64,000 nucleotides of DNA from Kitasatospora arboriphila (GTDB lineage Bacteria; Actinomycetota; Actinomycetes; Mycobacteriales; Mycobacteriaceae): contig NZ_JNYV01000012.1 of assembly GCF_000717275.1 (NCBI RefSeq), forward strand, positions 1-64,000, in the 5' to 3' direction. The translations under genes were made by a program, and so were the position numbers. Below the pieces are notes generated by a model. It did not search any database. It was not told the DNA's origin and was given only the letters and a program-made list of their open reading frames with translations. Positions 1 through 64,000 of the stretch are shown here, piece after piece; the first letter of the stretch is position 1; each line of letters begins with the position of its first letter.

Positions 1-1
1 C

Positions 2-325
2 GTCGACCGGCTCAAAGAACTCATCAAGTACAAGGGCTACCAGGTGCCGCCCGCCGAACTCGAGGCGTTGCTGCTCACCCACGACGATGTCGCGGACGTT
101 GCGGTCATCGGCGTGATCGAGGCCGACACCGGCGAGGAGATCCCGAAGGCGTTTGTGGTCAAGCGTGAAGGCTCCGATCTCACCGGTGAGCAGGTGATCG
201 AGTTCGTCGCCTCTCAGGTTGCTCCGCACAAGAAGGTCCGCGAGGTCGAGTTCATCGACGCCATCCCGAAGAGCGCGGCAGGCAAGATCCTCCGCAAGGA
301 CCTGCGTAGAGCCACGGGTGATTGA
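2..325 (+). CDS. Acyl-CoA synthetase (AMP-forming), C-terminal fragment
   Basis: This is the C-terminal lid domain of an ANL-superfamily acyl-CoA ligase, cut by the left edge of the window; the frame is open from base 2. It begins with [20 protein letters not shown], the hinge and core motif of 4-coumarate/fatty-acid CoA ligases. It ends with [13 protein letters not shown], whose GKILR lysine is the adenylation-catalysing residue of the family. About 107 residues are visible and the N-terminal ATP-binding domain lies outside. The substrate cannot be told from this part. It looks like ordinary chromosomal-type metabolism. Confidence 0.9.
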
Positions 326-389
326 TCGAGTGGTGGCGAGGTAATCGCACTCCTGGTCGCCGCACCATCAGAAACTGATCGCGAACGTG

Positions 390-1006
390 TCACACCAATG
401 TCCGCCGAGCTATAACGACCGTGAAGATGGTGTCCCGCAACAGCTGCGGGGTCAGGCGCAGACCGGTCACGGTGTCGCAGAGAGCGAACGTCGCCTCGTG
501 GCAGTGAAACTCAGTGCGCTTGGCCGACCCATCGGGCTCGAGTTCGAACCCGCCGATCTGACGCATCAGCGGCATGAGCTCATCGGGTGTCGAGCCGTTC
601 CGCTCAGCGGCGAATAGCGTGTCGAACCATGTTCGGCTCTCGCCGTCGACCTACCGAAAGAAGTACGAGTTCTCGCTGCCGTGATGAACAACGATTTCCG
701 GCCTGCCGAAAGTGGTTGCATCAGTTCCGGAGTCGCCCCGATATAGCCGTTGCTTTCGTACATAATTGTCCAGTCGCAGTGCTGGACGAGACCGGCCAGG
801 AGATTGTCTGAACCGATCTCCTCCCACGACTCCAACGAGCGCAACAGGAGCGTTGCGAGGTCGCACTGGGCGGGTTGGCTGACCGTAGGCAGAGCGTCGA
901 TCCGCTCAGGCAGCGTCGCGTTGCTGATGACCGTCACACAGAATGCGTTGTTCAGCTCCGGCACCTTCTTGGTCTACGCATAGTCCCGGTATGTCACATC
1001 GCTCAT
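390..1006 (-). pseudogene. Decayed DUF6461-like protein, paralogue of the intact gene at 19468-20175
   Basis: Read on the minus strand this matches the intact protein encoded at 19468-20175 almost end to end. It starts at 1006 with a DVTYRDYA stretch and then has a TAG where the intact copy has TGG (DYA-stop-TKKVPELNN). LLLRSLESWEEIGSDNLL and later GLRLTPQLLR match, but in different frames, so at least two frameshifts lie between about 600 and 720. The product is dead. The upstream match continues into the last codons of the neighbouring cyclase gene. Assignment to DUF6461 is from recalled family features and is moderate; the paralogy itself is read directly. Confidence 0.85.
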
Positions 1007-1029
1007 GGCAGTCACCCTAGCTAGACGGG

Positions 1030-2592
1030 TCAAACCCAAGCCGCGGGCGGTGCAGTAGGCCGGCGCGATGCTTCCCAGGTTTGTGTCGGCAGGGTTCGTC
1101 CTTTGAGGGAGCAGTCGCCGTGTGGTGTCCAGTATTCGCGTTCGGGTTCGCTGGCGGCTCTGATGACGGCGTCGCTGGCGAGGATCCGTCCCGGCGTGTG
1201 TTTGGCGAGGTCGGTGAGGCGTGATGCCTCGTTGACCGCGTCGCCTATGACGGTGTATTCCAGGCGTTGGTCGGTGCCGAGGTTTCCGGCGAAGACGGGG
1301 CCGGTGGCGAGTCCGATCCCGATGTCGAGTTCCCCGTCGGCCAGGACGCGGTCGCGGATCTGCCGTGCGGCGTGGAGTGCGGAGTCAGCGGCATCGGCTC
1401 GGGCGACGGGCGCCCCGAAGATGCAGAGTGCGGCGTCTCCCTCGAATTTGTTGACCAGCCCGTGGTGGCTCTCGGTTGCCGCGATCACTTCTGCGAGGAG
1501 GCGGTTGAGCTTGTCGACGAATTCTTGCGGTGAGATCTGGTGGGCGAGTGCCGTCGAGTTGGTTACGTCGACGAACAGTGCTGTTATCTCCCGGATTTCG
1601 CCGGTCAGGTCGGCTCCTCGGTCGAGTGCGCGTTGCGCGACGTCTCTTCCGACGTGCCGTCCGAACAGGTCGCGCAGTCGGTCCTGCTCCTGGAGTCCGC
1701 GGACCATGTCGTTCACGGTGGATTGCAGTACCCCGATTTCGCTGCTGTCGTCGACGGGCACGCGCACGTCGAGCCGGCCCTGCCCGATGCGGCGGAGTGC
1801 ACCGCGCATCTGGTGGATCGGTTGTGCGACGGCGCGGGCCAGCAGTGTTTCCGCGAGGGCCCCGGATACGAGTCCGAGGGCGGCGAGGTAGGTCGCGGCG
1901 CGGATGCGGTCGGGCGGTGCCGCATCGGGATAGTGCAGGAGCGCGATGGCCGCGGCCAATGGCAGCGCGGAGGTCAGCACCCAGGTCAAGATCAGCCGGG
2001 AGATGACTGACGTTCGTGGTGGCGCGTGTGGGGTGTCGACGGCCAGGATCGTGGCCATCACTGGACGGAGTGCACGTTCGACGAAGAGGTAGTTGTATCC
2101 GACGGTGGCAAGTCCGCCCAATGTCATGAGTAGGGTTCCGCCGAGGGCCTCCCAGACGGGCAGGAGCGCGAAGGCCGAGCCGGACATCGCGAGGATGCCC
2201 CCGGCCCACAGAGATCCGATGAGGACGGTGGACTCGGTGGGCAATCGCAGGGTGTGGCGGGCGTGGTCGGGTGTCGGCGCAGAGGAGGTGTCCAGCCACC
2301 CGAGGCTGCGTCGACGCAGGGCGAGGACGCCGCGAACTGCGACGAGCAGAGCCACGACCACATAGACCGCCAGGATCTGCAGAAGCGTTCCGAGCTGGGC
2401 ACCGAATCGGTGCGGTGCGCCGCCCAGAACGATCAGCAGCGCGACGACGACGGCCCCGCCCACGCTCGAGCCCACGGTCAGCAGTGGTAGACCCCACTTC
2501 GTGCGTAACAGCACCGGAACTGGCTGGGCCGCATTGTGGGCTTCTGGTGGGTGTGGCCGCCCGGGGTGAGGACGGGCACTGGTGTGCCGCAT
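1030..2592 (-). CDS. Membrane class III adenylate cyclase with HAMP domain
   Basis: A 520-residue protein that should convert ATP to cyclic AMP at the membrane. About six hydrophobic segments fill residues 30-240, a HAMP linker follows (QPIHQMRGALRRIGQGRLDV), then a class III catalytic domain from about 335. The metal-binding aspartates sit in ALFVDVTNSTAL and NKFEGDAALCIFGAP. The layout matches the mycobacterial Rv1318c/Rv1319c/Rv1320c/Rv3645 family. The gene runs toward the decayed DUF6461-like gene, and the last codons of this cyclase are also found as a relic in front of the intact copy at 19.4 kb. The downstream thioesterase-MFS genes read the same way but are a separate group. Confidence 0.9.
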   Translation of the reverse strand: MRHTSARPHPGRPHPPEAHNAAQPVPVLLRTKWGLPLLTVGSSVGGAVVVALLIVLGGAPHRFGAQLGTLLQILAVYVVVALLVAVRGVLALRRRSLGWLDTSSAPTPDHARHTLRLPTESTVLIGSLWAGGILAMSGSAFALLPVWEALGGTLLMTLGGLATVGYNYLFVERALRPVMATILAVDTPHAPPRTSVISRLILTWVLTSALPLAAAIALLHYPDAAPPDRIRAATYLAALGLVSGALAETLLARAVAQPIHQMRGALRRIGQGRLDVRVPVDDSSEIGVLQSTVNDMVRGLQEQDRLRDLFGRHVGRDVAQRALDRGADLTGEIREITALFVDVTNSTALAHQISPQEFVDKLNRLLAEVIAATESHHGLVNKFEGDAALCIFGAPVARADAADSALHAARQIRDRVLADGELDIGIGLATGPVFAGNLGTDQRLEYTVIGDAVNEASRLTDLAKHTPGRILASDAVIRAASEPEREYWTPHGDCSLKGRTLPTQTWEASRRPTAPPAAWV

Positions 2593-2618
2593 TACCGATG
2601 CATCTTCTTTCGGTCGTG

Positions 2619-3140
2619 TCAGCGGTCCGGCGGGTGCGGTGACGGTCTGTCCGGCCCGTCATGGTCGAGCGCGGAGGTGAGGCGGTCGAGTAGGTCCTGG
2701 ACGGCGCCGGGGGCGCCATGTTGGGCGAAGTGCTCGATCGACACGGCGATGAACACCGCGTGGGCGGTGAACAATGCGGTGCCGTCATCGGCGGTGGCGG
2801 TCGCCTTAAGGTGCAGTTTGCGGCCGTCGATCTCCCGGACGTGGGCGCTGATGCGCAGGGGCCGGTGCAGCGGGACGGGGGCGAGGTAGTCGACGGTGAG
2901 GCTCCGGGTCACTGCCGGGGTGCGGGCGATCCAGAGGCCGAAGCCGAACAGGTCGTCGCAGGCGGCGGCCACTGCCCCGCCGTGCGCGAGGCCGGGCGCA
3001 CCGATGTGGCGTTCGTCGAACGTCACATCGGTGTAGACCTCGTCGCCGGAGCGGAACACCACCAGTTGCAGGCCGGCGAGATTGTCTGGCCCGCACCCCA
3101 TGCAGGTCGGCGAGTGCGGCGGCAGCGGTAGCTGGGTCAC
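2619..3140 (-). CDS. PaaI-type hotdog-fold thioesterase
   Basis: A 173-residue single-domain hotdog protein expected to hydrolyse an acyl-CoA. APGLAHGGAVAAACDDLFG is the HGG-type active-site helix of the PaaI/DUF4442 group, and the SLTVDYLAPVPL strand follows. A CMGCGPDN motif near the N-terminus is common in actinobacterial members. It overlaps the end of the upstream MFS gene by four bases, so the two are probably translationally coupled under the same TetR control. The tail after about residue 150 is polar and adds no recognised domain. The substrate is unknown. Confidence 0.85.
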   Translation of the reverse strand: MTQLPLPPHSPTCMGCGPDNLAGLQLVVFRSGDEVYTDVTFDERHIGAPGLAHGGAVAAACDDLFGFGLWIARTPAVTRSLTVDYLAPVPLHRPLRISAHVREIDGRKLHLKATATADDGTALFTAHAVFIAVSIEHFAQHGAPGAVQDLLDRLTSALDHDGPDRPSPHPPDR

Positions 3141-4738
3141 GGGCGTTCCTTCTCGACGGTGCTGGCTAGCGGCGGGCGCGGGATCCGACTGCGCTGGGCC
3201 GGTTCAGCCGGGCTCCTCGATGCGCCTGCGTCCGGGGAAGCGCGGCCGGGCGCCCAGACCAGCAGGATCGCGGCACCCGCCGCCGCGATGAGTGCGAGGA
3301 CGATCGCGGACTGCTCGACGCCGTGCAGGAACGCGGACTTGGCGAAGTCGGCGAGTTGCTGGCCGGCCGGTCCCGCCCGATCGGCGACCTCGAGGGCACC
3401 GGCGAGTGAGTCGGCGACCGGGCCCCGCGCCTCCGGTGGGAGCCGCGCGATCGCCGGGGCGATGTTGTGGCTGTACCCGGCGGCCAAGACACTGCCGGCG
3501 ACCGCGATGCCGATCGCCGCGCCGATCTCGCGAGTGGCGTCGTTGACCGCCGCGGCGACCCCGTGCTTTTCGACCGCGGTGTCCGCGACGATAGCCGCCG
3601 TCGCCGGCGCCGCGGTCAGGCCCAGACCCGTGCTCATGATCAGCGTCGGCCACATCACGTCGACGTAGGTGGAGTCCAAATCCAGCCGGCTGATGAAGTA
3701 GAACCCCGCGGCGATGGCGAGCAGACCGGTCACCGTCATCAACCGCAACCCCAGCCGGGTCGTCATCCACGGTGCGACCGCCGACAAGAGCACCAACGGC
3801 ACCATCATCGGCGCCAAGGCCAGCGCTGAACCCAACGGGCTGTATCCAAAGATCAACTGCAGGTATTGGACGAGGACCAGGAAGACACCGAACGTCACCA
3901 GGAACTGGATGGTGATGGAGAACGATCCGCTCCCGAAGCCCCGACGGGCGAAGAACCGCACATCGAGCAGCGGATGATCCGCCCGCAACTCCCACACTAC
4001 GAACACCACTGTGGCCACCACCCCCAGCCCGAACCCGGCGACCACCACGGGATCCGACCAGCCGCGTACTGGGGCTTCGATGATGGCGAGCACCACTAGT
4101 CCGACCGCGAACACCACCGCGACCGATCCCATCACATCCATCAACGGCGGATTTTCCTGGCGGGATTCAGGAATGGTGAAGGCACACAACAGCAGAAACA
4201 CCCCCACCGCGGTCAGGCCGACGAAGATCGACTGCCACGACCAGTAGTCGAGCAGCAGCCCCGACCCGAGAATCCCCAGCAGACCCCCGGACCCGGCGAC
4301 CCCCGCCCAGATCCCGACCGCGCGTCCCCGCTGCTGCTCGGGGAATCCCGCAGTCAGGATCGACAGCGTGGACGGCATCATGAACGCCGCACCCACCCCG
4401 GCCGCGGCCCGCGCCGCGATCAACCACCACGGGGTCGATACCAACAGTGGCACCACCGAGGCCAGCGAAAACAGCGCCAACCCCACGATCAGCACCGCCC
4501 GCCGGCCGTAGCGGTCACCCAGGGCCCCGGCGGGCAACACCAGACACGCCAACACCAGCGTGTACCCGTCGACCACCCAGGTGAGCTGTGTTTGCGTCGC
4601 CCCGGTGGCTACCGCAATGTTCGGCAGCGCGGTGTACAGGGCCGCCATTGAGGCGACCACCAGGGCCACCGACAGGCACGAGACAACCAACGTCCACTTC
4701 TGCGCCCGCGACAGCAGCACTCGATTCTCGGCGGTCAT
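3137..4738 (-). CDS. MFS drug exporter, DHA2 (EmrB/QacA) type
   Basis: A proton-coupled multidrug exporter of about 533 residues with 14 predicted membrane segments. Family motifs include GDRYGRRAVLIVG (motif A between helices 2 and 3) and the motif C-like GVAGSGGLLGILGSGLL. The start at 4738 is chosen because GGAGGTGG lies just before it; a longer frame back to 4837 would cover the regulatory region. It is divergent from a TetR regulator with an inverted repeat between them, the usual pattern for a ligand-induced efflux pump. A thioesterase follows with a four-base overlap. The substrate is unknown. Confidence 0.88.
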   Translation of the reverse strand: MTAENRVLLSRAQKWTLVVSCLSVALVVASMAALYTALPNIAVATGATQTQLTWVVDGYTLVLACLVLPAGALGDRYGRRAVLIVGLALFSLASVVPLLVSTPWWLIAARAAAGVGAAFMMPSTLSILTAGFPEQQRGRAVGIWAGVAGSGGLLGILGSGLLLDYWSWQSIFVGLTAVGVFLLLCAFTIPESRQENPPLMDVMGSVAVVFAVGLVVLAIIEAPVRGWSDPVVVAGFGLGVVATVVFVVWELRADHPLLDVRFFARRGFGSGSFSITIQFLVTFGVFLVLVQYLQLIFGYSPLGSALALAPMMVPLVLLSAVAPWMTTRLGLRLMTVTGLLAIAAGFYFISRLDLDSTYVDVMWPTLIMSTGLGLTAAPATAAIVADTAVEKHGVAAAVNDATREIGAAIGIAVAGSVLAAGYSHNIAPAIARLPPEARGPVADSLAGALEVADRAGPAGQQLADFAKSAFLHGVEQSAIVLALIAAAGAAILLVWAPGRASPDAGASRSPAEPAQRSRIPRPPLASTVEKERP

Positions 4739-4778
4739 GCACCCACCTCCACGTAACGCTACAGTTGGTAGCGGTTCA

Positions 4779-4791
4779 CTACTATGAGTAG
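4779..4791. promoter_or_regulatory. Likely TetR operator in the MFS/TetR divergent region
   Basis: CTACT-ATG-AGTAG is a perfect inverted repeat, and a GTAG/CTAC pair overlaps it on the left (4768-4782). It lies between the divergent efflux and TetR genes, where a TetR dimer normally binds. Binding is inferred from position and symmetry only. Confidence 0.6.
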
Positions 4792-4833
4792 CACAATGTG
4801 GGGTGAGGAGATAGTGCCTGCACTGATCCGAGG

Positions 4834-4861
4834 GCACAATTACGAGTGCACAATTACGAGG
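4834..4861 (+). repeat. 13-bp tandem direct repeat before tetR
   Basis: GCACAATTACGAG occurs twice in tandem with a 14-base period, directly before the TetR start. The repeat duplicates a candidate GTG start. It may be a slippage duplication in the 5' leader. Confidence 0.8.
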
Positions 4862-4872
4862 TGGGCGAAAAG

Positions 4873-5517
4873 ATGATCAACCAGAACACCGACGACGAGG
4901 ACTGGCTCGTCGATCCCCGCAAGGCACGCTCACGCGCACGACTGCTCGATGCGGCGACGTCCCTGCTCTCGACCGGCGGCATCGAGGCCGTCACGGTCGA
5001 CGCGGTCACCAAGGCGTCCAAAGTCGCGCGGACCACTCTCTACCGGCACTTCACTGACAGCACCCAGCTCCTGGCCGCGGCGTTCGAGCGTCTGCTGCCC
5101 CCGGTCACCGCGCCGCCGGCGTCCGGAACGATCCGTGAACAGTTGATCGAACTGCTGGACCGTCAGGCCAAGCTCATCGAGGAAGCCCCCGCCCAACTGA
5201 CGATGCTCGGTTGGCTCGCCCTCGGGTCCGCCCAACCTGGCACGGCCGGGACGGCATCGCATCCCGAAGAGGACCGGAACCCAGTCAATTCTCTTCGCGC
5301 ACGGGTGGTCAACCAATACCGCGAACCGTTCGACCGGATCCTGGGCAGCCCCGAAGCCCAGCAAGAACTCGGTCGCTTCGACACCAATCTCGCCCTGACC
5401 CAACTCGTCGGACCCATCGTCTTCACCCGACTCACCGCACTCCCACCGATCGGCCCGGCTGAACGCCAGCAACTCGTCGACGACTTCCTCGCTGCACGCT
5501 CCGCGCACGCGCGCTGA
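4873..5517 (+). CDS. TetR-family transcriptional repressor
   Basis: A DNA-binding repressor of about 214 residues. The N-terminal helix-turn-helix is VTVDAVTKASKVARTTLYRH (about residues 40-60), typical of TetR proteins, and the rest is an unspecific ligand-binding helical domain. ATG at 4873 is preferred because GAGGTG precedes it; GTG at 4846 or 4861 would add up to nine residues from a tandem repeat. It is divergent from the MFS exporter and most likely represses it and itself through the inverted repeat between them. Confidence 0.85.
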   Translation: MINQNTDDEDWLVDPRKARSRARLLDAATSLLSTGGIEAVTVDAVTKASKVARTTLYRHFTDSTQLLAAAFERLLPPVTAPPASGTIREQLIELLDRQAKLIEEAPAQLTMLGWLALGSAQPGTAGTASHPEEDRNPVNSLRARVVNQYREPFDRILGSPEAQQELGRFDTNLALTQLVGPIVFTRLTALPPIGPAERQQLVDDFLAARSAHAR

Positions 5518-5542
5518 CCGTGACCCCGCACTGATCTCTGCT

Positions 5543-5737
5543 TCAGCACCCGCCCGAGTCGGCGGGCTGGGGCGTCAACTCGGCGACCAGCGCTTCGACG
5601 CGGTTCTTGATCTCGTCGCGGATCGGGCCGAACCGCTTCGGCGCCTGGCCAACCGGGTCGTCAAGGACCCAATCCGGTAGCTCTTGCCGGAAAAGATGGG
5701 GGCAGCTGTCACCGCAGCCCATGGTGATCACCACATC
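5543..5737 (-). pseudogene. Arsenate reductase (LMW phosphatase type), C-terminal fragment
   Basis: The frame DVVITMGCGDSCP ... DWVLDDPVGQ ... PIRDEIKNRVEALVAEL is the C-terminal half of a thioredoxin-coupled ArsC. The N-terminal half with the CxxxxxR phosphate loop is missing. The sequence before the aspartate at about 5737 no longer resembles ArsC. It is therefore a truncated remnant. No arsenite pump or ArsR is nearby. Confidence 0.75.
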
Positions 5738-6289
5738 GAGGCTTGCGCGGCATCGGAATTGATGCTGTCGGCGGGGGCGCTTCGGCGGAGCGGACCTCGA
5801 TCGCATCGCCGGTATCGGATGTTCGGAGACGTCTCTGCGTTCTGCGCACTGGGACTGATCGCTCTCATCTGCTCGGAGTGGGTCTTCTTCGCTGGTCTAT
5901 TTCGTGGTTCTCGGCGACCGCGAGACACTGCACGCCGCGTCGAGGCCTTGCTCAAGGCGCTCGCCGTGCCGCTGCGGGCCTGGCGCAGGAAGTAACACCC
6001 CGTTCCCTATGGGTACGGAAAACGTGATCTCGCCGTAAGGCGCCCGCCCACTCACCGGGTGCGCACCCTCCAGTCCCCGGGCGTTCTTTGCTAACCCCGT
6101 GGTCGAACCCGTTCGGCGCCCGGGGCTCTTTACGCCCAAAATCACTTCATAACAACGTGTTCGGCTGCGAATGCCGAAAATTGAGCCATTTGTTTCAGTG
6201 CTCCTTACGCAAAATCCACTGCGGGCGTGAAGCCCTCGATTAACCTTGGCTCAATCACACGAGACGGTGAGAATAGAAAGTGAAAACTA
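5738..6289. other. Non-coding or unassigned stretch with an inverted repeat
   Basis: No convincing gene is seen. A plus-strand frame to 5995 contains one hydrophobic stretch (ALGLIALICSEWVFFAGLF) but no recognisable start or family. CCCCGGGCG at 6075-6083 is exactly complementary to CGCCCGGGG at 6117-6125, with a 33-base loop. This could be a terminator or a recombination scar. Beyond 6140 base composition becomes more AT-rich, marking the junction to the plasmid-type cassette. Confidence 0.5.
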
Positions 6290-6318
6290 TTGCAGGACAA
6301 TGTATTTAACGCTATACT
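6290..6318 (+). promoter_or_regulatory. Sigma-70-type promoter for the first DnaB-N cassette
   Basis: TTGCAG, a 17-base spacer, then TATACT: a near-consensus housekeeping promoter about 220 bases before the first gene. The paralogous cassette at 34.7 kb has the same layout (TTGCAG-17-TATAAT), with ACAA after the -35 and CGC before the -10 in both. Confidence 0.7.
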
Positions 6319-6453
6319 CGAGATAATGGGGATGGCACTGAAGAAGGGTTCGTCGAATAATGATGGTTCCAATATTGACCGTCCGCCAGCCGCCCGCACA
6401 GCGGCATGAAGAGCTGAAACCCAGTGAGCAGTTACAACGTCATAACCCCGGAA

Positions 6454-6503
6454 GGGAGTGCTGGGTGCCAGCGAGCTCCACAGCCTGACCGGCACCCACT
6501 CCC
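6454..6503 (+). promoter_or_regulatory. Strong hairpin in the 5' leader
   Basis: GGGAGTG-CT-GGGTGCC pairs with GGCACCCACTCCC: 13 base pairs interrupted by a two-base bulge, with a 21-base loop. It lies 36 bases before the ATG at 6539, inside a leader of about 210 nucleotides. No long U-run follows, so an RNA-level control element is as likely as a terminator. Confidence 0.6.
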
Positions 6504-6538
6504 CTTCTCCTAAGCCTTCTTTGAACGGAGCCCACGCC

Positions 6539-6811
6539 ATGACCACAGAGCGTCGAAGCACCTACGCCGACCGAGCAGCCCACTTCGAGGCCCTGGCTAT
6601 CACCGCGCACGCCGCCGGCGACACCGATCAGGCCGCTCACCTCGAGGCAATGGCCCAACGGGCGCACAAAGCCCACGAGGACCGCGCGTGGGGGCACGCC
6701 GAGGGACTGATCTACGACCACGACGAATGCTGCATCGAATGCACCGAACACATCAGCGACCCCCACGGCCCTGGCTGCGTCTATGCCGACGCCGCCCACG
6801 CCACCGCCTGA
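6539..6811 (+). CDS. Small protein with CxxC...DPHGPGC zinc-like motif
   Basis: A 90-residue protein of unknown function. An N-terminal helical, alanine-rich part (about 1-55) precedes CCIECTEHISDPHGPGC, a compact cysteine/histidine cluster likely to bind zinc. A protein at 35320-35619 has the same two elements in reversed order, with CCPACGEHFSDPHGPGC first. In both places the gene stands directly before a DnaB-N-like gene and a small HTH gene, so the three probably work together. A role in plasmid replication or its control is an inference from context. Confidence 0.7.
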   Translation: MTTERRSTYADRAAHFEALAITAHAAGDTDQAAHLEAMAQRAHKAHEDRAWGHAEGLIYDHDECCIECTEHISDPHGPGCVYADAAHATA

Positions 6812-6845
6812 CCCGCGCGAACCAATGACTGACGAGGAGGACCCC

Positions 6846-7481
6846 ATGACCATCACCGCCAGTGACATGGTTACCGACCCAGCGGCGACCGCCGGCGAGA
6901 TGCCCGCAGACGACGAGGTCGTCCTGACCGTCGATCAGTTCCCCAGCCACCTCGGCGCCGACGTCACCACCGAAGACGCCATCACCACCAACGTCGAGGC
7001 CGCGTTCCTCACCGCACTGATGTGGGCACCAAAAGAGGTGGCCCAGCAAGTCCGTCAGATCATGACCGGACCCGACCGATGGAACCCGTTCTGGAGCCCC
7101 GCGCATGTCGAAATCTTCGACGCCGTGAGCAGTGTCCTGGACGAGGGTGGCCTGGCAACTCCGGTCCTGGTCCAGGCCCGCCTGTACGAGACCGGCCTCC
7201 TGGCCCGCGTCGAGCAGCACCTCCTGGCCATCCTGTCCCCCGCCCAGGGCCCGCTGATCGGTGGTGTGGAACTGCCGCACCTGGCCGCCAAAGTGATCGA
7301 CCAGTGGTACCGCTGCGGCTACGCAGGCCTGCTGGCCCGCATGTCGCAGATCCGCGAAACCGTCAGCGTCGAGGAACTCGCCGGGCATTGGGAAAGCCTC
7401 ACCGGCCACCAGCAGCGTGCCGAAGAACTGTGGCTGACCAAACGTGACCAGCTCGCCCGCCTGCACCAGGGCATCGCATGA
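6846..7481 (+). CDS. DnaB N-terminal-domain-like protein (helicase-related, no ATPase)
   Basis: A 211-residue protein resembling the N-terminal helical domain of replicative helicase DnaB, without the RecA-type ATPase. The pattern EAAFLTALMWAPKEVAQQV...FWSPAHVEIFDAVSSVLDEGG follows the DnaB-N layout (E-x-x-hLGxhh...F....H..IF..i..L...G). The start at 6846 has GAGGAGG before it. The paralogue at 35650-36279 shares FLxALMWA and the same gene order. It may bind primase or the host helicase at the plasmid origin; this is inferred. Its stop overlaps the next start by ATGA. Confidence 0.65.
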   Translation: MTITASDMVTDPAATAGEMPADDEVVLTVDQFPSHLGADVTTEDAITTNVEAAFLTALMWAPKEVAQQVRQIMTGPDRWNPFWSPAHVEIFDAVSSVLDEGGLATPVLVQARLYETGLLARVEQHLLAILSPAQGPLIGGVELPHLAAKVIDQWYRCGYAGLLARMSQIRETVSVEELAGHWESLTGHQQRAEELWLTKRDQLARLHQGIA

Positions 7482-7687
7482 GCACCGACTACATAAGCGG
7501 GGGTCCGGTGTTGCGGGCCGAGGATCTACACAAGATGGCCTGGCACATGCACCACGACGAAGGCATGAGCTGGGAACAGATCGCCGCCGAGCTCGAGGAA
7601 CCCCTCGCCGCCGTCGAGCGGATGGCCGCCGCCTACGAACAACTCACCGACTCTGCGGCGGCTCAGGCCCAACACACCTTGTTCTAA
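7478..7687 (+). CDS. Small HTH protein ending in a clamp-binding-like QHTLF
   Basis: A 69-residue protein with a predicted helix-turn-helix (HHDEGMSWEQIAAELEEPL, about 25-43). Its last five residues are QHTLF, which fits the Q-x-x-L-F sliding-clamp motif and lies on a free C-terminus. The paralogue at 36276-36491 carries QPGLF in the same place. It overlaps the preceding DnaB-N-like gene by four bases and is co-translated with it. A role in linking the plasmid to the beta clamp is an inference. Confidence 0.65.
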   Translation: MSTDYISGGPVLRAEDLHKMAWHMHHDEGMSWEQIAAELEEPLAAVERMAAAYEQLTDSAAAQAQHTLF

Positions 7688-7725
7688 CCCGTAGAATTGC
7701 TCTAACGACCCGAGGAGCACTCGCG

Positions 7726-7905
7726 ATGGCCACAACTACGACCCGAACCGAAGAGCAAATTGTTGCTGCGGTTGCTGCTGGGCACGAGATGGCCGGCATG
7801 CCCCTAACTGCTGCTGATGAAGCCGCTGTGCGCCGCGTTGTCCGGGGAGAAACTACCGGAGACCAAGAGGTCGCCACCTTGCTGGCGGAGCTCCGTAACC
7901 GCTAA
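7726..7905 (+). CDS. VbhA-like antitoxin, without a Fic toxin
   Basis: A 59-residue protein with GAGGAG upstream of its ATG. The pattern AAGHEMAGMPLTAADEAAVRR...GETTGDQEVATLLAEL resembles the small helical antitoxins that inhibit Fic AMP-transferases (VbhA type). Those antitoxins normally sit directly upstream of a Fic gene, but no Fic motif (HPFxxGNGR) is visible in the following kilobase. It may be an orphan left after toxin loss, or an anti-toxin against a chromosomal Fic. The family call is from the pattern only. Confidence 0.5.
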   Translation: MATTTTRTEEQIVAAVAAGHEMAGMPLTAADEAAVRRVVRGETTGDQEVATLLAELRNR

Positions 7906-8093
7906 ATGCCGCCCAGTAGCGGTGAAGCCGGGCCGGTTCAGGAGAACCTTCCCCAACGCCCACTCAGCCTTCACTACCCTGATCGTGCGTATTGACCCCA
8001 CCGACCGCTTGTGCGTCACAGGGTCAATCACCACCGGTGGTGTTGTCTCAGCCAGCGCACGCCCGCTGTGTATCTAACGGTGGCGACAGCAGG

Positions 8094-8918
8094 ATGCGCA
8101 GAGCGCTTGCATGGGTGACCCCCGCAGTGGTGGTTGTCGAACTGTCTTTGGTGGCTGGTGGAGTGTTGAGTCCGGCGCGGGCGGTCTTGCTGTTCGTGCT
8201 CGCGGAAGCGGCAATCGCGGTCGTTGGGCTGACTGTGATTGTGGCAGCCGTGCACCACTATCGGAGCGCTGCAAGCACAGGGACCGGCAGTCGGTGGGAA
8301 GCAGCTCAGTCTGCGCTGCGATCAGTGCTCCCCCGGCGTGCCGCACAGGCGATTGGGATTGAAGCCAGAGCATGGTGGGCGTTAGCTCGCTGGCTGCGGC
8401 ATCGCCGCCCGGGCCGCGGTGAGTTCTCCTACGGCCACGATCTTCGCCCGCTGCTCGCCATGGTCATCGGGCTGCTCGTCCTCGAAGGGATAGTCATCGA
8501 GCTTGTGGTGGCCGCCGTGTTCGGCCACGGCTGGTGGCTCTGGGTTCTGGCCGCAGTTCACCTGTACGCACTGTGCTGGATTCTGGGGATCCGCGCCTCG
8601 CTCAGTACTCTTCCCCACGAAGTGAATGCGCGCTTCATCGTGTTGCGGGACAGCATCTTCGCCGAGTACTGGCTGCCCCTTGATCAGGTAAGCCGAGCCA
8701 GGATCGCCACCACGCACAACACCGGCCGGTCCGGCTTGATCATAGATACGCACACCAGCGTGGGCAGACTGTGTCACGGCGAGGGCACCGTGTCCATCGA
8801 GTTCAATGACCCCGTACCGATGGCTGGCGCATACACGCGACGACTAGCTATCTCCGTCGACAAGCGTGCTGACTTCGTCGCTACAGTTCAGGCGTTTCAG
8901 ACCAACACAGGGGGCTGA
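8094..8918 (+). CDS. Membrane protein, four predicted helices, unknown function
   Basis: A 274-residue integral membrane protein. Hydrophobic segments lie near residues 5-25, 30-55, 120-145 and 148-170, and a soluble C-terminal half follows with beta-rich character (ARFIVLRDSIFAEYWLPLDQV...). No catalytic motif is recognised. It ends just before a convergent P450 gene and is preceded by about 190 bases without a gene. Its codon use resembles that of the P450 region. The function is unknown. Confidence 0.65.
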   Translation: MRRALAWVTPAVVVVELSLVAGGVLSPARAVLLFVLAEAAIAVVGLTVIVAAVHHYRSAASTGTGSRWEAAQSALRSVLPRRAAQAIGIEARAWWALARWLRHRRPGRGEFSYGHDLRPLLAMVIGLLVLEGIVIELVVAAVFGHGWWLWVLAAVHLYALCWILGIRASLSTLPHEVNARFIVLRDSIFAEYWLPLDQVSRARIATTHNTGRSGLIIDTHTSVGRLCHGEGTVSIEFNDPVPMAGAYTRRLAISVDKRADFVATVQAFQTNTGG

Positions 8919-8947
8919 ATCCATATGTCCCCGTTCACCCCCGGGTG

Positions 8948-10294
8948 TTACCGGGGTGCGAAGGTCAGGCGCAGGTTGTTGGGTCGAAGAGTGAGATTCT
9001 CCTCGACATCCAGTGTGCGGGTGTCGGCCTTGAGGTCGAACGCTTGCACGAGGTCTGAGAGCACGACTGTTGCCTCATGAAGCGCAAACTGCCGGCCGAT
9101 GCAGGCGCGAGGGCCGGTGCCGAAGGGTTTGTACGACGTGGGTACCCGGTCGTGCAGAAAGCGCTCAGGACGGAACTCGTCTGCGTCTGCTCCCCAGACG
9201 TCTCGGTCCCGGTGCACTGCGAGCAGCAGGATGAAGATCCACTCCCCTTTCGTGAAGGTGTAGTCCCCTAGCGTCGTGTCGGTTCGGGCGGCACGGAAGA
9301 AGCCCGGCGCGGTGGGCCAGAGGCGCAGCGACTCTGAGATCACAGCGCGAGTGAAACGGAGTTTCGGTACCTCGTCAAAGGCCAACTCTCTGCCGCCGGT
9401 GATTGATTGTCGCTCCTCCCGCATCCGGCGGGCAGCGTCGGGATAGGTTGCCAGGAAGTGCGTAGCGAAAGCCAACAGATTGCCGGTGGTCTCGTGACCG
9501 GCAACGAGGAAGGTCAACATCTGGTGGCGAATGTTTTCGTCGTCGAGCTTGGTCTCCTCTGAGGTGGGGTGAAGCATCAGATCGAGTAGATCGTCGGTGC
9601 GAAGTCCAGATCGCCGCCGATCTTCAAGGACTTGGTTGACTGTTCCAAGAATCAAATCGGTGTCGGCTTTGGCCTGTTGCCGGCGCTTGCGGCCGGTGAT
9701 CGAACCGATGACGGGGATCGTTGACTCCTGAGTAAACGCCAGCGTCCGGGTCAGCGCGTCAATGAACGCTTTTCGGCGGGCATCGCCGTCAGCACTGCCG
9801 AACCCGAAGCTGTGCCCAAAGCCGCATCGCCCAATCACTTCGAGGGCGACGCTGCTCGAGGTCTCCGCGAATGACGCTTGGTCTGGAACGCGCAAGAGTT
9901 CCTCACGCAAACTTTGGGACACCTCGACCATGGCGGGGTGATACGACCGCATGGAGTCTTTCGAGAACCCGCTGACAAGGGCTGCATGACCGTTGATCCA
10001 TGCACTTGAGTCATTTGGTGCGGTGAAGAGCCCATCGCCGGCAACCGAGCGCAAGGCGGCGATAGGACGCCCGATGAACCGTTCCCACTTAGCCTCGTCT
10101 AACGCTTGTTCCATGAGGTTGGCCGAACCAACGAAGGTGAGATCGATCCCACCGATGATCGATCGTCGGTAGATGGGACCCAGTTGCGAAAACTGCCATA
10201 GTGTCTTCTGGTTTGGCCGTTCACGGTCCATACCTAGGATGTCGCCAAGTAGGGGAACTCGTTTAGGCGGGTGCGGAATAACGTTCGTGGACAA
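8948..10294 (-). CDS. Cytochrome P450
   Basis: A 448-residue soluble P450 monooxygenase. The oxygen-activating I-helix motif is AGHETTGN, the ExxR motif is ESLRLWP, and the haem loop is FGTGPRACIGRQFA with the cysteine ligand. The sequence is closest in style to the CYP102/CYP110-like group, whose bacterial members hydroxylate fatty acids or lipids. There is no fused reductase domain and no ferredoxin gene nearby. It is six bases from the end of a DUF6545-type membrane gene, so it is the last gene of a three-gene unit with that gene and an ImmA-like protease. Confidence 0.92.
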   Translation of the reverse strand: MSTNVIPHPPKRVPLLGDILGMDRERPNQKTLWQFSQLGPIYRRSIIGGIDLTFVGSANLMEQALDEAKWERFIGRPIAALRSVAGDGLFTAPNDSSAWINGHAALVSGFSKDSMRSYHPAMVEVSQSLREELLRVPDQASFAETSSSVALEVIGRCGFGHSFGFGSADGDARRKAFIDALTRTLAFTQESTIPVIGSITGRKRRQQAKADTDLILGTVNQVLEDRRRSGLRTDDLLDLMLHPTSEETKLDDENIRHQMLTFLVAGHETTGNLLAFATHFLATYPDAARRMREERQSITGGRELAFDEVPKLRFTRAVISESLRLWPTAPGFFRAARTDTTLGDYTFTKGEWIFILLLAVHRDRDVWGADADEFRPERFLHDRVPTSYKPFGTGPRACIGRQFALHEATVVLSDLVQAFDLKADTRTLDVEENLTLRPNNLRLTFAPR

Positions 10295-10300
10295 TTGAAC

Positions 10301-11455
10301 TCACTTCTCCATTTTCACTGTGTGATGACTGCCCGTTGTAGCAGCAGTGTTGATGTCGCTCCATGCAGCCGCGAGAGCTAGCACCTGGTCTGAGGAGCTG
10401 AGCCAACTTGGCGGACGGGTCGAGATGGGCGGAGTGCCTTTCTCGTACTCCGCCAGCGCTGTCATGAGCATCTTCGCGCGACCCTGAGGGTCGCCAGGCC
10501 ATTCCGTGTCCGGGGGCAGGTGGTAATTGAGGACTCCGATGCAGTCTTCGATCTCAACGCGCATCCTGTGCTCGAGTCCTGACGCGGCTCCGAGGCCGTG
10601 GGTCTGTGGGAGCCGATACTGGGGCAGCGTGTTAGTGAGCGCAGACCACATCGGGCCCAGCACCTTAACGGCGACCGCGGCCGAGTCACGACCACGGTGG
10701 ATTCGTATAGACGTGAAGATTGAAGGGAATGCGAGGACTGCGAGAGCTGCCATTACCGGCAGAAAGAACAGGTCGTTGGATTCGGCGCGTGCATCCGTTA
10801 AGCCGTTGTGGACGCCGAACGACAGGAACCACCCGACGGCCATTCGCGAGAGATGGTCGAAGGTACTGGTGGCCGCGGCTAGGAAAACCACGACACCTAA
10901 GAACACTCGTGCGCTCGTTGATCGTTCACGGATCAGACCCGCCGAGATTGCAAGTATGAGTATCTCCGCGACAGGCGTTGGGACGCTGTAGATCGTCATG
11001 TAGAGGCCGGTTCGCCAGTTCTCCAACTCTTCGACGGCCACGCCCTGGTCCCGAGCTGGCAGACTGACGAGGAAGAGCGCTAGGCCACAGCTGATTGTGA
11101 TTGCAGCGAGTGCTGGCAGCAGCCCTTTCGGGGGCCGGCGTACCTCACGCCAGTACAGACCGAGCATGAGTATCGCTGCCGCCGCTGCGATCGCGGCAGT
11201 GTGTGTCATCACCCGGATATCGCTGAGCTCCAAGCCAAGCTTGAATAACGGACTATGGACCCATGGTTCGCGCAGTAGAGCCACCACAATCAACCAGAAT
11301 GCAAACCACGCGATCGCCTTGTCGACGGATCGTTTGTCAACCAGGACGATGGAGCGCAAGCCGAGAATCCCTATGACCCAGACAAATAGCGGTGCGGTCA
11401 CATACCAAGGCAGCGATGTGGTGGCTTGCTGCTCGAGGAAATCGCTGGCGGGCAT
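10301..11455 (-). CDS. MAB_1171c-type membrane protein (DUF6545-like)
   Basis: A 384-residue protein with about seven hydrophobic segments in residues 15-250 and a soluble helical C-terminal domain. This is the layout of actinobacterial proteins annotated as MAB_1171c-family transporters (DUF6545). These are typically encoded beside ImmA/IrrE-type proteins, as here, where the upstream gene ends one base before this start region. Transport has not been shown for the family to my knowledge. A signalling role with the protease is an inference. Confidence 0.65.
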   Translation of the reverse strand: MPASDFLEQQATTSLPWYVTAPLFVWVIGILGLRSIVLVDKRSVDKAIAWFAFWLIVVALLREPWVHSPLFKLGLELSDIRVMTHTAAIAAAAAILMLGLYWREVRRPPKGLLPALAAITISCGLALFLVSLPARDQGVAVEELENWRTGLYMTIYSVPTPVAEILILAISAGLIRERSTSARVFLGVVVFLAAATSTFDHLSRMAVGWFLSFGVHNGLTDARAESNDLFFLPVMAALAVLAFPSIFTSIRIHRGRDSAAVAVKVLGPMWSALTNTLPQYRLPQTHGLGAASGLEHRMRVEIEDCIGVLNYHLPPDTEWPGDPQGRAKMLMTALAEYEKGTPPISTRPPSWLSSSDQVLALAAAWSDINTAATTGSHHTVKMEK

Positions 11456-12061
11456 CTAGTTTCGGAAGATAGAGGCAGCACGGTGAAACCTACCGCCGCT
11501 CTCGTCGAGCGCCTCGCCACAGCTCTGCATCGCGAGCATGGTTCCCAGAAGTTCTGCGTCTCGCTCACTAGCGTTGGTGAATCCGTCACGTCTGCGCAGA
11601 ATCGACTGGATGCTTGCCGGGTCTAGCCCGTACGTCAGAGCCGAAGGTTCGAGGCGGTAGCCTTCTTCGCCTACGTGATCACACAGCACATGCCCGCACT
11701 CGTGAAAGATCTGTTGACGCTGGTGGAACAGACTGCGCTGCGCGTCGTAGAAGATGAACATCTCACGGTTTTTGTTGCGGATCGCCAACGTGCCGCACCC
11801 CGAGGCTGCGTGGTCAATAAGGTTCCCCCAAGGCTGGAGCCGAATCTCCACGTTTTTGTAGTCTTCCAGCCACCGCAAGAATTCTTGAGTAGTCCACGGC
11901 GGGTTGAGTGGGACGTCTTTCAAAATGGCAGCAAGCTTCGGCTCCAAACGGCCGCCCCCGGCCAAGCTGGACACCTGACGCCCTATCGCTCGCAGTACCA
12001 CGAGCACCCCCTGCTCTTCGCTTGTCGCCCGTAACGCTAGCCGATGAAATTTTCGGCTCAC
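11456..12061 (-). CDS. ImmA/IrrE-type metallopeptidase
   Basis: A protein of about 200 residues with the zinc motif HECGH inside QIFHECGHVLCDH, typical of ImmA/IrrE proteases that cleave repressors. The reading frame stays open back to 12199, but an operator-like region lies at 12092-12124, so GTG at 12061 (or GTG at 12007) is the more likely start; neither has a strong ribosome site. It heads a unit with the DUF6545-like protein and the P450. The divergent 96-residue protein is the natural candidate for its target or partner regulator. That pairing is inferred. Confidence 0.7.
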   Translation of the reverse strand: MSRKFHRLALRATSEEQGVLVVLRAIGRQVSSLAGGGRLEPKLAAILKDVPLNPPWTTQEFLRWLEDYKNVEIRLQPWGNLIDHAASGCGTLAIRNKNREMFIFYDAQRSLFHQRQQIFHECGHVLCDHVGEEGYRLEPSALTYGLDPASIQSILRRRDGFTNASERDAELLGTMLAMQSCGEALDESGGRFHRAASIFRN

Positions 12062-12091
12062 CCGCCCACTTCGGACAGCCGTGCCAGCGTT

Positions 12092-12124
12092 GTAAACAAT
12101 TTGGATAGTCGCTGGATAGTTTAC
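12092..12124. promoter_or_regulatory. Operator between the ImmA-like and small regulator genes
   Basis: GTAAAC (12092-12097) and GTTTAC (12119-12124) form an inverted pair that encloses two direct copies of TGGATAGT 11 bases apart (12102 and 12113), about one helical turn. It sits in the divergent promoter region, which suggests repressor binding on one DNA face. Confidence 0.6.
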
Positions 12125-12197
12125 GTACACCTGCACTGATACGCTGCTTAGCGTGTCGCTCCCCACGATTCGCATTGCGTACCCACAAAATGGACCC

Positions 12198-12488
12198 ATG
12201 GCCGGACGCCCACGTAAAGACCCCTCAGGTCAAGACCTCGTTCCTTTCCGGATGAGATCTCCCGTTCTCATCAAGGAGGTCGCGAAGCGAAAGGCCAAGG
12301 CGAAGGGAACGAACCTCACGGAGTACGTGCTGGGTCTCATCCTTGCCGACAATCCCGAACTCGCTGAGCTGATGGCCCTGCAAAAGTGCGACTCTGAGAA
12401 GGCCATCGCCTTGCTCGAACAGCTGCAGCTCGATCCGGTGCAGCTCGACATGCTCCAGGAGGTGCTACCGCTCCGAAAAACGGCGTGA
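12198..12488 (+). CDS. Small putative DNA-binding protein, possibly ribbon-helix-helix
   Basis: A 96-residue protein. GRPRKDP at the N-terminus is basic and unstructured. VPFRMRSPVLIKEVAKRKAKAKGTNLTEYV is compatible with a ribbon-helix-helix or an Arc-like DNA-binding element at about 15-45. The second half is helical. No ribosome site precedes the ATG, and the mRNA may be leaderless. It is divergent from the ImmA-like gene and shares the operator region. A terminator follows at 12523-12556. Confidence 0.6.
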   Translation: MAGRPRKDPSGQDLVPFRMRSPVLIKEVAKRKAKAKGTNLTEYVLGLILADNPELAELMALQKCDSEKAIALLEQLQLDPVQLDMLQEVLPLRKTA

Positions 12489-12522
12489 GCCAGCAATTTC
12501 ATAAGCGGAGAGCCCTAGAAAC

Positions 12523-12556
12523 GAAGAATCCCCCGGCTGGCACCGAGGGATCTTCT
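12523..12556 (+). terminator. Rho-independent-like terminator
   Basis: GAAGAATCCC-CCGG pairs with CCG-AGGGATCTTC and is followed by TTAAAGTTTT. It closes the preceding small gene. Confidence 0.65.
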
Positions 12557-12626
12557 TAAAGTTTTAGGACCGAGTTACCAGCTCGATCCGAGGCGCTCAC
12601 CGCACCAACTCCCCGAAGGGACTGTC

Positions 12627-14585
12627 TTGGCTGACAGGTCTCAGGGTACAGCGCACCCTTTGGTGTCTGCAATCCCTGCACATCACGTGTCGGACACGGG
12701 TTTGTCCGAACAATCGCCGCCTACACGGTGGGCTGAGTTGTACCGGTTGATTGTTGACCCGACCGCGCACGGCCGCGCCCTGGAACCGACTGACGCAGCT
12801 AACGAAGCGGCCTCGGTTCGTATCGGCAATCCGGTGGCATTGATCGCTGAGGCCGAGCACGCGGGAGCGGGTAAAGCGATCTGGGCTGTTGTTGCCCCGC
12901 TGCGTCCCGACTTTCTGACCATCGACATAGATCAGTGCGCTGACCAGGTTCTTCCGCTGATTTTGGAAGCTGGTGAAGAAGTCGGCGCGGCGATAGTGCA
13001 CCTCGCAGCGTCTGGCACGCCAAACTCTCGGCACCTTTCGTTTGTGTGCCCCAGCTCGGCCGCCCGCGTGTTCTTGCGGGCGTGCGTGGAGAACATTCGG
13101 CGCTGGGCCAGGCTAGAGACCCATCAGGCAGTGGACGTACTGAGTGATCGTCGGGTGCTGCGTTTACCTGGCTCCATCAGTTTGAAGGGTGGTCACTTCT
13201 GCCGGCCGGTCGACGAGGCGGGTCGGCAGATCACAGCCGTGGAGGCAGTGCGTCGAGCGGCACTCGCCCTGTCGACCACACCATCGGCCGTGTCACCGCA
13301 ACCAGTAGCTCAACCCGTTGCAGCTCCGGCTTCTGGCCGCGTTGTCGTAGACCCCACGCTGACCGAATCGTTTGAGCCAGCCGAGGAAGCGCCGCGCGCA
13401 TGGCGTCGGCGCAAACGGCTGTCAGACCAAGAGTGGCGATTAATGATGTCTACGCCAGTCGCGCCACACCGTTCTGACCAGGCTCTAAAGGCTGGGTGGG
13501 TGCTGTGGCGCAACGGCGTCCGTTCCTGGGCACAGGCCAAATGGTGGTACACGAACTGCCCTGTCTTCACGAAGTTCGCCGCACGCGATATTCGCCGCCC
13601 GTCCGACCAACCAGGCCCTAGTGAGTGCCAGAAACACTGGCAGTCTCTCGTGGCCAGAGCGCGATCCCACCGCCCCGTGTTGACCGTTGCTGAGCAGGAC
13701 GTCGTTACCCAGGTGCGCGAAGAGATCGCAACGTGGTCTGACTCCCCGGACCTCGCCGTAGGCGTACTCGCTGTACTCAAACACCGGTTCACAGACGGCC
13801 ACGGCCTCGAGAATCGCCCGATAAGCGTCCGGTGCCTGGCGATGTGGCTCAACGTCCATATCGACCGTGCTGCCGCAATCAGATCCAACCTGATCGCGCG
13901 AGGGGTGCTACGAGAAGTCAGGGCGCATTCGCAGGGACCAGCGCGTGAGGCCACCCTGTTTTCACTAGCAGTTCCCCCCACTTCTAACCGGTCAAATCCC
14001 GTACATGACGTCACAGCCCCCCGTCCTCACCTCCCCCTCACGACCGGACAACCGCTCTCCCCCACCTGGGGAGTTCTCAGCCACAGCGCCTGGCTACTCC
14101 ACAGCAGCCTGACCGACACACCCCAGGACACCCCGGCTCTGGCTCAGACAGCCGGCCTCCCCGCCGGCAGCTCTCGCTACGGCTGCGGTCGGCTACTACG
14201 CGCCCTGGAGCAACACGGGCTCGCGCAACGGATAGGGGCTGGACGCGGCACGAGGTGGGTGCGCGGGCCCGCCACGGTCGACGAGGCGGCCGAGCTGTGC
14301 GGCGCAACTGCGCGGTTACGTGCTCTGCGGATACGCATTAACGCGGAGCGGTCCGCTTGGCATGCGGAAAGCCGCTCTGAGCAGCTGAAAGCAGTACTGC
14401 GACTGCGCCGATTGCGCGATCGGACGAGAAGAATCAGCGGCTCTGGTCCGTCTCAGCTTGACCTAGCAGCACTGGATAGCAGCTGGGATGACACCAGAGG
14501 TTGGGAAACTAAAACGGCCGTTCGTCGGCGGCCGGTGCGATCGCGTGAAGAGATCCGTCGTCGGCCGCCGCCACGAGCTCGCTGA
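12627..14585 (+). CDS. Plasmid replication protein with AEP primase-like N-terminus
   Basis: A 652-residue protein. FLTIDIDQ near residue 90, a later histidine-containing ASGTPNSRHLSF, and VLRLPGSISLKGG recall the D-x-D, small-residue-H and R-x-PGS-K pattern of archaeo-eukaryotic primases used by plasmids. The middle part has winged-helix-like segments, and the C-terminus is arginine-rich and carries SQLDLAAL, close to a sliding-clamp motif. A TTG start at 12627 is proposed because GAAGGGA precedes it. It lies 2.6 kb from parAB, so it is the best candidate replication initiator or primase. No origin iterons were recognised beside it. Confidence 0.55.
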   Translation: MADRSQGTAHPLVSAIPAHHVSDTGLSEQSPPTRWAELYRLIVDPTAHGRALEPTDAANEAASVRIGNPVALIAEAEHAGAGKAIWAVVAPLRPDFLTIDIDQCADQVLPLILEAGEEVGAAIVHLAASGTPNSRHLSFVCPSSAARVFLRACVENIRRWARLETHQAVDVLSDRRVLRLPGSISLKGGHFCRPVDEAGRQITAVEAVRRAALALSTTPSAVSPQPVAQPVAAPASGRVVVDPTLTESFEPAEEAPRAWRRRKRLSDQEWRLMMSTPVAPHRSDQALKAGWVLWRNGVRSWAQAKWWYTNCPVFTKFAARDIRRPSDQPGPSECQKHWQSLVARARSHRPVLTVAEQDVVTQVREEIATWSDSPDLAVGVLAVLKHRFTDGHGLENRPISVRCLAMWLNVHIDRAAAIRSNLIARGVLREVRAHSQGPAREATLFSLAVPPTSNRSNPVHDVTAPRPHLPLTTGQPLSPTWGVLSHSAWLLHSSLTDTPQDTPALAQTAGLPAGSSRYGCGRLLRALEQHGLAQRIGAGRGTRWVRGPATVDEAAELCGATARLRALRIRINAERSAWHAESRSEQLKAVLRLRRLRDRTRRISGSGPSQLDLAALDSSWDDTRGWETKTAVRRRPVRSREEIRRRPPPRAR

Positions 14586-14592
14586 CGGGTGG

Positions 14593-15003
14593 CTAGGCCC
14601 TAATGAAGACCCGGAACGGGCGGAGGACTGTTGTGCCACTCGCAACGAGTTCGACTTTGACATCGATACGAACTTCGCCGTCATTCACCGCGCCAACGAC
14701 CCCCTTAACGGTCAGCTCGACGGCAGTAGCCGGCGGTACGAAAACCGGCTTAATGAATCGTGTTTCGTACCGCAGGAATCGCTCGGAGGCATCTCCGAGC
14801 CAGGTCATAACGTGGCCCAGTGCGATGCCTACGGTCAACATGCCGTGAGCGACGGGGGCTTCTAGGCCCAGGAGCCTGGCTGCTTCGGGATCGACGTGAA
14901 TGGCGTTGTCGTCTTTCGCAGCGCTGGCGTACGCGCGGACACGTTGCTGATCAATGGTCTCGGTGGCTTCGAAGAGCTGAGTACCGACCTCTAGCGTGTT
15001 CAT
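14593..15003 (-). CDS. MaoC-like (R)-hydratase, HadB type
   Basis: A 136-residue single hotdog domain. DDNAIHVDPEAARLLGLEAP and VAHGML carry the D-x4-H hydratase motif with an aspartate and a histidine expected at the active site. It resembles the catalytic HadB subunit of mycobacterial 3-hydroxyacyl-ACP dehydratase. It overlaps the preceding HadA-like gene by four bases (ATGA), which fits a HadA-HadB heterodimer. The action may be in fatty-acid or mycolate-type elongation, or on another acyl-CoA. Confidence 0.8.
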   Translation of the reverse strand: MNTLEVGTQLFEATETIDQQRVRAYASAAKDDNAIHVDPEAARLLGLEAPVAHGMLTVGIALGHVMTWLGDASERFLRYETRFIKPVFVPPATAVELTVKGVVGAVNDGEVRIDVKVELVASGTTVLRPFRVFIRA

Positions 15004-15395
15004 TCGGCAGGCTCCAGTGTTTCGTACGCCAAGGTCGACTTGACTCGGGCGATCTCAGCTCCGTCCGGTGCGGTCAGGATTCCGAGGGTGTCGAACTGAG
15101 TGACCGATGAACGTTGGCGGACACCAGTTACGTCGAGTCGTGTTCGGACCACGTCCCCGACTCTCAGGAGCCGACTGTAAGTGACGGACTCGGAGGTGTG
15201 CACGGCTGCGGGCACTGAGTCGAAGACGCCGCTCTCGATCAGCATTCGTACTGCTGGTTCCAGCACAGCGTTCACGAAAGTTGGCGGGGCATAGTCCCCA
15301 ACAGGATGCCCGACGACCTCGCTGAAGGCCCTGACTTCGGCGTCGGTCACTTCATACGGTTCAGCCGGGCTGAAGCTCATTCCCTCTTCAATCAC
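15000..15395 (-). CDS. HadA-like dehydratase subunit
   Basis: A 131-residue hotdog protein. It begins GMSFSPAEPYEVTDAEVRAF, the usual opening of HadA/FAS1-DH-like subunits that bind substrate but lack the catalytic D-x4-H. PPTFVNAVLEP is the expected second strand region. It is coupled by a four-base overlap to the HadB-like gene. In mycobacteria HadAB complete the FAS-II cycle; here the pair is separate from any FAS-II cluster, so it may act on a different acyl chain. Confidence 0.75.
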   Translation of the reverse strand: MIEEGMSFSPAEPYEVTDAEVRAFSEVVGHPVGDYAPPTFVNAVLEPAVRMLIESGVFDSVPAAVHTSESVTYSRLLRVGDVVRTRLDVTGVRQRSSVTQFDTLGILTAPDGAEIARVKSTLAYETLEPAE

Positions 15396-15442
15396 GCCAG
15401 TACAGTACCGATCCCATGAACGAGCGGCACTACGGCAGCTAG

Positions 15443-16624
15443 CTAGGAGCGCCTACGGGCACCGCGGAAGGTGAGAACAGCCCCGACTCCCGCTAGAGCC
15501 GCGCCAGCAATCCCTGCCGTCCACGGAACTATGACATTTCCAATTCGCAGTTGATCGATGTATTCGCCAGCCCTGCTCGTCTGTTGCTCAACGGTGCTGT
15601 CAGTCCACGCCATAGTCGTGTTCAACGCGTCCACACGAAAGTCCCGAATCGGTTGAGCGAGCGATGGATCCTCCCACCCAGGCGACTTGAAGTACTGGTG
15701 CTGGACTTCACTCCCGTAGAGCACCGTCCCGGTCTGAGGCTCGATCCACACGCGCCGTATGGCTTTGCCATAGCGGTGCATGAGCACCTTCTCTTCGGGA
15801 TCGACTCCTGGTGCCGCTATCCCCCACCATCTCGCCGGCATCTCGATTGATGATCCGAGCGCTGGGAAGCCGCTGGGCGTATCTAGCTGCGTCTGATCTA
15901 CTTCCGGTACCTCGGACACGAACTCGAGTGCGTCGAGGCCGTTAATAGTGGTCTCCCCCACGAATCGAGCAGGCTGATCCGACCTTGAGTTGACGTCGTA
16001 GTAGGGGTACGTGCCGCCTGGCTTGATATCGAAACCGAAGTGGTACTGGAAGCCATCTCGAGGCGCTTCAACGAATGTGTCGGCAGAGTCCATTGCCCGC
16101 ACTCCAGTTGGCAGGGAGACCGTATGCAGCTGGTAGAGCTTGTCATTCGGCGTGCTCGTTCGGCGGTCGAGCGAGACTATGTCAACCGATGACGCGAGTA
16201 GGCCATCACCACACGGCCGTTTGGAATCCTGTTCGCGGACATCAAGGGCGACGACCTCATCGCCCTCCTGTATCCGGTCGATGATCACCGTCTGAGCAGA
16301 TTGCAGCGTGACCTGGTCTTGGTCTGAGGGGTCAATAGCAACAGTCCTGCGCTGCTGGGTCAGGTGCGCGTCGAAGACCCGCAGTTTGGGCTCATTGACA
16401 GAGCAGCGGTCAAACACCCTGGCGGGCAGTGCATCATCGGGGGTAAGACCAGCCGGTTCAGAGACGGCCACTGTCGTGATGTCCAGATCTAGCGGGACAA
16501 CTTTCAGCCTTGGCACCAAAGCTAATGGGACGACGACAGCGACCGTCAACAGGAACATGCCAACGAAGAGCATCCCTGGTCCGATGATGTCCGATGTGCT
16601 CTGGTTCCCCCGAATTTTGATCAC
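15443..16624 (-). CDS. DUF3068-type envelope membrane protein
   Basis: A protein of about 394 residues with one N-terminal membrane helix (IIGPGMLFVGMFLLTVAVVV), a long extracytoplasmic domain and a C-terminal helix (VIVPWTAGIAGAALAGVGAVL) before a basic tail. This is the topology of DUF3068 (PorA-family-like) proteins, found mainly in mycolata. GTG at 16624 is chosen because family members start just before the helix; the frame is open to 16693. The function is unknown. It ends about 45 bases before the HadA-like gene start and may belong to the same envelope-lipid theme. Confidence 0.7.
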   Translation of the reverse strand: MIKIRGNQSTSDIIGPGMLFVGMFLLTVAVVVPLALVPRLKVVPLDLDITTVAVSEPAGLTPDDALPARVFDRCSVNEPKLRVFDAHLTQQRRTVAIDPSDQDQVTLQSAQTVIIDRIQEGDEVVALDVREQDSKRPCGDGLLASSVDIVSLDRRTSTPNDKLYQLHTVSLPTGVRAMDSADTFVEAPRDGFQYHFGFDIKPGGTYPYYDVNSRSDQPARFVGETTINGLDALEFVSEVPEVDQTQLDTPSGFPALGSSIEMPARWWGIAAPGVDPEEKVLMHRYGKAIRRVWIEPQTGTVLYGSEVQHQYFKSPGWEDPSLAQPIRDFRVDALNTTMAWTDSTVEQQTSRAGEYIDQLRIGNVIVPWTAGIAGAALAGVGAVLTFRGARRRS

Positions 16625-16707
16625 AAAGTAACCGCAACCTGGCCCCTTACTGCCCGCACCACCAGCTGCCCGGCGTCGCGCCGGGCTCGGCAAGCCTGTG
16701 CGCGCCC

Positions 16708-16733
16708 TGCGTCTTTACCGCGGTAAAGACGCA
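16708..16733. promoter_or_regulatory. parS-like palindrome 1
   Basis: A perfect 26-bp palindrome with core TTTACCGCGGTAAA. It is the leftmost of six such sites around parAB and overlaps nothing coding. It lies directly beyond the stop of the small excisionase-like gene. Confidence 0.8.
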
Positions 16734-16737
16734 GCGG

Positions 16738-16908
16738 TCAAGGTCGCCGCTCAGCGATCCAGGCATCAACTGTCTCCGACAACCATCCGCGACTTTTACC
16801 TACCTGGGCATCCTCGCGAGGCAGGAGGCCCTTTCTCAGATACCCCTTCATCGTGTTATGGCTCAGGTTGGCGCGATCCGCGAACTCCCCTAGCGACAGA
16901 TACCTCAT
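16738..16908 (-). CDS. 56-residue AlpA/excisionase-like wHTH protein
   Basis: A short gene starting MRYLSLGEFADRANLSHNTM and ending with DAWIAERRP. The pattern YLSLGEFADRANLSHNTM (first helix-turn-helix), KGLLPREDA (the LLPxPD-like turn) and GWLSETVDAWIAERRP (wing and last helix) matches small AlpA/excisionase-like DNA-binding proteins. An in-frame GTG lies immediately upstream at 16911. The gene sits between the first and second parS-like palindromes, so its promoter must run through or near site 2 and ParB bound there could control it. It may be an activator or a co-factor of partition; this is inferred. Confidence 0.75.
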   Translation of the reverse strand: MRYLSLGEFADRANLSHNTMKGYLRKGLLPREDAQVGKSRGWLSETVDAWIAERRP

Positions 16909-16934
16909 CACGGAGGGATCGTACTGCCGGAGTG

Positions 16935-16948
16935 TTTACCGCGGTAAA
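16935..16948. promoter_or_regulatory. parS-like palindrome 2
   Basis: The 14-bp core TTTACCGCGGTAAA without the longer arms seen at site 1. It lies 27 bases upstream of the excisionase-like start, where it could act as an operator. Confidence 0.75.
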
Positions 16949-16999
16949 GAGCGACGAACACTTATGATTCAGGTGCGACGCGCCGCGTTGGCAGTTGGA

Positions 17000-17021
17000 G
17001 ATAGACCCCATTGGGTCTATC
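17000..17021. repeat. Short perfect hairpin upstream of parA
   Basis: GATAGACCC and GGGTCTATC are exactly complementary with a four-base loop. It lies between parS sites 2 and 3; an operator or a terminator for minus-strand transcription is possible. Confidence 0.55.
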
Positions 17022-17047
17022 GTGCAATGTGTCGTCGACACGGTCTG

Positions 17048-17069
17048 TGTCTTTACCGCGGTAAAGACA
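17048..17069. promoter_or_regulatory. parS-like palindrome 3
   Basis: A perfect 22-bp palindrome around TTTACCGCGGTAAA, about 125 bases before parA and four bases from site 4. Confidence 0.8.
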
Positions 17070-17072
17070 ATC

Positions 17073-17090
17073 TCTTTACCGCGGTAAAGA
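17073..17090. promoter_or_regulatory. parS-like palindrome 4
   Basis: A perfect 18-bp palindrome with the same core; its centre is 23 bases from that of site 3, close to two helical turns. The pair may be an operator for parAB as well as a centromere. Confidence 0.8.
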
Positions 17091-17193
17091 TGCCATCACG
17101 ACCAGTTGGTAGCTGGTCCCCGTTCGATGACGCCCATCTACAAGTATCAAGTCCGAAGTAGCCGCCAAGCGGTGAAGCACACGGAGGTTGAAA

Positions 17194-17889
17194 ATGTCGG
17201 TCCATGTAGTGATGAACCAGAAGGGCGGAGTGGGAAAATCCACTCTCGCAATGAATCTGGCGGCCGTGAAAGCGGACGTAATGACGACCCCAGGGTCCAA
17301 CGACGGCGTTTCGCCGGTCTTGGCAGTATCGATTGACCCCCAAGGGTCGGCGGTTTGGTGGGCGGAGCGCGTCAGCGAACTCCCCTTCCGCATCGCCCAG
17401 GCGCATGACAACGCAGATATTCTCCGTGGCCTCAGGGACCTGCCCGGGGTCGAGCACGTGGTCGTGGACACTCCGGGTTGGATCGGCGATACCCCCGGAA
17501 GTACCGAGAACGGCGCCTCAGGAGCTGCGCTTGACGCGGTATTGTCCTCCGCTGACCTAGTTATCGTCCCGATCATTCCTGAGCCGCTAGCCTTCGATCC
17601 CACGGCCAGAACGATTCTGAAAGTCCTTCAGCCAAGGGGTATCCCGTTCATTGTCGTCATCAATGACTGGGATCCGCGCGACAGCAGGATTGATCTTGAG
17701 CAGACGCAGGCGTTCGTCAAATCCCAAGGGTGGCCGTTGGCAAACACGGTGGTGCGTCACTACAAAGTGCACTCTCGGGCCGCAGCAGAAGGCAAGGTCG
17801 TCACCGAGTACGCGGCAAATCGAGTGGGCTTACAGGCTCGCGAAGACTTTCAGCGCCTGTGCTTGGAACTTGAAGTAGGGACTCGGTGA
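17194..17889 (+). CDS. parA: Partition ATPase ParA
   Basis: A 231-residue Walker-type partition ATPase. The deviant P-loop is KGGVGKST near the N-terminus and the second aspartate motif is VVVDTPGWIGD. It lacks an N-terminal DNA-binding extension, so it resembles the small type Ib or chromosomal-type ParA proteins. ATG at 17194 follows GGAGG at the right distance; TTG at 17188 is less likely. It overlaps parB and is surrounded by the parS-like palindromes. It should move plasmid copies apart along the nucleoid. Confidence 0.9.
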   Translation: MSVHVVMNQKGGVGKSTLAMNLAAVKADVMTTPGSNDGVSPVLAVSIDPQGSAVWWAERVSELPFRIAQAHDNADILRGLRDLPGVEHVVVDTPGWIGDTPGSTENGASGAALDAVLSSADLVIVPIIPEPLAFDPTARTILKVLQPRGIPFIVVINDWDPRDSRIDLEQTQAFVKSQGWPLANTVVRHYKVHSRAAAEGKVVTEYAANRVGLQAREDFQRLCLELEVGTR

Positions 17890-18755
17890 TGGCGCGCAAG
17901 GGAGGGCGAGTCGACCTTGCAAGCTTGGCAACCTCAGTTGGGGATAGATCCCCTGTTGATGTCACTGTTGCCGCGCCTGATGGACTCTTTCGTGCGAATG
18001 TTCCACTGACACAGCTGGTAGCGAACCCGCGAAATCCCAGGTCGGCCATTCGTAATCTCGATGACCTGGAGTCGATTAAGTTCCGTCAGCTCCAGCCTGG
18101 AACTGTTGTCAGTCGGGCAGCCTGGCTGGCCTTGTGGCCTGAGGATGAGCAGGGCCTCGATCAAGCACAGTGGGTGGTGGTCAACGGGTGTCGCCGGCTG
18201 GCTGCTGCGCACAAGTTCGGCCGCGAGGGCTTAGATGTCGTGATTCGCGACAGCCTCGCAGCTGACCGGGAAACGATCCTGTGGGCTGCGGTCGTGGAAA
18301 ACATCGACCGCGAAGACTTCGACGTACTCGAAGAGGCACATGCAGTCGAGCTGATGGTCACTGAGCTCGGGGGAGCAGGTATTGCCGCCAAGCGGCTCGG
18401 CAGGAGCGAAGGCTGGGTCTCACAACGCCGTGCTCTACTCAAGCTCGCGCCCGAACTCCAAAAGTCGTTGCGGGCCGGCGAACTCGCGTTACGAGATGCC
18501 CGGTCGCTGGCCACCGTGCCACAGGCAGAACAAGTGGCCGCCTGGCAGGCCGCCCAAGAGCGTGAATCACAACAGAAAAGTGACGAGGGGGGCAAGCCCA
18601 CGCCAGCACCTGCCGAACCGCCCTCCCCGAAAGCTGCTGTTCGTGCGCTTCGGCGACTACGCACAGACCCTGCGACGCTAGCGACAGCAGTTCGTGATGT
18701 CTTTACAGACGAGCAGATCGAAGAGTTGGTTTCGGCCCTGTCACATGACGAATGA
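17889..18755 (+). CDS. parB: Partition protein ParB
   Basis: A protein of about 288 residues. VVVNGCRRLAAAHKFG corresponds to the GxRR CTP-binding patch of ParB, ENIDREDFDVLEEAHAVELM follows, and GGAGIAAKRLGRSEGWVSQR is the HTH that reads parS. A helical C-terminal part ends in FTDEQIEELVSALSH, likely the dimerisation element. ATG at 17889 is chosen; GTG at 17886 is also in frame. It should bind TTTACCGCGGTAAA, the only palindrome repeated around the locus. Confidence 0.88.
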   Translation: MARKGGRVDLASLATSVGDRSPVDVTVAAPDGLFRANVPLTQLVANPRNPRSAIRNLDDLESIKFRQLQPGTVVSRAAWLALWPEDEQGLDQAQWVVVNGCRRLAAAHKFGREGLDVVIRDSLAADRETILWAAVVENIDREDFDVLEEAHAVELMVTELGGAGIAAKRLGRSEGWVSQRRALLKLAPELQKSLRAGELALRDARSLATVPQAEQVAAWQAAQERESQQKSDEGGKPTPAPAEPPSPKAAVRALRRLRTDPATLATAVRDVFTDEQIEELVSALSHDE

Positions 18756-18766
18756 ACGGTAAAACG

Positions 18767-18802
18767 GCTGGTGCGTCTTTACCGCGGTAAAGACGCACCA
18801 GC
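18767..18802. promoter_or_regulatory. parS-like palindrome 5 (36-bp perfect)
   Basis: The longest of the set: a perfect 36-bp palindrome with core TTTACCGCGGTAAA at 18778-18791. It lies 11 bases after the parB stop. The long arms could also act in RNA as a terminator hairpin, though no T-run follows. Confidence 0.8.
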
Positions 18803-18807
18803 ACGTT

Positions 18808-18831
18808 GTGTCTTTACCGCGGCAAAGACAC
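18808..18831. promoter_or_regulatory. parS-like palindrome 6 (one mismatch)
   Basis: A 24-bp palindrome with core TTTACCGCGGCAAA, differing at one base from the other five. It lies 20 bases before the stop of the convergent small gene. Confidence 0.7.
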
Positions 18832-18851
18832 GGTAGGCAGGGTCATGCGGG

Positions 18852-19022
18852 TCACACGCTAACCGTCAACCCCGGACCGAACCGCTCCTGGGCGGCGACG
18901 ATCGCTGCCTGCGCGGTCGAGTGGCCGGAAGGGGACCGCTCGGCAGGGCTATCTGCCTCGGCCGACACCGACTCCCACGACCACGTCCGGGAATCTCGGT
19001 CAAGCCGCACAACAACTCTCAT
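18852..19022 (-). CDS. Small hypothetical protein, 56 residues
   Basis: Starts MRVVVRLDRDSRTWSWESVS and continues with a serine/alanine-rich helical half. The pattern (beta strand with RDSRTWSWE, then a helix with an alanine run) is common among short actinobacterial plasmid proteins of unknown function. Its ATG overlaps the stop of the upstream gene by four bases, so the two are co-translated. It converges on parB across parS sites 5 and 6. Confidence 0.55.
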   Translation of the reverse strand: MRVVVRLDRDSRTWSWESVSAEADSPAERSPSGHSTAQAAIVAAQERFGPGLTVSV

Positions 19023-19285
19023 AGGTGGGTAGTACCCATTCGAGGAAGACTGATCGCTTCGGCTGGTACCCACAGACACGCAGCCACGGTGACGGCGGCA
19101 TTGGTGCTCGCGATGTCGACCTGCACGACACCCATCCACACGCCGCGAGAGGACAGCGCCCACGCCAGCTGCTCGCCAGGCTGGTAGTGCTCGATTCTGA
19201 GCCCGTACGCGCGCTCCGTCAGGGTGACCGGTCGGGCGCCCACCATCGGAAAAGCCCAGCCTAGCGCCGCAATCATGTCAACCAT
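19019..19285 (-). CDS. Small hypothetical protein behind a LexA-like box
   Basis: About 88 residues. The visible core is VTLTERAYGLRIEHYQPGEQ followed by hydrophobic strands. No family is recognised. The frame is open to 19345, but that start lies inside a LexA-like palindrome, so ATG at 19285 is used. It is coupled to the 56-residue gene. If the box works, the pair is induced by DNA damage. Confidence 0.55.
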   Translation of the reverse strand: MVDMIAALGWAFPMVGARPVTLTERAYGLRIEHYQPGEQLAWALSSRGVWMGVVQVDIASTNAAVTVAACLWVPAEAISLPRMGTTHL

Positions 19286-19337
19286 GACTCTTCGCGGGGG
19301 AAAGAAGACCCGGACCGTTGGCCCCGCCCCTCGCATA

Positions 19338-19353
19338 TCGAACATGTTTTCGA
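19338..19353. promoter_or_regulatory. Candidate LexA (SOS) box
   Basis: TCGAAC-ATGT-TTTCGA differs by one base from the actinobacterial SOS box TCGAAC-N4-GTTCGA. It is nested in a longer inverted repeat, ATATCGAA-N6-TTCGATAT (19335-19356). It lies upstream of the two small minus-strand genes and also of the plus-strand DUF6461-like gene. Confidence 0.6.
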
Positions 19354-19390
19354 TATTATCGTATGAGGCGCGGGCCGATGGGGCGTGAAA

Positions 19391-19453
19391 ACCCGGGAAG
19401 CGTCGGCCTGCGCCTGGCCTACTGCACAGCCCGCGACGTGGGTTTTGACCTGT
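19391..19453 (+). pseudogene. Relic of an adenylate cyclase 3' end
   Basis: This stretch matches the final codons and stop of the cyclase at 1030-2592. ACCCGGGAAGC here corresponds to ACCTGGGAAGC there, CCTACTGCAC is shared, and both run into GGGTTTGA or GGGTTTTGA. The match continues into the start of the adjacent DUF6461-like gene exactly as at 1 kb. Nothing of the rest of the cyclase remains. Confidence 0.75.
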
Positions 19454-19467
19454 CTAGGGTGACTGTC

Positions 19468-20175
19468 ATGGGCGATGCGACATACCGGGACTATGCGTGG
19501 ACGAAAAAGGTGCCGGAGCTGAACAACGCATTCTGTGTGACGTTCATCCGCAACGCGACGGTGCCGGAGGTGATCGACGCTCTGCCTACAGTCGGCCAAC
19601 CCGCTCAGTGTGACTTTGCCACGCTCCTATTACGGTCGTTGGAGTCGTGGGAGGAGATCGGTTCAGACAATCTCCTGGTCGGTCTCGTCCAGCACGGAGA
19701 CTGGGTCATCATGTACGAAAACAACGGCTTCATCGGGGCGACTCCGCAACTGGTGCAGCCGCTTTCGGTCGGCCGAGACATTGTTGTCCACCACGGCAGT
19801 GAGAAGTCGTTCTTCTTTCGGTACGTCGACGGTGAGAGCCGAACGTGGTTTGAAACCCTGTTCGCCGCCGATCGGAAAGGGTCGACACCTGATGAGCTTG
19901 TGCCGCTGATGCGTCAGGTCGGCGGGTTCGACCTGGAGCCCGACGAGTCGGTCAGGATCACTGAGTTTCACCACCAAGAGGCCACGTTCGCTCTCTGCGA
20001 GAGCCTGACTGGTCTGCGCCTGACCCCACAGCTGTTGCGCGCCGCCACCTTCACGGTCGTCGAGGTCGTCACCAGGCCAGGCACGCCCGCGGCCGCCGAC
20101 CGTCGGTCAGCGGAAGAAGATCAGACGCATGGGATCCGGGATTGGGCCCGCAGGCAGGGCCACAACCTCCCCTAG
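19468..20175 (+). CDS. DUF6461-like protein, intact copy
   Basis: A 235-residue soluble protein of unknown function. YRDYAWTKKVPELNNAFCVT is the family-type opening, and LLLRSLESWEEIGSDNL and EATFALCESLTGLRLTPQLL are conserved with the dead copy at 390-1006. The start ATG at 19468 corresponds to that of the dead copy. The C-terminal 30 residues (after TFTVVEVV) are polar and absent in the other copy. It shares its stop with the convergent DNA ligase fragment through CTAG. Codon use resembles its neighbours. The role is not known. Confidence 0.75.
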   Translation: MGDATYRDYAWTKKVPELNNAFCVTFIRNATVPEVIDALPTVGQPAQCDFATLLLRSLESWEEIGSDNLLVGLVQHGDWVIMYENNGFIGATPQLVQPLSVGRDIVVHHGSEKSFFFRYVDGESRTWFETLFAADRKGSTPDELVPLMRQVGGFDLEPDESVRITEFHHQEATFALCESLTGLRLTPQLLRAATFTVVEVVTRPGTPAAADRRSAEEDQTHGIRDWARRQGHNLP

Positions 20176-20558
20176 TGGTCGCCGGGCCACCCGACCGTGG
20201 ACGCGGGTATGTCGCGCAGTCCTTTCCAGCTGGGATGACGAAGGCGGCCGGTGAACTCTCGGTACTCGATATCCCCGACGTAGACGGCGCTGACCCACCG
20301 CATCAATGAACTGGCATCGGCCGCGAGCGGTTGGGTGAATGGTGGGGTCGGTTGCTCGATCGCCTCGAGCTGCACACGCAGAACGCGCCGGTCTTTGGCG
20401 CTGAAACCGGCACCCACATGCCCGATGTAGCACAAGTCGCCGGCCGAGTTGTGCGCGCCGAGTACCAGCGCCCGAAGCCCCCCGCGCGGACCGGGATCCC
20501 ACCCGCACACCACCACCGAGGTTGACCTGCGCAGTGGCGATTTGATCCTTGACTGCAC
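20172..20558 (-). pseudogene. ATP-dependent DNA ligase, C-terminal fragment
   Basis: About 128 residues match the C-terminal OB-fold of LigC/LigD-type ligases: GGLRALVLGAHNSAGDLCYIGHVGAGF, then AVYVGDIEYREFTGRLRHPSWKGLR. The catalytic nucleotidyltransferase domain with the KxDG lysine is missing upstream, where unrelated sequence and the CsoR gene follow. The fragment is therefore a truncation rather than a working ligase. The last four bases are shared with the convergent gene. Confidence 0.75.
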
Positions 20559-20706
20559 TAGTCAAGGGGCGAGGCTCAACCTCCGATTATGGTTAGGCGG
20601 ACGATGCGCCCAGGAGCTCCTTGGTTCTGTCGCCACATTGTTGGCGGCGGGCCGACGAGGACTTCGCCGAGTCCGTGAAGCCGCTGTGCGTGGACGGCCC
20701 GGGTCG

Positions 20707-20976
<270 letters not shown>

Positions 20977-21009
20977 TCATGCCTCTCTGTTTGTGTAACG
21001 ACTGCCAGG

Positions 21010-21107
21010 GTACCCCAGGGGGTATAGCTGCGCGGTTCGGTCGGGGGTTGACCCGACGATACCCCCAGGGGTATGTTCGGGACTTGCATATATACCCCAG
21101 GGGGTAT
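21010..21107. promoter_or_regulatory. Three CsoR-type operators
   Basis: Near-palindromes built as ATACCCC...GGGGTAT lie at 21010-21025, 21059-21074 and 21092-21107. They fill the space between the CsoR-type repressor and the MmpL gene and overlap where both promoters should be. The repressor therefore probably controls itself and the cassette. Confidence 0.8.
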
Positions 21108-21139
21108 CTAGTCGACATCTGGAGAGAAGGTTCGTTGCC

Positions 21140-23292
21140 ATGCCCGACATCTCGACCGCCGATCAACAGCCCAGTTCGCCACCGAGGTCAGCGCCTGGGG
21201 TGCTGGGTCGGTGGGGGGCGGCGATGGCGGGGCGATCACGCCTGGTCTTCGGTGTCTGGTTGCTGGTCCTCGTCGGTCTCGGGGCGGCTGCGCCGTCGGT
21301 GTTTTCGTCCTTGGCCGGTGCCGGCTGGCAGGCCAACGGGTCGGAGTCGGTGCAGGTGCGGGAGCTGGCGCAGCAGCACTTTGGCGGGAACTCGTCTGCT
21401 GCGGTGCAGGTCGTTATCCACTCGGACCGCGACACCGTCGACAGCCCGGCGATGCAGGAAACGATCGCCAATGCCACCGCTGTGTTTGCTGGTGACTCCC
21501 GATTCGCGGCGGTGGTGCCCCCACAACCGGGGATGACGATCAGCCCGGATCAGCACACCGGCATCCTGATCGCTGGCGCAAACGCGAACACCGACGACAT
21601 GGTTCGGGCTGTCGACGAGGTCAAGGGGGAGCTCACCGGACTGTCCGGCGATGGTGTCGAGGTGTATCCCACGGGAGCCTCGGCCTTGTGGAGCGATTTC
21701 AATAAGGCCAACCACGACGCGATGATCAAGGCCGAGTTGTTCTCGTGGCCGGTGACCCTGGCCATCATGGTCCTTGCCTTCGGTTCGCTTGTGGCCGCTG
21801 GACTGCCGCTGTTGCTCACCATCGCGGGTCTGGTCGCGTCGGCCGGCGGACTGGTTCTGCTCAATCAGGTCACGCCAATCTCGGTGTGGGCCATGAATTT
21901 TGCGATGATGTTCGCGCTCGCCCTGGGAATCGATTACGCACTGTTCATCGTCTCCCGATTCCGGGATGCCCTCAGAAATCACACCAACAAGGCCCACGCG
22001 GTCGCCGAAACGATGGATACCGCCGGTAAAGCTGTGGTGCTGTCGGGCCTGACCGTGTTGGTGAGTTTGTCGGCGGTGTTGCTGGTGCCGGCTCCGGCGG
22101 TGCGGACCATGGCTGTGGGCATCATGCTCGCGGTGACGTTTGTTCTCGCCGCTACGTTGACGTGCTCCCGGCCACGCTAGGCGCAATGGGTTCGAAGGTG
22201 AACGCTGCTTCGCTCCCGTACGCCAAACGCCAGCAGCATCGTTCGCCGCTGTTCGAACGGTGGGGCAAGATCCTGCACGACCACCCGTGGCCGTTCGCAC
22301 TCGGTTCGCTGGCCGTTCTGATCGTGCTGGCCATCCCGGTCATCGGGCTCAAAGTGGCTATGCCGTCGATCTCGGTGGTGCCCGAGGATGCGCCAGTGCG
22401 CCAGGGTTATGAACTGGTTCAGCAGCAGATGGGCGAGGGCGCCCCCGGCATGCTCCAGATCGTTGCACCCTCGGCCCAGGCGCAGCAGGCTGCCACGGCG
22501 GCGGCACAGACACCCGGCATCAGCATGGTCACCCCTCCGCTACCGGCGCTCGACGACACCGACTACGTGATGCTGCAAGCACTGCCTGCGGTCGATCCCT
22601 CTGATGCCCAACTCGGCACCATCGTCGATGACCTGCGCCACGGACTCCCCGCTGATGCACTGGTCGGCGGCGCCCCGGCCGAGAACCTCGATCTGCAACA
22701 GGCCCTCAACGACTACTTCCCGCTGATCGTGGGCATCATCTTGGTCCTCGGGTTCGTCCTACTGTTGGTCTCGCTACAAGCCCCGCTGATCGCTTTGATC
22801 GGCACCGTCGTCAGCCTCTTGTCGACGGCGGCTGCGTTCGGTGTCGCGAAACTGATCTTTCAGGACGGCCACCTGTCCGGGCTGCTTGGGTTCACTCCGC
22901 AAGGCTTCCTTGACGGCTGGGGACCGGTGTTTTTCTTCGCGATGATCTTTGCCATCGCCATGGACTACACCGTCTTCCTGCTTGCCACGGCCAAAGAACA
23001 CTTTGAACGCACCGGCGATGCCGATGCTGCGCAGATCGACGGCATGGCTCATTCGGGACGCATCATCTTCGCCGCGGCAGCGGTGATGGTCGCCGTGTTC
23101 TTCACCTTCGCACTGGCGGACCCGTTGCCGCCCAAAGAGATGGGCATCATCCTCGGTGTTGCCGTTCTGCTCGACGCAGTCCTGATCAGGCTGATGCTGC
23201 TACCGGCTCTGCTGCGCCTGACCGGGCGGGCAGCATGGTGGTCACCGACCTGGCTCCAAAAAGTTCTGCCCGCGATCTCGTTTTCCCACTGA
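21140..23292 (+). pseudogene. MmpL-type RND transporter with one frameshift
   Basis: The protein would be about 717 residues with two halves, each an extracytoplasmic domain plus helices, as in MMPL/RND lipid or drug transporters. GIDYALFIVSRFRDA and AMDYTVFLLATAKEHF are the proton-relay signature helices. After TFVLAATLT the frame is lost and resumes as LLPATLGAMGSKVNAASLP; deletion of one base near 22163 explains it. The first part stops at 22180. It could be a genuine loss, programmed slippage or a sequencing error. It is under the three CsoR-type operators. Confidence 0.8.
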
Positions 23293-23319
23293 GCACCCAC
23301 CAGAAAGGGCCTCTTCCCG

Positions 23320-23550
23320 ATGAACAATCGAACAACTACCGCTAGGTGGACGGTCGACCGAGCAGTGCCACTTCTGGCAGGATTCATGATTCTTGTGAGC
23401 CTGGCCCTGGCTACTGGCTTGTCGACCTGGTGGCTGCTGCTGACCGCATTCGTAGCACTGAATCTACTGCTGTTCGCCGCCGTCGGCTGGTGCCCGGCCA
23501 GCCTGTTCATGCACCGCCTGGGACTACCACGCAACACCGAACTCCGCTAG
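23320..23550 (+). CDS. DUF2892 (YgaP-like) small membrane protein
   Basis: A 76-residue protein with two membrane helices. RAVPLLAGFMILVSLALATG and WWLLLTAFVALNLLLFAAVGWCP match DUF2892, the membrane part of YgaP-type rhodaneses, including the terminal GWCP...L pattern. Such proteins accompany CstR/CsoR-type sulfur-stress cassettes. It lies 28 bases after the MmpL gene and should be co-transcribed. Confidence 0.8.
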   Translation: MNNRTTTARWTVDRAVPLLAGFMILVSLALATGLSTWWLLLTAFVALNLLLFAAVGWCPASLFMHRLGLPRNTELR

Positions 23551-23587
23551 ATCTGACCACGTACACCCATCCGGAAGGAAAGCTGTT

Positions 23588-23998
23588 ATGTCACTGTCCA
23601 TCTCCACTGTTCTCAACCTCCCGTTCGACGAGGCCGTCGCACGAACCCGCGCCGCACTTGCTGACCAGGGTTTTGGGATCCTCACCGAGATCAACGTCAA
23701 AGACACCCTGAAGACAAAACTCGATGTGGATATGGAGAACTACCTCATCCTCGGAGCCTGTAATCCACCCCTGGCGCACCGCGCACTGGGAGTCAAAAGG
23801 CAGATCGGACTGCTGCTGCCCTGCAACGTCGTAGTCCGCACAGACCCCACCAATCCATCGAACTCGATCGTTGAAGCCATGAACCCCGACCTGATGGTCG
23901 AGGTCTCCGGGGAAGCCGAACTCGCGCCGGTGGCCACCGATGCATCAGCCAAACTCTCGGCTGCCATCGCCGCGCTGGAAGCCGCAGCCTCCAAGTGA
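23588..23998 (+). CDS. DUF302 protein
   Basis: A 136-residue soluble protein. LPFDEAVARTRAALADQGFGILTEINVKDTL is the DUF302 opening, and YLILGACNPPLAHRAL...IGLLLPCNVVV contains the two conserved cysteines. Such proteins are often found in sulfur- or metal-stress operons; their activity is unclear. AGGAAAG lies before the ATG. It belongs to the CsoR-controlled cassette. Confidence 0.85.
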   Translation: MSLSISTVLNLPFDEAVARTRAALADQGFGILTEINVKDTLKTKLDVDMENYLILGACNPPLAHRALGVKRQIGLLLPCNVVVRTDPTNPSNSIVEAMNPDLMVEVSGEAELAPVATDASAKLSAAIAALEAAASK

Positions 23999-24037
23999 GC
24001 CAGCACGTCCAACAGTTCGCGACCTGAAGGAGTACCT

Positions 24038-24638
24038 ATGAGCGCAATAACGTTCTACTTTGACCCAGCATGCCCGTTCGCGTGGGCTGCCTCCCGGTGG
24101 CTGCTCAACACCGCACAGCGCCGCGACGTCGAGATTGATTGGCGGCAGATGAGTTTGGCAGTGCTCAACGAGGGATCTGATGTTCCCGAGCAACAACGGC
24201 ACCACATGGAAGTCCCAGCAACTGGGCCGTGTCCTGGCCGCTGCGCATGACAGGGCAGGCGACAGCGCACTCGGACCGCTCTACACCGCCCTGGGTCAGC
24301 GTGTGCACCACCAGAGTGCCGACGTCACCACAGCAATGGTGGCCGAAGCGCTCTCCGAGAGCGGCCTCGATCCCCAGCTCGCCGACAGTCTCAACGACTC
24401 CACCTACGACAGTGCAGTGCGCGTAGCTCACCAGGAAAGCCAAGACAGTCTCGGTGACTCTGGTGGTAGCCCGATCATGTGCCTCAACGGACAGTGCTTC
24501 TTCGGGCCCGTACTTACAGCCATCCCCGACGACGGCGAGGGCGACCAGCTGTTCGACGCCCTACAGACACTGGCGGCAACCAGTGCCTTCGCGCAACTAC
24601 AACGACCACACAGCGGACCGCCAACGTTCAGTTCCTAG
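24038..24638 (+). pseudogene. Rv2466c-like DsbA-fold oxidoreductase with one frameshift
   Basis: Residues ITFYFDPACPFAWAASRWLL and RQMSLAVLNEG match the mycothiol-dependent Rv2466c family, but the active site reads CPFA instead of CPxC. The frame is lost after PEQQRHHME and continues as SQQLGRVLAAAHDRAGDSAL...LGPLYTALG; one extra G near 24212 restores it. Full length would be about 200 residues. Like MmpL in the same operon, it is broken by a single-base change, so both could be assembly errors. Confidence 0.75.
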
Positions 24639-24722
24639 GACCGGGAGCTTGCCCGCGCTCGCAGCAGTGCACCAGAGTTGGACTGCCTGGCCGCAAGATC
24701 AGCCAGTCGTTGCGGTGACGTG

Positions 24723-26090
24723 CTAGAGGGGAACTCCGACGGCCGGAATGCCCAGTGGCGTAGACGTAATGGGATTTAGACGTTCGAGGTCGGTGCGCTT
24801 CTGGGCCAGGAATGACAGTGTGATCGTGAGGCCTTCGATCTCGCCGATCCATCCCTTTGCTTGGGCTATGGTTCGGCGGGTGTGCAGGTCTGCTTCGAGT
24901 TCGTTTAGCCGGTCGAGCATGTTTGGGCTGACGTGCAGCATCGGGCAGCGGATGCAGGCGTGTTCGTGTGTACACGGGGTGCCGTAGGGCCGGCCGCAGG
25001 TTCCCAGTTCGACTTTTCGTTTGTCGAAGTGTTGCTCGAACTCGCTCCACTCGCCCGTGGTGGCGGGACGGTACTCCTCGGAATCACGTTGTGATCTGCG
25101 GTGTTCGAGGTACTGCTGATAGTGCTGAACGACGTCCTCGTCGAATACTGCAACGTAACCGCGGGTTGTTTGCAGATTGGTGTGGCCGAGCACGGCGGCT
25201 CCGATATGGATGGGCAGGCCGTTGTTCACTAGCTCGGTCGCAAAAAGCCGACGCAGATCGTGTGGTGTGAATCGAAGGCCCGTGAATTCTGGGTGCTCTG
25301 CTACGACTGCGTCGCAGATGCGGGCGAGTGAAGCGCCCATCCATGCGCTGCTGTTGCAGCGCGCTACCGGTCCTAGCGTGTTCTGGAAGAGGTAGGGAAG
25401 GGCTGGCCCGATGGTGGATTCGTACGGGTCGAACCGCTGCAGTGCAGTGATTTTCCGGCCGCCAGAGGTGTGCCGGCCGATGATCGCCGCGATGATGTGG
25501 AACAACTCGGTCGACATCGGTATGACACGTTCGCGATCGGTTTTCGATGGCGCGATGACTAGGAGGGCAATCACCTCGCCCCCGGGACGGGTGTACTGGC
25601 GGACGCTCAATTGTGTCAACTCTAGGAGTTCCTCTTGCCGAACTCCAGCGAGCCGGAGCACTCCGAGTAGCGCCCAGTCCCAGAATGCGCGGTCCTCGGC
25701 ATCTTGAAGACTGGTAGTCACACCGGTGGCAGCGTTGACGACTCGAACGCGGGCCGTGCCCATTCGATTCGTGTTTTTGTGGTCGCGGTCAAAGGCCACC
25801 CGGGTGAACTTTCTGCCGTCATGCTCGAATGTCTCACCGATCGCCGCGGAGTCGCCGCGTGTCAGCAACTCGAGTGTCCTTCGCCGTTCACGCTCGACAT
25901 GGGCAATCATGGCGGGGAGCATTGGTTGCCGGTCGCGAGTGCGGTGAGCGATGCGTTCGGTCTGGCGGCGGCGCCCTCGTGCGTATCCGGAGGTAGCAGC
26001 CGGTGGGATGGGGCATGGTGCCGTCCAGCGAGCCCATCGTTCAGGTTCGATGGCAGCCCAGCTCTGTAGGTCGAGGTACAGCGCGAACAC
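24723..26090 (-). CDS. Tyrosine recombinase, probably 5'-truncated
   Basis: A 455-residue DNA integrase. The catalytic core has GVRQEELLELTQL (first arginine), HDLRRLFATEL (H-x-x-R), LGHTNLQTTRGY (second histidine and tyrosine). After it comes a cysteine cluster, GTCGRPYGTPC and CIRCPMLH, typical of a long actinobacterial integrase group. Members with this tail are usually longer at the N-terminus. A TGA lies just upstream in frame at 26094-26096 and the sequence beyond is not convincing protein, so the N-terminal arm-binding part seems lost. Activity is doubtful. Confidence 0.7.
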   Translation of the reverse strand: MFALYLDLQSWAAIEPERWARWTAPCPIPPAATSGYARGRRRQTERIAHRTRDRQPMLPAMIAHVERERRRTLELLTRGDSAAIGETFEHDGRKFTRVAFDRDHKNTNRMGTARVRVVNAATGVTTSLQDAEDRAFWDWALLGVLRLAGVRQEELLELTQLSVRQYTRPGGEVIALLVIAPSKTDRERVIPMSTELFHIIAAIIGRHTSGGRKITALQRFDPYESTIGPALPYLFQNTLGPVARCNSSAWMGASLARICDAVVAEHPEFTGLRFTPHDLRRLFATELVNNGLPIHIGAAVLGHTNLQTTRGYVAVFDEDVVQHYQQYLEHRRSQRDSEEYRPATTGEWSEFEQHFDKRKVELGTCGRPYGTPCTHEHACIRCPMLHVSPNMLDRLNELEADLHTRRTIAQAKGWIGEIEGLTITLSFLAQKRTDLERLNPITSTPLGIPAVGVPL

Positions 26091-26554
26091 GTCTCACTCA
26101 AGGCCGACCATGGCGAAACGGTCCACGGGAGCACCACGCCAGAGATTCTCGCCAGAACCATCGCTCTCGTCGAGAGCTACTGTCCAGCATCGGCAACCTT
26201 GAGTTCGGACGAGCTGCACGCCGCGATCAACGAACAACTGACACTGCACGCGCCCACAATGCATCATCTTTGGGCCAAGATCCTCGAGCGCCAGGGTGGG
26301 CTCAACGCCAATATATGGACCAAAGCAGTCGTCCTGGGAGCATCCAAAACATTTACTGGCCAACGATAGTGGCGTCTTTGGCCGAACGCTCGCAGACGCG
26401 AACAGCGGCCCGTAGAAACCCAGCCCGGGCGGCGCGGCAGTACATGCCGCTACCCAGCCCGGACGGGATCTGCAACGTACCACGGGACCCATGCGAGGCG
26501 CATCGGCCATCAGATGCCCCGAGATCCACGCAAGAACGCACGGCTGACTAGAGC

Positions 26555-26582
26555 GCCCCCGTCTGCAGTGACAGCCGGGGGC
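26555..26582. terminator. GC-rich hairpin, probable terminator
   Basis: GCCCCCG pairs with CGGGGGC over a 14-base loop. It lies downstream of the secreted-protein gene that ends at 26613. Confidence 0.5.
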
Positions 26583-26612
26583 ACTCGTGTATCTGGTTGA
26601 GAGGGTTACGGG

Positions 26613-27077
26613 TTAGGGGATAATGACGTAATACGACACACCCTTGTTGAGGTCAGGGTGCGTCGTGAACGACATCAGCTGAAGGCCTTGACCGACGCCC
26701 CGCAGATCAACTCGTACCGGCGCGCCGGGACGTGGCCCCACGGTCAGCGGCACGACCTTCTCGCGATACTGCGTCCCGAACCACCAGCCGATCGCCACGT
26801 TGATCTTGCAGGTCGGGTTCCGGCTCCACTCAGGCTGAACGCCGTTGAATCCGCGTGAGGTCAGCCAGGCGGTGGCCTGTGCGGGTTTGGTGGGGTCGGT
26901 GTCAATACCGACGTGAATTGCGCCGTGGCACAGAGCGTTGTTGCCGACCACCCAGATGTCGTCCCCCAGGACACCCAACTTCGGTGCCGGTCCTGCCGAT
27001 GCTGCTCCCGGTGTAGCCAGCAACAACGCAGCCAAAGCTGCGAACGTCACCAGTACACGTGTAGTAATCCCCTTCAT
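26613..27077 (-). CDS. Secreted protein with signal peptide, unknown function
   Basis: A 154-residue protein. A typical Sec signal peptide (MKGITTRVLVTFAALAALLL, cleavage after AASA) precedes a mature part of about 125 residues with two cysteines (NALCHGAIHVG and NPTCKINVAIG). ATG at 27077 is preferred over one at 27083. No family is recognised. It resembles small secreted proteins of mycolata that follow an alanine signal with a beta-rich domain. Confidence 0.75.
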   Translation of the reverse strand: MKGITTRVLVTFAALAALLLATPGAASAGPAPKLGVLGDDIWVVGNNALCHGAIHVGIDTDPTKPAQATAWLTSRGFNGVQPEWSRNPTCKINVAIGWWFGTQYREKVVPLTVGPRPGAPVRVDLRGVGQGLQLMSFTTHPDLNKGVSYYVIIP

Positions 27078-27083
27078 CGTCAT

Positions 27084-27656
27084 GCCAGGACAATAGCCGA
27101 AAGTCGAAAACAGTTGTGGTTCGGATCTATACGGCTACCGGTGTCACCAAAACTGGTTACATCTCGGACTTTGGCTGCGACACAAGTCTTCAGCTATCCG
27201 CAACCGCCGCGCTTTTTTCTCGGGGTCGGCGGGAGGTCGTTGTCGACCTCGCCCGTCAGGTAGGCAACCACAATTCGGGGAGCAGCCTTCATCGACCATC
27301 CGATTCAGCGCAGAACCACAATGCAAGCAAGACTATCGATCGGGGGTCATCAGAATTTTCTCCGTCAAGGTGCTGCGAAGGCTGACTTCCCGTCTGAGAG
27401 GGTCCCTCGACGGCGGGGCGGCAAACGGCCGAGGCGTGGCGCGGCACGAGAGACGGTGACGGAGAACTTGCTGCTGCCCGGTTCCCGCCGAGTTTGGTAC
27501 AGTGTTGGCAGGGAGCGGGCTATCAGGCCTGCCGGTTCGCAACCGGGCGTTCCACAGAAGCGCGGAGATCCGGGTCTAACATTCCGGTCTGACTCCTTTG
27601 GAGTTGGATAGCTCAAGTCGTAGAGCCCCGCTTTGTAAAAGAAAAGAAAAAATAGA
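27084..27656. other. Intergenic stretch with tRNA-like arms
   Basis: No gene is supported here. Around 27532-27548 CCGGTTCGCAACCGG resembles a T-arm, and 27609-27625 (TAGCTCAAGTCGTAGAG) resembles a D-arm, but no acceptor stem or complete cloverleaf can be drawn. The pieces may be relics of a tRNA or coincidence. A minus-strand terminator with its T-rich tail (tattttttcttttc on the minus strand) begins at 27656. Confidence 0.35.
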
Positions 27657-27698
27657 GAACGGCGCCGCTCAGGGAGTACTCCCGTCGCGGCGTCGTTC
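27657..27698 (-). terminator. Rho-independent terminator
   Basis: GAACGGCGCCGC pairs with GCGGCGTCGTTC, with an inner GGGAGT/ACTCCC pair. On the minus strand a long T-rich run follows. It ends the HEPN-type gene that stops at 27703. Confidence 0.85.
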
Positions 27699-27702
27699 AT
27701 TT

Positions 27703-28563
27703 TTACTGCCTTGCGACCGCGGCCTTGAGTTCGGTGACCGCCAGGCCGAGCGGGAGATAGTGATGCCGGGCGATGCCCGTTGCTTTGCGCAGCGCGAGCT
27801 CGGGGTTCTTGATGCATAGCGAGGGGGTCTGTTCCTCGACGTCGGCGATCACCATGTCGGCCCAGGTATCGCGAGGCAGGGATGTTTGAAGCATGATGTT
27901 GGTCTCCCGATCGAGGCGCTTGGTCACGGCCAACACTGTGATCATCTCGCCGTGTCCGAACTCGATGACGTCGTTCAGCGACAAGATCGTGGGGTCTCGC
28001 TTGGCGTTTGCGTACCAGCCGTCTTTGAGCTGTTGATTCCACGTCGTCAAACTGTCGAGAAGTTGTTGACTGACCTGGCCGCCGTTGTGAATGACGCAGT
28101 TGCGCATAAGTCGTAGTGCGTCGATGTAGGCGATGATGTCCGAGGTGTACGCCTGCCCTGTGGCTTTGGCGATGTTCGCGTGGAGTTCGTTGAGGTTGGC
28201 GCTGGCAGCTGCTTTGTTGCATAGTCCCTCGGCTCGCAGTAGCTCGGCACAGGTACGCAGATAGTCTTCGTGCAGGGACAGAACATAGGGGACTGCCATC
28301 ATGCCGAGGTGGGCGTCGGCTGCCCCGAGAATGTCTGCCGCTCGATCGGAGCGAAGACTGAATCGCTTGATATGTGCGATGTTTGGAAAGATGTCTGGGA
28401 GTAGCAGATCCGAGCCGCGAGTCAGCTGAAGAAAATGCGCCGACAGCTGCGCGCCAGCAAGCAACCCCATCAGGGCGTTGTTCGCGGCGTCTTTTCGTTC
28501 CTCGTACTCGCGATGGGCACGAAACCGTGCGACCGATCCGGGCTTCGGGCCTGTTCTAGGCAA
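27703..28563 (-). CDS. HEPN-motif protein, possible RNase toxin or abortive-infection factor
   Basis: A 286-residue helical protein. RLMRNCVIHNGG has the R-x4-H arrangement of HEPN RNases at about residue 150, preceded by long helices with SLHEDYLRTCAELL. It has no neighbour that looks like an antitoxin; a resolvase gene lies upstream on the same strand. HEPN proteins often serve in toxin-antitoxin or abortive-infection systems. The R-x4-H match and the helical context are seen; nuclease function is inferred. A strong terminator follows. Confidence 0.6.
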   Translation of the reverse strand: MPRTGPKPGSVARFRAHREYEERKDAANNALMGLLAGAQLSAHFLQLTRGSDLLLPDIFPNIAHIKRFSLRSDRAADILGAADAHLGMMAVPYVLSLHEDYLRTCAELLRAEGLCNKAAASANLNELHANIAKATGQAYTSDIIAYIDALRLMRNCVIHNGGQVSQQLLDSLTTWNQQLKDGWYANAKRDPTILSLNDVIEFGHGEMITVLAVTKRLDRETNIMLQTSLPRDTWADMVIADVEEQTPSLCIKNPELALRKATGIARHHYLPLGLAVTELKAAVARQ

Positions 28564-28605
28564 CTGGCTTCCTTCTCATCTGTTCGTCGACCACGGTATG
28601 TGCGT

Positions 28606-29154
28606 TCAAGTCAAGTGCCGATACAGTGTGGTTCGTCCAACCCCTAAGACCTCGGCTATCTCAGACATATGAATACCATTGTTGCGCATGCGTTTTGCTT
28701 GGCGGATTTTGGCTGGGGTCATGACAGGTGGTCTGCCGCCTGTGCGGCCGCGTGCCCTGGCTGCTGTTAGACCGATCTGTGTTCGTTCGCGGATGAGGTT
28801 GCGTTCGAACTCGGCGATCGCTCCGAAGATGGCGAAGATGAGTCGGCCGCCGGAGGTGGTGGTGTCGATGGACTCGGTGAGGGAGCGAAACCCGACACCC
28901 CGGTTCTCGAGCGCTTCCACAGTCTCGAGGAGATGGCGCAGAGATCGACCCAGGCGGTCCAGCCGCCAAACCACGAGGGTGTCACCGGCGCGGAGGTCGC
29001 CCAGGAGGTCATCGAGTTGAGGTCGGGCAGTGGTCGCTCCGCTGGCGGTGTCAATCCACACTTGGGAACAGCCGGCGGCCGTCAGAGCGTCGCTCTGGGC
29101 CTGCGCGGTTTGCTCGGCCGTTGACACCCTCGCGTACCCAAATAGCTCGCCCAT
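28606..29154 (-). CDS. Serine recombinase (resolvase/invertase)
   Basis: A 182-residue small serine recombinase. FGYARVSTAEQ carries the catalytic serine, VWRLDRLGRSLRHL the arginine-rich active-site segment, IFGAIAEFERNLIRERT the long E-helix, and MSEIAEVLGVGRTTLYRH the C-terminal HTH. ATG at 29154 matches the family start. It may resolve plasmid dimers. An inverted-repeat cluster directly upstream is a likely res site. Confidence 0.92.
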   Translation of the reverse strand: MGELFGYARVSTAEQTAQAQSDALTAAGCSQVWIDTASGATTARPQLDDLLGDLRAGDTLVVWRLDRLGRSLRHLLETVEALENRGVGFRSLTESIDTTTSGGRLIFAIFGAIAEFERNLIRERTQIGLTAARARGRTGGRPPVMTPAKIRQAKRMRNNGIHMSEIAEVLGVGRTTLYRHLT

Positions 29155-29172
29155 GGCTCGAAGTGTTCCATA

Positions 29173-29219
29173 ACTCAACGACATGGCAGGTTGTGAGTCA
29201 TAGATTTATGACATGAGTT
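29173..29219. promoter_or_regulatory. Candidate res site
   Basis: GTCATA-GATT-TATGAC (29197-29212) is a perfect inverted repeat, flanked by AACTCA and TGAGTT. It lies just upstream of the resolvase start, where subsites of a res site are expected. Confidence 0.5.
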
Positions 29220-29367
29220 TTGGCACTTGCGTCGCCCGCGAAGGGCGTTCCGATTGCGGACTGTCCCGAAAACGTTCGTTTATGGCACTTCGCCGAAGTT
29301 TCGCTGTGGCCTGGTGAGTGCCGGGGTAGCGAACCTGCGGCTTACGTGCCCTACGTTTGCTACGCTT

Positions 29368-29390
29368 GTTCTAATAGAACGTTGCGAACG
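29368..29390. promoter_or_regulatory. Operator of the RES toxin-antitoxin unit
   Basis: GTTCTA-A-TAGAAC is a perfect inverted repeat and CGTT-GCG-AACG directly overlaps its end. They lie 14-36 bases before the antitoxin ATG, as expected for self-repression. Confidence 0.6.
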
Positions 29391-29403
29391 TAGTGGAGTC
29401 GGT

Positions 29404-30882
29404 ATGAGCATGTACGCGAGGACAGGCGATTCTTGCCCGGACTACTGGGGCACGCTCGAGGTTCTGAAGCTCCTCGACGCGGGGTGCTGGAGCGAGGCGG
29501 AACGCAATACGTTGTACGCCCGGTACGAACGCCGACGCTTGGACTGCGGGATCGGTGCACCCGTTTTACCTACGGTGGCTGTGCCGACCATGCCGATCGT
29601 TCCGGATGCTCTATTCGCCAAGATCGGCGCCGAACACGTTCTGCATCGCAACGTTTTACCCATGCTGATAGCAGTCACCACGTTTGGTGATCCTCCACGT
29701 CTTAGTGACTCGACCACTGCGCGTCTCTCAACGAACGCAGAGCGGATGTTCGCCCAGTCGCGCTTGAAATCCTTCTGGACTCGAAAGGGATTGGTACACC
29801 AGGATATTGCCTTGAACCATCGCGACAGCTGGGAGCTTGAGCCAGATGCCGCGCTGGTATTCGACCACGACTTCGACCACGGCGTTGTCGGTGTCGGCGA
29901 GTCAACGTCTAAGTTCCACAACCATTGGCTCGCCCAGGCGCACGCGCGTTTCGAGGAGCGAGCGTACGCGCAGTTTGAGAAACTCGGCACCCCGCTGGGC
30001 TCTATCGAGGGAACCCACCAGCGAATCGCAGGGTTGCCGGAAGATGTCCCCTCAACCGTCGAAGATCTGCGTACCAAGCTAACTCCGCAAGAGCTGCGGA
30101 ACGCTGCCGAGATCTACTTTAAGGTGGCAACCGAGATCTACAACTCACTCGCCGAGGGACCGGACGTGGCCGCCCAGCGCTCCCATACTACTTCCGCTGT
30201 GGAAGAACAGGTCTCGTCAGCGGAGAAGGCCTTAAATGAAGCAGCTGCCCCAACCGAAGAAGTGCGAGGCGGGATCTCATCACCGCCGAGATCGGCGGGA
30301 ACCGAGTCGGGTGAGCCCGGCAATAGCTTCGCTGGCGGCGGGTCCGGATCGACCAGTTCGAGGGTTGCGGAACTGGAGAAGGCCGTGGAGGCCGCCGAGC
30401 AGAATCTCGACTTGTTCCGCCGGTTGCTGACCGAGGCACGAGCACATGAGCAAGCAGCGCCCGAGATGGTTGAACTTGACGCCCCCACTGGAACTCTCGA
30501 GTACACCTTGCCAGTGACAACGAACGATACATATGGCTCGCGAGAAATTGGTGAGCTTCTATCGCCAACTAACAGTGGTCATCGCTCAATAGCGAAGCAG
30601 CGCAGGGAATCCAACGAACTCTTAGGCGTCAAGGTCGGCAACCAGTACCGATACCCTAAGTTTCAGGTCGATACTGAACGCAAAGAGATTATCCCGATCG
30701 TCGCCTACGCCAACCGGCGGCTCGAATGCAGCGCAGACCCGTGGGGCGCCCTCGATTGGTGGTACTCACCTGAGCCGTCGTTCCATGACTCTCGACCAGT
30801 CGATCTGTTGCTGACTGCCGAGGGTATCTCGGAGAAGATGGTCGACATAGCGTTCGACCTCGCGGAACAAGGCATGGTCTGA
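29404..30882 (+). CDS. Large Xre/MbcA/ParS-type antitoxin with extra N-terminal domains
   Basis: A 492-residue protein. Its last 120 residues (from NELLGVKVGNQYRYPKFQVD to LDWWYSPEPSFHDSRPVDLL) match the toxin-binding half of MbcA/ParS/Xre antitoxins of RES toxins. Residues 1-250 are an unrecognised domain and 300-360 a coiled coil (VAELEKAVEAAEQNLDLF). Common antitoxins of this kind are 120-200 residues, so this is a large fusion. The RES toxin starts one base after its stop. The start at 29404 follows the operator. Confidence 0.7.
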   Translation: MSMYARTGDSCPDYWGTLEVLKLLDAGCWSEAERNTLYARYERRRLDCGIGAPVLPTVAVPTMPIVPDALFAKIGAEHVLHRNVLPMLIAVTTFGDPPRLSDSTTARLSTNAERMFAQSRLKSFWTRKGLVHQDIALNHRDSWELEPDAALVFDHDFDHGVVGVGESTSKFHNHWLAQAHARFEERAYAQFEKLGTPLGSIEGTHQRIAGLPEDVPSTVEDLRTKLTPQELRNAAEIYFKVATEIYNSLAEGPDVAAQRSHTTSAVEEQVSSAEKALNEAAAPTEEVRGGISSPPRSAGTESGEPGNSFAGGGSGSTSSRVAELEKAVEAAEQNLDLFRRLLTEARAHEQAAPEMVELDAPTGTLEYTLPVTTNDTYGSREIGELLSPTNSGHRSIAKQRRESNELLGVKVGNQYRYPKFQVDTERKEIIPIVAYANRRLECSADPWGALDWWYSPEPSFHDSRPVDLLLTAEGISEKMVDIAFDLAEQGMV

Positions 30883-30883
30883 C

Positions 30884-31543
30884 ATGCCTACCAACGACTT
30901 CAATGGGCGGCTCGCGACCCTTGAAAAGGTGCCTGCCGGGACACTCTTGCACCGCATTCTGCCGACGTTCGCGCCTTACGCTGCGAACTCTTACAATCCA
31001 ACCTTCGTGAATTTGGGCTATCCGCTACAGGGCCGGTTCGAGCCGGCGGCCACGGAACTTGGGGGATACACCTACGTTGCTGAGTCTGTGACCGGTGCCG
31101 TGGCTGAAGGCATCTTGCGAAACGTCAACATCCCTAAGAGCGGCATCGCTCGGCACATGTGGTTGAAGGATAAGAAGATCGCGACGATGGAGCTAGAGGA
31201 AGACATACTTGTTGCAGCGATCTACGGTCAGCACGCTCTCGCGCTGAATTTGGATGCTTCACTGCTGTGCGGTGGCGCCGATGTGTACACGGACTGTCGC
31301 GAGATCGGCACCAAGATCCTCCTGGCGCAGGAAGAAGCCCGTGGGATCAAGTACACGTGCCGTAACAACACTGCAGCAACCGCCCTAATGCTGGTCACAC
31401 GGGATGGAGACGGTCCGAGGATGTCGGTCAAAGAGGAACGGGACGTCCTGGTAGATGACCAGGGCCGCAAACTGATTCTAGAAACGATGGCTACGGACTA
31501 TGGCCTCCACTACCTGGGGCCAATTCCGGGGCAGCGCAGCTAA
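30884..31543 (+). CDS. RES-domain toxin (MbcT-type)
   Basis: A 219-residue RES protein. GRFEPAATELGGYTYVAESV and GAVAEGILRNV carry the R-E-S region, where family members cleave NAD. GIARHMWLKDKKIATMEL fits the second half. It is paired with the large antitoxin gene upstream and presumably held by it. The domain has the usual length. NAD degradation (by phosphorolysis or hydrolysis) is known for MbcT and RES toxins; here it is inferred from family. Confidence 0.8.
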   Translation: MPTNDFNGRLATLEKVPAGTLLHRILPTFAPYAANSYNPTFVNLGYPLQGRFEPAATELGGYTYVAESVTGAVAEGILRNVNIPKSGIARHMWLKDKKIATMELEEDILVAAIYGQHALALNLDASLLCGGADVYTDCREIGTKILLAQEEARGIKYTCRNNTAATALMLVTRDGDGPRMSVKEERDVLVDDQGRKLILETMATDYGLHYLGPIPGQRS

Positions 31544-31550
31544 CCGCCCG

Positions 31551-31769
31551 TCAAAGCAGGTCGTGCCGTTGTAGAACTTTGCGGAGGCCACCGGGGGTGA
31601 GGTCGCCGTCTTGCTGGAGTTCTTTCCAGGATGCCCCGGCCTGTTTGGCGGCGATTATATGCGTGTCGCGTTGTGCCAGTAGATCGTTCACCGCTTGTTT
31701 TGCCTCGTCCAGGTCCTTGACGGTGTCGCGTAGTGCTGCGAGTTCGGTGTCTTTGGTGGAGTCGGTCAT
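31551..31769 (-). CDS. Small helical protein, possible HTH
   Basis: A 72-residue protein. A coiled-coil-like first part (ELAALRDTVKDLDEAKQAVN) is followed by AAKQAGASWKELQQDGDLTP, which reads like a helix-turn-helix. Function unknown. It is the last gene of a minus-strand group that begins at 34174. Confidence 0.55.
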   Translation of the reverse strand: MTDSTKDTELAALRDTVKDLDEAKQAVNDLLAQRDTHIIAAKQAGASWKELQQDGDLTPGGLRKVLQRHDLL

Positions 31770-31777
31770 CGCTGCGA

Positions 31778-32002
31778 CTATACCGACCTAGTGGCTGGTG
31801 ATCGCCGCAGTTCCTGTGCAAGGTCATTCAGCGTAGGGGAGGTACGGCGTAGGGCGCGTTGGTAGGCGGATTTGACGGCCGAGGATTGGTCGATCGTCAG
31901 GGGGTGGCCGAGTCGGGAGACCAGGGCGACCATGGAGTCGAGAGTGAGCGCTCGGCGCGGCCGTGATGCGGCCAGGCGCTCGAGTGTGCGTTCAATTGCC
32001 AT
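31778..32002 (-). CDS. Small hypothetical protein, 74 residues
   Basis: Begins MAIERTLERLAASRPRRALT and is basic and helical. No family is recognised. It overlaps the preceding membrane-protein gene by 11 bases and lies eight bases from the next gene, so it belongs to the same operon. Confidence 0.5.
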   Translation of the reverse strand: MAIERTLERLAASRPRRALTLDSMVALVSRLGHPLTIDQSSAVKSAYQRALRRTSPTLNDLAQELRRSPATRSV

Positions 32003-32405
32003 CGCTGTGAGTTCGGTCGGTGATGCGTTCGCGGGCTGTGTGGGTGTAGCTGGCGGTGGCGATCGCGGCGAGGGTGAGGGCGCCTGCTACGGCCATTTGG
32101 GTGGGTGTGGTTGAGATCCAGATGGCGGCGAGGCCGGCGGCGGCGCCGAGGGCTGCTGGCCACCAGGCGTAGTGCGCGAGGTCGATGATGCGCAGCAGGG
32201 TGGTGGGTAGGTTGGCCGTGTGCGGGTCGTTGGGGTCTCCGGTGACGGCTTGGTTCCACCATTTCCGGTCCCGACGTTTGGCGGTTTCGAGGATTCCGAC
32301 GCTGGCGAGGATGGTGAGTGCGCTGATGATGTAGAGGATCGTCAGGAGTGCTTCGCCGAACATCGTTGGCGTTGGTTCGATGGTGCTGGTGAGTGCGGTC
32401 AGCAT
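31992..32405 (-). CDS. Small membrane protein, three or four helices
   Basis: A 137-residue protein with hydrophobic segments around residues 20-40, 78-95 and 98-120. MLTALTSTIEPTPTMFGEAL is the start, 29 bases downstream of a shared TCTGCAACCA motif. No family is recognised. Confidence 0.6.
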   Translation of the reverse strand: MLTALTSTIEPTPTMFGEALLTILYIISALTILASVGILETAKRRDRKWWNQAVTGDPNDPHTANLPTTLLRIIDLAHYAWWPAALGAAAGLAAIWISTTPTQMAVAGALTLAAIATASYTHTARERITDRTHSDGN

Positions 32406-32433
32406 GTGGCCCCCCGGTGCTGATTCTGTTGTG

Positions 32434-32445
32434 TGGTTGCAGAGA
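32434..32445 (-). promoter_or_regulatory. Shared leader motif TCTGCAACCA (copy 1)
   Basis: TCTCTGCAACCA on the minus strand, 29 bases before the membrane-protein start. A similar block precedes four other transcription units at 39, 47, 58 and 59.5 kb. Confidence 0.55.
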
Positions 32446-32472
32446 TTTCTAGTGTCACATGGGCTCCTGACA

Positions 32473-32757
32473 TCACGAGGCCGGCGCGGGCTGGGTGATG
32501 GCCGATGCGAGGAATGCTGCGGCGGCCGCCGCGAAGTCGGCGGGGTCGGTGTGGGCGAAGCCCTCACCGTTGGTCACGCAGTGGTGCAGCACGGCAAGGC
32601 GACTGAGTGCGGTACCGAGGTCGTGGTGGGCTTCGGCCCAGTCTTTTGCCCCGCAGTCGGTCCACCAGAGGATGAAGTGCTCTCCGGTAGCGATGACCTG
32701 GGCATGAGTCTGGGGGAGCGTGAGTGTGGCGATGGCGGGGGCCTGGACGTAGTCCAC
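32473..32757 (-). CDS. Hypothetical protein, 94 residues
   Basis: Starts MDYVQAPAIATLTLPQTHAQ; the centre is FILWWTDCGAKDWAEAHHDLG and the end is alanine-rich. It resembles short conserved proteins of actinobacterial plasmids and phages, but no domain is recognised. It lies 15 bases after the QLDLF protein gene. Confidence 0.55.
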   Translation of the reverse strand: MDYVQAPAIATLTLPQTHAQVIATGEHFILWWTDCGAKDWAEAHHDLGTALSRLAVLHHCVTNGEGFAHTDPADFAAAAAAFLASAITQPAPAS

Positions 32758-32772
32758 GGGTATCTCCTTGGT

Positions 32773-33402
32773 TCAGGCGGGTGGGGTGAGGGAGCGTGCG
32801 TCGATGTCGTAGCCGCCCCAGGGGGAGCGGCCGGGAACGGCGCGATCACCGTCTCCTGGGCGGGCGGTGATGATGGGCCAGCCGTCGGGGCGATCGCCGT
32901 AGAGGCCGGCGACTTCGACGTCCCACCGTTGCTGCTTCTTGGTGCCGTCGAAGGGGCGTGATCCGACGATGGGGCTGTCGCGCCAGCCGGGGTGCGAATG
33001 GTCCAGAGCAGCAAGCACAGCGTCGGTTTCGCTGGCCACCAGCTCCGAGCGCCAGGTGCAACCGCGGCACCGGGCGCGAAAGGGGCTGTTGTAGGCGCCG
33101 ACGCACAAGCACTGTTCGGTCCAGCGGTGGTGGTGGCAGCCGGTGTGCGCGTGCATGATCACCGGCTGGCATCCGTTCATCGGGCGGGGACGGCAGAACG
33201 AGTCGCTGATGGCGAACCGCCAGGCATGAGACACCGCGATGGAGTTGAAGCGGCCCCAGTCCTGTTGCCATTGGCCGAAGACGCGGTCGTAGTCGGCCAG
33301 ATCGTCGGAGTCGAAGGCGTACAGGGTGGGGATGCCGTGGGTTTCGCGTTCGGCCTGGGCGTCGGCGGCGGCCATCTCGAAGAGGTCGAGTTGGAGAGTC
33401 AT
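32773..33402 (-). CDS. Plasmid protein with N-terminal QLDLF clamp motif
   Basis: A 209-residue protein. MTLQLDLFEMAAADA places a consensus sliding-clamp peptide QLDLF at residues 4-8. Cysteines and histidines follow (HAHTGCHHHRW, CLCVGAYNSPFRARCRGCTW), consistent with a zinc-binding fold. A DUF6349-like group with the same opening is recalled but not verified. The gene couples with the 67-residue gene upstream. It might join the plasmid replication machinery through the clamp. Confidence 0.65.
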   Translation of the reverse strand: MTLQLDLFEMAAADAQAERETHGIPTLYAFDSDDLADYDRVFGQWQQDWGRFNSIAVSHAWRFAISDSFCRPRPMNGCQPVIMHAHTGCHHHRWTEQCLCVGAYNSPFRARCRGCTWRSELVASETDAVLAALDHSHPGWRDSPIVGSRPFDGTKKQQRWDVEVAGLYGDRPDGWPIITARPGDGDRAVPGRSPWGGYDIDARSLTPPA

Positions 33403-33605
33403 CAGCTGTCGCCTCCGAGCATGGCCAGGCGGATGGCGCGGGCGGCGTCACTGCCGCAGTCGATACCGAACAGGTCGGTGTCGATGACGCCGACGACCTG
33501 CTTGCCGCTGCCGTCTTCGCCGCGTCGGGCGGCTTGGGCGGCGTCGGCGACTGTCATGTCGCTGATGTAGGTGCCGTCGTGGAAGTAGACGCTATAACTG
33601 GCCAT
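33402..33605 (-). CDS. Small hypothetical protein, 67 residues
   Basis: MASYSVYFHDGTYISDMTVA and GVIDTDLFGIDCGSDAARAI are the recognisable parts; no family is known to me. Its stop overlaps the start of the QLDLF protein gene by three bases. Confidence 0.55.
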   Translation of the reverse strand: MASYSVYFHDGTYISDMTVADAAQAARRGEDGSGKQVVGVIDTDLFGIDCGSDAARAIRLAMLGGDS

Positions 33606-33622
33606 GAGATACGTCCTTTCGA

Positions 33623-34174
33623 TCAGTGGTCGGTGAGGGCGAGCAGGTCGAACAGGTCATCGGGTTCGGCCATAGCGTCAATCCCGAAAGCAATGCGCAG
33701 CAGCCGTTTCTCCTCGCTGAGGGTGTGGTGGGCCAGGTCGAGTTCTTCGCGGTACTCAGTAGGGGTGTAGTGCCGCTTGTCGCGGCCGCAGCGGCCTCCG
33801 CAGTTGCACCAGTCCCACCGGGCCACCCGCACCGACTGGTAGCGGTGACGGCAGTGCTTCATCTCGGCGATCAGGTCGGAGGGCAGGGTGGCGGCGAACG
33901 CGGCCAGCTCGGCGGTGGTGACCACGACTGAGCTGTGGTGATTACGGCTGTAGGACATGCCCGAGGCGATAGTCCCGTACGCGCAGCGAAAGCCCTCGCG
34001 CAGCCAGTCCGGACCTTCGTCATCGGGTTGACCGTCAGACGATCCGGCCATCGACTGCATCAGGCGGGAGATACCGGTCGCGGGGTCGATGAGGCAGTCG
34101 AGCATCTGCCAGCCGCCGACGGCGTAGCAGAGCCAGCGCTGATCTTTGCTCAGTGTTCCGGAGGTTCTTCCCAT
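33623..34174 (-). CDS. Cysteine-rich hypothetical protein, leaderless
   Basis: A 183-residue protein. WDWCNCGGRCGRDKRHYTPT is a cysteine cluster that could bind metal; the remainder is helical. It starts at the left end of a 35-bp perfect palindrome, so ATG is probably the first base of its mRNA. It heads the minus-strand operon 34174 to 31551. Function unknown. Confidence 0.65.
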   Translation of the reverse strand: MGRTSGTLSKDQRWLCYAVGGWQMLDCLIDPATGISRLMQSMAGSSDGQPDDEGPDWLREGFRCAYGTIASGMSYSRNHHSSVVVTTAELAAFAATLPSDLIAEMKHCRHRYQSVRVARWDWCNCGGRCGRDKRHYTPTEYREELDLAHHTLSEEKRLLRIAFGIDAMAEPDDLFDLLALTDH

Positions 34175-34206
34175 ACCATTACTATACCAGGTATAGTAAT
34201 GGTATG
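34172..34206. promoter_or_regulatory. 35-bp perfect palindrome: symmetric leaderless bidirectional promoter
   Basis: Two exact 17-base arms around a single A. Each arm ends in the start codon of a divergent gene (34204 on plus, 34174 on minus). On each strand TATAGT stands six bases before the ATG, the correct distance for a -10 box of a leaderless transcript. The arrangement makes the two promoters identical mirror images that share one operator. Confidence 0.85.
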
Positions 34207-34425
34207 TCTACGAAAAGCTATGAAGGACATGTCTTCTCTGTTGCTGCCGACATCGACCTGTGCCAGTTCCTTGGGTGCGGGCGGCCTGTGCGGCACGACG
34301 AGACCTCGAGGTACTGCCGCTGGTGCCAAGAGGCGTTCGGGTCGGCAAGGATCCTGGACAGGGACGTGGCCGAGCTGCTGGCCGGGTCTCGATACGTGAG
34401 CGTGCACTGCCAGGAGTGCGGCTAA
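34204..34425 (+). CDS. Small zinc-finger-like protein, leaderless
   Basis: A 73-residue protein. CQFLGCGRPV...YCRWCQEAFG and the final HCQECG form a likely treble-cleft or double zinc ribbon. It starts exactly at the right end of the 35-bp palindrome. It may be the regulator of the shared divergent promoter; that is an inference from position and metal-ribbon type. Confidence 0.65.
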   Translation: MSTKSYEGHVFSVAADIDLCQFLGCGRPVRHDETSRYCRWCQEAFGSARILDRDVAELLAGSRYVSVHCQECG

Positions 34426-34489
34426 AGCCGCACCTGCGCGTTGACCCAACGGGGATGGAAATGTCAGGACTGCCAACAGTTTTGACTCT

Positions 34490-34738
34490 TTGGGTGCGGT
34501 CGGGCGCATTTCCTGGGCCGACAGTGTCTCGAAGCGCTGGGGTGAGCGTCAAGCAGTCCGTCGACACAACAGCCACGCGCTGCGCTTATTTCGCGGCAGT
34601 TCTATCGCCGGACAACTGGACCCACACCTCAGCGCCTACGAGATCGGCATATATCAGGAAATGGAAGCTATGAAACACGCTCTGATCTGCAAGAACGTTA
34701 GCGAAATGTGTTGCAGCACAACAGGATACGCGCTATAA
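34490..34738 (+). CDS. Possible short gene, 82 residues
   Basis: The frame from GTG 34490 has ordinary codon use and gives WADSVSKRWGERQAV... and YEIGIYQEMEAMKHALICK. It ends inside the promoter of the next unit at 34711-34739, which argues against it. No family is recognised. Confidence 0.35.
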   Translation: MGAVGRISWADSVSKRWGERQAVRRHNSHALRLFRGSSIAGQLDPHLSAYEIGIYQEMEAMKHALICKNVSEMCCSTTGYAL

Positions 34739-34739
34739 T
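34711..34739 (+). promoter_or_regulatory. Sigma-70-type promoter for nrdH and the second DnaB-N cassette
   Basis: TTGCAG, 17 bases, TATAAT: near-consensus. It begins a plus-strand run of genes from 34788 to at least 36918. The same spacing and core occur at 6290-6318. Confidence 0.75.
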
Positions 34740-34787
34740 AGAAGCAGAGACAGACCCCAGTCGCACCGAACCCGAGAGGCCGAAACC

Positions 34788-35030
34788 ATGACTGCTACCG
34801 CCATCACCGTCTACACCAAGCCCGCGTGCGTGCAGTGCAACGCCACCTACCGGGCCCTGGACAAAGCTGGAGTCGACTACGACGTCGTGGACATCACCAC
34901 CGACGACTCGGCCCGCGACTACGTGATGAGCCTGGGCCACCTGCAAGCGCCCGTTGTTGTTGCTGGAGAACAGAACTGGTCCGGTTTTCGCCCCGATCGC
35001 ATTAAATCCCTGACCCAGACCGCCGCCTGA
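34788..35030 (+). CDS. nrdH: NrdH-type glutaredoxin
   Basis: An 80-residue NrdH redoxin. CVQC is the active-site pair, and VDYDVVDITTDDSARDYVMS and LQAPVVVAGEQNWSGFRPDR are typical of NrdH. NrdH reduces class Ib ribonucleotide reductase; no nrdE or nrdF is in view. It is the first gene after the promoter at 34711. A longer NrdH-like gene at 58.4 kb is its closest relative in the window. Confidence 0.9.
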   Translation: MTATAITVYTKPACVQCNATYRALDKAGVDYDVVDITTDDSARDYVMSLGHLQAPVVVAGEQNWSGFRPDRIKSLTQTAA

Positions 35031-35044
35031 AAGGACCAACAATC

Positions 35045-35263
35045 ATGACCGCCACACACACCATCGACGCCGAACGCGAAGAGCGCTTGGTCAACGAGGA
35101 CCACGGCGCCGCGACGAACTACTACGCAGGCCCGTTCTGCGGGTGCGGTGACTACAGCTGCCCCGCCAGCGACAACCCGCACGCCCGCTGCGTCAACCAG
35201 GAGTTCCCCGGCGACTACCTGTGCTTCGACGTCGACTCTGAGGGCAACACGATCGTCGTCTGA
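35045..35263 (+). CDS. Cysteine-containing hypothetical protein, 72 residues
   Basis: FCGCGDYSCPASDNPHARCV contains four cysteines in a small cluster, possibly zinc-binding. It follows nrdH by 14 bases and is in the same unit. No family is recognised. Confidence 0.55.
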   Translation: MTATHTIDAEREERLVNEDHGAATNYYAGPFCGCGDYSCPASDNPHARCVNQEFPGDYLCFDVDSEGNTIVV

Positions 35264-35319
35264 GCCACGTTTCATCGCCAACCGCAATCACCAAATACAC
35301 CAGAACGGGGACACCAGAG

Positions 35320-35619
35320 ATGACTACAGCCACCACAACCGCCCTTCCTGACACCGACGATTGCTGCCCCGCGTGCGGCGAGCACTTCAGCGATCCTCAC
35401 GGGCCGGGCTGCCCCAATGCGCCGGCCGTTGACGACGAGGAGGACCGGGCGCAGCAGGCCCGGTTGCACGCGCAGTACGAACAGCGCGCGGCCCGCTATT
35501 GGGTAGGTGCCGAACGGGCCCGGGCTGAGGGGGACACCGGGTATGCAGCCGAGTTGGAAGACCTCGCCAGTCAGTGCCAGCAGTGGGCCACCGAAGCCCT
35601 CACCGCAGTCGCCGACTGA
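35320..35619 (+). CDS. DPHGPGC zinc-motif protein, second cassette
   Basis: A 99-residue protein with CCPACGEHFSDPHGPGC near residue 15 and a helical acidic tail. It is a paralogue of the 6539-6811 protein with the two halves in the opposite order. In both cassettes it precedes a DnaB-N-like gene. Confidence 0.65.
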   Translation: MTTATTTALPDTDDCCPACGEHFSDPHGPGCPNAPAVDDEEDRAQQARLHAQYEQRAARYWVGAERARAEGDTGYAAELEDLASQCQQWATEALTAVAD

Positions 35620-35649
35620 CCACACGCGCATCCACAGGGGGAGACGACG

Positions 35650-36279
35650 ATGAGCACACCAGCAGATGACCAGGGGACAGAGCGTTCAGCGCAGGTGTTC
35701 GACCTCTACACCGGGAACCCACCCGGGCCGGAGCTGGTCGAGGACCGCGACCCCGCCGAACAGGCCGAATCGTTTTTCCTCTGCGCATTGATGTGGGCCG
35801 ACCGGGACACCGCCCTGGCTGCCACCGACCACGTCCGAGCCTCGGACTTTTACGGTGCTGCCGCTGCTGAAGTATTCGGCATCATCCGCCAGATCCTCAC
35901 CCACGGCGGCGAGGAGAACCCGCACACCGCTGTCGTTGTCCTGGGTGAGCTGCGTCGACGCGGCCAAGCCCACACCGCCTCCCAGCTGACCATGCTGCTC
36001 AACTACGTCGCAGACACCGCCACCGCGGCCAACCCCTGGGCGCAAGGTCCGGAGATCACCGGAGTCCAAGCACCCGCGTACGCCGCTGAAGTCCTCGCAC
36101 TGGCCTACCGGCGTCTGTACCGGACAGCTGGCGAAGGGCTCATCACCGCTGCTGAAACCCTGCCCGAAGACGACCTTTTCGAGTACATGGCCGCCCACGG
36201 CCGCCGCGCCCGCGACCTGCGAGATCGCCTCGCCGCCACCCGAGCTGGTGGTCCCGCCGATGAAGGTGCCGATCGATGA
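35650..36279 (+). CDS. DnaB N-terminal-domain-like protein, second cassette
   Basis: A 209-residue paralogue of the 6846-7481 protein. AESFFLCALMWADRDTALAA, FYGAAAAEVFGIIRQIL and the following helices match the DnaB-N layout; no ATPase follows. GGGGGAGACGACG precedes the ATG. It overlaps the next gene by four bases. Inferred role as for its paralogue. Confidence 0.65.
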   Translation: MSTPADDQGTERSAQVFDLYTGNPPGPELVEDRDPAEQAESFFLCALMWADRDTALAATDHVRASDFYGAAAAEVFGIIRQILTHGGEENPHTAVVVLGELRRRGQAHTASQLTMLLNYVADTATAANPWAQGPEITGVQAPAYAAEVLALAYRRLYRTAGEGLITAAETLPEDDLFEYMAAHGRRARDLRDRLAATRAGGPADEGADR

Positions 36280-36491
36280 CAACCAGCGACAACACCCTGT
36301 ACGAGCATGAAACCCCCGAATACCGTGAGCAACTGGTCTACCGGTTGCACCACGATCAGGGGCATTCGCTGTCGGTGCTCTCTGAGATGTTCGAGGTCAG
36401 CCCCGGCGAGATTCGGCAGTGGATGGACGCCTACATCGCCCGCACCGATGCCCACGCCGCGAATCTGCAACCGGGGCTGTTCGATATCTAA
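36276..36491 (+). CDS. Small HTH protein ending in QPGLF, second cassette
   Basis: A 71-residue paralogue of 7478-7687. HHDQGHSLSVLSEMFEVSPG is a helix-turn-helix, and the tail is LQPGLFDI, a Q-x-x-L-F clamp-type motif two residues from the end. It is co-translated with the DnaB-N-like protein. Confidence 0.65.
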   Translation: MTTSDNTLYEHETPEYREQLVYRLHHDQGHSLSVLSEMFEVSPGEIRQWMDAYIARTDAHAANLQPGLFDI

Positions 36492-36525
36492 CAATTTCAC
36501 GACTGTGCCCAGGGGAGGGACACGC

Positions 36526-36918
36526 ATGACCGATGTTGCTGCGTTCATCAAAGACCGCTTACGCGAACAAACTGCGCTCGCGAGGGCAGCCAACGCCACG
36601 TTCACCACAGACAACGAACCTGACGGTGTTCTGCAGCGGTGGGCCTGGGGCCGGCGAACTGACGGCGCGATCGCCGTACGTCACAAAGACGACCCCCGAG
36701 GGGAACTCGAACAGACCCCGGTCACCCAACTAATCGATACTTTCGGCCCCAACGAGGTCTTCAGAATGGCCAATGTTCTGCACTCGGTGGCCGCCACCGC
36801 CAACGACCAACAGCTCATATCCCTGGCGTTCTTATGGTCTGAGCATCCCGACTTCCCGTTCGACGCCAACGCCCACCACCACGCACCGAACCAGAAACCG
36901 ATGGACGGCAGCGACTGA
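36526..36918 (+). CDS. DUF6221-like protein
   Basis: A 130-residue protein. MTDVAAFIKDRLREQTALARA and the tail with WSEHPDFPFDANA match the DUF6221 pattern common in actinobacterial mobile DNA. Function unknown. AGGGGAGGG lies before its start. Confidence 0.65.
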   Translation: MTDVAAFIKDRLREQTALARAANATFTTDNEPDGVLQRWAWGRRTDGAIAVRHKDDPRGELEQTPVTQLIDTFGPNEVFRMANVLHSVAATANDQQLISLAFLWSEHPDFPFDANAHHHAPNQKPMDGSD

Positions 36919-36967
36919 TGCCTGTTGCTATGCCACCAGCACACCGTACGAAGAGGAGATCTGACTC

Positions 36968-37195
36968 TTGCAGTTATCCATGGTCACCGATGACAAGCCC
37001 ATTGCAACCCGCGATGGCCACACGATTTACGTGGTGGAGTTCGGCGATGGCGCGACCGCACGCGTGGCCAGTAAAAAGCCGCTGGCGCCAGGCCAGTTCA
37101 TGAACCTCACCCCCCCCCACCCCGACGACCTCCCCGAACAACCGGCCTACGACTGCGACGGTGTCGTCGCCGACTACCTGATCGTGGACGTGTAA
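36968..37195 (+). CDS. Small hypothetical protein with a 9-C tract
   Basis: A 75-residue protein with a proposed TTG start because GAGGAG lies ten bases before; ATG at 36980 is the alternative. It contains a C9 run at 37110-37118 within the part encoding LTPPHPD, a place prone to slippage. No family is recognised. Confidence 0.5.
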   Translation: MQLSMVTDDKPIATRDGHTIYVVEFGDGATARVASKKPLAPGQFMNLTPPHPDDLPEQPAYDCDGVVADYLIVDV

Positions 37196-37289
37196 GACGG
37201 TGGGCGCGAACGACCGCTGACGTAACGTTTTTCATTAAGGACAAGGGGCACCGGCAGCCTGGTCGTGCCCATGACGGGGGAGATGATTC

Positions 37290-38336
37290 GTGGTGTACGC
37301 ACGATACGAATGGCCTCATGCGAGCAACTCCGTCGCGGTCGTCGGCATATTTTCTACTCGGAGCCCCCAGGACTGGCCTACCGGTGACTACCGGCTGGAC
37401 ATCGGTGTGCAGTTGGACCCGGATTTTGTGCTGGCATACCGGGCGAATCCAGATGACCCGAGATGGGCCAACGTCTATCCGCCCCATGATCCAGCGCTGG
37501 GTTTCCTGCTGCCCTACACGGCTCGCGGGATGGTCCTAGAACTCGAGACCCACGCTGCTGAGCCGCCCCTGCGCGACACGGAGGTGTGGGATTACGTCGA
37601 GCAAGGAGGAAGTGAGTTTGGACTGTTGCCAGCCCGGATTCAGCCGATGATTTTCACAGCAGAAGCTGACCATAATCGGGTGCTCGATCCGGTTCTGGAC
37701 TCAATCCCCGACGGGTGGAACATGATCCGCGTATCGAGTCGCGATCTGCGCCCAGACACCGACCAGACGCTGATACGGCTCGACATCTGGCCCATCGCCG
37801 GACCCGCCGGCCGCACAGTCATCAAAGGCACGTCTCGCCATGCTCCGCCACCGCCCATAACCGCCCCGCCGCATCGCGTGGGGGAGTTGCCGCGCATGTC
37901 TACCGCGAGCGTGGGGTCCGATGAACTCAAGAACGAGTCGGTACTCATTCGCGTCGATTACGACGACTTCGAGGCATGGAATGACGTGTGCAGGGCGGCG
38001 ATCGCACCTGAGCCGAACGAAGGGTTCAGGGCCGACCTCGTCGCGGTCGATAACCCTGCCTACCTCAACAATTCGGTAGAGGAGCTTCTCGAACGGATCG
38101 GTGAGCCGCCACCGTTTTATGTTTTCGTGGCCGACCGAGTGACCCTGACCCATCCCGAGCACCCCATCTTGGCCATCAACATCGGCGGCACCAAACACCC
38201 CGACGAGCACGGGCAAACCCTGCGAGTACTCCCGTCAGCGATGTCGTGGATCGAGAACAACCTGGCACTAGGCAACGCAGACTTCGCCGACTTCGTTCGA
38301 TCCGCGGGCCCTGACGGGATCTACCGTGGCGAGTAG
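37290..38336 (+). CDS. DUF6924-containing protein with extra N-terminal domain
   Basis: A 348-residue protein. The last 130 residues (SVLIRVDYDDFEAWNDVCRA, ADRVTLTHPEHPILAI and SWIENNLALGNADFADF) match DUF6924, an actinobacterial family of unknown role that is usually a stand-alone protein. The first 200 residues are a soluble domain I do not recognise. A proline-rich linker (HAPPPPITAPP) separates them. Confidence 0.65.
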   Translation: MVYARYEWPHASNSVAVVGIFSTRSPQDWPTGDYRLDIGVQLDPDFVLAYRANPDDPRWANVYPPHDPALGFLLPYTARGMVLELETHAAEPPLRDTEVWDYVEQGGSEFGLLPARIQPMIFTAEADHNRVLDPVLDSIPDGWNMIRVSSRDLRPDTDQTLIRLDIWPIAGPAGRTVIKGTSRHAPPPPITAPPHRVGELPRMSTASVGSDELKNESVLIRVDYDDFEAWNDVCRAAIAPEPNEGFRADLVAVDNPAYLNNSVEELLERIGEPPPFYVFVADRVTLTHPEHPILAINIGGTKHPDEHGQTLRVLPSAMSWIENNLALGNADFADFVRSAGPDGIYRGE

Positions 38337-38426
38337 GGCCGCAGGAAGACCACTCGCCATTCCCGCAGCCGCAAAGACATTTTGCTTGATGGGCGTGGCT
38401 GTGAACGACCTCGACGTGGATGTCTG

Positions 38427-38981
38427 ATGAGGGTAGGTGGTGTTGTGCCGCTGCGCTTTCGGGGCGTGGCGGCGTTGATGTGTCTGGGTTTTGTTGTCGC
38501 AGGCTGCAGCGAACCTGACACCGACATCCGAGTCCGCAACCCCACAGGCGGTGTCCAGACCGCTCTACCTGTGCAGGTCACACGGGTGATTGATGGGGAC
38601 ACCCTGCAGGTGCAGATGCCCAATGACAACGAGCGCAGGGTGCGAGTGATCGGTATCGACACCCCCGAAGTCAGCCATCCGCCGGATCAGAACGAGGCCG
38701 AGTGTTTCGGGCCTGAAGCTGCGGAGATGACTACCGCACTCGCTGGTGGGCAGGTCGTGCGGTTGGAGTCTGATCCGGTGGCCGGTGAGGAAGATCGGTA
38801 CGGGCGATTGCTGGCGCATGTGTGGCTGCCCGACGGGTCGTTGCTGTCGCGGCGTCTGCTGGCCGCCGGGGCGGCACGTGAGTACACCTATCAAGGGCAG
38901 GACTACCTCTACCGCAATGAGTTTCGTTCGGATGAGAGTGATGCGCGAGCGGCCGGGCAGGGTTTGTGGGGGAGGTGCTGA
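38427..38981 (+). CDS. Thermonuclease-family lipoprotein
   Basis: A 184-residue exported nuclease. The lipobox is FVVAGC after a basic and hydrophobic start, followed by a staphylococcal-nuclease fold: VTRVIDGDTLQV, RRVRVIGIDTPE (catalytic arginine, aspartate and glutamate), and DRYGRLLAHVWL (second arginine). It should cut DNA or RNA outside the membrane. A degenerate paralogue lies at 54.9 kb. Nucleases of this sort are common near plasmid transfer regions. Confidence 0.85.
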   Translation: MRVGGVVPLRFRGVAALMCLGFVVAGCSEPDTDIRVRNPTGGVQTALPVQVTRVIDGDTLQVQMPNDNERRVRVIGIDTPEVSHPPDQNEAECFGPEAAEMTTALAGGQVVRLESDPVAGEEDRYGRLLAHVWLPDGSLLSRRLLAAGAAREYTYQGQDYLYRNEFRSDESDARAAGQGLWGRC

Positions 38982-39040
38982 GGGAGCTGCACCTGTTTGA
39001 GTGGTTGCTTGTTCGCCATAGCTGTTCGATGCTGGGAGCA

Positions 39041-39051
39041 CTCTGCAACCA
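39041..39051 (+). promoter_or_regulatory. Shared leader motif TCTGCAACCA (copy 2)
   Basis: GCACTCTGCAACCAAAT, 23 bases before the ATG at 39074. The longer match is shared with the site at 47.1 kb. Confidence 0.6.
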
Positions 39052-39073
39052 AATTGAATAGGCGTACTCCAAC

Positions 39074-42000
39074 ATGGCTACCAGTAACTCTGCTGGTCGC
39101 GGTGGCGACCAGTTGGATCTATTTGCCCAGCACAATCAGACAGAAGGCGAAGACAATGAGCGAGGTCAAAGCGGCAGTTCACCAGCGGTATCGGACCGAG
39201 CTGGCGGACCTGGACCGGGCGAGTTACGAGGACTTCGTGACCGATCGGACCGCGGAGATCGAGCAGGCGATCGCGGAGACGACGGCCTCGACCGAGCATC
39301 AGGTGATCGCGGCGTGGGAAACGTCGATGGGCCGCGAAGCCGACCATCAGGAGCGGGTGAACCTGATCAATCAGGCCCGGTTGTCGGCGCAGGAGATCGC
39401 GTTGTCGAATCTGTGGGAGGGCTACCAGGACCCGGAGGACCGGGCGCTGAGGGAGGCCGAACAGGCCCAGATCGAGCAGGCGGCGGCCGAGGAGCGGGCG
39501 ATGCGAGCGTTGCCGGCGATGCAGCGGTGGACGACCTCGGTGGCCAGCGACCCGACGGTGGAGATCGAGGAGCTGACCGAGGGGGTGTGGCCGAGCGAGT
39601 CGATCGGGTTCAAGGTGTACGCGGCGAGTCTGTTGCAGGCGCGCAGCGAGGATCAGATGCGGGTGCCGAGCAGCCCGGACGATCCACTGGCGGTCGAGCT
39701 GGGTCAGGTCGTGGCCGCTCGCCGGGCCGAAGCCGAAGAGCGTCAGGCGCAGTTCCGCAATCGGCGGCGTCAGACCAGTTAGAAGCGTCCCAGGGGCTGC
39801 TGTTTGAGTCCCTGGATGATTTCCGGATCCCCACCGATCCGGCGGTGGTCGATCCCGGTGGCACGCCGTTGCCGGCCGATCCGTCCGAGGTCGAGGCGTT
39901 GCCGTTGGTGGCTCAGGACGAAATGGGTGTGCCGCTCTCGCAGCTGGCGAAGGTCCGAGCCCGCGAAGCCCGCCGCCCCGATGGATCGAGGGTGTGGATC
40001 AAAGCCACCCACGACATCGCCGGTTTGGAACCCGACCCCGAACCCACCGAGACACCGGCACCAACGGCGGCAGAAGAGCCCACCGTGGCCGCTGAGGTGG
40101 CCGCAGAGCCGGTGTTCGTGCCGCCGGTACCGTTCGCCCATCCCGGCGGGGTGTTGGTGCCCTCAGGGGAGAAGGCGAGGGCCCGGGCGAACATCGCCGC
40201 CCTCGAGGTGGCCCGGACGTGTGACACCGAGGGCCGGTACGCCCGCCCCGGCGAGCAGCAGATCCTCTCGGCGTGGTCGGGGTGGGGAGGCTGCCCGAAC
40301 ATTTTCGACGAGCAACGCCCGGAGTGGGAGCCCGAGCGCGCCCAGCTCGCAGACCTGCTGAGCGAGGGTGAGTACCGCGAGGCCCGCGCGTCGACGCTCA
40401 ATGCCCACTACACCGACCCGGCGATCGCCCAGGTGATGTGGACGGCGTTGGAGCAGGCCGGTTTCGACGGTGGCCGGGTTCTTGAACCAGGTTGTGGCAG
40501 CGGCAACTTCATCGGATTGGCTCCGGAGTCGGCGACGATGGTGGGGGTGGAGCTCGACCCGACGACCGCGCGGATCGCGCACCTGCTCTATCCGAACGCC
40601 CAAGTCCGTAACGAGGGATTTGAGCAGACCCGCGTCCCCGATCACAGCTTCACCGCCACGATCGGCAACGTTCCGTTCGGCTCGTTCTCGGTCCCGGACC
40701 CGGTCCACAACCCTGGCCGGCACCGCATTCACAACCACTTTGTCATCAAGTCCCTGCACCTGACCGCACCGGGCGGATATGTCGGGGTGATCACCTCGGC
40801 CTGGACGATGGACTCCACCGACGACAAAGCCCGCCGCGAAATCCACGACATGGCCGACCTGGTCGGCGCGGTGCGGTTGCCGTCCAACGCCTTTGCCCGG
40901 GTGGCGGCCACCCAGGTGGTCACCGATGTGCTGGTGTTCCGCAAACGCGAACCCGGCGACGAGGTACCGAACCCGGCCACGGTCGACTGGCTGCATTCGG
41001 GGCAGGTGTGGGTCGACGGCCGGGGCGGTGAGCGCCAGCTGGTGGCGCTCAATCAGTTCTTCGATCTGCACCCCGAAGCGGTTCTGGGGGAGGTCCGCGC
41101 CGAGAACGGGATGTACCGCGACAACCAGCTCACCGTGGTCGCCGACGATCTCGCGCAGGTTCCGCAGCAACTGTCCACCGTGCTGTCGAGGCAGGTGGCC
41201 ACCGCTGTCGACCAAGGTCGGGGTTTGACTGCCCGTCCGCGCGTGATGCGTGCCAGCGACTTTGACGCGGGCATGGCCACGGCCCGCGAGTTGTATGGCG
41301 ACCGCACACCGATCGGGCGGGTCGAGTACGACACCGAGGCCGATGAGTTCGTGCGTCAAGGCCTTGAGGGCCGCGAGGTGGTGAAGATCCCACGGTCGCG
41401 GAGCACCGAGACCCGGCATCTGCTGCGGCTGCGTGATGTGTCCGAGGCGACGATCGCCGCGCAGCGCGGCGATGCTGACTTCGACACCCGGGAGGCGCTG
41501 CGCGCTGAGCTGGGCACCATCTACGACGGCTATCTGGCCGCCTATGGTCCGATCAACCGGGCCAAGATCACCGGTGGCCGCGACCGCACCCCCGCCGAAG
41601 GGAAAGCGAAGTTCGCTGTGGCCGAACAAAAGTGGCGGGAGAAGAACGCCGACCAGGACGGCATCGCCTACGACGGTCCGTTGCCCGAATCAGTGGCCAG
41701 CGAGCTGGAGGAGAAGGCGTGGCAGGCCTCGCCGACGATCCGGCGGCAAACCCACATCGAAGCGCTACGCCAAGACCCGTCACTCGCCACCTTGCTGGCG
41801 TTGGAGCGCTATGACTCCGAGACCGGGGAGGTATCCAAGACAGCGATCTTCTCGCGCGATGTGGTGACCAAACCAGCACCGATGACCTCGGCCCAGTCGC
41901 CGGAGGAAGCAGTCTCGATCGTGCTGGGCGAATCCGGGACCATCGACCTCGAACGCGTCGCTGACCTGCTGGGGACCAGCCGAGTGCAGGCGCGGGAGCA

Positions 42001-45000
42001 GATCCGCGGCCTGGTGTACGCCGACCCCGACCAGAACGGGCTGTTGGTGCCGGCGGCGGTGGCGCTGTCGGGCAACGTCCTCGCCAAACATGAACGGGCG
42101 TTGGCGGCCGCGGAGAACGATCCGGGCAACACCGAGTGGGCCGAGTATGCCGAAGCCCTGTCGGAAGTGATCCCCGAGCCGAAACAGCCGTCCCAGATCG
42201 GTGCGGTCACGTTGGGTGCGACGTGGATCGAACCGGCCGACTACGCCTTGTTCGTGCGGGAAGTGTTCGGCGCAGACGAAGTATCGGTCGACCACACCTC
42301 GCAAGGCTGGGACGTCAACGTTCCCACCTGGCAGCGCAATACAACGCTGATGCGCACCGACTACGGCGCTGACCATGCCCACCCGGACAAGGCTGTCGAC
42401 GCTGTCGAGTTGTATGAGGCGTTGCTCAACCAACGCCCAATCGTGGTGAAGAACCCGGCCAAGCTACGCGAAGACACCGGTGCACCAGAGGTCGATGCCC
42501 AGGCCACGATTTTGGCGCAGGTCCAGGCCCGCAAAATCGTGGGGGAGTTCCGGTCGTGGTTGTGGTCCGATGATGAGCGCCGCGACCGGCTGGTGGGTGA
42601 GTGGAACCGCCGGTTCAACTCGTGGGTGCCGCCCAAGCACGATGGCCGGTTCCTGCAACTGCCCGGGCTGTCGCCGACGTTCTCCCCCCACCCGTACCAG
42701 CGCGATGCGGTGGCAAGGATCGCGGCGGAGTCCACGGTGCTGCTCGACCATGTGGTCGGTGCGGGCAAGACCGGCACCATGTTCATGGCTGCGATGGAGC
42801 TCAAACGTCGTGGTGTGGTGGCCCAGCCGTGGATTGTGGTGCCCACCCACCTGATCGAGCAGTTCGGTCGAGAGGTCAAGCAGTGGTATCCGGCCGCTGA
42901 GGTGTTGGTGGGCAACAAGGGCATGTCGGCCCAGGATCGGCGGATGTTCGTCGCCCAGACCGCGACCAGCAACTGGGACATGGTCATCGTTCCTGGTTCG
43001 GTGTTCGAGCTGATCAACGTCAGCGAAGACCGGCGCACCGACTACCTGCAAGCCCAGATCGACCAGCTCGGCGAGGAGCTGTCGAGCGGTCGGGACTCGA
43101 TGAACCCGACCACGATCAAAAAGATCGAGACCGCCAAGAAGCGGATGGATGATCGTCTGCAGAAGTTGCTCGACAAGGACCGCAAAGACGACGGGGTGAC
43201 GTTCGAGCAGACCGGGTGTGACTACCTGTTCATCGACGAGGCGCACGAGTACAAGAACAAGGCCCGCACGTGTGCGGTCGACACGTTGGCGCACACCGGG
43301 TCTCAGAAGGCCGAAGACCTGTCGATGAAGCTGGACTTGCTGCGTGAGCGGGTGCAGGACCAGGCGCGGGCGCTGGGGCACTATCTGCCGGCGGGCGCGG
43401 AGCGGGTGGCCACGTTCGCCACCGGCACCCCGATCGCCAACAGTCTGTCCGAGGCGTGGGTGATGCAGCAGTACCTACGCCCCGATGTCCTCGAGACGGC
43501 GGGGGTGCGGTCGGTGACCGATTGGGCGGCGTCGTTCACCACGACCAAGTCCGAGACGATCACCAATGCCACCGGTACCCGGCTCAAGGTGGTCACCACG
43601 GTGTCGGCGTTTGCCAACCCCCGTGAAATGTTCGCCATGGCAGCGCAGTACACCGATGTGGTCACCCGCGCCCAGGTGCCGGCGAACCTGCCGACCTATG
43701 ACGGTCGGCAGATCGTCACGACCACACCGGGCCAAGAGGTGGCCGACTTCATCGCTGATCTCGAACATCGTCTGGAGAACCTCGACCCCCGCCATCCGGA
43801 GTTGGACAACACCCTCAAGGTGCTCTCCGATGGCCGCAACGTCGCTTTGGATCCTCGGCTGGCGAACATCGAACCCGATCCGGGTAACACCCGCAGCGAC
43901 GCCGTCGCCGAGCAGGTCACGCAGATCTATCACGCCAACTCGGGCAACGAGTACCGCACCGAGACCGGGGCGATCTCACCGACTACAGGTGGGTTGCAGC
44001 TGATTTTCTGCGACCGGGGCACACCCAAACCAGGCGGTGGCTGGTCTGCGTATGAAGCGGTGCGCGAGGGGCTCATCGAGCGTGGAGTCCCGGCAGAGAG
44101 GATCGCGTTCATTCACGATGCGAAGTCGCCGTCGCAGAAGTTGGAGCTGGCGGCGCGGGCACGGTCGGGTCAGATCGCGGTGCTGCTGGGGTCGACATCG
44201 AAGATGGGTACCGGGATGAACGTCCAGGACCGGATGGTCGCGCTGCATCACATGGATGTGCCGTGGCGGCCGGCCGATCTGGAGCAGCGGGAAGGCCGGA
44301 TCATCCGCCAGGGCAACCAGAACGAGCAGATCCAGATCTTCTCGTATGTGACGGCCGGAACGACCGACACGGTGATGTGGGGCAAGGTCGAGTCGAAGGC
44401 GGCGTTCATCGAGCAGGCCAAGTCCGGGCAGCTCGACCCGAACGTGACCGAGGTCGAAGACGTCGGCGGCGAGTCGATCTCGGATGCGGCCGCAGCGACG
44501 AAGGCAGCGGCGACCGGTGATGAGCGGTTCATGACGCTGGTGCACCTGGAGGACGAGGTGAAAAACCTTGAAGCCCTTGCGGGTGCGCACGCTGATTCGC
44601 GTCGTAACGCCCGCAGCATTGTGCGTCAGGCCGACAAGAGGATTCCCGAACTCGAGGCCGAGCGCGAGGAGCTCGAACGCCTCACTGCCCATCACGAGCA
44701 GTGGGCGGCCGGCGGGAAACTGTTCACTGTGAACGGTCAGGAGTTTGCTGAGCGCACCGACCGCAGCCGAGCTTTGCTCGATCGCGTCCAGGCCGTGCAC
44801 GTGGCACTCAAGGGCCAGGGGATGGGGCGGTCGATGGAGATTGCCGAGTTCGAGGGTGGGGTGGTGGCCAAGGCGGCGCGGATCGCCCGCACCGACGAGT
44901 TGTGGGTGTGGCTCGATGTTCCGGGGCAACCGCAGTTCACGATGAAGCCTGAGCAGTTGTGGCCGCGTCAGGCGGCGCTCGGTGAGGATCCCCAGGACAA

Positions 45001-45553
45001 CGTCGCAGCGGTGGCCAGTGGGTTGGCGACGCGGTTGGAGAACGCGTTTGAGCGGATGCCCGACAAGATCGGTGGTATCGACCGGGAGATTGATCGGTGG
45101 CGACGCGAGATCGAGGTGCAGTCCCCGCGGATGGATGCGGTGTTCGCTCAGTCGGGGGAGTTGCAGGCCAAACAGGTGCAGATGCAACAGCTTCGTATGG
45201 ACATCGAGGCCTCGCAGAACACGCCCGAAGCGATCGCTGCCCGCGAGGCAGCCGACCAACGCTTGCTGGAGGCTGGCCGCGCACCAGGGTGGTCGTTGAT
45301 GCTCAACCCCACCAAGGCGATGGTCGAGCAGTCACCGTTTGTGACCGCCGATGAGTTCGTGTCAGCAACCCAACGCGGGCACATGCTCGAAGCCACCCGC
45401 TACGCACGCGACCAACGCCGCAGCGGCGGCCCGAAGTCCGTTCTGGAGGCCACAGCCGCACATCCGCGCGGCCACGCTCCGAGCCGGGAACCTGTTCGAG
45501 AGAGGCCACCAACGTACGTAGATAATCCGGCTTCTCGCGGACGAACCCGCTAA
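39074..45553 (+). CDS. Giant DNA methyltransferase-helicase
   Basis: A frame of 2159 codons. The reliable part begins around codon 240. An N6-adenine methylase domain has GGRVLEPGCGSGNFIG (motif I) and ATIGNVPFGSF, a variant of the NPPY motif. It is followed by a large middle part and an SF2/SNF2 helicase: VVGAGKTGTM (Walker A), LFIDEAHEYKNKA (Walker B), FATGTPIANS (motif III), QREGRIIRQGNQNEQI (motif VI). This is the DarB-like layout of conjugative elements, which protect or process incoming DNA. The first 236 codons are G/R/D-rich and overlap another gene; QLDLF lies at residue 13. The true start is uncertain. Confidence 0.85.
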   Translation: MATSNSAGRGGDQLDLFAQHNQTEGEDNERGQSGSSPAVSDRAGGPGPGELRGLRDRSDRGDRAGDRGDDGLDRASGDRGVGNVDGPRSRPSGAGEPDQSGPVVGAGDRVVESVGGLPGPGGPGAEGGRTGPDRAGGGRGAGDASVAGDAAVDDLGGQRPDGGDRGADRGGVAERVDRVQGVRGESVAGAQRGSDAGAEQPGRSTGGRAGSGRGRSPGRSRRASGAVPQSAASDQLEASQGLLFESLDDFRIPTDPAVVDPGGTPLPADPSEVEALPLVAQDEMGVPLSQLAKVRAREARRPDGSRVWIKATHDIAGLEPDPEPTETPAPTAAEEPTVAAEVAAEPVFVPPVPFAHPGGVLVPSGEKARARANIAALEVARTCDTEGRYARPGEQQILSAWSGWGGCPNIFDEQRPEWEPERAQLADLLSEGEYREARASTLNAHYTDPAIAQVMWTALEQAGFDGGRVLEPGCGSGNFIGLAPESATMVGVELDPTTARIAHLLYPNAQVRNEGFEQTRVPDHSFTATIGNVPFGSFSVPDPVHNPGRHRIHNHFVIKSLHLTAPGGYVGVITSAWTMDSTDDKARREIHDMADLVGAVRLPSNAFARVAATQVVTDVLVFRKREPGDEVPNPATVDWLHSGQVWVDGRGGERQLVALNQFFDLHPEAVLGEVRAENGMYRDNQLTVVADDLAQVPQQLSTVLSRQVATAVDQGRGLTARPRVMRASDFDAGMATARELYGDRTPIGRVEYDTEADEFVRQGLEGREVVKIPRSRSTETRHLLRLRDVSEATIAAQRGDADFDTREALRAELGTIYDGYLAAYGPINRAKITGGRDRTPAEGKAKFAVAEQKWREKNADQDGIAYDGPLPESVASELEEKAWQASPTIRRQTHIEALRQDPSLATLLALERYDSETGEVSKTAIFSRDVVTKPAPMTSAQSPEEAVSIVLGESGTIDLERVADLLGTSRVQAREQIRGLVYADPDQNGLLVPAAVALSGNVLAKHERALAAAENDPGNTEWAEYAEALSEVIPEPKQPSQIGAVTLGATWIEPADYALFVREVFGADEVSVDHTSQGWDVNVPTWQRNTTLMRTDYGADHAHPDKAVDAVELYEALLNQRPIVVKNPAKLREDTGAPEVDAQATILAQVQARKIVGEFRSWLWSDDERRDRLVGEWNRRFNSWVPPKHDGRFLQLPGLSPTFSPHPYQRDAVARIAAESTVLLDHVVGAGKTGTMFMAAMELKRRGVVAQPWIVVPTHLIEQFGREVKQWYPAAEVLVGNKGMSAQDRRMFVAQTATSNWDMVIVPGSVFELINVSEDRRTDYLQAQIDQLGEELSSGRDSMNPTTIKKIETAKKRMDDRLQKLLDKDRKDDGVTFEQTGCDYLFIDEAHEYKNKARTCAVDTLAHTGSQKAEDLSMKLDLLRERVQDQARALGHYLPAGAERVATFATGTPIANSLSEAWVMQQYLRPDVLETAGVRSVTDWAASFTTTKSETITNATGTRLKVVTTVSAFANPREMFAMAAQYTDVVTRAQVPANLPTYDGRQIVTTTPGQEVADFIADLEHRLENLDPRHPELDNTLKVLSDGRNVALDPRLANIEPDPGNTRSDAVAEQVTQIYHANSGNEYRTETGAISPTTGGLQLIFCDRGTPKPGGGWSAYEAVREGLIERGVPAERIAFIHDAKSPSQKLELAARARSGQIAVLLGSTSKMGTGMNVQDRMVALHHMDVPWRPADLEQREGRIIRQGNQNEQIQIFSYVTAGTTDTVMWGKVESKAAFIEQAKSGQLDPNVTEVEDVGGESISDAAAATKAAATGDERFMTLVHLEDEVKNLEALAGAHADSRRNARSIVRQADKRIPELEAEREELERLTAHHEQWAAGGKLFTVNGQEFAERTDRSRALLDRVQAVHVALKGQGMGRSMEIAEFEGGVVAKAARIARTDELWVWLDVPGQPQFTMKPEQLWPRQAALGEDPQDNVAAVASGLATRLENAFERMPDKIGGIDREIDRWRREIEVQSPRMDAVFAQSGELQAKQVQMQQLRMDIEASQNTPEAIAAREAADQRLLEAGRAPGWSLMLNPTKAMVEQSPFVTADEFVSATQRGHMLEATRYARDQRRSGGPKSVLEATAAHPRGHAPSREPVRERPPTYVDNPASRGRTR
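39156..39782 (+). CDS. Nested 208-residue helical protein, different frame
   Basis: It starts at ATG 39156 and is entirely inside the first 710 bases of the giant gene frame, read in another frame. The composition is normal: RTELADLDRASYEDFVTDRT, VNLINQARLSAQEIALSNLW, SIGFKVYAASLLQARSEDQM. The frame of the giant gene is here low-complexity. So this is likely the real gene and the giant protein may start later; its own stop TAG (39780-39782) overlaps the resumed frame. No family is recognised. Confidence 0.7.
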   Translation: MSEVKAAVHQRYRTELADLDRASYEDFVTDRTAEIEQAIAETTASTEHQVIAAWETSMGREADHQERVNLINQARLSAQEIALSNLWEGYQDPEDRALREAEQAQIEQAAAEERAMRALPAMQRWTTSVASDPTVEIEELTEGVWPSESIGFKVYAASLLQARSEDQMRVPSSPDDPLAVELGQVVAARRAEAEERQAQFRNRRRQTS

Positions 45554-46590
45554 CCCCGGCGTAGTGCGGTCACCATGGCAATAAGCACCGCCATGGTGAT
45601 TGCACCAACTCGTGTTGGCTGGTGCCGTGGTGGTCGAGGCGACGGGGCAACGGAATTGGCAGGCCTAGGCAAAGACAGGCTCATGAGAAGCGCTACGCCC
45701 GCCGGGTAGAACAGACCGACTACGACTGCTCCCCAGATGAATAGCGCATTGCCAGTTTGGTTTACGAGTGCATAGAACCCGGCGAAGAATGGTCCTACGA
45801 GAGCATAGAGACCAGTCCCTACGGTGGCCGACTTCAGTGCGCCGGTAGGTTTCAGCTTCATCTGGGGCTGCTCTACCGGGTTGGTGGCGTCGTCAATGAC
45901 CTCGTTTCGGGACTTAATCGCCTCTCGTAAGATCCGTGTCGATCGATACACGAAGACCCAACTTGGAATCACCATCGCCGCTGCAAACACAATCGCGAAC
46001 CAAAGTAAAGGCCAGCCCTCGGCTTGTTCCACAACATCTAAGTACTGGACCGTCGTGGCTATCAGCAACAAGTCGGTGATAGTGATGACGAAAACGGCGA
46101 GAACCCCACCAAGGGTGGGCAGGAACGCCTCGGTCCTTGCAGATTGGGTTTCGTAGGTCGTCATCATCCAGGCGAGGCCACACATGAGCGCGACCCCTCC
46201 AGTGGCGAGCATGCCACTGGCCGGCATCGCTTGAATCCATGCGCGTTCACATGCCTCATCGATCCGGACTTGGTGTGCGGAAACTATCGGGAATGGCGTG
46301 AAGGGCTGTACCGCCTTGACGTGACTGAAGAGGTAGCTGTCGAGTGCAAGAACGACCACCCCCGAGGCGAACAGTGCGATGGTGTGCCGCTCCTCGGGCC
46401 AGTTGAACATCACAGCGATAGTGGCAATTAGCAGACCAGCAAGCACGGCGGCCAAAGACGAATTCGACTCGGCAGAGGTCATGATGCTCCACGGGGCGTC
46501 ACCCGTAACGCAGAAACTATCCAGGACGTCCTTCTTTAGAAGGTCGTCGGGACTGTCGGGTGTTAGTAGGTCATCGTTCAGTGTTGTCAT
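45550..46590 (-). CDS. Polytopic membrane protein, unknown function
   Basis: A protein of about 346 residues with roughly eight hydrophobic segments. ATG at 46590 (MTTLNDDLLTPDSPDDLLKK) is preferred over a start at 46641. The last four bases are shared with the stop of the convergent helicase gene. No transporter motif was found. Codon use is less GC-rich than in the transfer genes around it. Confidence 0.6.
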   Translation of the reverse strand: MTTLNDDLLTPDSPDDLLKKDVLDSFCVTGDAPWSIMTSAESNSSLAAVLAGLLIATIAVMFNWPEERHTIALFASGVVVLALDSYLFSHVKAVQPFTPFPIVSAHQVRIDEACERAWIQAMPASGMLATGGVALMCGLAWMMTTYETQSARTEAFLPTLGGVLAVFVITITDLLLIATTVQYLDVVEQAEGWPLLWFAIVFAAAMVIPSWVFVYRSTRILREAIKSRNEVIDDATNPVEQPQMKLKPTGALKSATVGTGLYALVGPFFAGFYALVNQTGNALFIWGAVVVGLFYPAGVALLMSLSLPRPANSVAPSPRPPRHQPTRVGAITMAVLIAMVTALRRG

Positions 46591-46681
46591 GGCCCCCCTG
46601 TCTGCACGCAGACTAAGGATTAAGACCGTCCCGCGCGACACTTAGCGTTGGCCACGATGTCAGCTGAGGCAACGCCGTAAG

Positions 46682-46720
46682 CACCTGGTGCCCCCAACAT
46701 TTCGTTGGGGGCACCAGGTG
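46682..46720. terminator. 17-bp perfect stem-loop, bidirectional terminator
   Basis: CACCTGGTGCCCCCAAC and its exact complement enclose ATTTC. It is downstream of the minus-strand gene ending at 46735 and upstream of the membrane gene start. Confidence 0.75.
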
Positions 46721-46734
46721 TTGCTGTCTGGCTG

Positions 46735-47082
46735 TCAGGCGTTCACCGAGCCCACTTCTCCATCGGAGTGGGACGTGTGGGCGCTTGCGGCTAGCTGGGC
46801 TCCGGACGGGGCAGTTCGTCTCTTGTTGGTGCGACGAGGTTTGCGTTCCAGGCCAACGGTCGAGATGCCTGCCTTCTTCAGCGCGGCGTCGGTGATGCCG
46901 AACTCGCTGGCGCGGACACGCAGCTGCAGGTGCTCTGCGCGGGCAGTGTCGAGGTCCTGTTCGCGTTGGAGGATGTCGCCGTAGGACGCGGCCAGGTCGC
47001 GGACGACGCGTTCGCGTTCGCTTTGTTCGGCGAGGAGCGCGTTGGCGGCGGCTTCGGGATCGAAACGGATTGCTGTGGACAC
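46735..47082 (-). CDS. Coiled-coil protein, possible mobilisation accessory
   Basis: A 115-residue protein. Residues 10-60 are a long helix (ERVVRDLAASYGDILQREQD), then a basic stretch (LERKPRRTNKRR) and an unstructured tail. Likely DNA- or protein-binding. It carries the shared leader motif 32 bases before its start and is ended by a 17-bp hairpin. No family is recognised. Confidence 0.55.
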   Translation of the reverse strand: MSTAIRFDPEAAANALLAEQSERERVVRDLAASYGDILQREQDLDTARAEHLQLRVRASEFGITDAALKKAGISTVGLERKPRRTNKRRTAPSGAQLAASAHTSHSDGEVGSVNA

Positions 47083-47114
47083 AGGTGTCCCCTTTCACTC
47101 ACTGGATCAATATT

Positions 47115-47125
47115 TGGTTGCAGAG
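47115..47125 (-). promoter_or_regulatory. Shared leader motif TCTGCAACCA (copy 3)
   Basis: GCACTCTGCAACCAAAT on the minus strand, 32 bases before the coiled-coil protein start; the match with the 39.0-kb site covers about 17 bases. Confidence 0.6.
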
Positions 47126-47168
47126 TGCTTCCAGTGTTCCACGGGTGAGTGACAGCGGTCGAGAGCAA

Positions 47169-47363
47169 TCAGTGCGTGGCGAGTGGTTCGGCGGTGCCGC
47201 CGACGGTGCTCGCATATTTGTGGGTGTCGTCTGCCTCTGCGTCGGTGAAGACACGAACGTCAGCGGGTCGACCGGGAACGCGAACGATCAGCGTGAGGTC
47301 AGCGATGTTGGCGCGCGCACGTTTTGACGCCTGCCGGGCCCCAGCGTTGTCGAGGTCGGTCAT
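47169..47363 (-). CDS. Third gene of the hicAB unit, 64 residues
   Basis: MTDLDNAGARQASKRARANI opens a small basic-acidic protein with strand-forming LTLIVRVPGRPADVRVFTDA. It starts three bases after the hicB stop and so is probably co-translated. No family is recognised. Confidence 0.5.
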   Translation of the reverse strand: MTDLDNAGARQASKRARANIADLTLIVRVPGRPADVRVFTDAEADDTHKYASTVGGTAEPLATH

Positions 47364-47366
47364 TGG

Positions 47367-47765
47367 CTACGCGGACGCTGCGTGCTTGTGTGTTGTCTCA
47401 ACGAGCTGGTGCGCGCGTTGCTGAGAGATGCCGAGGATGGCACCGATGTCGCGGTAGGGGATGCCTTTGTCGGCGAGGTCGCAGGCGAGCCGGCGGGTGT
47501 GTTCGCTGGCTTCACGTTCGTAGCGGTCCGCTTTCTCTTTGAGTTCGCGAACGGTCGCCGATGCTGCGGTGGCGTCCACGTTGTCCACATGCACGCGGAC
47601 GTTCACCGACACAGTGGACTTGGCGACGTCGGTGTCCACGGCGATGTAGTCGATCGCTTCGGCTTCTGCGTCAGCGAGTCGTCGGGTTTGGGTGAGCCCG
47701 TCGAGGGCGGGGATGGAGATCATCCACCACCGCCCTTCGCGGGTGACCTCAACGTCGTAGGTCAT
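47367..47765 (-). CDS. hicB: HicB-type antitoxin with HTH
   Basis: A 132-residue protein. MTYDVEVTREGRWWMISIPA...LTQTRRLADAEAEAI matches the HicB partial RNase-H fold. The C-terminal GIPYRDIGAILGISQQRAHQ is a sigma-4-like HTH. It follows the HicA gene by 23 bases. It should neutralise the toxin and repress the operon. Confidence 0.8.
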   Translation of the reverse strand: MTYDVEVTREGRWWMISIPALDGLTQTRRLADAEAEAIDYIAVDTDVAKSTVSVNVRVHVDNVDATAASATVRELKEKADRYEREASEHTRRLACDLADKGIPYRDIGAILGISQQRAHQLVETTHKHAASA

Positions 47766-47788
47766 GTCGGTCTTCTCCTTGGTCGGGA

Positions 47789-47995
47789 TTATTTGCAGTC
47801 GCACTCGGCGATTGCTTTGTTCACTTTGCGGATCACTCCGGGGCTGATGGTCTTGTGTCCGTCGGGGATGGTCATGGTGTGTCGGCCCGTCGGGCAGGCC
47901 CAAAAACCGTGGCTGCCCTTGGCATCACGCACACGCGTGAAATCGGCAGCGCGCAGTTCTTTGGTCACCTTACGAGTCGGCTGCTCCGCAATCAT
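47789..47995 (-). CDS. hicA: HicA-type mRNA interferase toxin
   Basis: A 68-residue protein with the dsRBD-like HicA fold. GSHGFWACPTGRHTMTIPDG contains the catalytic histidine of the GSH-x-F/Y motif, and ISPGVIRKVNKAI is the closing helix. HicA cuts mRNA. It is the first gene of the unit, with its promoter near 48000. Confidence 0.8.
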   Translation of the reverse strand: MIAEQPTRKVTKELRAADFTRVRDAKGSHGFWACPTGRHTMTIPDGHKTISPGVIRKVNKAIAECDCK

Positions 47996-48027
47996 GACTT
48001 TAGTCTACCCCCCTAGACTGAAACAAG

Positions 48028-48669
48028 TCAAGTGGGGTTGATGCCTCGCGATCCGTCTGGTTCGAGCGGCAGCCGGCGGAAGTATGCAGAGTCGACTTCT
48101 TCGTATGCCGCGTCCTGATCTTCTGCCAGCGTTTCTGGCAGTGGGGTTCCTTCGGGGTCCGTTGATACTTCGAGTTTGTGGCGGATCACTGTCTCGGTTA
48201 CGACGACTGGCTCGTAGAATGATCCAGCAGGAATGGTGAGGTGTTGCTCGGAGGCCAGCTCGTTGACATGGTCGAGCGTCTCGCACACCATCAGCCCAAT
48301 GGCAGAGAAGACGCTGACCGCCGCTTCGTAGCGATCTTCGATGCCTAGGCCCGGCAGTTGGTGCTTGATGTCACCGTGTACCGAATCCTGGTACAGCCAG
48401 GCGTAGGCCAACTCGAGGTCTGATTGGCCGCCATCTTCCACTAGGACCTTGTAGGCCCGTGTCTGACTAGAGCGTTCGACTGCTTGCTGCCAGCGAGTGC
48501 GAATGTCCGTAGTCTTCTCGGCGATTGCGATGGGTCCCCCGCTTGTCAGGGAGTCGATGGCGTCGAGAACTTTTCCGTAGTGCAGATCGTCATTGACCAC
48601 CGTGAAAGGTCGGAGGCGGGCTACGAAGGACTCAAAACTAGGCTCTTCAGGGCGGTGCCTGATGAACAT
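48028..48669 (-). CDS. Hypothetical protein, 213 residues
   Basis: A helical soluble protein beginning MFIRHRPEEPSFESFVARLR. The middle part has AYAWLYQDSVHGDIKHQLPG and AAVSVFSAIGLMVCETLDHV. No domain is recognised. It stands alone between hicAB and the OGG pair; cargo or defence role cannot be decided. Confidence 0.55.
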   Translation of the reverse strand: MFIRHRPEEPSFESFVARLRPFTVVNDDLHYGKVLDAIDSLTSGGPIAIAEKTTDIRTRWQQAVERSSQTRAYKVLVEDGGQSDLELAYAWLYQDSVHGDIKHQLPGLGIEDRYEAAVSVFSAIGLMVCETLDHVNELASEQHLTIPAGSFYEPVVVTETVIRHKLEVSTDPEGTPLPETLAEDQDAAYEEVDSAYFRRLPLEPDGSRGINPT

Positions 48670-48957
48670 TATGCGGCCATCGGGCAGGTCTTCAGCGGCG
48701 TGATAGCTCAGCTCAGCCAGGATTCGAAGTTCGTTCTGGTCAAGTGCAATTGGATGTAAAGCGACTCGCCAGGCCTCGGCGTACGAATGCCGCTAACACC
48801 TGCGTTGGGGTGGGCTTGACCTTGGCGGGCTTTTGTTTGCTCACGTCTCCATCAGACACCTCAGGCACGACGGACGTGCTCGCGCGTTCTCGGCTAGGGG
48901 TAAGGCGGCGGTCGACGCATTCTCTGCTGGGTCTGGGCTCATTGTGGGTCGCCGGCT
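48670..48957. other. Short unassigned stretch
   Basis: Nothing convincing is seen. Plus-strand frames from about 48744 have no ribosome site and no family resemblance. Confidence 0.4.
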
Positions 48958-49593
48958 TCAGCGTTGGTTGAAGAGGGCGTACTCGATGACATCGGGTTCA
49001 ACGTTCCATTCGGGGTCGGCAGCCCAGTCTTCGGCCAGTTGCAGGTAGCGGATGTAGTCGTCGCGGTGGACTCGTCCTGATGCTGGGACTGTGCCGGGGG
49101 CGGCGTCTTGTAGGGCGGTTCGGACGACGTTGTCGAGGATGAGTGGCCGTGGTCGGTGGTCTGTTGTGTAGCCGGCGAAGTAGAGAAGTTTGGTTCCGAA
49201 TGACATGTCCAGGCCGCCAATACGGTGGGTGTTGAGAAGTGCGTTCCATCCGGCGGCTGCACCGTCGTTGCTGGTGGTTTCAACGATGGCGCGGAGCTTG
49301 TCGACCGCGCCGACCTGATTGAGGATGTCGGAAATACGTCGCGGGCCGTACCCGACTTTGCCGTATCCCCACACCATCGAAATCAGAAACAGTTCAATAG
49401 GGTCAGTGTCGGCGCGGTGGTGAATGTAGGCCCGTGCGATGCCACCTTCGGTGTGGGCGTGGTGGGCCAACTGAGTGAGTGCTTCTCCGTGGTCGGCGAA
49501 CGTGGTGCGCCAGGCTTCGGGATTGAACTGCACACGGTGAGAGGCCACGTCGGTGGTGCTGAAGTGGCGCAAGGCGGCGGGGATGGAAGTCAC
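48958..49593 (-). CDS. OGG-fold DNA glycosylase-like protein
   Basis: A 211-residue protein similar in pattern to stand-alone actinobacterial OGG-fold proteins: VWGYGKVGYGPRRISDILNQ (helix-hairpin-helix part), FGTKLLYFAGYTTDHRPRPL and ILDNVVRTAL, with a final helix. The aspartate after PRPLIL is at the place of a glycosylase catalytic acid. It is 12 bases after a 663-residue unknown gene and forms a two-gene operon. The target base is not known; a role in defence is discussed under findings. Confidence 0.65.
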   Translation of the reverse strand: MTSIPAALRHFSTTDVASHRVQFNPEAWRTTFADHGEALTQLAHHAHTEGGIARAYIHHRADTDPIELFLISMVWGYGKVGYGPRRISDILNQVGAVDKLRAIVETTSNDGAAAGWNALLNTHRIGGLDMSFGTKLLYFAGYTTDHRPRPLILDNVVRTALQDAAPGTVPASGRVHRDDYIRYLQLAEDWAADPEWNVEPDVIEYALFNQR

Positions 49594-49605
49594 TGTTTAG
49601 CGCTA

Positions 49606-51597
49606 TCAGCCAGCGTTGTCCGGTGTTGTCGATCCGCGGACTCGCAACGAGGCAAACAGTTCGGAGGCCGCGGTAAGAATTCGGGTGGGTATCGGGCGGG
49701 CCGGAACGATCGAATCGATGTACTGGTCGAAAGGGGCTGGCCAGATTGTCTTCATGCATTCGGTCCGCCACGACACCAGCGCCATGATCCCGTCCGGGAA
49801 GAGAGGGTTGCGCCCGAAGTACTCGGAGATTCCCTCGATGAGTTGCAGCTGGGTCAGGGTCAGCACGGCAGGAGCCAAGATGTGTCCGTCAAACTCTTCC
49901 ATATGCGGCCGACTGCGAAGTTGTAGGTCGAGATCGGTGCTGTCGGTGTTGGGCACCCCGCCGTCGGGCACAACGATCAAGGGCACAAAGACCACGTCTG
50001 CTGGAAGCCCGAAGTCTTGCGATCCGGACTCAAACAACTGGCGCATCGTCTTCGCGAGTTGATCAAACTTCTCGCCGGGATTGCCGAACGTCGTCTCCAT
50101 GTCGAGCGCATAGGTGTCGACGTTGCCCAGGCCTTGTGCGAGGTGGGCGTCGAGATGATGGTTCGTTGCGTCGACAACGAGGCAGTATCGGCCAGCTTTC
50201 ACGACCCAGTCACAGGCCGAGGGGGTTTTTCCGCGGCGAGTAGACCATTTTGCTTGCAACTGACTTTCGCTGATGACTTCTGTCGCTGAGCGACTGTTCG
50301 TGGTGATGTTGGCAAGGGAGTCGCCGACAGTTCGTTCGAAAACATCGTTCATTCCGGCGCTGAACGATTCGGCGGGTGATCCGGGATCAGGGTCCTTCCC
50401 GAAGCGGAAGCCTGTCAGGCCGGCGAACGTCGGCCAGTAGAGCATCTGGCCGAAGAAGCGGTCGACGACCCAGTGGTAACGCAGCGCGATGATCTCTTCT
50501 CCAGACCCCGCACGCAAAAAAGGGAACCGGGTGAAGGTGAAACGTTGCTGATGAACAGAACCTTGTCTACGGTCTCGAGCGAGATCTTTTCGATACTGCC
50601 TTATGGGGCAGGACATCTCGTCAAAGCAGTAGTCGATCGCCGCCAATGATGCCCCGCTTGTCGCAAGCTCTGCTCGCGTGTACCGAAGCTTTCGCGACAT
50701 GATTCCGTCGAGTAGGAACTGCCCGAGTATCTGCAGATCCGCGAGTTCCACTCCGTTGGCGGTAGCAAATGTGTCTGAAGGGGTCTCGCCGAGAGCTGGG
50801 TCTGTCACACGTTCGGGCCAAGTCCGTTGCCACGTGGCAGCAAAGTTGCCCTGGGCAACTTCGGGTTTCAGAGGTGTGTCAGCGAGAACGCTGGCCACTT
50901 CCCCGGTCATGTTCTCACGCAGTTTGGCGATTGTCTGTTCGGCGTCCATTGAGAAGATCTCGGTCTGCATCCGGGCTATCGCGTCAGCGCTCAGGGTCCC
51001 GTCCTCTGAGTACTCGTTTGTGTTGTGCTCAGAGTTGATGCTCATCAGGAGTTCGGCGATTTGGCCGGGGGTTGGCCTGGCAGCTGACGACGTGATGTTG
51101 GCCGATTCGATAACTTCCCTGAGGAGTTGAGCCACTGTGCGTGGAACAATCAGAACGTCACCTTTCGCAACTCTTTTGGCAAGTGTTGCGCCCCATGGTT
51201 CGAGGATCGAATCAACGAAGCGGCGTTCGATGCGTTGCGCCTGCTGGTCAGTCGTCGTTGCGATGTCGTACGACGACAACAGCTCAGCAACCGACGTAAG
51301 TGTCAGTTCCAAGTCGAGGGAAGCGATTAGTTCGATGCGGGCTTCGTGTGTCAGCGCGGTCAGGCCGACGTCCGGGGCCATGACCGGAAAATTTTGTTCG
51401 GCCACCATTTGCTGCATCAGCGCGACGTCGGCGTTCAGGTTTCCCGAACCTAGCTGGGCTAGTCGTGGGTCAATGTGTGGGGGACGAGGATGCGGCATTG
51501 CTTGGGTGGTCGGCGGTGGCGCTGGCTTCCGGGGCGTTGACTTCTTCGGCGGACGGTTGGGATTGCTACGCCCGTATCGCTTCTTGTTCCCGGCCAT
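49606..51597 (-). CDS. Large protein with nuclease-like C-terminus, unknown
   Basis: A 663-residue protein. The first 55 residues are basic and proline-rich, 60-330 are helical, and from about 410 to 520 a nuclease-like pattern can be seen: DVFERTVGDSLA, then SACDWVVKAGRYCLVVDATN, which recalls PD-(D/E)xK folds but has D-A-T in place of E-x-K, so it may be inactive or different. It is co-directional with the OGG-fold gene 12 bases downstream. No family is recognised. Candidate component of an uncharacterised defence module. Confidence 0.6.
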   Translation of the reverse strand: MAGNKKRYGRSNPNRPPKKSTPRKPAPPPTTQAMPHPRPPHIDPRLAQLGSGNLNADVALMQQMVAEQNFPVMAPDVGLTALTHEARIELIASLDLELTLTSVAELLSSYDIATTTDQQAQRIERRFVDSILEPWGATLAKRVAKGDVLIVPRTVAQLLREVIESANITSSAARPTPGQIAELLMSINSEHNTNEYSEDGTLSADAIARMQTEIFSMDAEQTIAKLRENMTGEVASVLADTPLKPEVAQGNFAATWQRTWPERVTDPALGETPSDTFATANGVELADLQILGQFLLDGIMSRKLRYTRAELATSGASLAAIDYCFDEMSCPIRQYRKDLARDRRQGSVHQQRFTFTRFPFLRAGSGEEIIALRYHWVVDRFFGQMLYWPTFAGLTGFRFGKDPDPGSPAESFSAGMNDVFERTVGDSLANITTNSRSATEVISESQLQAKWSTRRGKTPSACDWVVKAGRYCLVVDATNHHLDAHLAQGLGNVDTYALDMETTFGNPGEKFDQLAKTMRQLFESGSQDFGLPADVVFVPLIVVPDGGVPNTDSTDLDLQLRSRPHMEEFDGHILAPAVLTLTQLQLIEGISEYFGRNPLFPDGIMALVSWRTECMKTIWPAPFDQYIDSIVPARPIPTRILTAASELFASLRVRGSTTPDNAG

Positions 51598-52003
51598 TTG
51601 TTACCCCCGCTTCGTGAGTGCCTTTCCACCTGACCATAGGTGCTGGGTCCGACTACCTGGCGATCACTAATAGCTGCTTGCGGTGGAAGTGGAGCTGCGG
51701 TTCGTCATGTCCGCCGGCCGGGTTGTCTGCTGTTGACGTCGATTGTCTGCCCCGTTGTCCTAAGCCCGAGGCCGCGCAGCGGCCGATTCTCGGCCGCGCG
51801 AAGCGTGGCCGTCTCCCGAATGCTCCGCAACGTGAGGCGGGGAGCCTTACGGACGGTTAGTCCGGCGGAGCAAGATATAACTTAGGTCCCCTAAGTCGTG
51901 GTGTTCAGCCAAGCTTGGGGCTAGGCTGAACACGAGAAGAGATGAGGTTCCGCGCTTGGGGCGCGGGCCTTCGGCACCGGGACGGCATCGACAGGGGGTT
52001 CGC
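51598..52003. other. Region before mobC with the candidate oriT
   Basis: No gene is supported. It contains GC-rich repeats around 51765-51820 (CGGCCGCGC type) and two perfect inverted repeats at 51880-51933 that lie 70-125 bases before the mobC start. It also has the ribosome site AGGGGG before GTG 52004. Confidence 0.6.
51880..51933. promoter_or_regulatory. Candidate origin of transfer
   Basis: ACTTAGG-TCC-CCTAAGT, then GTGTTCAGCC and its exact complement across 13 bases. Inverted repeats directly upstream of mobC and the relaxase are the normal arrangement of oriT. The nick site cannot be named from sequence alone. Confidence 0.6.
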
Positions 52004-52453
52004 GTGGCGGGGAGTACGTCGGTTCGGCGCAAGCGGCAGGCGAATGTTCCTGGTGGGCGGACTGCGTCGCCGTTCAAGGTCAAACCGACTGATGAGCAGC
52101 GGGAGTTGTTGGTGTTGCGCGCGGCGGCTGAAGGGGTGTCGGTGCCGCGGTTGTTGATCGAGTCGACGCTCAATCCGCAGTGGCGGGGTGAGGGTCCGGA
52201 CGCGGTGATGTCGCGCCGGCAGGAAGCATTGGTGGCGTTGGAGCAGGCTGCGGACACCCGGAATCTGTTGCTGGCGATCGGCCGCAACATCAACCAGATC
52301 GCAAAGCATGTGAACTCGACTGACGGTGAGTTGCCGGAGGAGTTGTCGGCGGCGTTGGCGTCAGTGACCCGGTCGTGCGATGAGGTGACGCGGCGGATGC
52401 GTCAGGTGTCGTCGGGTCGCACCGCTGCGCAGTCTGCGGCGGTGACGCGGTGA
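52004..52453 (+). CDS. MobC-like relaxosome protein
   Basis: A 149-residue protein starting at GTG 52004. A basic N-terminus with RRKRQANVPGG is followed by a RHH-type FKVKPTDEQRELLVLRAAAE and the MobC helix LLLAIGRNINQIAKHVN. It overlaps the relaxase start by four bases. It should bind oriT and help open DNA for the relaxase. Confidence 0.85.
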   Translation: MAGSTSVRRKRQANVPGGRTASPFKVKPTDEQRELLVLRAAAEGVSVPRLLIESTLNPQWRGEGPDAVMSRRQEALVALEQAADTRNLLLAIGRNINQIAKHVNSTDGELPEELSAALASVTRSCDEVTRRMRQVSSGRTAAQSAAVTR

Positions 52454-54345
52454 GGGGCAAGATCACTCGCGGCCAGAAGATGGCCGGCCTGATCTATTAC
52501 TTGCAGGGTCCGGGCAAGCACAACGAGCACACCAATCCGCACATGGTTGCCGGTCGGGGCGGTGCGGTCGAGCGGTTCATGTGGTCGGCCGACAACTCGG
52601 TTCGGGTGTTGTCGAAAGACGACGCGATCGCGATTGCCCGCGAACTCGATGAACCCCATGTACTGCATGACGTGAAGGTTCCGTGGGTCGATCCCAAACG
52701 TAAGAAGGCGGCGCTGGCGGAGGGCTACACCGAGACCGGGGCGCGGGCGATGGCGCGGGTTGAAGATGCGAATGTGTGGCAGTGCTCGCTGGCTCTGCGA
52801 GCCGACGAGGCCGAGTTGAGCGATGAGTTGTGGGGCAAGATCGCCGAAGAGTTCATGCGCGAGATGGGCTTTGACTCGGTCGATCCCACCGACGCAGGCA
52901 GCCGGTGGGTGGCCATCCATCACGGCAAGAGCACGAACGGCAACGACCACATCCATATCGCGGCGTCGATGGTCCGCGAGGACGGGTCGTTGGTGAAGTT
53001 GTTCGTGCCCCCCGCGCCGGGACAGAAGCCGCAAGGCGACGGCCCACGTTCCTCACAGGTCATCCAGATGCTCGAACGCAAGTACAACTTGCAGATCGAC
53101 CGGGATGACCAAGCTGTGTCGCCGTCGTACCACCAGGCTGAGGTCGAGACCGCGTTGCAGATGCGCCCCGACGTTGATGCACCCGCCGTGGAGGCCGGCC
53201 GCACGGCCGATCGCCCGGCTACCGAGGCGGGCAAGAAAGCAAAGCAGCAGCGCGGCGAGCCAGTGCGGTTCGAACTGGCACGTCGGGTACGGGCGGCCGC
53301 CACAGCAGCCAACGACGAGGCCGACTTTGTCGAGCTGTTGGCAAAGCAGCTCGACGTAGTGGTGCGGCCGCGATGGTCGGACACCGAGAACAAAGTTGTC
53401 GGCTACTCGGTCGGATTGATGTCGGCTGGGACCGACAAAGCGAGAATGGACGCGGCGGACGTCGTTTGGTACTCGGGAACGAGTTTGGGTCGCGACCTGA
53501 CGATCACACAGCTGCGTAAGCAGTGGGGTGTGGCCAGTTCGGAGATCGACAGCATGGCTCGGCGACGGTGGCGCACGCATGCAATTGGCGCACCCGCACG
53601 TGATCCCGACGCGGTCGAGCGAGCGCGCGCGAAGCTGCCGTACACGGTGCCCGACGAACCGGCAGTCGCAACGGCCGAAGGTGTCGATGCTGCCGCGATC
53701 CAGCGGCGGCAGCTAGACCAGGCGCGCCGCGAGCTGGCGGGGTGGACCGACTACGTACGGTCGATCCCTGCCGAAGACCGCGAGCAGGTCGCACGAGCGG
53801 CCGGCGTTGTATCTGGGGTGTTCGCCGCGTGGTCCTCGCGCACCGAACCGATCCCCGGGCCATTGGCCCACGCAGCGAACACATTGGCACGCACCGCCTC
53901 ACGGACCTACAGCCGACCGCGCCCGGTGATGCGCACCCGGTCATCGGGCACACGCGCCGCCGCGGTGTTGATGATGGCGTCAGCGCACACCGACCCGGCG
54001 ATGGCGTGGGCGATGGTCATGGGCCAACTCCTGGCCGCTGTCGAAGCGATCGCCGACGCACAAGCAGCGGCGAACAACGCCGCTGCTGCACAACGTCTGA
54101 CAGCGCTCCGCCAGCAACAACTCGCTGAACGCGCCCAACGAATCGTTGGCACCACGGCAGTCCTCGAAGCTGAACCCGCACGCCGCCATCTCTCGGACGA
54201 CGAGTTCGCCGCCCTGCAAACACCGACACCAACACGCGGCCCACTCGCACAACCGCCCAGCGATACGCGACACCAAGACGCCTCGCCCCGGCGAAGCGGA
54301 TACGACGACGCACTCCGCCGCCGGCGAGACGGGCCACGCCGGTAG
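52450..54345 (+). CDS. MOBP-type relaxase
   Basis: A 631-residue DNA relaxase. The N-terminal domain has tyrosines in GLIYYLQGPGK and the metal triad GNDHIHIAASMVRED (H-x-H). The remaining 400 residues are a helical, alanine-rich tail with no helicase motif. It is coupled to the MobC-like gene. It should nick oriT and lead the strand into the recipient cell. Confidence 0.88.
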   Translation: MRGKITRGQKMAGLIYYLQGPGKHNEHTNPHMVAGRGGAVERFMWSADNSVRVLSKDDAIAIARELDEPHVLHDVKVPWVDPKRKKAALAEGYTETGARAMARVEDANVWQCSLALRADEAELSDELWGKIAEEFMREMGFDSVDPTDAGSRWVAIHHGKSTNGNDHIHIAASMVREDGSLVKLFVPPAPGQKPQGDGPRSSQVIQMLERKYNLQIDRDDQAVSPSYHQAEVETALQMRPDVDAPAVEAGRTADRPATEAGKKAKQQRGEPVRFELARRVRAAATAANDEADFVELLAKQLDVVVRPRWSDTENKVVGYSVGLMSAGTDKARMDAADVVWYSGTSLGRDLTITQLRKQWGVASSEIDSMARRRWRTHAIGAPARDPDAVERARAKLPYTVPDEPAVATAEGVDAAAIQRRQLDQARRELAGWTDYVRSIPAEDREQVARAAGVVSGVFAAWSSRTEPIPGPLAHAANTLARTASRTYSRPRPVMRTRSSGTRAAAVLMMASAHTDPAMAWAMVMGQLLAAVEAIADAQAAANNAAAAQRLTALRQQQLAERAQRIVGTTAVLEAEPARRHLSDDEFAALQTPTPTRGPLAQPPSDTRHQDASPRRSGYDDALRRRRDGPRR

Positions 54346-54397
54346 ACCGTTTGACCGACCCCACGGGCTGATTGCAAGCCCTGCAACACTTGTGGCC

Positions 54398-54919
54398 ATG
54401 ACCCGGCACCGCGTGTTCTCACTGGCCCGCATCACTGGCCATAGTGTGTGGTGGGTCTTTATGGTGGTGACGCTCTTTGCGGGTGGCATTACTTGGACGG
54501 GTGCCAGTAGTTATGGCTACGGCTACTTCCTTGGCGCCACGTCTTTTGCTGGGTGGTCGGGGGATTGGACGGCCAACACTCCGATTCAAGCGCCGGTGGC
54601 CATTACGGATTTCGCTGCATCGTCGTCGTACCAGGACCCGTGGACGCAGTTGGAGGTGTGGTCGGTGGTGACGTTCGTGGTGGTGCTCATCGCTGCTGTG
54701 GTCGAGGCGATTGCAGTACGCCAGGTAGTGCCGGGGATCGTGACGGTCGCCGCGCCGTGCGTGGCGTTTGGACTGTTGTTGTTGGCTACCCCCGGCGTCC
54801 TCGACTCTGTCGAGTTCAGCACGATGCTCACCGTGGCTGTGGTGTTGGTTGCGGTCGCCGTCCGTGAGATTTGGGCACGCGGGTTCGCGCCGCGGCCGAG
54901 TGGCCTACAGAGACAATGA
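54398..54919 (+). CDS. Membrane protein, four helices
   Basis: A 173-residue protein with hydrophobic segments near 18-35, 85-105, 112-130 and 140-155. CTGCAACACTTG shortly before the ATG only weakly resembles the shared leader motif. It overlaps the nuclease-like lipoprotein gene by four bases, so the two are co-translated. Function unknown. Confidence 0.6.
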   Translation: MTRHRVFSLARITGHSVWWVFMVVTLFAGGITWTGASSYGYGYFLGATSFAGWSGDWTANTPIQAPVAITDFAASSSYQDPWTQLEVWSVVTFVVVLIAAVVEAIAVRQVVPGIVTVAAPCVAFGLLLLATPGVLDSVEFSTMLTVAVVLVAVAVREIWARGFAPRPSGLQRQ

Positions 54920-55506
54920 CGGTCGCGAAGCGCGGGTGGCAGCCGGCGGCGGTAGGGTGCGCGGTCCTGCTGATATTGGCCGGGTGCGGGGGTGATTGGG
55001 ATCGAACTTCGGGCTACAGCTATACCAACAGACCGCCTTCGGAGACGGTGGTTCTCGAGCGGATAGACCCTGAAGCCAAGCCCGTGGTCCAGGTTGTTTC
55101 GGGCGACACTGTGGTGGTCGATCTCGACGGGGTGGAGACGACGATCAAGATCATCGGCATCGAGGCGGCCGATGCGACGTCGTCAGACAACCGGGAACGC
55201 TGTCTGGCCAAGAAGTCGGCCGAGCACCTGAAGTCCGTTCTCCCGGAGACCGGTGTCCGAGTCCATTACCAGGACGGCCAACCTCGAACCGACGGTCAAG
55301 GGAACACTCGCGCACATCTCACTGGGCGCATGACAGCCAGCTCATCGGTGGCGGTGGAGCAACTTACGACAGGGTGGGCCAGGAGAATCTCGGACCCGGC
55401 CGACGCCATGAACCTGATCCACGATGGCATGCACATGCAGACTGACGCGGAAAATTCTGCGCGTGCAGCGCAAGTGGGGATCTGGGATCCCGATGAGTGT
55501 CGCTGA
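54916..55506 (+). CDS. Degenerate thermonuclease-like lipoprotein
   Basis: A 196-residue protein with lipobox LILAGC and a SNase-like fold (VVQVVSGDTVVVDLDGVETT, IKIIGIEAADA). The catalytic residues of the family are altered: K for R and A-A-D for the D-T-P-E part. GNTRAHLTGRM replaces the RYGR segment. It is probably inactive as a nuclease and may have a structural or binding role. The active relative is at 38427-38981. Confidence 0.65.
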   Translation: MTVAKRGWQPAAVGCAVLLILAGCGGDWDRTSGYSYTNRPPSETVVLERIDPEAKPVVQVVSGDTVVVDLDGVETTIKIIGIEAADATSSDNRERCLAKKSAEHLKSVLPETGVRVHYQDGQPRTDGQGNTRAHLTGRMTASSSVAVEQLTTGWARRISDPADAMNLIHDGMHMQTDAENSARAAQVGIWDPDECR

Positions 55507-55591
55507 TCAGCCATGGGTTGTGGAGGACGGATCACGACTCTGACAGTGCCCGCGAACCCGAACTAACCTCCCGGGTCTCGCCGCCGCGCAA

Positions 55592-56797
55592 CTAGCCAGT
55601 AGTGGCCGCCGGCTCGGACCCGCTCGGTGTCGAGGAAGGCGTGGACTTTCCAGGCGATGCTGGGCCGGCATTGTTGAGGTCGAGAATTGTTAGTGCGAGC
55701 CGCGGCGCATCGCTGACCCTGTCAGCGGGAGCAAGAAATTCTCTTGCACTCAAAGTGGCGTAGACACAAACCCATTGGTACTCGTCGCGGGACACCTGCA
55801 ATGTGACTGCCATGTCGGTAGACCCCGTTGACGTTGGTCCACTCTCACCCCAGTACAACGTGCGCGTCGTCGCACCTTCGACCTGAGTTTCAAGTTCCCC
55901 CTCGGCGTCAGGAGCGGCGCCAGCGACAACCTCGCGGCCGGGTTTTCTAGGGTTCCTGCATGCCGCTTCGATGGTGCTTGGAACTTCGGTCTTGACAGCC
56001 ATGACCCGCACGAGCATCTTGTCCCTACTTCGAAGAGAGAGACCAGAGCCCGCCACCTGTATGTTCACAAGCCGGGCGTTCTCCGAATCTGTCTGAGCAG
56101 ACACAACAATGTCGGGCTGTTCACGTTGAGCGATTGCCTCAGTGCCCCAGAATGCGACCAACAAGGCACCGGCCAGCACAAGCAGGGAACCAATGACTTC
56201 CGGCCCAATGATGTGGATGTCAGCGAGTAGTCGGGGCGTTTTCTCCGGTGCGAATCGCAACGCAGCAAAGGACAGCACGATGATCACCAGCCCGGAGATA
56301 ACAAAGGCAATAGCTACGGGCGCCGACCAGCTGAAGTCGTCCGCCCACCAGAGTCCGAAAACAAGGGCCGCTACACCCAGTATGAAGACGATGAGGGCTC
56401 TGTCGGGGGCGGAGAGACTTGCCTTGTGCTGGGCGGCGGTTCGCGCCTGCTGTGCGCGAACGGCCGCAGCTACTGCAGGGAGTGTCACTCCTATGAGAAC
56501 CAACGCAAGTGGAATAAACACGTGATTTGGTTCATCGCGAATAAACCGCGACCGCGCATCGCCTTCTAGTCCGAGGGCGATGAGGACGCCGACGATGACC
56601 GCGGTGCCAAGCGGAATGGCCATGCGCGCAGCGTCAGTGATCATCGCCCCCGTTGTCTTTGGCCCTGGCTCTGGCGGGCCTTCGGGAGCAACAGGCGGGG
56701 GCGGGCCTTGGGGAGCAACAGGCGGGGGCGGGCCTTGGGGAGCAGCAGGCGGGGGCGGGCCTTGGGGAGCGACAGGCGGGCCGGCGGGGTTGTTCAC
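55592..56797 (-). CDS. Membrane protein with proline-rich repeat N-terminus
   Basis: About 401 residues from GTG 56797, which has AAGGGAG before it. Repeats of APQGPPPPV fill residues 8-45, four membrane helices follow (about 60-230), and the C-terminal half is extracytoplasmic. The repeats are encoded by a 27-bp tandem array. Proline-rich cytoplasmic tails bind partner proteins; the partner is unknown. Confidence 0.65.
   Translation of the reverse strand: MNNPAGPPVAPQGPPPPAAPQGPPPPVAPQGPPPPVAPEGPPEPGPKTTGAMITDAARMAIPLGTAVIVGVLIALGLEGDARSRFIRDEPNHVFIPLALVLIGVTLPAVAAAVRAQQARTAAQHKASLSAPDRALIVFILGVAALVFGLWWADDFSWSAPVAIAFVISGLVIIVLSFAALRFAPEKTPRLLADIHIIGPEVIGSLLVLAGALLVAFWGTEAIAQREQPDIVVSAQTDSENARLVNIQVAGSGLSLRSRDKMLVRVMAVKTEVPSTIEAACRNPRKPGREVVAGAAPDAEGELETQVEGATTRTLYWGESGPTSTGSTDMAVTLQVSRDEYQWVCVYATLSAREFLAPADRVSDAPRLALTILDLNNAGPASPGKSTPSSTPSGSEPAATTG
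56674..56781 (-). repeat. Four 27-bp tandem repeats
   Basis: Units start at 56674, 56701, 56728 and 56755 and differ by one to three bases. Each encodes nine residues of the proline-rich tail. The repeat count is likely to vary between strains. Confidence 0.9.
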
Positions 56798-57077
56798 GGA
56801 ATGCTCCCTTCGCCTACGAACTAGGTGCACTGACTGTAGTGCTCTTGTCGGCCTGACTTTCGTGAAACTACGAATGATCCGAAGGAAAGCAAAACTAGTT
56901 AGTGCACAGCAGTATTGCGCTACCTAGGTGTCGGTTGCGCTGCGTTGAGTTGTCGCTCAGGGTCTCGGGTCCGGCGAGGGGGCTTACGCGCTCCTGCCTC
57001 GCCTCTTCATCTGTATCGACCGCGAAGCCGTGGTGATGCTGGTGGCAATGTGTCATTGCTGTCGATCTAATGGGGCA

Positions 57078-57158
57078 AGCCTGGTCCCGGTGCTCGCGGT
57101 CTAAGGGGGGTGCGAGCACCTGGATGCGACGGGGGGAGTGTCGCATTGGGACCAGGCT
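57078..57158. other. 81-base three-way-junction structure
   Basis: Three perfect stems make a clover-like form: AGCCTGGTCCC (57078-57088) with GGGACCAGGCT (57148-57158); GGTGCTCGC (57089-57097) with GCGAGCACC (57112-57120); ATGCGAC (57124-57130) with GTCGCAT (57140-57146). The two inner loops each hold six Gs. It could be a small RNA, a single-strand origin or a recombination site. Which strand is used is not known. Confidence 0.75.
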
Positions 57159-57670
57159 CGGTGGTGAACGTTAGCAGTGCGCACGGACATTCGTAATGTC
57201 ACCAGGAGGTGTTTCGACACACAGGGCACTTGAACGGTCAGCGGGTTGGGCCCGTTGGGTTGCGGTGAGGCGTGTCGTGGATGGGTGCGGAGGGCGCGTG
57301 TCCGTTGGTGGCTCGGGGGATGTCGTGGCGAGGGTGGTTCGCTGTGGCGTCGAGGACCGACGGCGGGCCTTGGGCGCGATCGTTGTCGCGTTGTTGCCGG
57401 CGTTGGGCTACCCGGGTACCGAGCTGATTGCCGGGCGGGTCGGTGGATAGTTCTTTCTGGAATCTCTTGGGCTTGCTCGACGAGGAACACTGAGGCTTGG
57501 GCGCGCTGCGTCTCGGAGGACTCTGGCCGAAGGATGAGGTCGGCGCATCGGGTTTCGGCGTGGTGGGCGAAGGAGCGGCGTCGGGTGCTGCCGGGGGGTT
57601 CTCTGTCGGCGTCGATCAGGTTCTGTCGGGCGTCATCGAGGAGGTAGGCGGGATCGTCGGGAATGCTCAC
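57101..57670 (-). CDS. Doubtful protein of 189 residues
   Basis: The first 75 residues from GTG 57670 (VSIPDDPAYLLDDARQNLID and HAETRCADLILRPESSETQR) look like protein and AAGGA precedes the start. The remaining residues are R/P/S-rich and end inside the three-way junction, so the C-terminus is doubtful or frameshifted. It lies 72 bases after the secreted-protein gene. Confidence 0.4.
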   Translation of the reverse strand: MSIPDDPAYLLDDARQNLIDADREPPGSTRRRSFAHHAETRCADLILRPESSETQRAQASVFLVEQAQEIPERTIHRPARQSARYPGSPTPATTRQRSRPRPAVGPRRHSEPPSPRHPPSHQRTRALRTHPRHASPQPNGPNPLTVQVPCVSKHLLVTLRMSVRTANVHHRAWSQCDTPPVASRCSHPP

Positions 57671-57741
57671 TGGTGGAGGTCCTTTGGTTGAATGGGTAGA
57701 GCCGCCGACACGTGGGGTGTCGGCGGCTCCAGGTCCGGGTG

Positions 57742-57987
57742 TTAGATCGTTTCGCCCCAGAAGTAGTACGCCTGCACGGGCCAGAAGTCGTGGAAACATC
57801 CCGACACCCTGATGTAGGGAGTCATCGCCGTTTGGCAAGCCTGCATCGACGGGTACGGGCCCACTTTGTAATTGGGCCAGTTGGGATCGTCGGCGTTGGC
57901 GGTGCCGCCGCCGGCTCCCACCGCGATGGTGGCAGCGGCAGCGATTGTCATTGCGCTGGCGGCGATTTTGGAGCGTATCGAGGTCAT
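57742..57987 (-). CDS. Small secreted protein
   Basis: An 81-residue protein with a signal peptide (AASAMTIAAAATIAVGAGGG, cleavage near TANA-DD) and a mature part of about 50 residues with two cysteines, rich in aromatic residues (FHDFWPVQAYYFWGE). It lies just after a TCTGCAACCA leader. It may be a surface factor in the mating region; function unknown. Confidence 0.65.
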   Translation of the reverse strand: MTSIRSKIAASAMTIAAAATIAVGAGGGTANADDPNWPNYKVGPYPSMQACQTAMTPYIRVSGCFHDFWPVQAYYFWGETI

Positions 57988-58002
57988 GGTGATCCTTGTC
58001 TT

Positions 58003-58014
58003 TGGTTGCAGAGA
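58003..58014 (-). promoter_or_regulatory. Shared leader motif TCTGCAACCA (copy 4)
   Basis: TCTCTGCAACCA on the minus strand, 15 bases before the secreted-protein ATG. A partial second copy (TTCTGCAAC) adjoins it. Confidence 0.55.
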
Positions 58015-58109
58015 GTTGCAGAAGACTGATTGCTGTATGCGATTGCTTGTGTCGAATCGTTGAATGTTGCGGCTGTGTGCCTCCTTTCGAGGTGGCCGTG
58101 CGGATCGGG

Positions 58110-58367
58110 CTAGTCCCGGTCGCTGAGGTCGTAGGTGTGCGCAGCAATGCGCAATCCGAAGGTGCTTGGCGTCGCGATGAGTTCAGCTGCTGCCTTGTCG
58201 GCGGCGGCGGGGTGCGCACCGTTGACGGGCGTGAGCACGAGATAGACCTCCCCGGCGCTGGCGGGGTGGGCGTCGACGGTCACTGTTCGCAGTTGCCTGG
58301 CGAGGCTGGCTGCCCAGTGGGCGTCGGGTTGGACGCCGATTGGTAGTGCGGCGCGCACGATCACCAT
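58110..58367 (-). CDS. Small hypothetical protein, 85 residues
   Basis: MVIVRAALPIGVQPDAHWAA opens a small alpha/beta protein, with GEVYLVLTPVNGAHPAAADK and a terminal helix. It overlaps the NrdH-like gene by seven bases. No family is recognised. Confidence 0.5.
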   Translation of the reverse strand: MVIVRAALPIGVQPDAHWAASLARQLRTVTVDAHPASAGEVYLVLTPVNGAHPAAADKAAAELIATPSTFGLRIAAHTYDLSDRD

Positions 58368-58798
58368 CTCGTGCGCCCCTGCTGGCGTTGAGCCGGTGGT
58401 GTCACCGGCTGAGTGGAGGCGGCGTGGGTGTTCTCGGGTGGCCCGACGACCAGGGATGCTGTCGTCGCCGGGACGGTGGTGGCGCGCAGCAGCTCCGACA
58501 TTGCTGCTGCGGTATCCGGCGGTGACGGTGAGGAAGAGCGCTGCTGGGCTGCTACCGCTTTGACTCTGTCCGGGCGGAACCCAGACCAGTGGTGCTCGCC
58601 GGTCACCACCACGGGCGCTTGCTGATAGCCCAAGCTCATCACGTAGTCGCGGGCCTTCGGATTGGTGGTGATGTCGACGGTCTCGTAGTCGATGCCAGCT
58701 TTGTCGAGCGCTTTGTAGGTGGCGGTGCACTGCACGCAGGCCGGTTTGCTGTACACGGTGATCGGGTCCGCGGGCTGTTGGGGCGATGGTGCGCTCAA
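58361..58798 (-). CDS. NrdH-like glutaredoxin with C-terminal tail
   Basis: A 145-residue protein. Residues 10-82 repeat the 80-residue NrdH at 34.8 kb closely (CVQC, KARDYVMSLGYQQAPVVVTG, HHWSGFRPDR). A 60-residue S/T/P-rich tail is added. It is six bases after the upstream gene. Two NrdH-like proteins on one element may support deoxynucleotide supply; the tail is of unknown role. Confidence 0.85.
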   Translation of the reverse strand: MSAPSPQQPADPITVYSKPACVQCTATYKALDKAGIDYETVDITTNPKARDYVMSLGYQQAPVVVTGEHHWSGFRPDRVKAVAAQQRSSSPSPPDTAAAMSELLRATTVPATTASLVVGPPENTHAASTQPVTPPAQRQQGRTRW

Positions 58799-58804
58799 GG
58801 GTGC

Positions 58805-59524
58805 TCACCTGCCCGAGGCGGCCGGTGTGGCCAGCAGGTCGGAGAGACGGTGTTCGTGCCAGTCGCGGTATCCGGGAGCGTCGAGGCAGATGGCGGTGGC
58901 CGGGTTCTCAGCCGAATCATCAACGTGTGAGAGTGTCACGGCCACCAGGTGTTTGACCCCGGCGCGGGCGAGCGCAGCAGCGTCGATGCCAGGGTGGCTG
59001 TGGTGGATGATGACTCGCACCATTTCCAGGCCCTGATCGTCGCGGACTTGGCCAGCAAGCCAGACAGCTTTGCGGGCGGCATCGGTGGCCACCGCCAACT
59101 CGTCGGTCATCTTGTCCCGGTCGTTGGGGTGCACGTTGCCGAACCACACCGGTTCTCCTGCAAGGTCGGCGATCGCGAACGCCGGAACGATCTCGACTTC
59201 ATCTGGGTCGTCGCGGCTGGGTTTTTCGAGGAGCTCGCCGGCGGTGTACAGCTCGACGGTGGGCGCATCGGCTGATGAGTCCGACAGGTGGCGGGCTTTG
59301 TCGGCGAGGGCCGCCGCGGCGTCAGCACGCATCTGGTCGAGGTCGATGCCGAGCTGTTTGCGTAGTTCCGTGCGCACTTTGGGCCATAGCGACTTCCCGC
59401 CGTGGTGCTTCTTCTCGCAATATTTGAACAGTGCGCTGGGTGAATCGAGTTCGCGGAGCTCGTCGGCGTGTTCGGCGACGAACTCTTTGGCCTTGGTCCA
59501 TTCTTCTGCGCGGGATAGCGCCAT
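58805..59524 (-). CDS. Hypothetical protein, 239 residues, transfer region
   Basis: A soluble helical first part (SRAEEWTKAKEFVAEHADEL, KKHHGGKSLWPKVRTELRKQ) and an alpha/beta second part ending WHEHRLSDLLATPA. No domain is recognised. It begins the operon with the NrdH-like gene and carries the shared leader motif upstream. Confidence 0.55.
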   Translation of the reverse strand: MALSRAEEWTKAKEFVAEHADELRELDSPSALFKYCEKKHHGGKSLWPKVRTELRKQLGIDLDQMRADAAAALADKARHLSDSSADAPTVELYTAGELLEKPSRDDPDEVEIVPAFAIADLAGEPVWFGNVHPNDRDKMTDELAVATDAARKAVWLAGQVRDDQGLEMVRVIIHHSHPGIDAAALARAGVKHLVAVTLSHVDDSAENPATAICLDAPGYRDWHEHRLSDLLATPAASGR

Positions 59525-59553
59525 GAGGGGTGCTCCTTCTCACTCGGGGTGGT

Positions 59554-59565
59554 TGGTTGCAGAGA
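59554..59565 (-). promoter_or_regulatory. Shared leader motif TCTGCAACCA (copy 5)
   Basis: TCTCTGCAACCA on the minus strand, 29 bases before the start at 59524. CGAACGTTCG lies a few bases upstream (59570-59582). Confidence 0.55.
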
Positions 59566-59584
59566 TGCCGAACGTTCGTTGGGG

Positions 59585-60910
59585 TCAGCGAGATTGGCGG
59601 TGTTGCGGGCCCTGGGTGTTGGTGAGGTTGCGGACCTGGCCGGTGGTGTTGGCTTTGCCGGCAGTTTTGGCTTTCGCTCCGACCGCGGCCTGTGGCGGAT
59701 GGGCGGAGCTGATGTCAGCGGTCATCCGAGCCGAGATCGCACCCTCGGTCGCTTCGGTGTTCTCGCGCACCCACTCTTCGGTCGCCTCCCGCCGTTCCAC
59801 GGTGTCGTAGCCGGCAGGACGCTGATCTGCCGCTGTCGCTGCCGCCGCATGGAGGTTTGGGCCCGTCCCGTCGGTGGCCAGTGTTTTGACTGCTGCCACT
59901 GTCGGTTCGGCGTCGGCGGCCAGCTGCGCACCCGACTTGATGGCGTCCGCCAGCGGCGACGGCGTGCTGTCAGGGGATAGGCCGGTGGTGGGGTTGGGCA
60001 TGTTCAGCAGCGAGGCAGCTGGTTCCTCGGGCGTGACCGTGTCGCTGTTGTCGCTGGTCGGCTGCGGGAGGTTGAGCAAGGGTCTCGATGGATCGATGTC
60101 CTCGACCTGGTCGTCGCGAGCCGGGGTGGGCGGCAGATTGAGCAGCGGTGACGGCGTGCTGCCAGGAAGGCCGGTCGCGCTGCGCTTCTTGCCGGCGAGC
60201 ATCGCTCGGATCTCCTCGCGCGCTTTGGCGGCGGCCGGGCTGTACTCGACAGGGGTGTGGGCCGGTCCACCGTCGGCGTCAAGTTCGGCGTCGACTTGGG
60301 CGTCCTCACGGTCGGCGTCCGCAACGAGCGAATCGGCGAGGTTCTGGGCGATGAGCCGGTCACTGCCAGCGTCTTGGCCTTGCTGTTGTTCGCGTTTGCG
60401 TTCGGCATTACGTTGGGCGCGTTGGCGGGGTGTCATGTACGCCTCCGCCAACGCCGTGTCGAGGTCTTCCTCGGACACGGCGGCGAGGTTGAGTCCTTTG
60501 TCGATACCGACGCGTTCTTCGATGACCTCTGCGGCATTGATCGCCGCTCCGGACTCACTGCGCCATTCCTGGGCTTGGCGATAGGCCGTAGCGATCTTCT
60601 CGGGTGTGGCGTTCTCCCACCACTTGTCACGATCGACCCGGTTGAGCTGGTACTCAGCGATCCGGCGTGCGGTTTGGTGGCGTTCGCGATCGGCAGCCAG
60701 AGCATCGCGGGCGGCGGTGCGCAGCTGTTGTTCGCGGGCATCGATGACCCCCTGTTGCTCGCGCGCTGCACGTTCAAGTTCTTGCTGGCGTTGCTGGTGT
60801 AGGCGGGCGCGGTGCTGGGCCAATTGGGAGGCCATCGCCAACGCCACCCGCATCACCTGCCGAAACGCTCGGCCTACTTCCTGTTCATGGCCGGTATCTG
60901 TCTCACTCAC
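59585..60910 (-). CDS. Transfer-region scaffold-like protein with LLNLPxP repeats
   Basis: A 441-residue protein. Residues 20-200 form long charged helices (RAREQQGVIDAREQQLR type). SPLLNLPPTP, RPLLNLPQPT and ASLLNMPNPT repeat at about 255-305. The C-terminus is disordered. No enzyme domain is seen. It lies beside the DUF4913 and coupling-protein genes and may recruit a partner through the short repeats. Confidence 0.6.
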   Translation of the reverse strand: MSETDTGHEQEVGRAFRQVMRVALAMASQLAQHRARLHQQRQQELERAAREQQGVIDAREQQLRTAARDALAADRERHQTARRIAEYQLNRVDRDKWWENATPEKIATAYRQAQEWRSESGAAINAAEVIEERVGIDKGLNLAAVSEEDLDTALAEAYMTPRQRAQRNAERKREQQQGQDAGSDRLIAQNLADSLVADADREDAQVDAELDADGGPAHTPVEYSPAAAKAREEIRAMLAGKKRSATGLPGSTPSPLLNLPPTPARDDQVEDIDPSRPLLNLPQPTSDNSDTVTPEEPAASLLNMPNPTTGLSPDSTPSPLADAIKSGAQLAADAEPTVAAVKTLATDGTGPNLHAAAATAADQRPAGYDTVERREATEEWVRENTEATEGAISARMTADISSAHPPQAAVGAKAKTAGKANTTGQVRNLTNTQGPQHRQSR

Positions 60911-60940
60911 AACGGGTTTCCTTTCCTAGGGGTGTGCGGG

Positions 60941-61684
60941 CTATCGGCTGGGCGAGGCCGCGGGTTGCGGCGTTCTACCGCCCTCGGCCAAGGGCACTGC
61001 TGGTGGGGTGGTGCGGGTACGCACGGCGTCGGTGACCTCTGCCGGGGTGTCTTCAAACAGCCCGGGCGGGGTGGGGTCGCACGGAAGCGGCGGAAGAGAC
61101 TTCGCGTGGTGGGTGGCTTTGCAGCCGACCAAAGGTCCGCTCGGGGAGGTCAGCGCATTCATCAGGGGCAGCAGGTAGTCGCGCTGCCACACCGCAGGTC
61201 CGGTGCCTGGGTCGTTGCGCAGCACCTCGAACGACAGCCACAACCCTGTCAGTGTGACGACGGCTGGTTCGTGCTCGAACCAGCGTGGGCACCACAGGTA
61301 GTCGCGGCCGTGCACCACATCTCGGCGAAATACCCGGGCGATGTAGCCGGTCACGAACGCATCGAGGGTTTCAAATTGGAGTTGCGGTTCTGGCGGATAC
61401 ACCAGGTCAGCAACCGCTTCGACAATCGCTTCGTCCACCGCAGCAGGGGTGAACGCTTGGTGCACCGCGCGAGCGGTGTCTGCTTCGAACTGAAGGAGCA
61501 GCTCGCTGCCCTCGATCGCAGAGCTGAGCGGATCGCCGGTAGCTTTCGCAAGCACCTGTCCGATGGATCGTTGGGCAGCGTCACCTAGAGTCTCGACCAG
61601 TTTGTCCGCGATAGCTGCGACAGTTTCTGCGCCGGGGTCACGTGGTGGGGAAGGAGCGTCAAACCCGTTGTGGTTCATAGTCAT
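60941..61684 (-). CDS. DUF4913 protein
   Basis: A 247-residue protein. YLWCPRWFEHEPAVVTLTGL and FEVLRNDPGTGPAVWQRDYL match DUF4913, common in actinobacterial conjugative plasmids. Function unknown. Its start overlaps the coupling-protein stop by four bases. Confidence 0.8.
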   Translation of the reverse strand: MTMNHNGFDAPSPPRDPGAETVAAIADKLVETLGDAAQRSIGQVLAKATGDPLSSAIEGSELLLQFEADTARAVHQAFTPAAVDEAIVEAVADLVYPPEPQLQFETLDAFVTGYIARVFRRDVVHGRDYLWCPRWFEHEPAVVTLTGLWLSFEVLRNDPGTGPAVWQRDYLLPLMNALTSPSGPLVGCKATHHAKSLPPLPCDPTPPGLFEDTPAEVTDAVRTRTTPPAVPLAEGGRTPQPAASPSR

Positions 61685-63462
61685 CGCGCAGATCCTCCGT
61701 CGTTCAGCTCGAGGAGGGTTTTGGTGGAGGCAGCGTCGTCCTCGTCGGTGGCGTGCTGGGCTTTTTTGCCCAGCGGGGTGTTGAACCAGAACTCGGTCTC
61801 GATCAGGACCGGGGCGGCTGATCCTCCGAACGCGATGACGCGGCCGAACGGGATCGCGCCGAGGTCGGCGACGTCGAGGACGCGTTCGGTTTGGGCGCTG
61901 CGCGAGGTCGAGCCGCCACTGCCGCCGGAGCTGCGGGATACCGACTGGTACTGGTATTGGCCGATCAGTTGGGAGAAGTCGCCCAGGGGGTCGGTGTCTT
62001 TGATGCCGCCGCCGTAGATCGCGACGCCTGCCGCGTCCCAGAGCGTCGACCAGCCTTCTTTGCCGAAGGTTGCCACGCCTTGGCTCCAGGACTGGAACAT
62101 CGCCGAGAGCAGGATGCCGCGCGAGCCGTAGTGGGTGTACTTCTCGGCCATGGCGGGCCAGCGCAGCACGTTGCCGGCCTCATCGAGCTGGCAGACCAGC
62201 GGCACCTGCAGACGTCCACCCTGTTCGGCGGCGAACTGTTCGGCGGCCTCGCACACGGCCACGGTGAGCAGCGTGGCGATGGGTCCGGCGGAGCTGCCAT
62301 CACCCTTGCCTCGAGACAGGACGTAGGCGGTGTCTTTGGACCGCACGAACGCGTCCGGGTCGAAGTGTGGTCGGCCGTCACCGGGGTCGGTGATCCAGGC
62401 TTGGACGGTGGACATGGTGAACACTGACGCCCAGTTCAGGGCTGTTTCGAACACGCCGCCACGCTGATCGGATGGGGAGGCGACCGCGGCGCGTACTTCG
62501 TTGGCCAGCCGGGGCCATCCGTGGCGGTCGAGGATCTCAGCGGCCTCGCTGGCGTCGGAGGGGATGGCGGTCCAGGCGGCAACGATCGGTGCAGGTTTGC
62601 GGTCGAGTGCAGCAGCGAGCAGGAGGCATTTGAGCAGGCGAGAGGCTGCTTTGTGGAAGAACTCGGCGCTGCCGCCGCCGCCCCCTCCGGTGGGCACGCC
62701 GTCGACGGCCAGGACAGAGACCGCTTTTTCGGCGGTGTCGTCGTCGGTGATGTAGGTCAGGGGGTTCCACCAGAAGTCCGGTTCGTGGTTGGCGATCTTT
62801 TGGAGGTCGAACAGCCAGATCCGGCCCATGCGCCGGCGCAAGGCGCGGGTGGCTTTGACCATGTAGTCGTACTTGTTTGAGGTGGCCAGCACCGCGCCGG
62901 GCGCAGCGAGGATGCCGGGGATGATCCGGCTCAGGGTTTTACCGCGCCGAGGTCCCCAGATGTCGACGGTGCAGGTTTCCCAGTTGGAGTACAGCCGTTT
63001 GCCGCCGGCGACTGCTTTGCCGAGCGGAAGCCCCGGACCGAATGCTCGGGGGACGCCCAAGGTTGCGGCTTTGGCGAGGGCACCGCGTTCGGTGAGGAAC
63101 TCGATCTGGCGGCCGCGGCCCATCAGACGGGCGGCCCGGTCGAAGTCGCGGGCTGCGGGGTTGGAGCGGCGCACATACAGCCACACACCTGCCGTAGCCA
63201 GTCCGACGAGCAGAAGCGTTTCGGCGACGGCAATCGCCGTCATCGCACCGGTCCAGGGCGTCTTGTCCTGTGCAATGGCCAACGTCAAGGCTGCCGGGTT
63301 GATTGGGGCATTGTCGGCGCCGGACAGGTGAACGGAGGACACCAGCACGATCGAGACCACCGCGAGAACGGTGATGGCGATGCCGGCGAGGACCAGCCCG
63401 GGGTCGGTGGCAGAGTCGCGTTTACCGGGGGTGACCCGGCGGGTGGTGCCCATCATGTTCAT
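61681..63462 (-). CDS. TraG/VirD4-like coupling ATPase
   Basis: A 593-residue protein. Two N-terminal membrane helices (about 25-45 and 75-95) precede a RecA-type ATPase with the nucleotide loop GPRRGKTLSRIIPG and the Walker B-like VPLVCQLDEAGN. It should bring the relaxase-DNA complex to the export channel. It is upstream of the DUF4913 protein in the same operon, a usual conjugative order. Confidence 0.88.
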   Translation of the reverse strand: MNMMGTTRRVTPGKRDSATDPGLVLAGIAITVLAVVSIVLVSSVHLSGADNAPINPAALTLAIAQDKTPWTGAMTAIAVAETLLLVGLATAGVWLYVRRSNPAARDFDRAARLMGRGRQIEFLTERGALAKAATLGVPRAFGPGLPLGKAVAGGKRLYSNWETCTVDIWGPRRGKTLSRIIPGILAAPGAVLATSNKYDYMVKATRALRRRMGRIWLFDLQKIANHEPDFWWNPLTYITDDDTAEKAVSVLAVDGVPTGGGGGGSAEFFHKAASRLLKCLLLAAALDRKPAPIVAAWTAIPSDASEAAEILDRHGWPRLANEVRAAVASPSDQRGGVFETALNWASVFTMSTVQAWITDPGDGRPHFDPDAFVRSKDTAYVLSRGKGDGSSAGPIATLLTVAVCEAAEQFAAEQGGRLQVPLVCQLDEAGNVLRWPAMAEKYTHYGSRGILLSAMFQSWSQGVATFGKEGWSTLWDAAGVAIYGGGIKDTDPLGDFSQLIGQYQYQSVSRSSGGSGGSTSRSAQTERVLDVADLGAIPFGRVIAFGGSAAPVLIETEFWFNTPLGKKAQHATDEDDAASTKTLLELNDGGSAR

Positions 63463-63487
63463 CGGTGTCTCCTAAAGTGCGGCAGGG

Positions 63488-63994
63488 TTATTCGGCGTTG
63501 TCGGGGTAGGTGGCGAGTTTCCAGGTGCCCTCGACCTGGCGGAGCTGGGCGGTCACGGTGAACGAGCGGTAGGGGGTGGATCCGCCGTTGAGGTGGAGGA
63601 CGGTTTGGGCGACGTTGGCGCGTCCGAACGCCTCGCCGGGGCTGGTGAGGGTGGCTTGGGCGTCGGTCACGCGGGCGGTGATCAGATCACCGGAGCTGCG
63701 CCAGCCGGCCCATTCGGTGCTGGTGCGCACACCGCGAGCATCCGGGGTCTGCGCTGATCTGAGGGCGTCGCCGGTCAGGTGAGGGGCCGCGCGGCGCAGG
63801 GCGTCAGTGGGGGATTTATCGGTCACCGGTTCCCAGCTGAAGATCGCCGCCAGAGCTCTGGTCAGCGCCCCGCTGGGCACCTGGGCGTCGACGAGTCCTG
63901 GTGGGGCGGTGTAGTGCTCACCGTGCTCGTGGTCGGTGTGCGGGGGGTGGTCGTCGCCCGATCCGCATGCGGTGATGCCGAGCAGGGCCAGCAC
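63488..63994 (-). CDS. Putative lipoprotein of the transfer operon, partial
   Basis: 168 residues are visible, reaching almost to the right edge. LLGITACGSG is a likely lipobox, so only a few leader residues are missing if GTG at 63994 is not the start. The mature part (ALRRAAPHLTGDALRSAQTP, SFTVTAQLRQVEGTWKLATY) has the strand-helix pattern of VirB8- or NTF2-like domains, which is a weak resemblance. It lies 26 bases before the coupling-protein gene. Confidence 0.6.
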   Translation of the reverse strand: MLALLGITACGSGDDHPPHTDHEHGEHYTAPPGLVDAQVPSGALTRALAAIFSWEPVTDKSPTDALRRAAPHLTGDALRSAQTPDARGVRTSTEWAGWRSSGDLITARVTDAQATLTSPGEAFGRANVAQTVLHLNGGSTPYRSFTVTAQLRQVEGTWKLATYPDNAE

Positions 63995-64000
63995 TGTGAG

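What the first reader, a model, noticed from the sequence alone, without database searches (positions are those of the whole stretch)
57078..57158. 81-base three-way junction with two G-rich loops
Three perfect stems (11, 9 and 7 bp) with almost no unpaired bases at the junction are very unlikely by chance. Both inner loops hold six Gs. No protein reading explains it; a doubtful reading frame ends inside it. It may be a regulatory RNA, a single-strand initiation site for conjugation, or a structure-specific recombination site.
Basis: seen in the sequence. Interest (0 to 1): 0.75.

Follow-up and report, generated by a model that had tools for sequence, protein, structure and literature searches.

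The report
6C-like small RNA on a plasmid
The folded 81-base stretch is best read on the other strand, as a candidate small regulatory RNA resembling the actinobacterial 6C RNA, sitting behind what looks like a DNA-damage-response promoter on a plasmid-like contig.

Summary
The structure is real and beyond chance: perfect stems of 11, 9 and 7 bp, z -7 to -9, no other such junction in 1.58 Mb of other held DNA or in 40 Markov windows. On the minus strand both loops read CCCCCC, as in actinobacterial 6C RNA; RF01066 aligns end to end, but at 22.9 bits against a cut-off of 47, so I call it 6C-like, not a member. A promoter-like site lies just upstream on that strand, two mismatches from the published PafBC (DNA-damage) consensus. 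The combination recurs: PafBC motif plus two C6 runs hits 4 of 401 family genomes, the own one and three of one genus, with 0 for the reversed pattern; one of these elements matches 26 Rhodococcus plasmid records, and an alignment of 12 shows compensatory stem changes. The window element is a separate, closed three-way form: the model of those 12 does not find it, the related plasmid lacks it, and no close homologue was found. Transcription, PafBC control and targets are inferred.

The parts
57078..57158 (-). 6C-like RNA candidate, closed three-way junction
   Evidence: Perfect stems 11/9/7 bp; - strand RNA -48.1 kcal/mol, z -8.7; RF01066 positions 1-75 at 22.9 bits, below the cut-off of 47
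57148..57158 (-). P1 closing stem, 5' arm (pairs with 57078-57088)
   Evidence: structure
57078..57088 (-). P1 closing stem, 3' arm
   Evidence: structure
57124..57146 (-). First hairpin: 7-bp stem, 9-nt loop ACUCCCCCC
   Evidence: structure; C6 at 57131-57136
57089..57120 (-). Second hairpin: 9-bp stem, 14-nt loop ACCCCCCUUAGACC
   Evidence: structure; C6 at 57105-57110
57168..57190 (-). Candidate PafBC (RecA-NDp) promoter ATGTCCGTG-N8-TAACGT; 9 nt between the -10 box and the first stem base
   Evidence: 2 mismatches to tTGTCRgtg-8nt-TAnnnT (consensus passage in PMC5656591); listed; chance of a site this good in about 16 positions on either strand about 0.0013, an after-the-fact estimate
56895..57056 (-). 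Small open frame downstream (53 aa from an ATG 21 nt after the element), doubtful as a gene; possible cis target
   Evidence: its last 51 residues have no Pfam match
55592..56830 (-). Next larger gene on the same strand, 412 aa with proline-rich start; possible cis target
   Evidence: no Pfam or NCBIfam match at E 0.001; 68% identical homologue over residues 36-412 in G119:C5

Best explanation
The minus strand encodes a small RNA of the 6C type. It starts at about 57158-57162 from a PafBC-responsive promoter and folds into two hairpins held together by an 11-bp closing stem, so that two CCCCCC loops stand out side by side. When DNA damage, or single-stranded DNA such as that arriving by conjugation, activates the host's PafBC, the RNA is made; its C-rich loops then pair with G-rich ribosome-binding regions of host or plasmid mRNAs and change their translation. 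Shown: the fold, the C6 loops and their strand, the promoter-like motif and its position, and the recurrence of motif plus C6 hairpins in Rhodococcus, many on plasmids. Inferred: transcription, PafBC control, targets and benefit to the plasmid.
For: Structure far beyond chance. Both loops carry C6 on the minus strand, and 6C is the highest-scoring Rfam family, over its full length. PafBC-like motif at the right distance on the same strand; no TANNNT box in the 47 bases before the element on the plus strand. Pattern PafBC motif + C6 + C6: 4 of 401 family genomes (own included), reversed-pattern control 0 of 401. Among 21 Rhodococcus-type elements examined, 11 have the motif with <=2 mismatches and one more with 3, each ending 5-6 nt before the model start; reversed motif 0 of 23. 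In 12 aligned elements 5 of 24 pairs show compensatory changes. 6C-like RNAs of two further actinobacterial assemblies (L077, L078; near-identical to each other; 33.7 bits, also under the cut-off) have the motif with 1 mismatch. In print: loops of 6C/B11 and a six-G tract in a 5' leader (PMC10470900); extra 6C genes on mycobacterial plasmids (PMC9569102); PafBC activated by ssDNA (PMC11804915).
Against: RF01066 score far below its cut-off (22.9 vs 47); E 0.3 over all families, and an animal microRNA family had a slightly better E of 0.22 on the other strand. Model R2 of the Rhodococcus elements does not find the element, so common descent is not shown. No close homologue seen in 401 family genomes, 72,556 plasmid records or 50,697 phage records (searches scored only the best 2 and 10 candidates per genome in most rows). 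The related plasmid contig G119:C5 lacks it. Chromosomal 6C copies (9 of 9 genomes of the genus) have no PafBC motif within 3 mismatches. The site has two mismatches and sites this good occur 10 times in the contig. 9 of the 21 Rhodococcus elements lack the motif, and at least two (L201, L215) have no C run in the second loop. No U-rich terminator follows.
Confidence: 0.6

Rival explanations
1. It is a cis-acting 5' leader: the structured RNA is the start of a longer minus-strand mRNA and controls the gene behind it.
For: In 4 of 7 Rhodococcus plasmid loci read with annotation, a CopG/ribbon-helix-helix gene starts 26-56 nt after the match end (two checked by Pfam). In the window an ATG follows 21 nt after the element. 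Rfam files 6C as Cis-reg.
Against: The 53-aa frame in the window has no Pfam match (last 51 residues); the next larger gene starts about 250 nt on; 3 of 7 Rhodococcus loci have no CopG gene there. The passages seen describe 6C/B11 acting in trans (PMC8628891; PMC10470900).
Confidence: 0.18
2. It acts as folded single-stranded DNA: initiation site for the complementary strand, a transfer-linked signal, or a recombination site.
For: The Y-shaped fold is stable as single-stranded DNA; the contig carries a relaxase and a coupling protein.
Against: Single copy and no repeated core beyond two 12-mers; absent from the related contig; a DNA-only role does not explain C6 in both loops or the promoter motif. 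Not tested directly.
Confidence: 0.1
3. The plus strand is transcribed; its two G6 loops act as a decoy that captures the host's 6C RNA.
For: G6 loops would be complementary to the C6 loops of the chromosomal 6C (65.7 bits).
Against: No TANNNT box in the 47 bases before the element on the plus strand; the recurrent relatives have the motif on the C6 strand, as the pattern required.
Confidence: 0.05
4. A relic or chance stable repeat without function.
For: No close homologue; not in the related contig.
Against: Perfect stems in all three arms, and 0 comparable structures in 1.58 Mb of other held DNA and in 40 Markov windows.
Confidence: 0.07

Closest known systems
6C RNA (RF01066; B11 in mycobacteria)
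   Same: Two neighbouring hairpins with a run of six C in each loop, short linker, actinobacterial host; full-length alignment to the model. One study describes a mycobacterial 6C with three helices and two C-rich loops (PMC6582537, passage).
   Different: Score under half of the cut-off; an 11-bp perfect closing stem; a plasmid-like contig instead of the chromosomal 6C gene; a PafBC-like motif, absent from 9 of 9 chromosomal copies in the genus.
Extra 6C RNA genes on mycobacterial chromosomes and plasmids (PMC9569102)
   Same: A second 6C-type RNA besides the regular one, some on plasmids (passages).
   Different: There described as similar in secondary structure to the regular 6C; promoters and a closing stem do not appear in the passages seen. 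Their sequences were not compared here.
6C-like RNAs on Rhodococcus plasmids (found here)
   Same: About half with a PafBC motif, then two hairpins with C-rich loops.
   Different: No closing stem in the consensus, longer second stem, often a CopG gene behind; model R2 does not match the window element.
PafBC-dependent (RecA-NDp) promoters
   Same: TGTCNGTG, 8-nt spacer, TANNNT -10 box.
   Different: Two mismatches (first T and the R); control by PafBC not shown.

Membership tests
6C RNA (RF01066) | Score at or above the curated cut-off (47 bits) | tested here: not met
   22.9 bits, E 0.3; nothing at gathering threshold in the window
6C RNA (RF01066) | Two adjacent hairpins, each loop with at least six C | tested here: met
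   structure; descriptor
6C RNA (RF01066) | Chromosomal place of the regular 6C gene | tested here: not met
   Element lies on a contig with relaxase and coupling protein; the regular copy is G000:C2:1279235-1279307
6C RNA (RF01066) | Expressed, pairs with G-rich leaders through its loops | not testable with these tools
   needs RNA work
PafBC-dependent promoter | tTGTCRgtg-8nt-TAnnnT just upstream of the start site | tested here: inconclusive
   2 mismatches, correct spacer and place; 10 such sites on both strands of the contig
PafBC-dependent promoter | Loss of induction in a pafBC mutant | not testable with these tools
   needs an experiment
Rhodococcus plasmid 6C-like RNAs (model R2) | Significant match to a model built from the 12 members | tested here: not met
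   0 matches at E<=10 in 56000-58500
Recombination site (attC type) or transfer origin | Repeated core sites, or a nick site next to the start of the relaxase operon | tested here: inconclusive
   Single copy, no repeats beyond two 12-mers; nick sites were not looked for

The most novel reading that the evidence does not exclude
Actinobacterial plasmids carry their own versions of the host's 6C regulator, wired to PafBC, which senses single-stranded DNA. Entry of the plasmid as single-stranded DNA would itself switch the RNA on, so that an incoming plasmid briefly reprograms translation of mRNAs with G-rich leaders in its new host, for example to slow replication or division while it establishes. 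The closed three-way form would be an evolved, more stable version.
Probability: 0.17. Interest if true: 0.85.

Novelty: new variant of a known kind. Interest (0 to 1): 0.6.

Why it matters
It links three things not joined in the papers I could search: 6C-type RNAs, the ssDNA-activated PafBC damage response, and plasmids. In Mycobacterium smegmatis overexpressed 6C inhibits growth (PMC8628891, passage), so a plasmid copy under a damage promoter would be a lever on host physiology. The Rhodococcus set (26 plasmid records) gives a tractable group for testing, including two plasmids of the well-studied strain RHA1. Whether those RNAs are annotated in the original records is not known: the plasmid collection used here lists no RNA genes.

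Tried and rejected
Rfam at gathering threshold: nothing in the window, the rest of the contig or the related contig; the element itself would not pass either. DNA BLAST for the element in plasmids, phages and family genomes: only short matches, best 29 bases at E 8.9e-5. Single-sequence model R1 over 401 family genomes: the element, and 14 rows of E 0.1-5 in which I saw no pair of C6 loops. 6C model over 22 plasmid records: two weak rows, one an ordinary terminator-like hairpin, one in repetitive sequence. Two-C-loop descriptor over loci of 2 kb or more, among them 13 of the 22 plasmids: one plasmid hit judged real (R. opacus PD630 plasmid 2) and one judged spurious. Viral contigs with promoter+C6 pattern: one chance row. 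Genome contigs with a narrower pattern: 6 rows, of which L077 and L078 look like 6C and four look like chance. That L077 is the usual chromosomal 6C place is my reading by eye of its ORFs, not a profile result. G6 runs before start codons as plasmid targets: 5 of 29 runs, fewer runs than the 81 of Markov sequences, none convincing; one sits in what I read as a leaderless promoter of a HicA-like gene and was dropped. Other rows, microRNA families included, were taken as chance. Targets in the host chromosome were not searched.

Full report
OBSERVATION. The 81 bases 57078-57158 form three perfect stems of 11, 9 and 7 bp with four unpaired bases at the junction. Each of three foldings (plus-strand RNA, minus-strand RNA, minus-strand DNA) is better than all of 200 shuffles. 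A descriptor scan finds no second case in the whole 120,506-base contig or in a related 136,619-base contig; a stricter one finds none in 1,576,029 bases of other held loci (overlapping pieces counted) and none in 40 Markov sequences of 64 kb.

STRAND. On the plus strand the loops hold G6; on the minus strand they hold C6. Two hairpins with C6 loops are the hallmark of 6C RNA (PMC8628891, passage). A lax Rfam scan of 181 bases gives 6C (RF01066) the highest score, over model positions 1-75, on the minus strand, at 22.9 bits; the cut-off is 47, E is 0.3 over all families, and an animal microRNA family has E 0.22 at a lower score. So the resemblance is architectural, not a passed membership test. 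The same genome has a regular 6C elsewhere, 65.7 bits, at G000:C2:1279235-1279307; 9 of 9 genomes of the genus have one over the cut-off.

PROMOTER. Just upstream on the minus strand lies ATGTCCGTG-CGCACTGC-TAACGT (57190-57168). The published consensus of the RecA-independent promoters is tTGTCRgtg - 8 nt - TannnT (PMC5656591, passage), and the PafBC motif closely resembles it (PMC8223512, passage). There are two mismatches. The window has 7 sites this good against 3.9 expected and the contig 10, so the motif alone is weak; its place, nine bases before the first stem base on the strand with the C6 loops, would arise by chance in about 0.0013 of cases by an after-the-fact estimate. The plus strand has no TANNNT box in the 47 bases before the element.

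RECURRENCE. I searched the combination TGTCNGTG-N8-TANNNT, then two C6 runs with gaps of 20-50 bases. In 401 genomes of the family it hits the own genome and three others, all of one genus (g23); the pattern read backwards hits 0 of 401. In 394 genomes of the class it hits only the own one. Two contigs of one of the three genomes, G229, have the lengths of Rhodococcus jostii RHA1 plasmids pRHL1 and pRHL2; the other two genomes are drafts and the nature of their contigs was not tested. BLAST with one of these elements finds 26 plasmid records, 26 of 26 Rhodococcus; 19 of 26 alignments start early enough to span the promoter, 7 do not; there is no phage match. A scan of 13 whole plasmids with a two-C-loop descriptor found one judged real, in R. 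opacus PD630. Twelve elements aligned give a two-hairpin consensus with 24 pairs, 5 of which show changes on both sides that keep the pair; in one sequence a base is missing on both arms of the second stem; 8 pairs are broken or gapped in one to three sequences, and one sequence (pRZP2) lacks the C run in its second loop. A model of these (R2) finds matches at E<=0.001 in 16 of 376 family genomes, 9 of them in g23. Of 23 rows that I examined (21 of g23 and 2 others; rows without a locus and weaker rows were left out), 11 of the 21 have the PafBC motif with <=2 mismatches and one with 3, ending 5-6 bases before the element; 9 of 21 and both others lack it; the reversed motif occurs in 0 of 23. 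In at least two of the 21 (L201, L215) the second loop has no C run. RF01066 does not list the seven Rhodococcus loci L188-L194 at E<=1. Two further actinobacterial assemblies (L077, L078, near-identical) have a 6C-like RNA, 33.7 bits and so also under the cut-off, with the motif at 1 mismatch.

LIMITS. R2 does not match the window element and R1 finds no relative above noise. The related contig G119:C5, which shares the 412-aa gene (68% identity over residues 36-412) and other stretches of DNA including part of the coupling-protein gene, has no such element. The nine chromosomal 6C genes of the genus have no PafBC motif within three mismatches. So the window element could be a diverged relative or an independent arrival at the same design; the data do not decide. 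Its closing stem is not in the consensus of the relatives. That contig C12 is a plasmid is inferred from its relaxase and coupling protein; its ends do not overlap.

MECHANISM. A 5' leader with six Gs is repressed by B11, and mutating either C-rich loop alone leaves repression (PMC10470900, passage). Overexpressed 6C inhibits growth of M. smegmatis (PMC8628891, passage). In C. glutamicum 6C rises about two-fold with mitomycin C (cited in PMC6789036, passage; the primary paper is not held); the same passage says that genes raised by 6C overexpression in M. [quoted passage not shown] PafBC is activated by single-stranded DNA (PMC11804915, passages). From these I infer a damage- or ssDNA-induced RNA that alters translation through its loops. 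An alternative is a cis leader, since a CopG gene follows 26-56 bases after the match in 4 of 7 Rhodococcus loci read with annotation.

NOVELTY. Extra 6C genes on mycobacterial plasmids are in print (PMC9569102, passages). I found no paper joining plasmids, 6C and PafBC in searches. These are listings: 37 showed 20 of 149 papers and 49 showed 10 of 104; 43 returned none; of the three papers of 133 I saw passages of two. A find for 'conjugat' in PMC11804915 gave 0. The closed form, the promoter link and the Rhodococcus set appear new within those limits, hence new variant of a known kind.

Noticed in passing
L188-L194, L172-L181, L195-L224: A diverse set of 6C-like RNAs in Rhodococcus, many on plasmids, several per genome (7 rows in G289), with at least two promoter types; RF01066 did not list them at E<=1 in seven loci.
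   Followed up: partly
L189, L190, L192, L193: CopG/ribbon-helix-helix gene 26-56 nt behind the RNA; the pair may be one regulatory unit.
   Followed up: partly
L180 / L223 (G277:C710): One Rhodococcus-type element is cut in its second hairpin, as if by insertion or recombination.
   Followed up: no
L203 (G130:C28) and L209 (G081:C24): Two-hairpin elements with runs of 6-9 C in the loops in two other genera of the family, without a PafBC motif; not checked whether they are the regular 6C.
   Followed up: no
window 47792-47995 (-): Small HicA-toxin-like gene (PF07927) with the palindrome AGTCTA-GGGGGG-TAGACT just before its start, perhaps an operator.
   Followed up: partly
window 56660-56790: Tandem repeats coding for a proline-rich start of the 412-aa protein 55592-56830(-), seen by eye.
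   Followed up: no
window 54871-55506 (+): Nuclease-like protein beside the relaxase (NCBIfam thermonuclease-type matches below their cut-offs).
   Followed up: no
window 57742-57987 (-): Small protein with a secretion-signal-like start (by eye); 53% identical stretches of 49 residues on two Gordonia plasmids.
   Followed up: no
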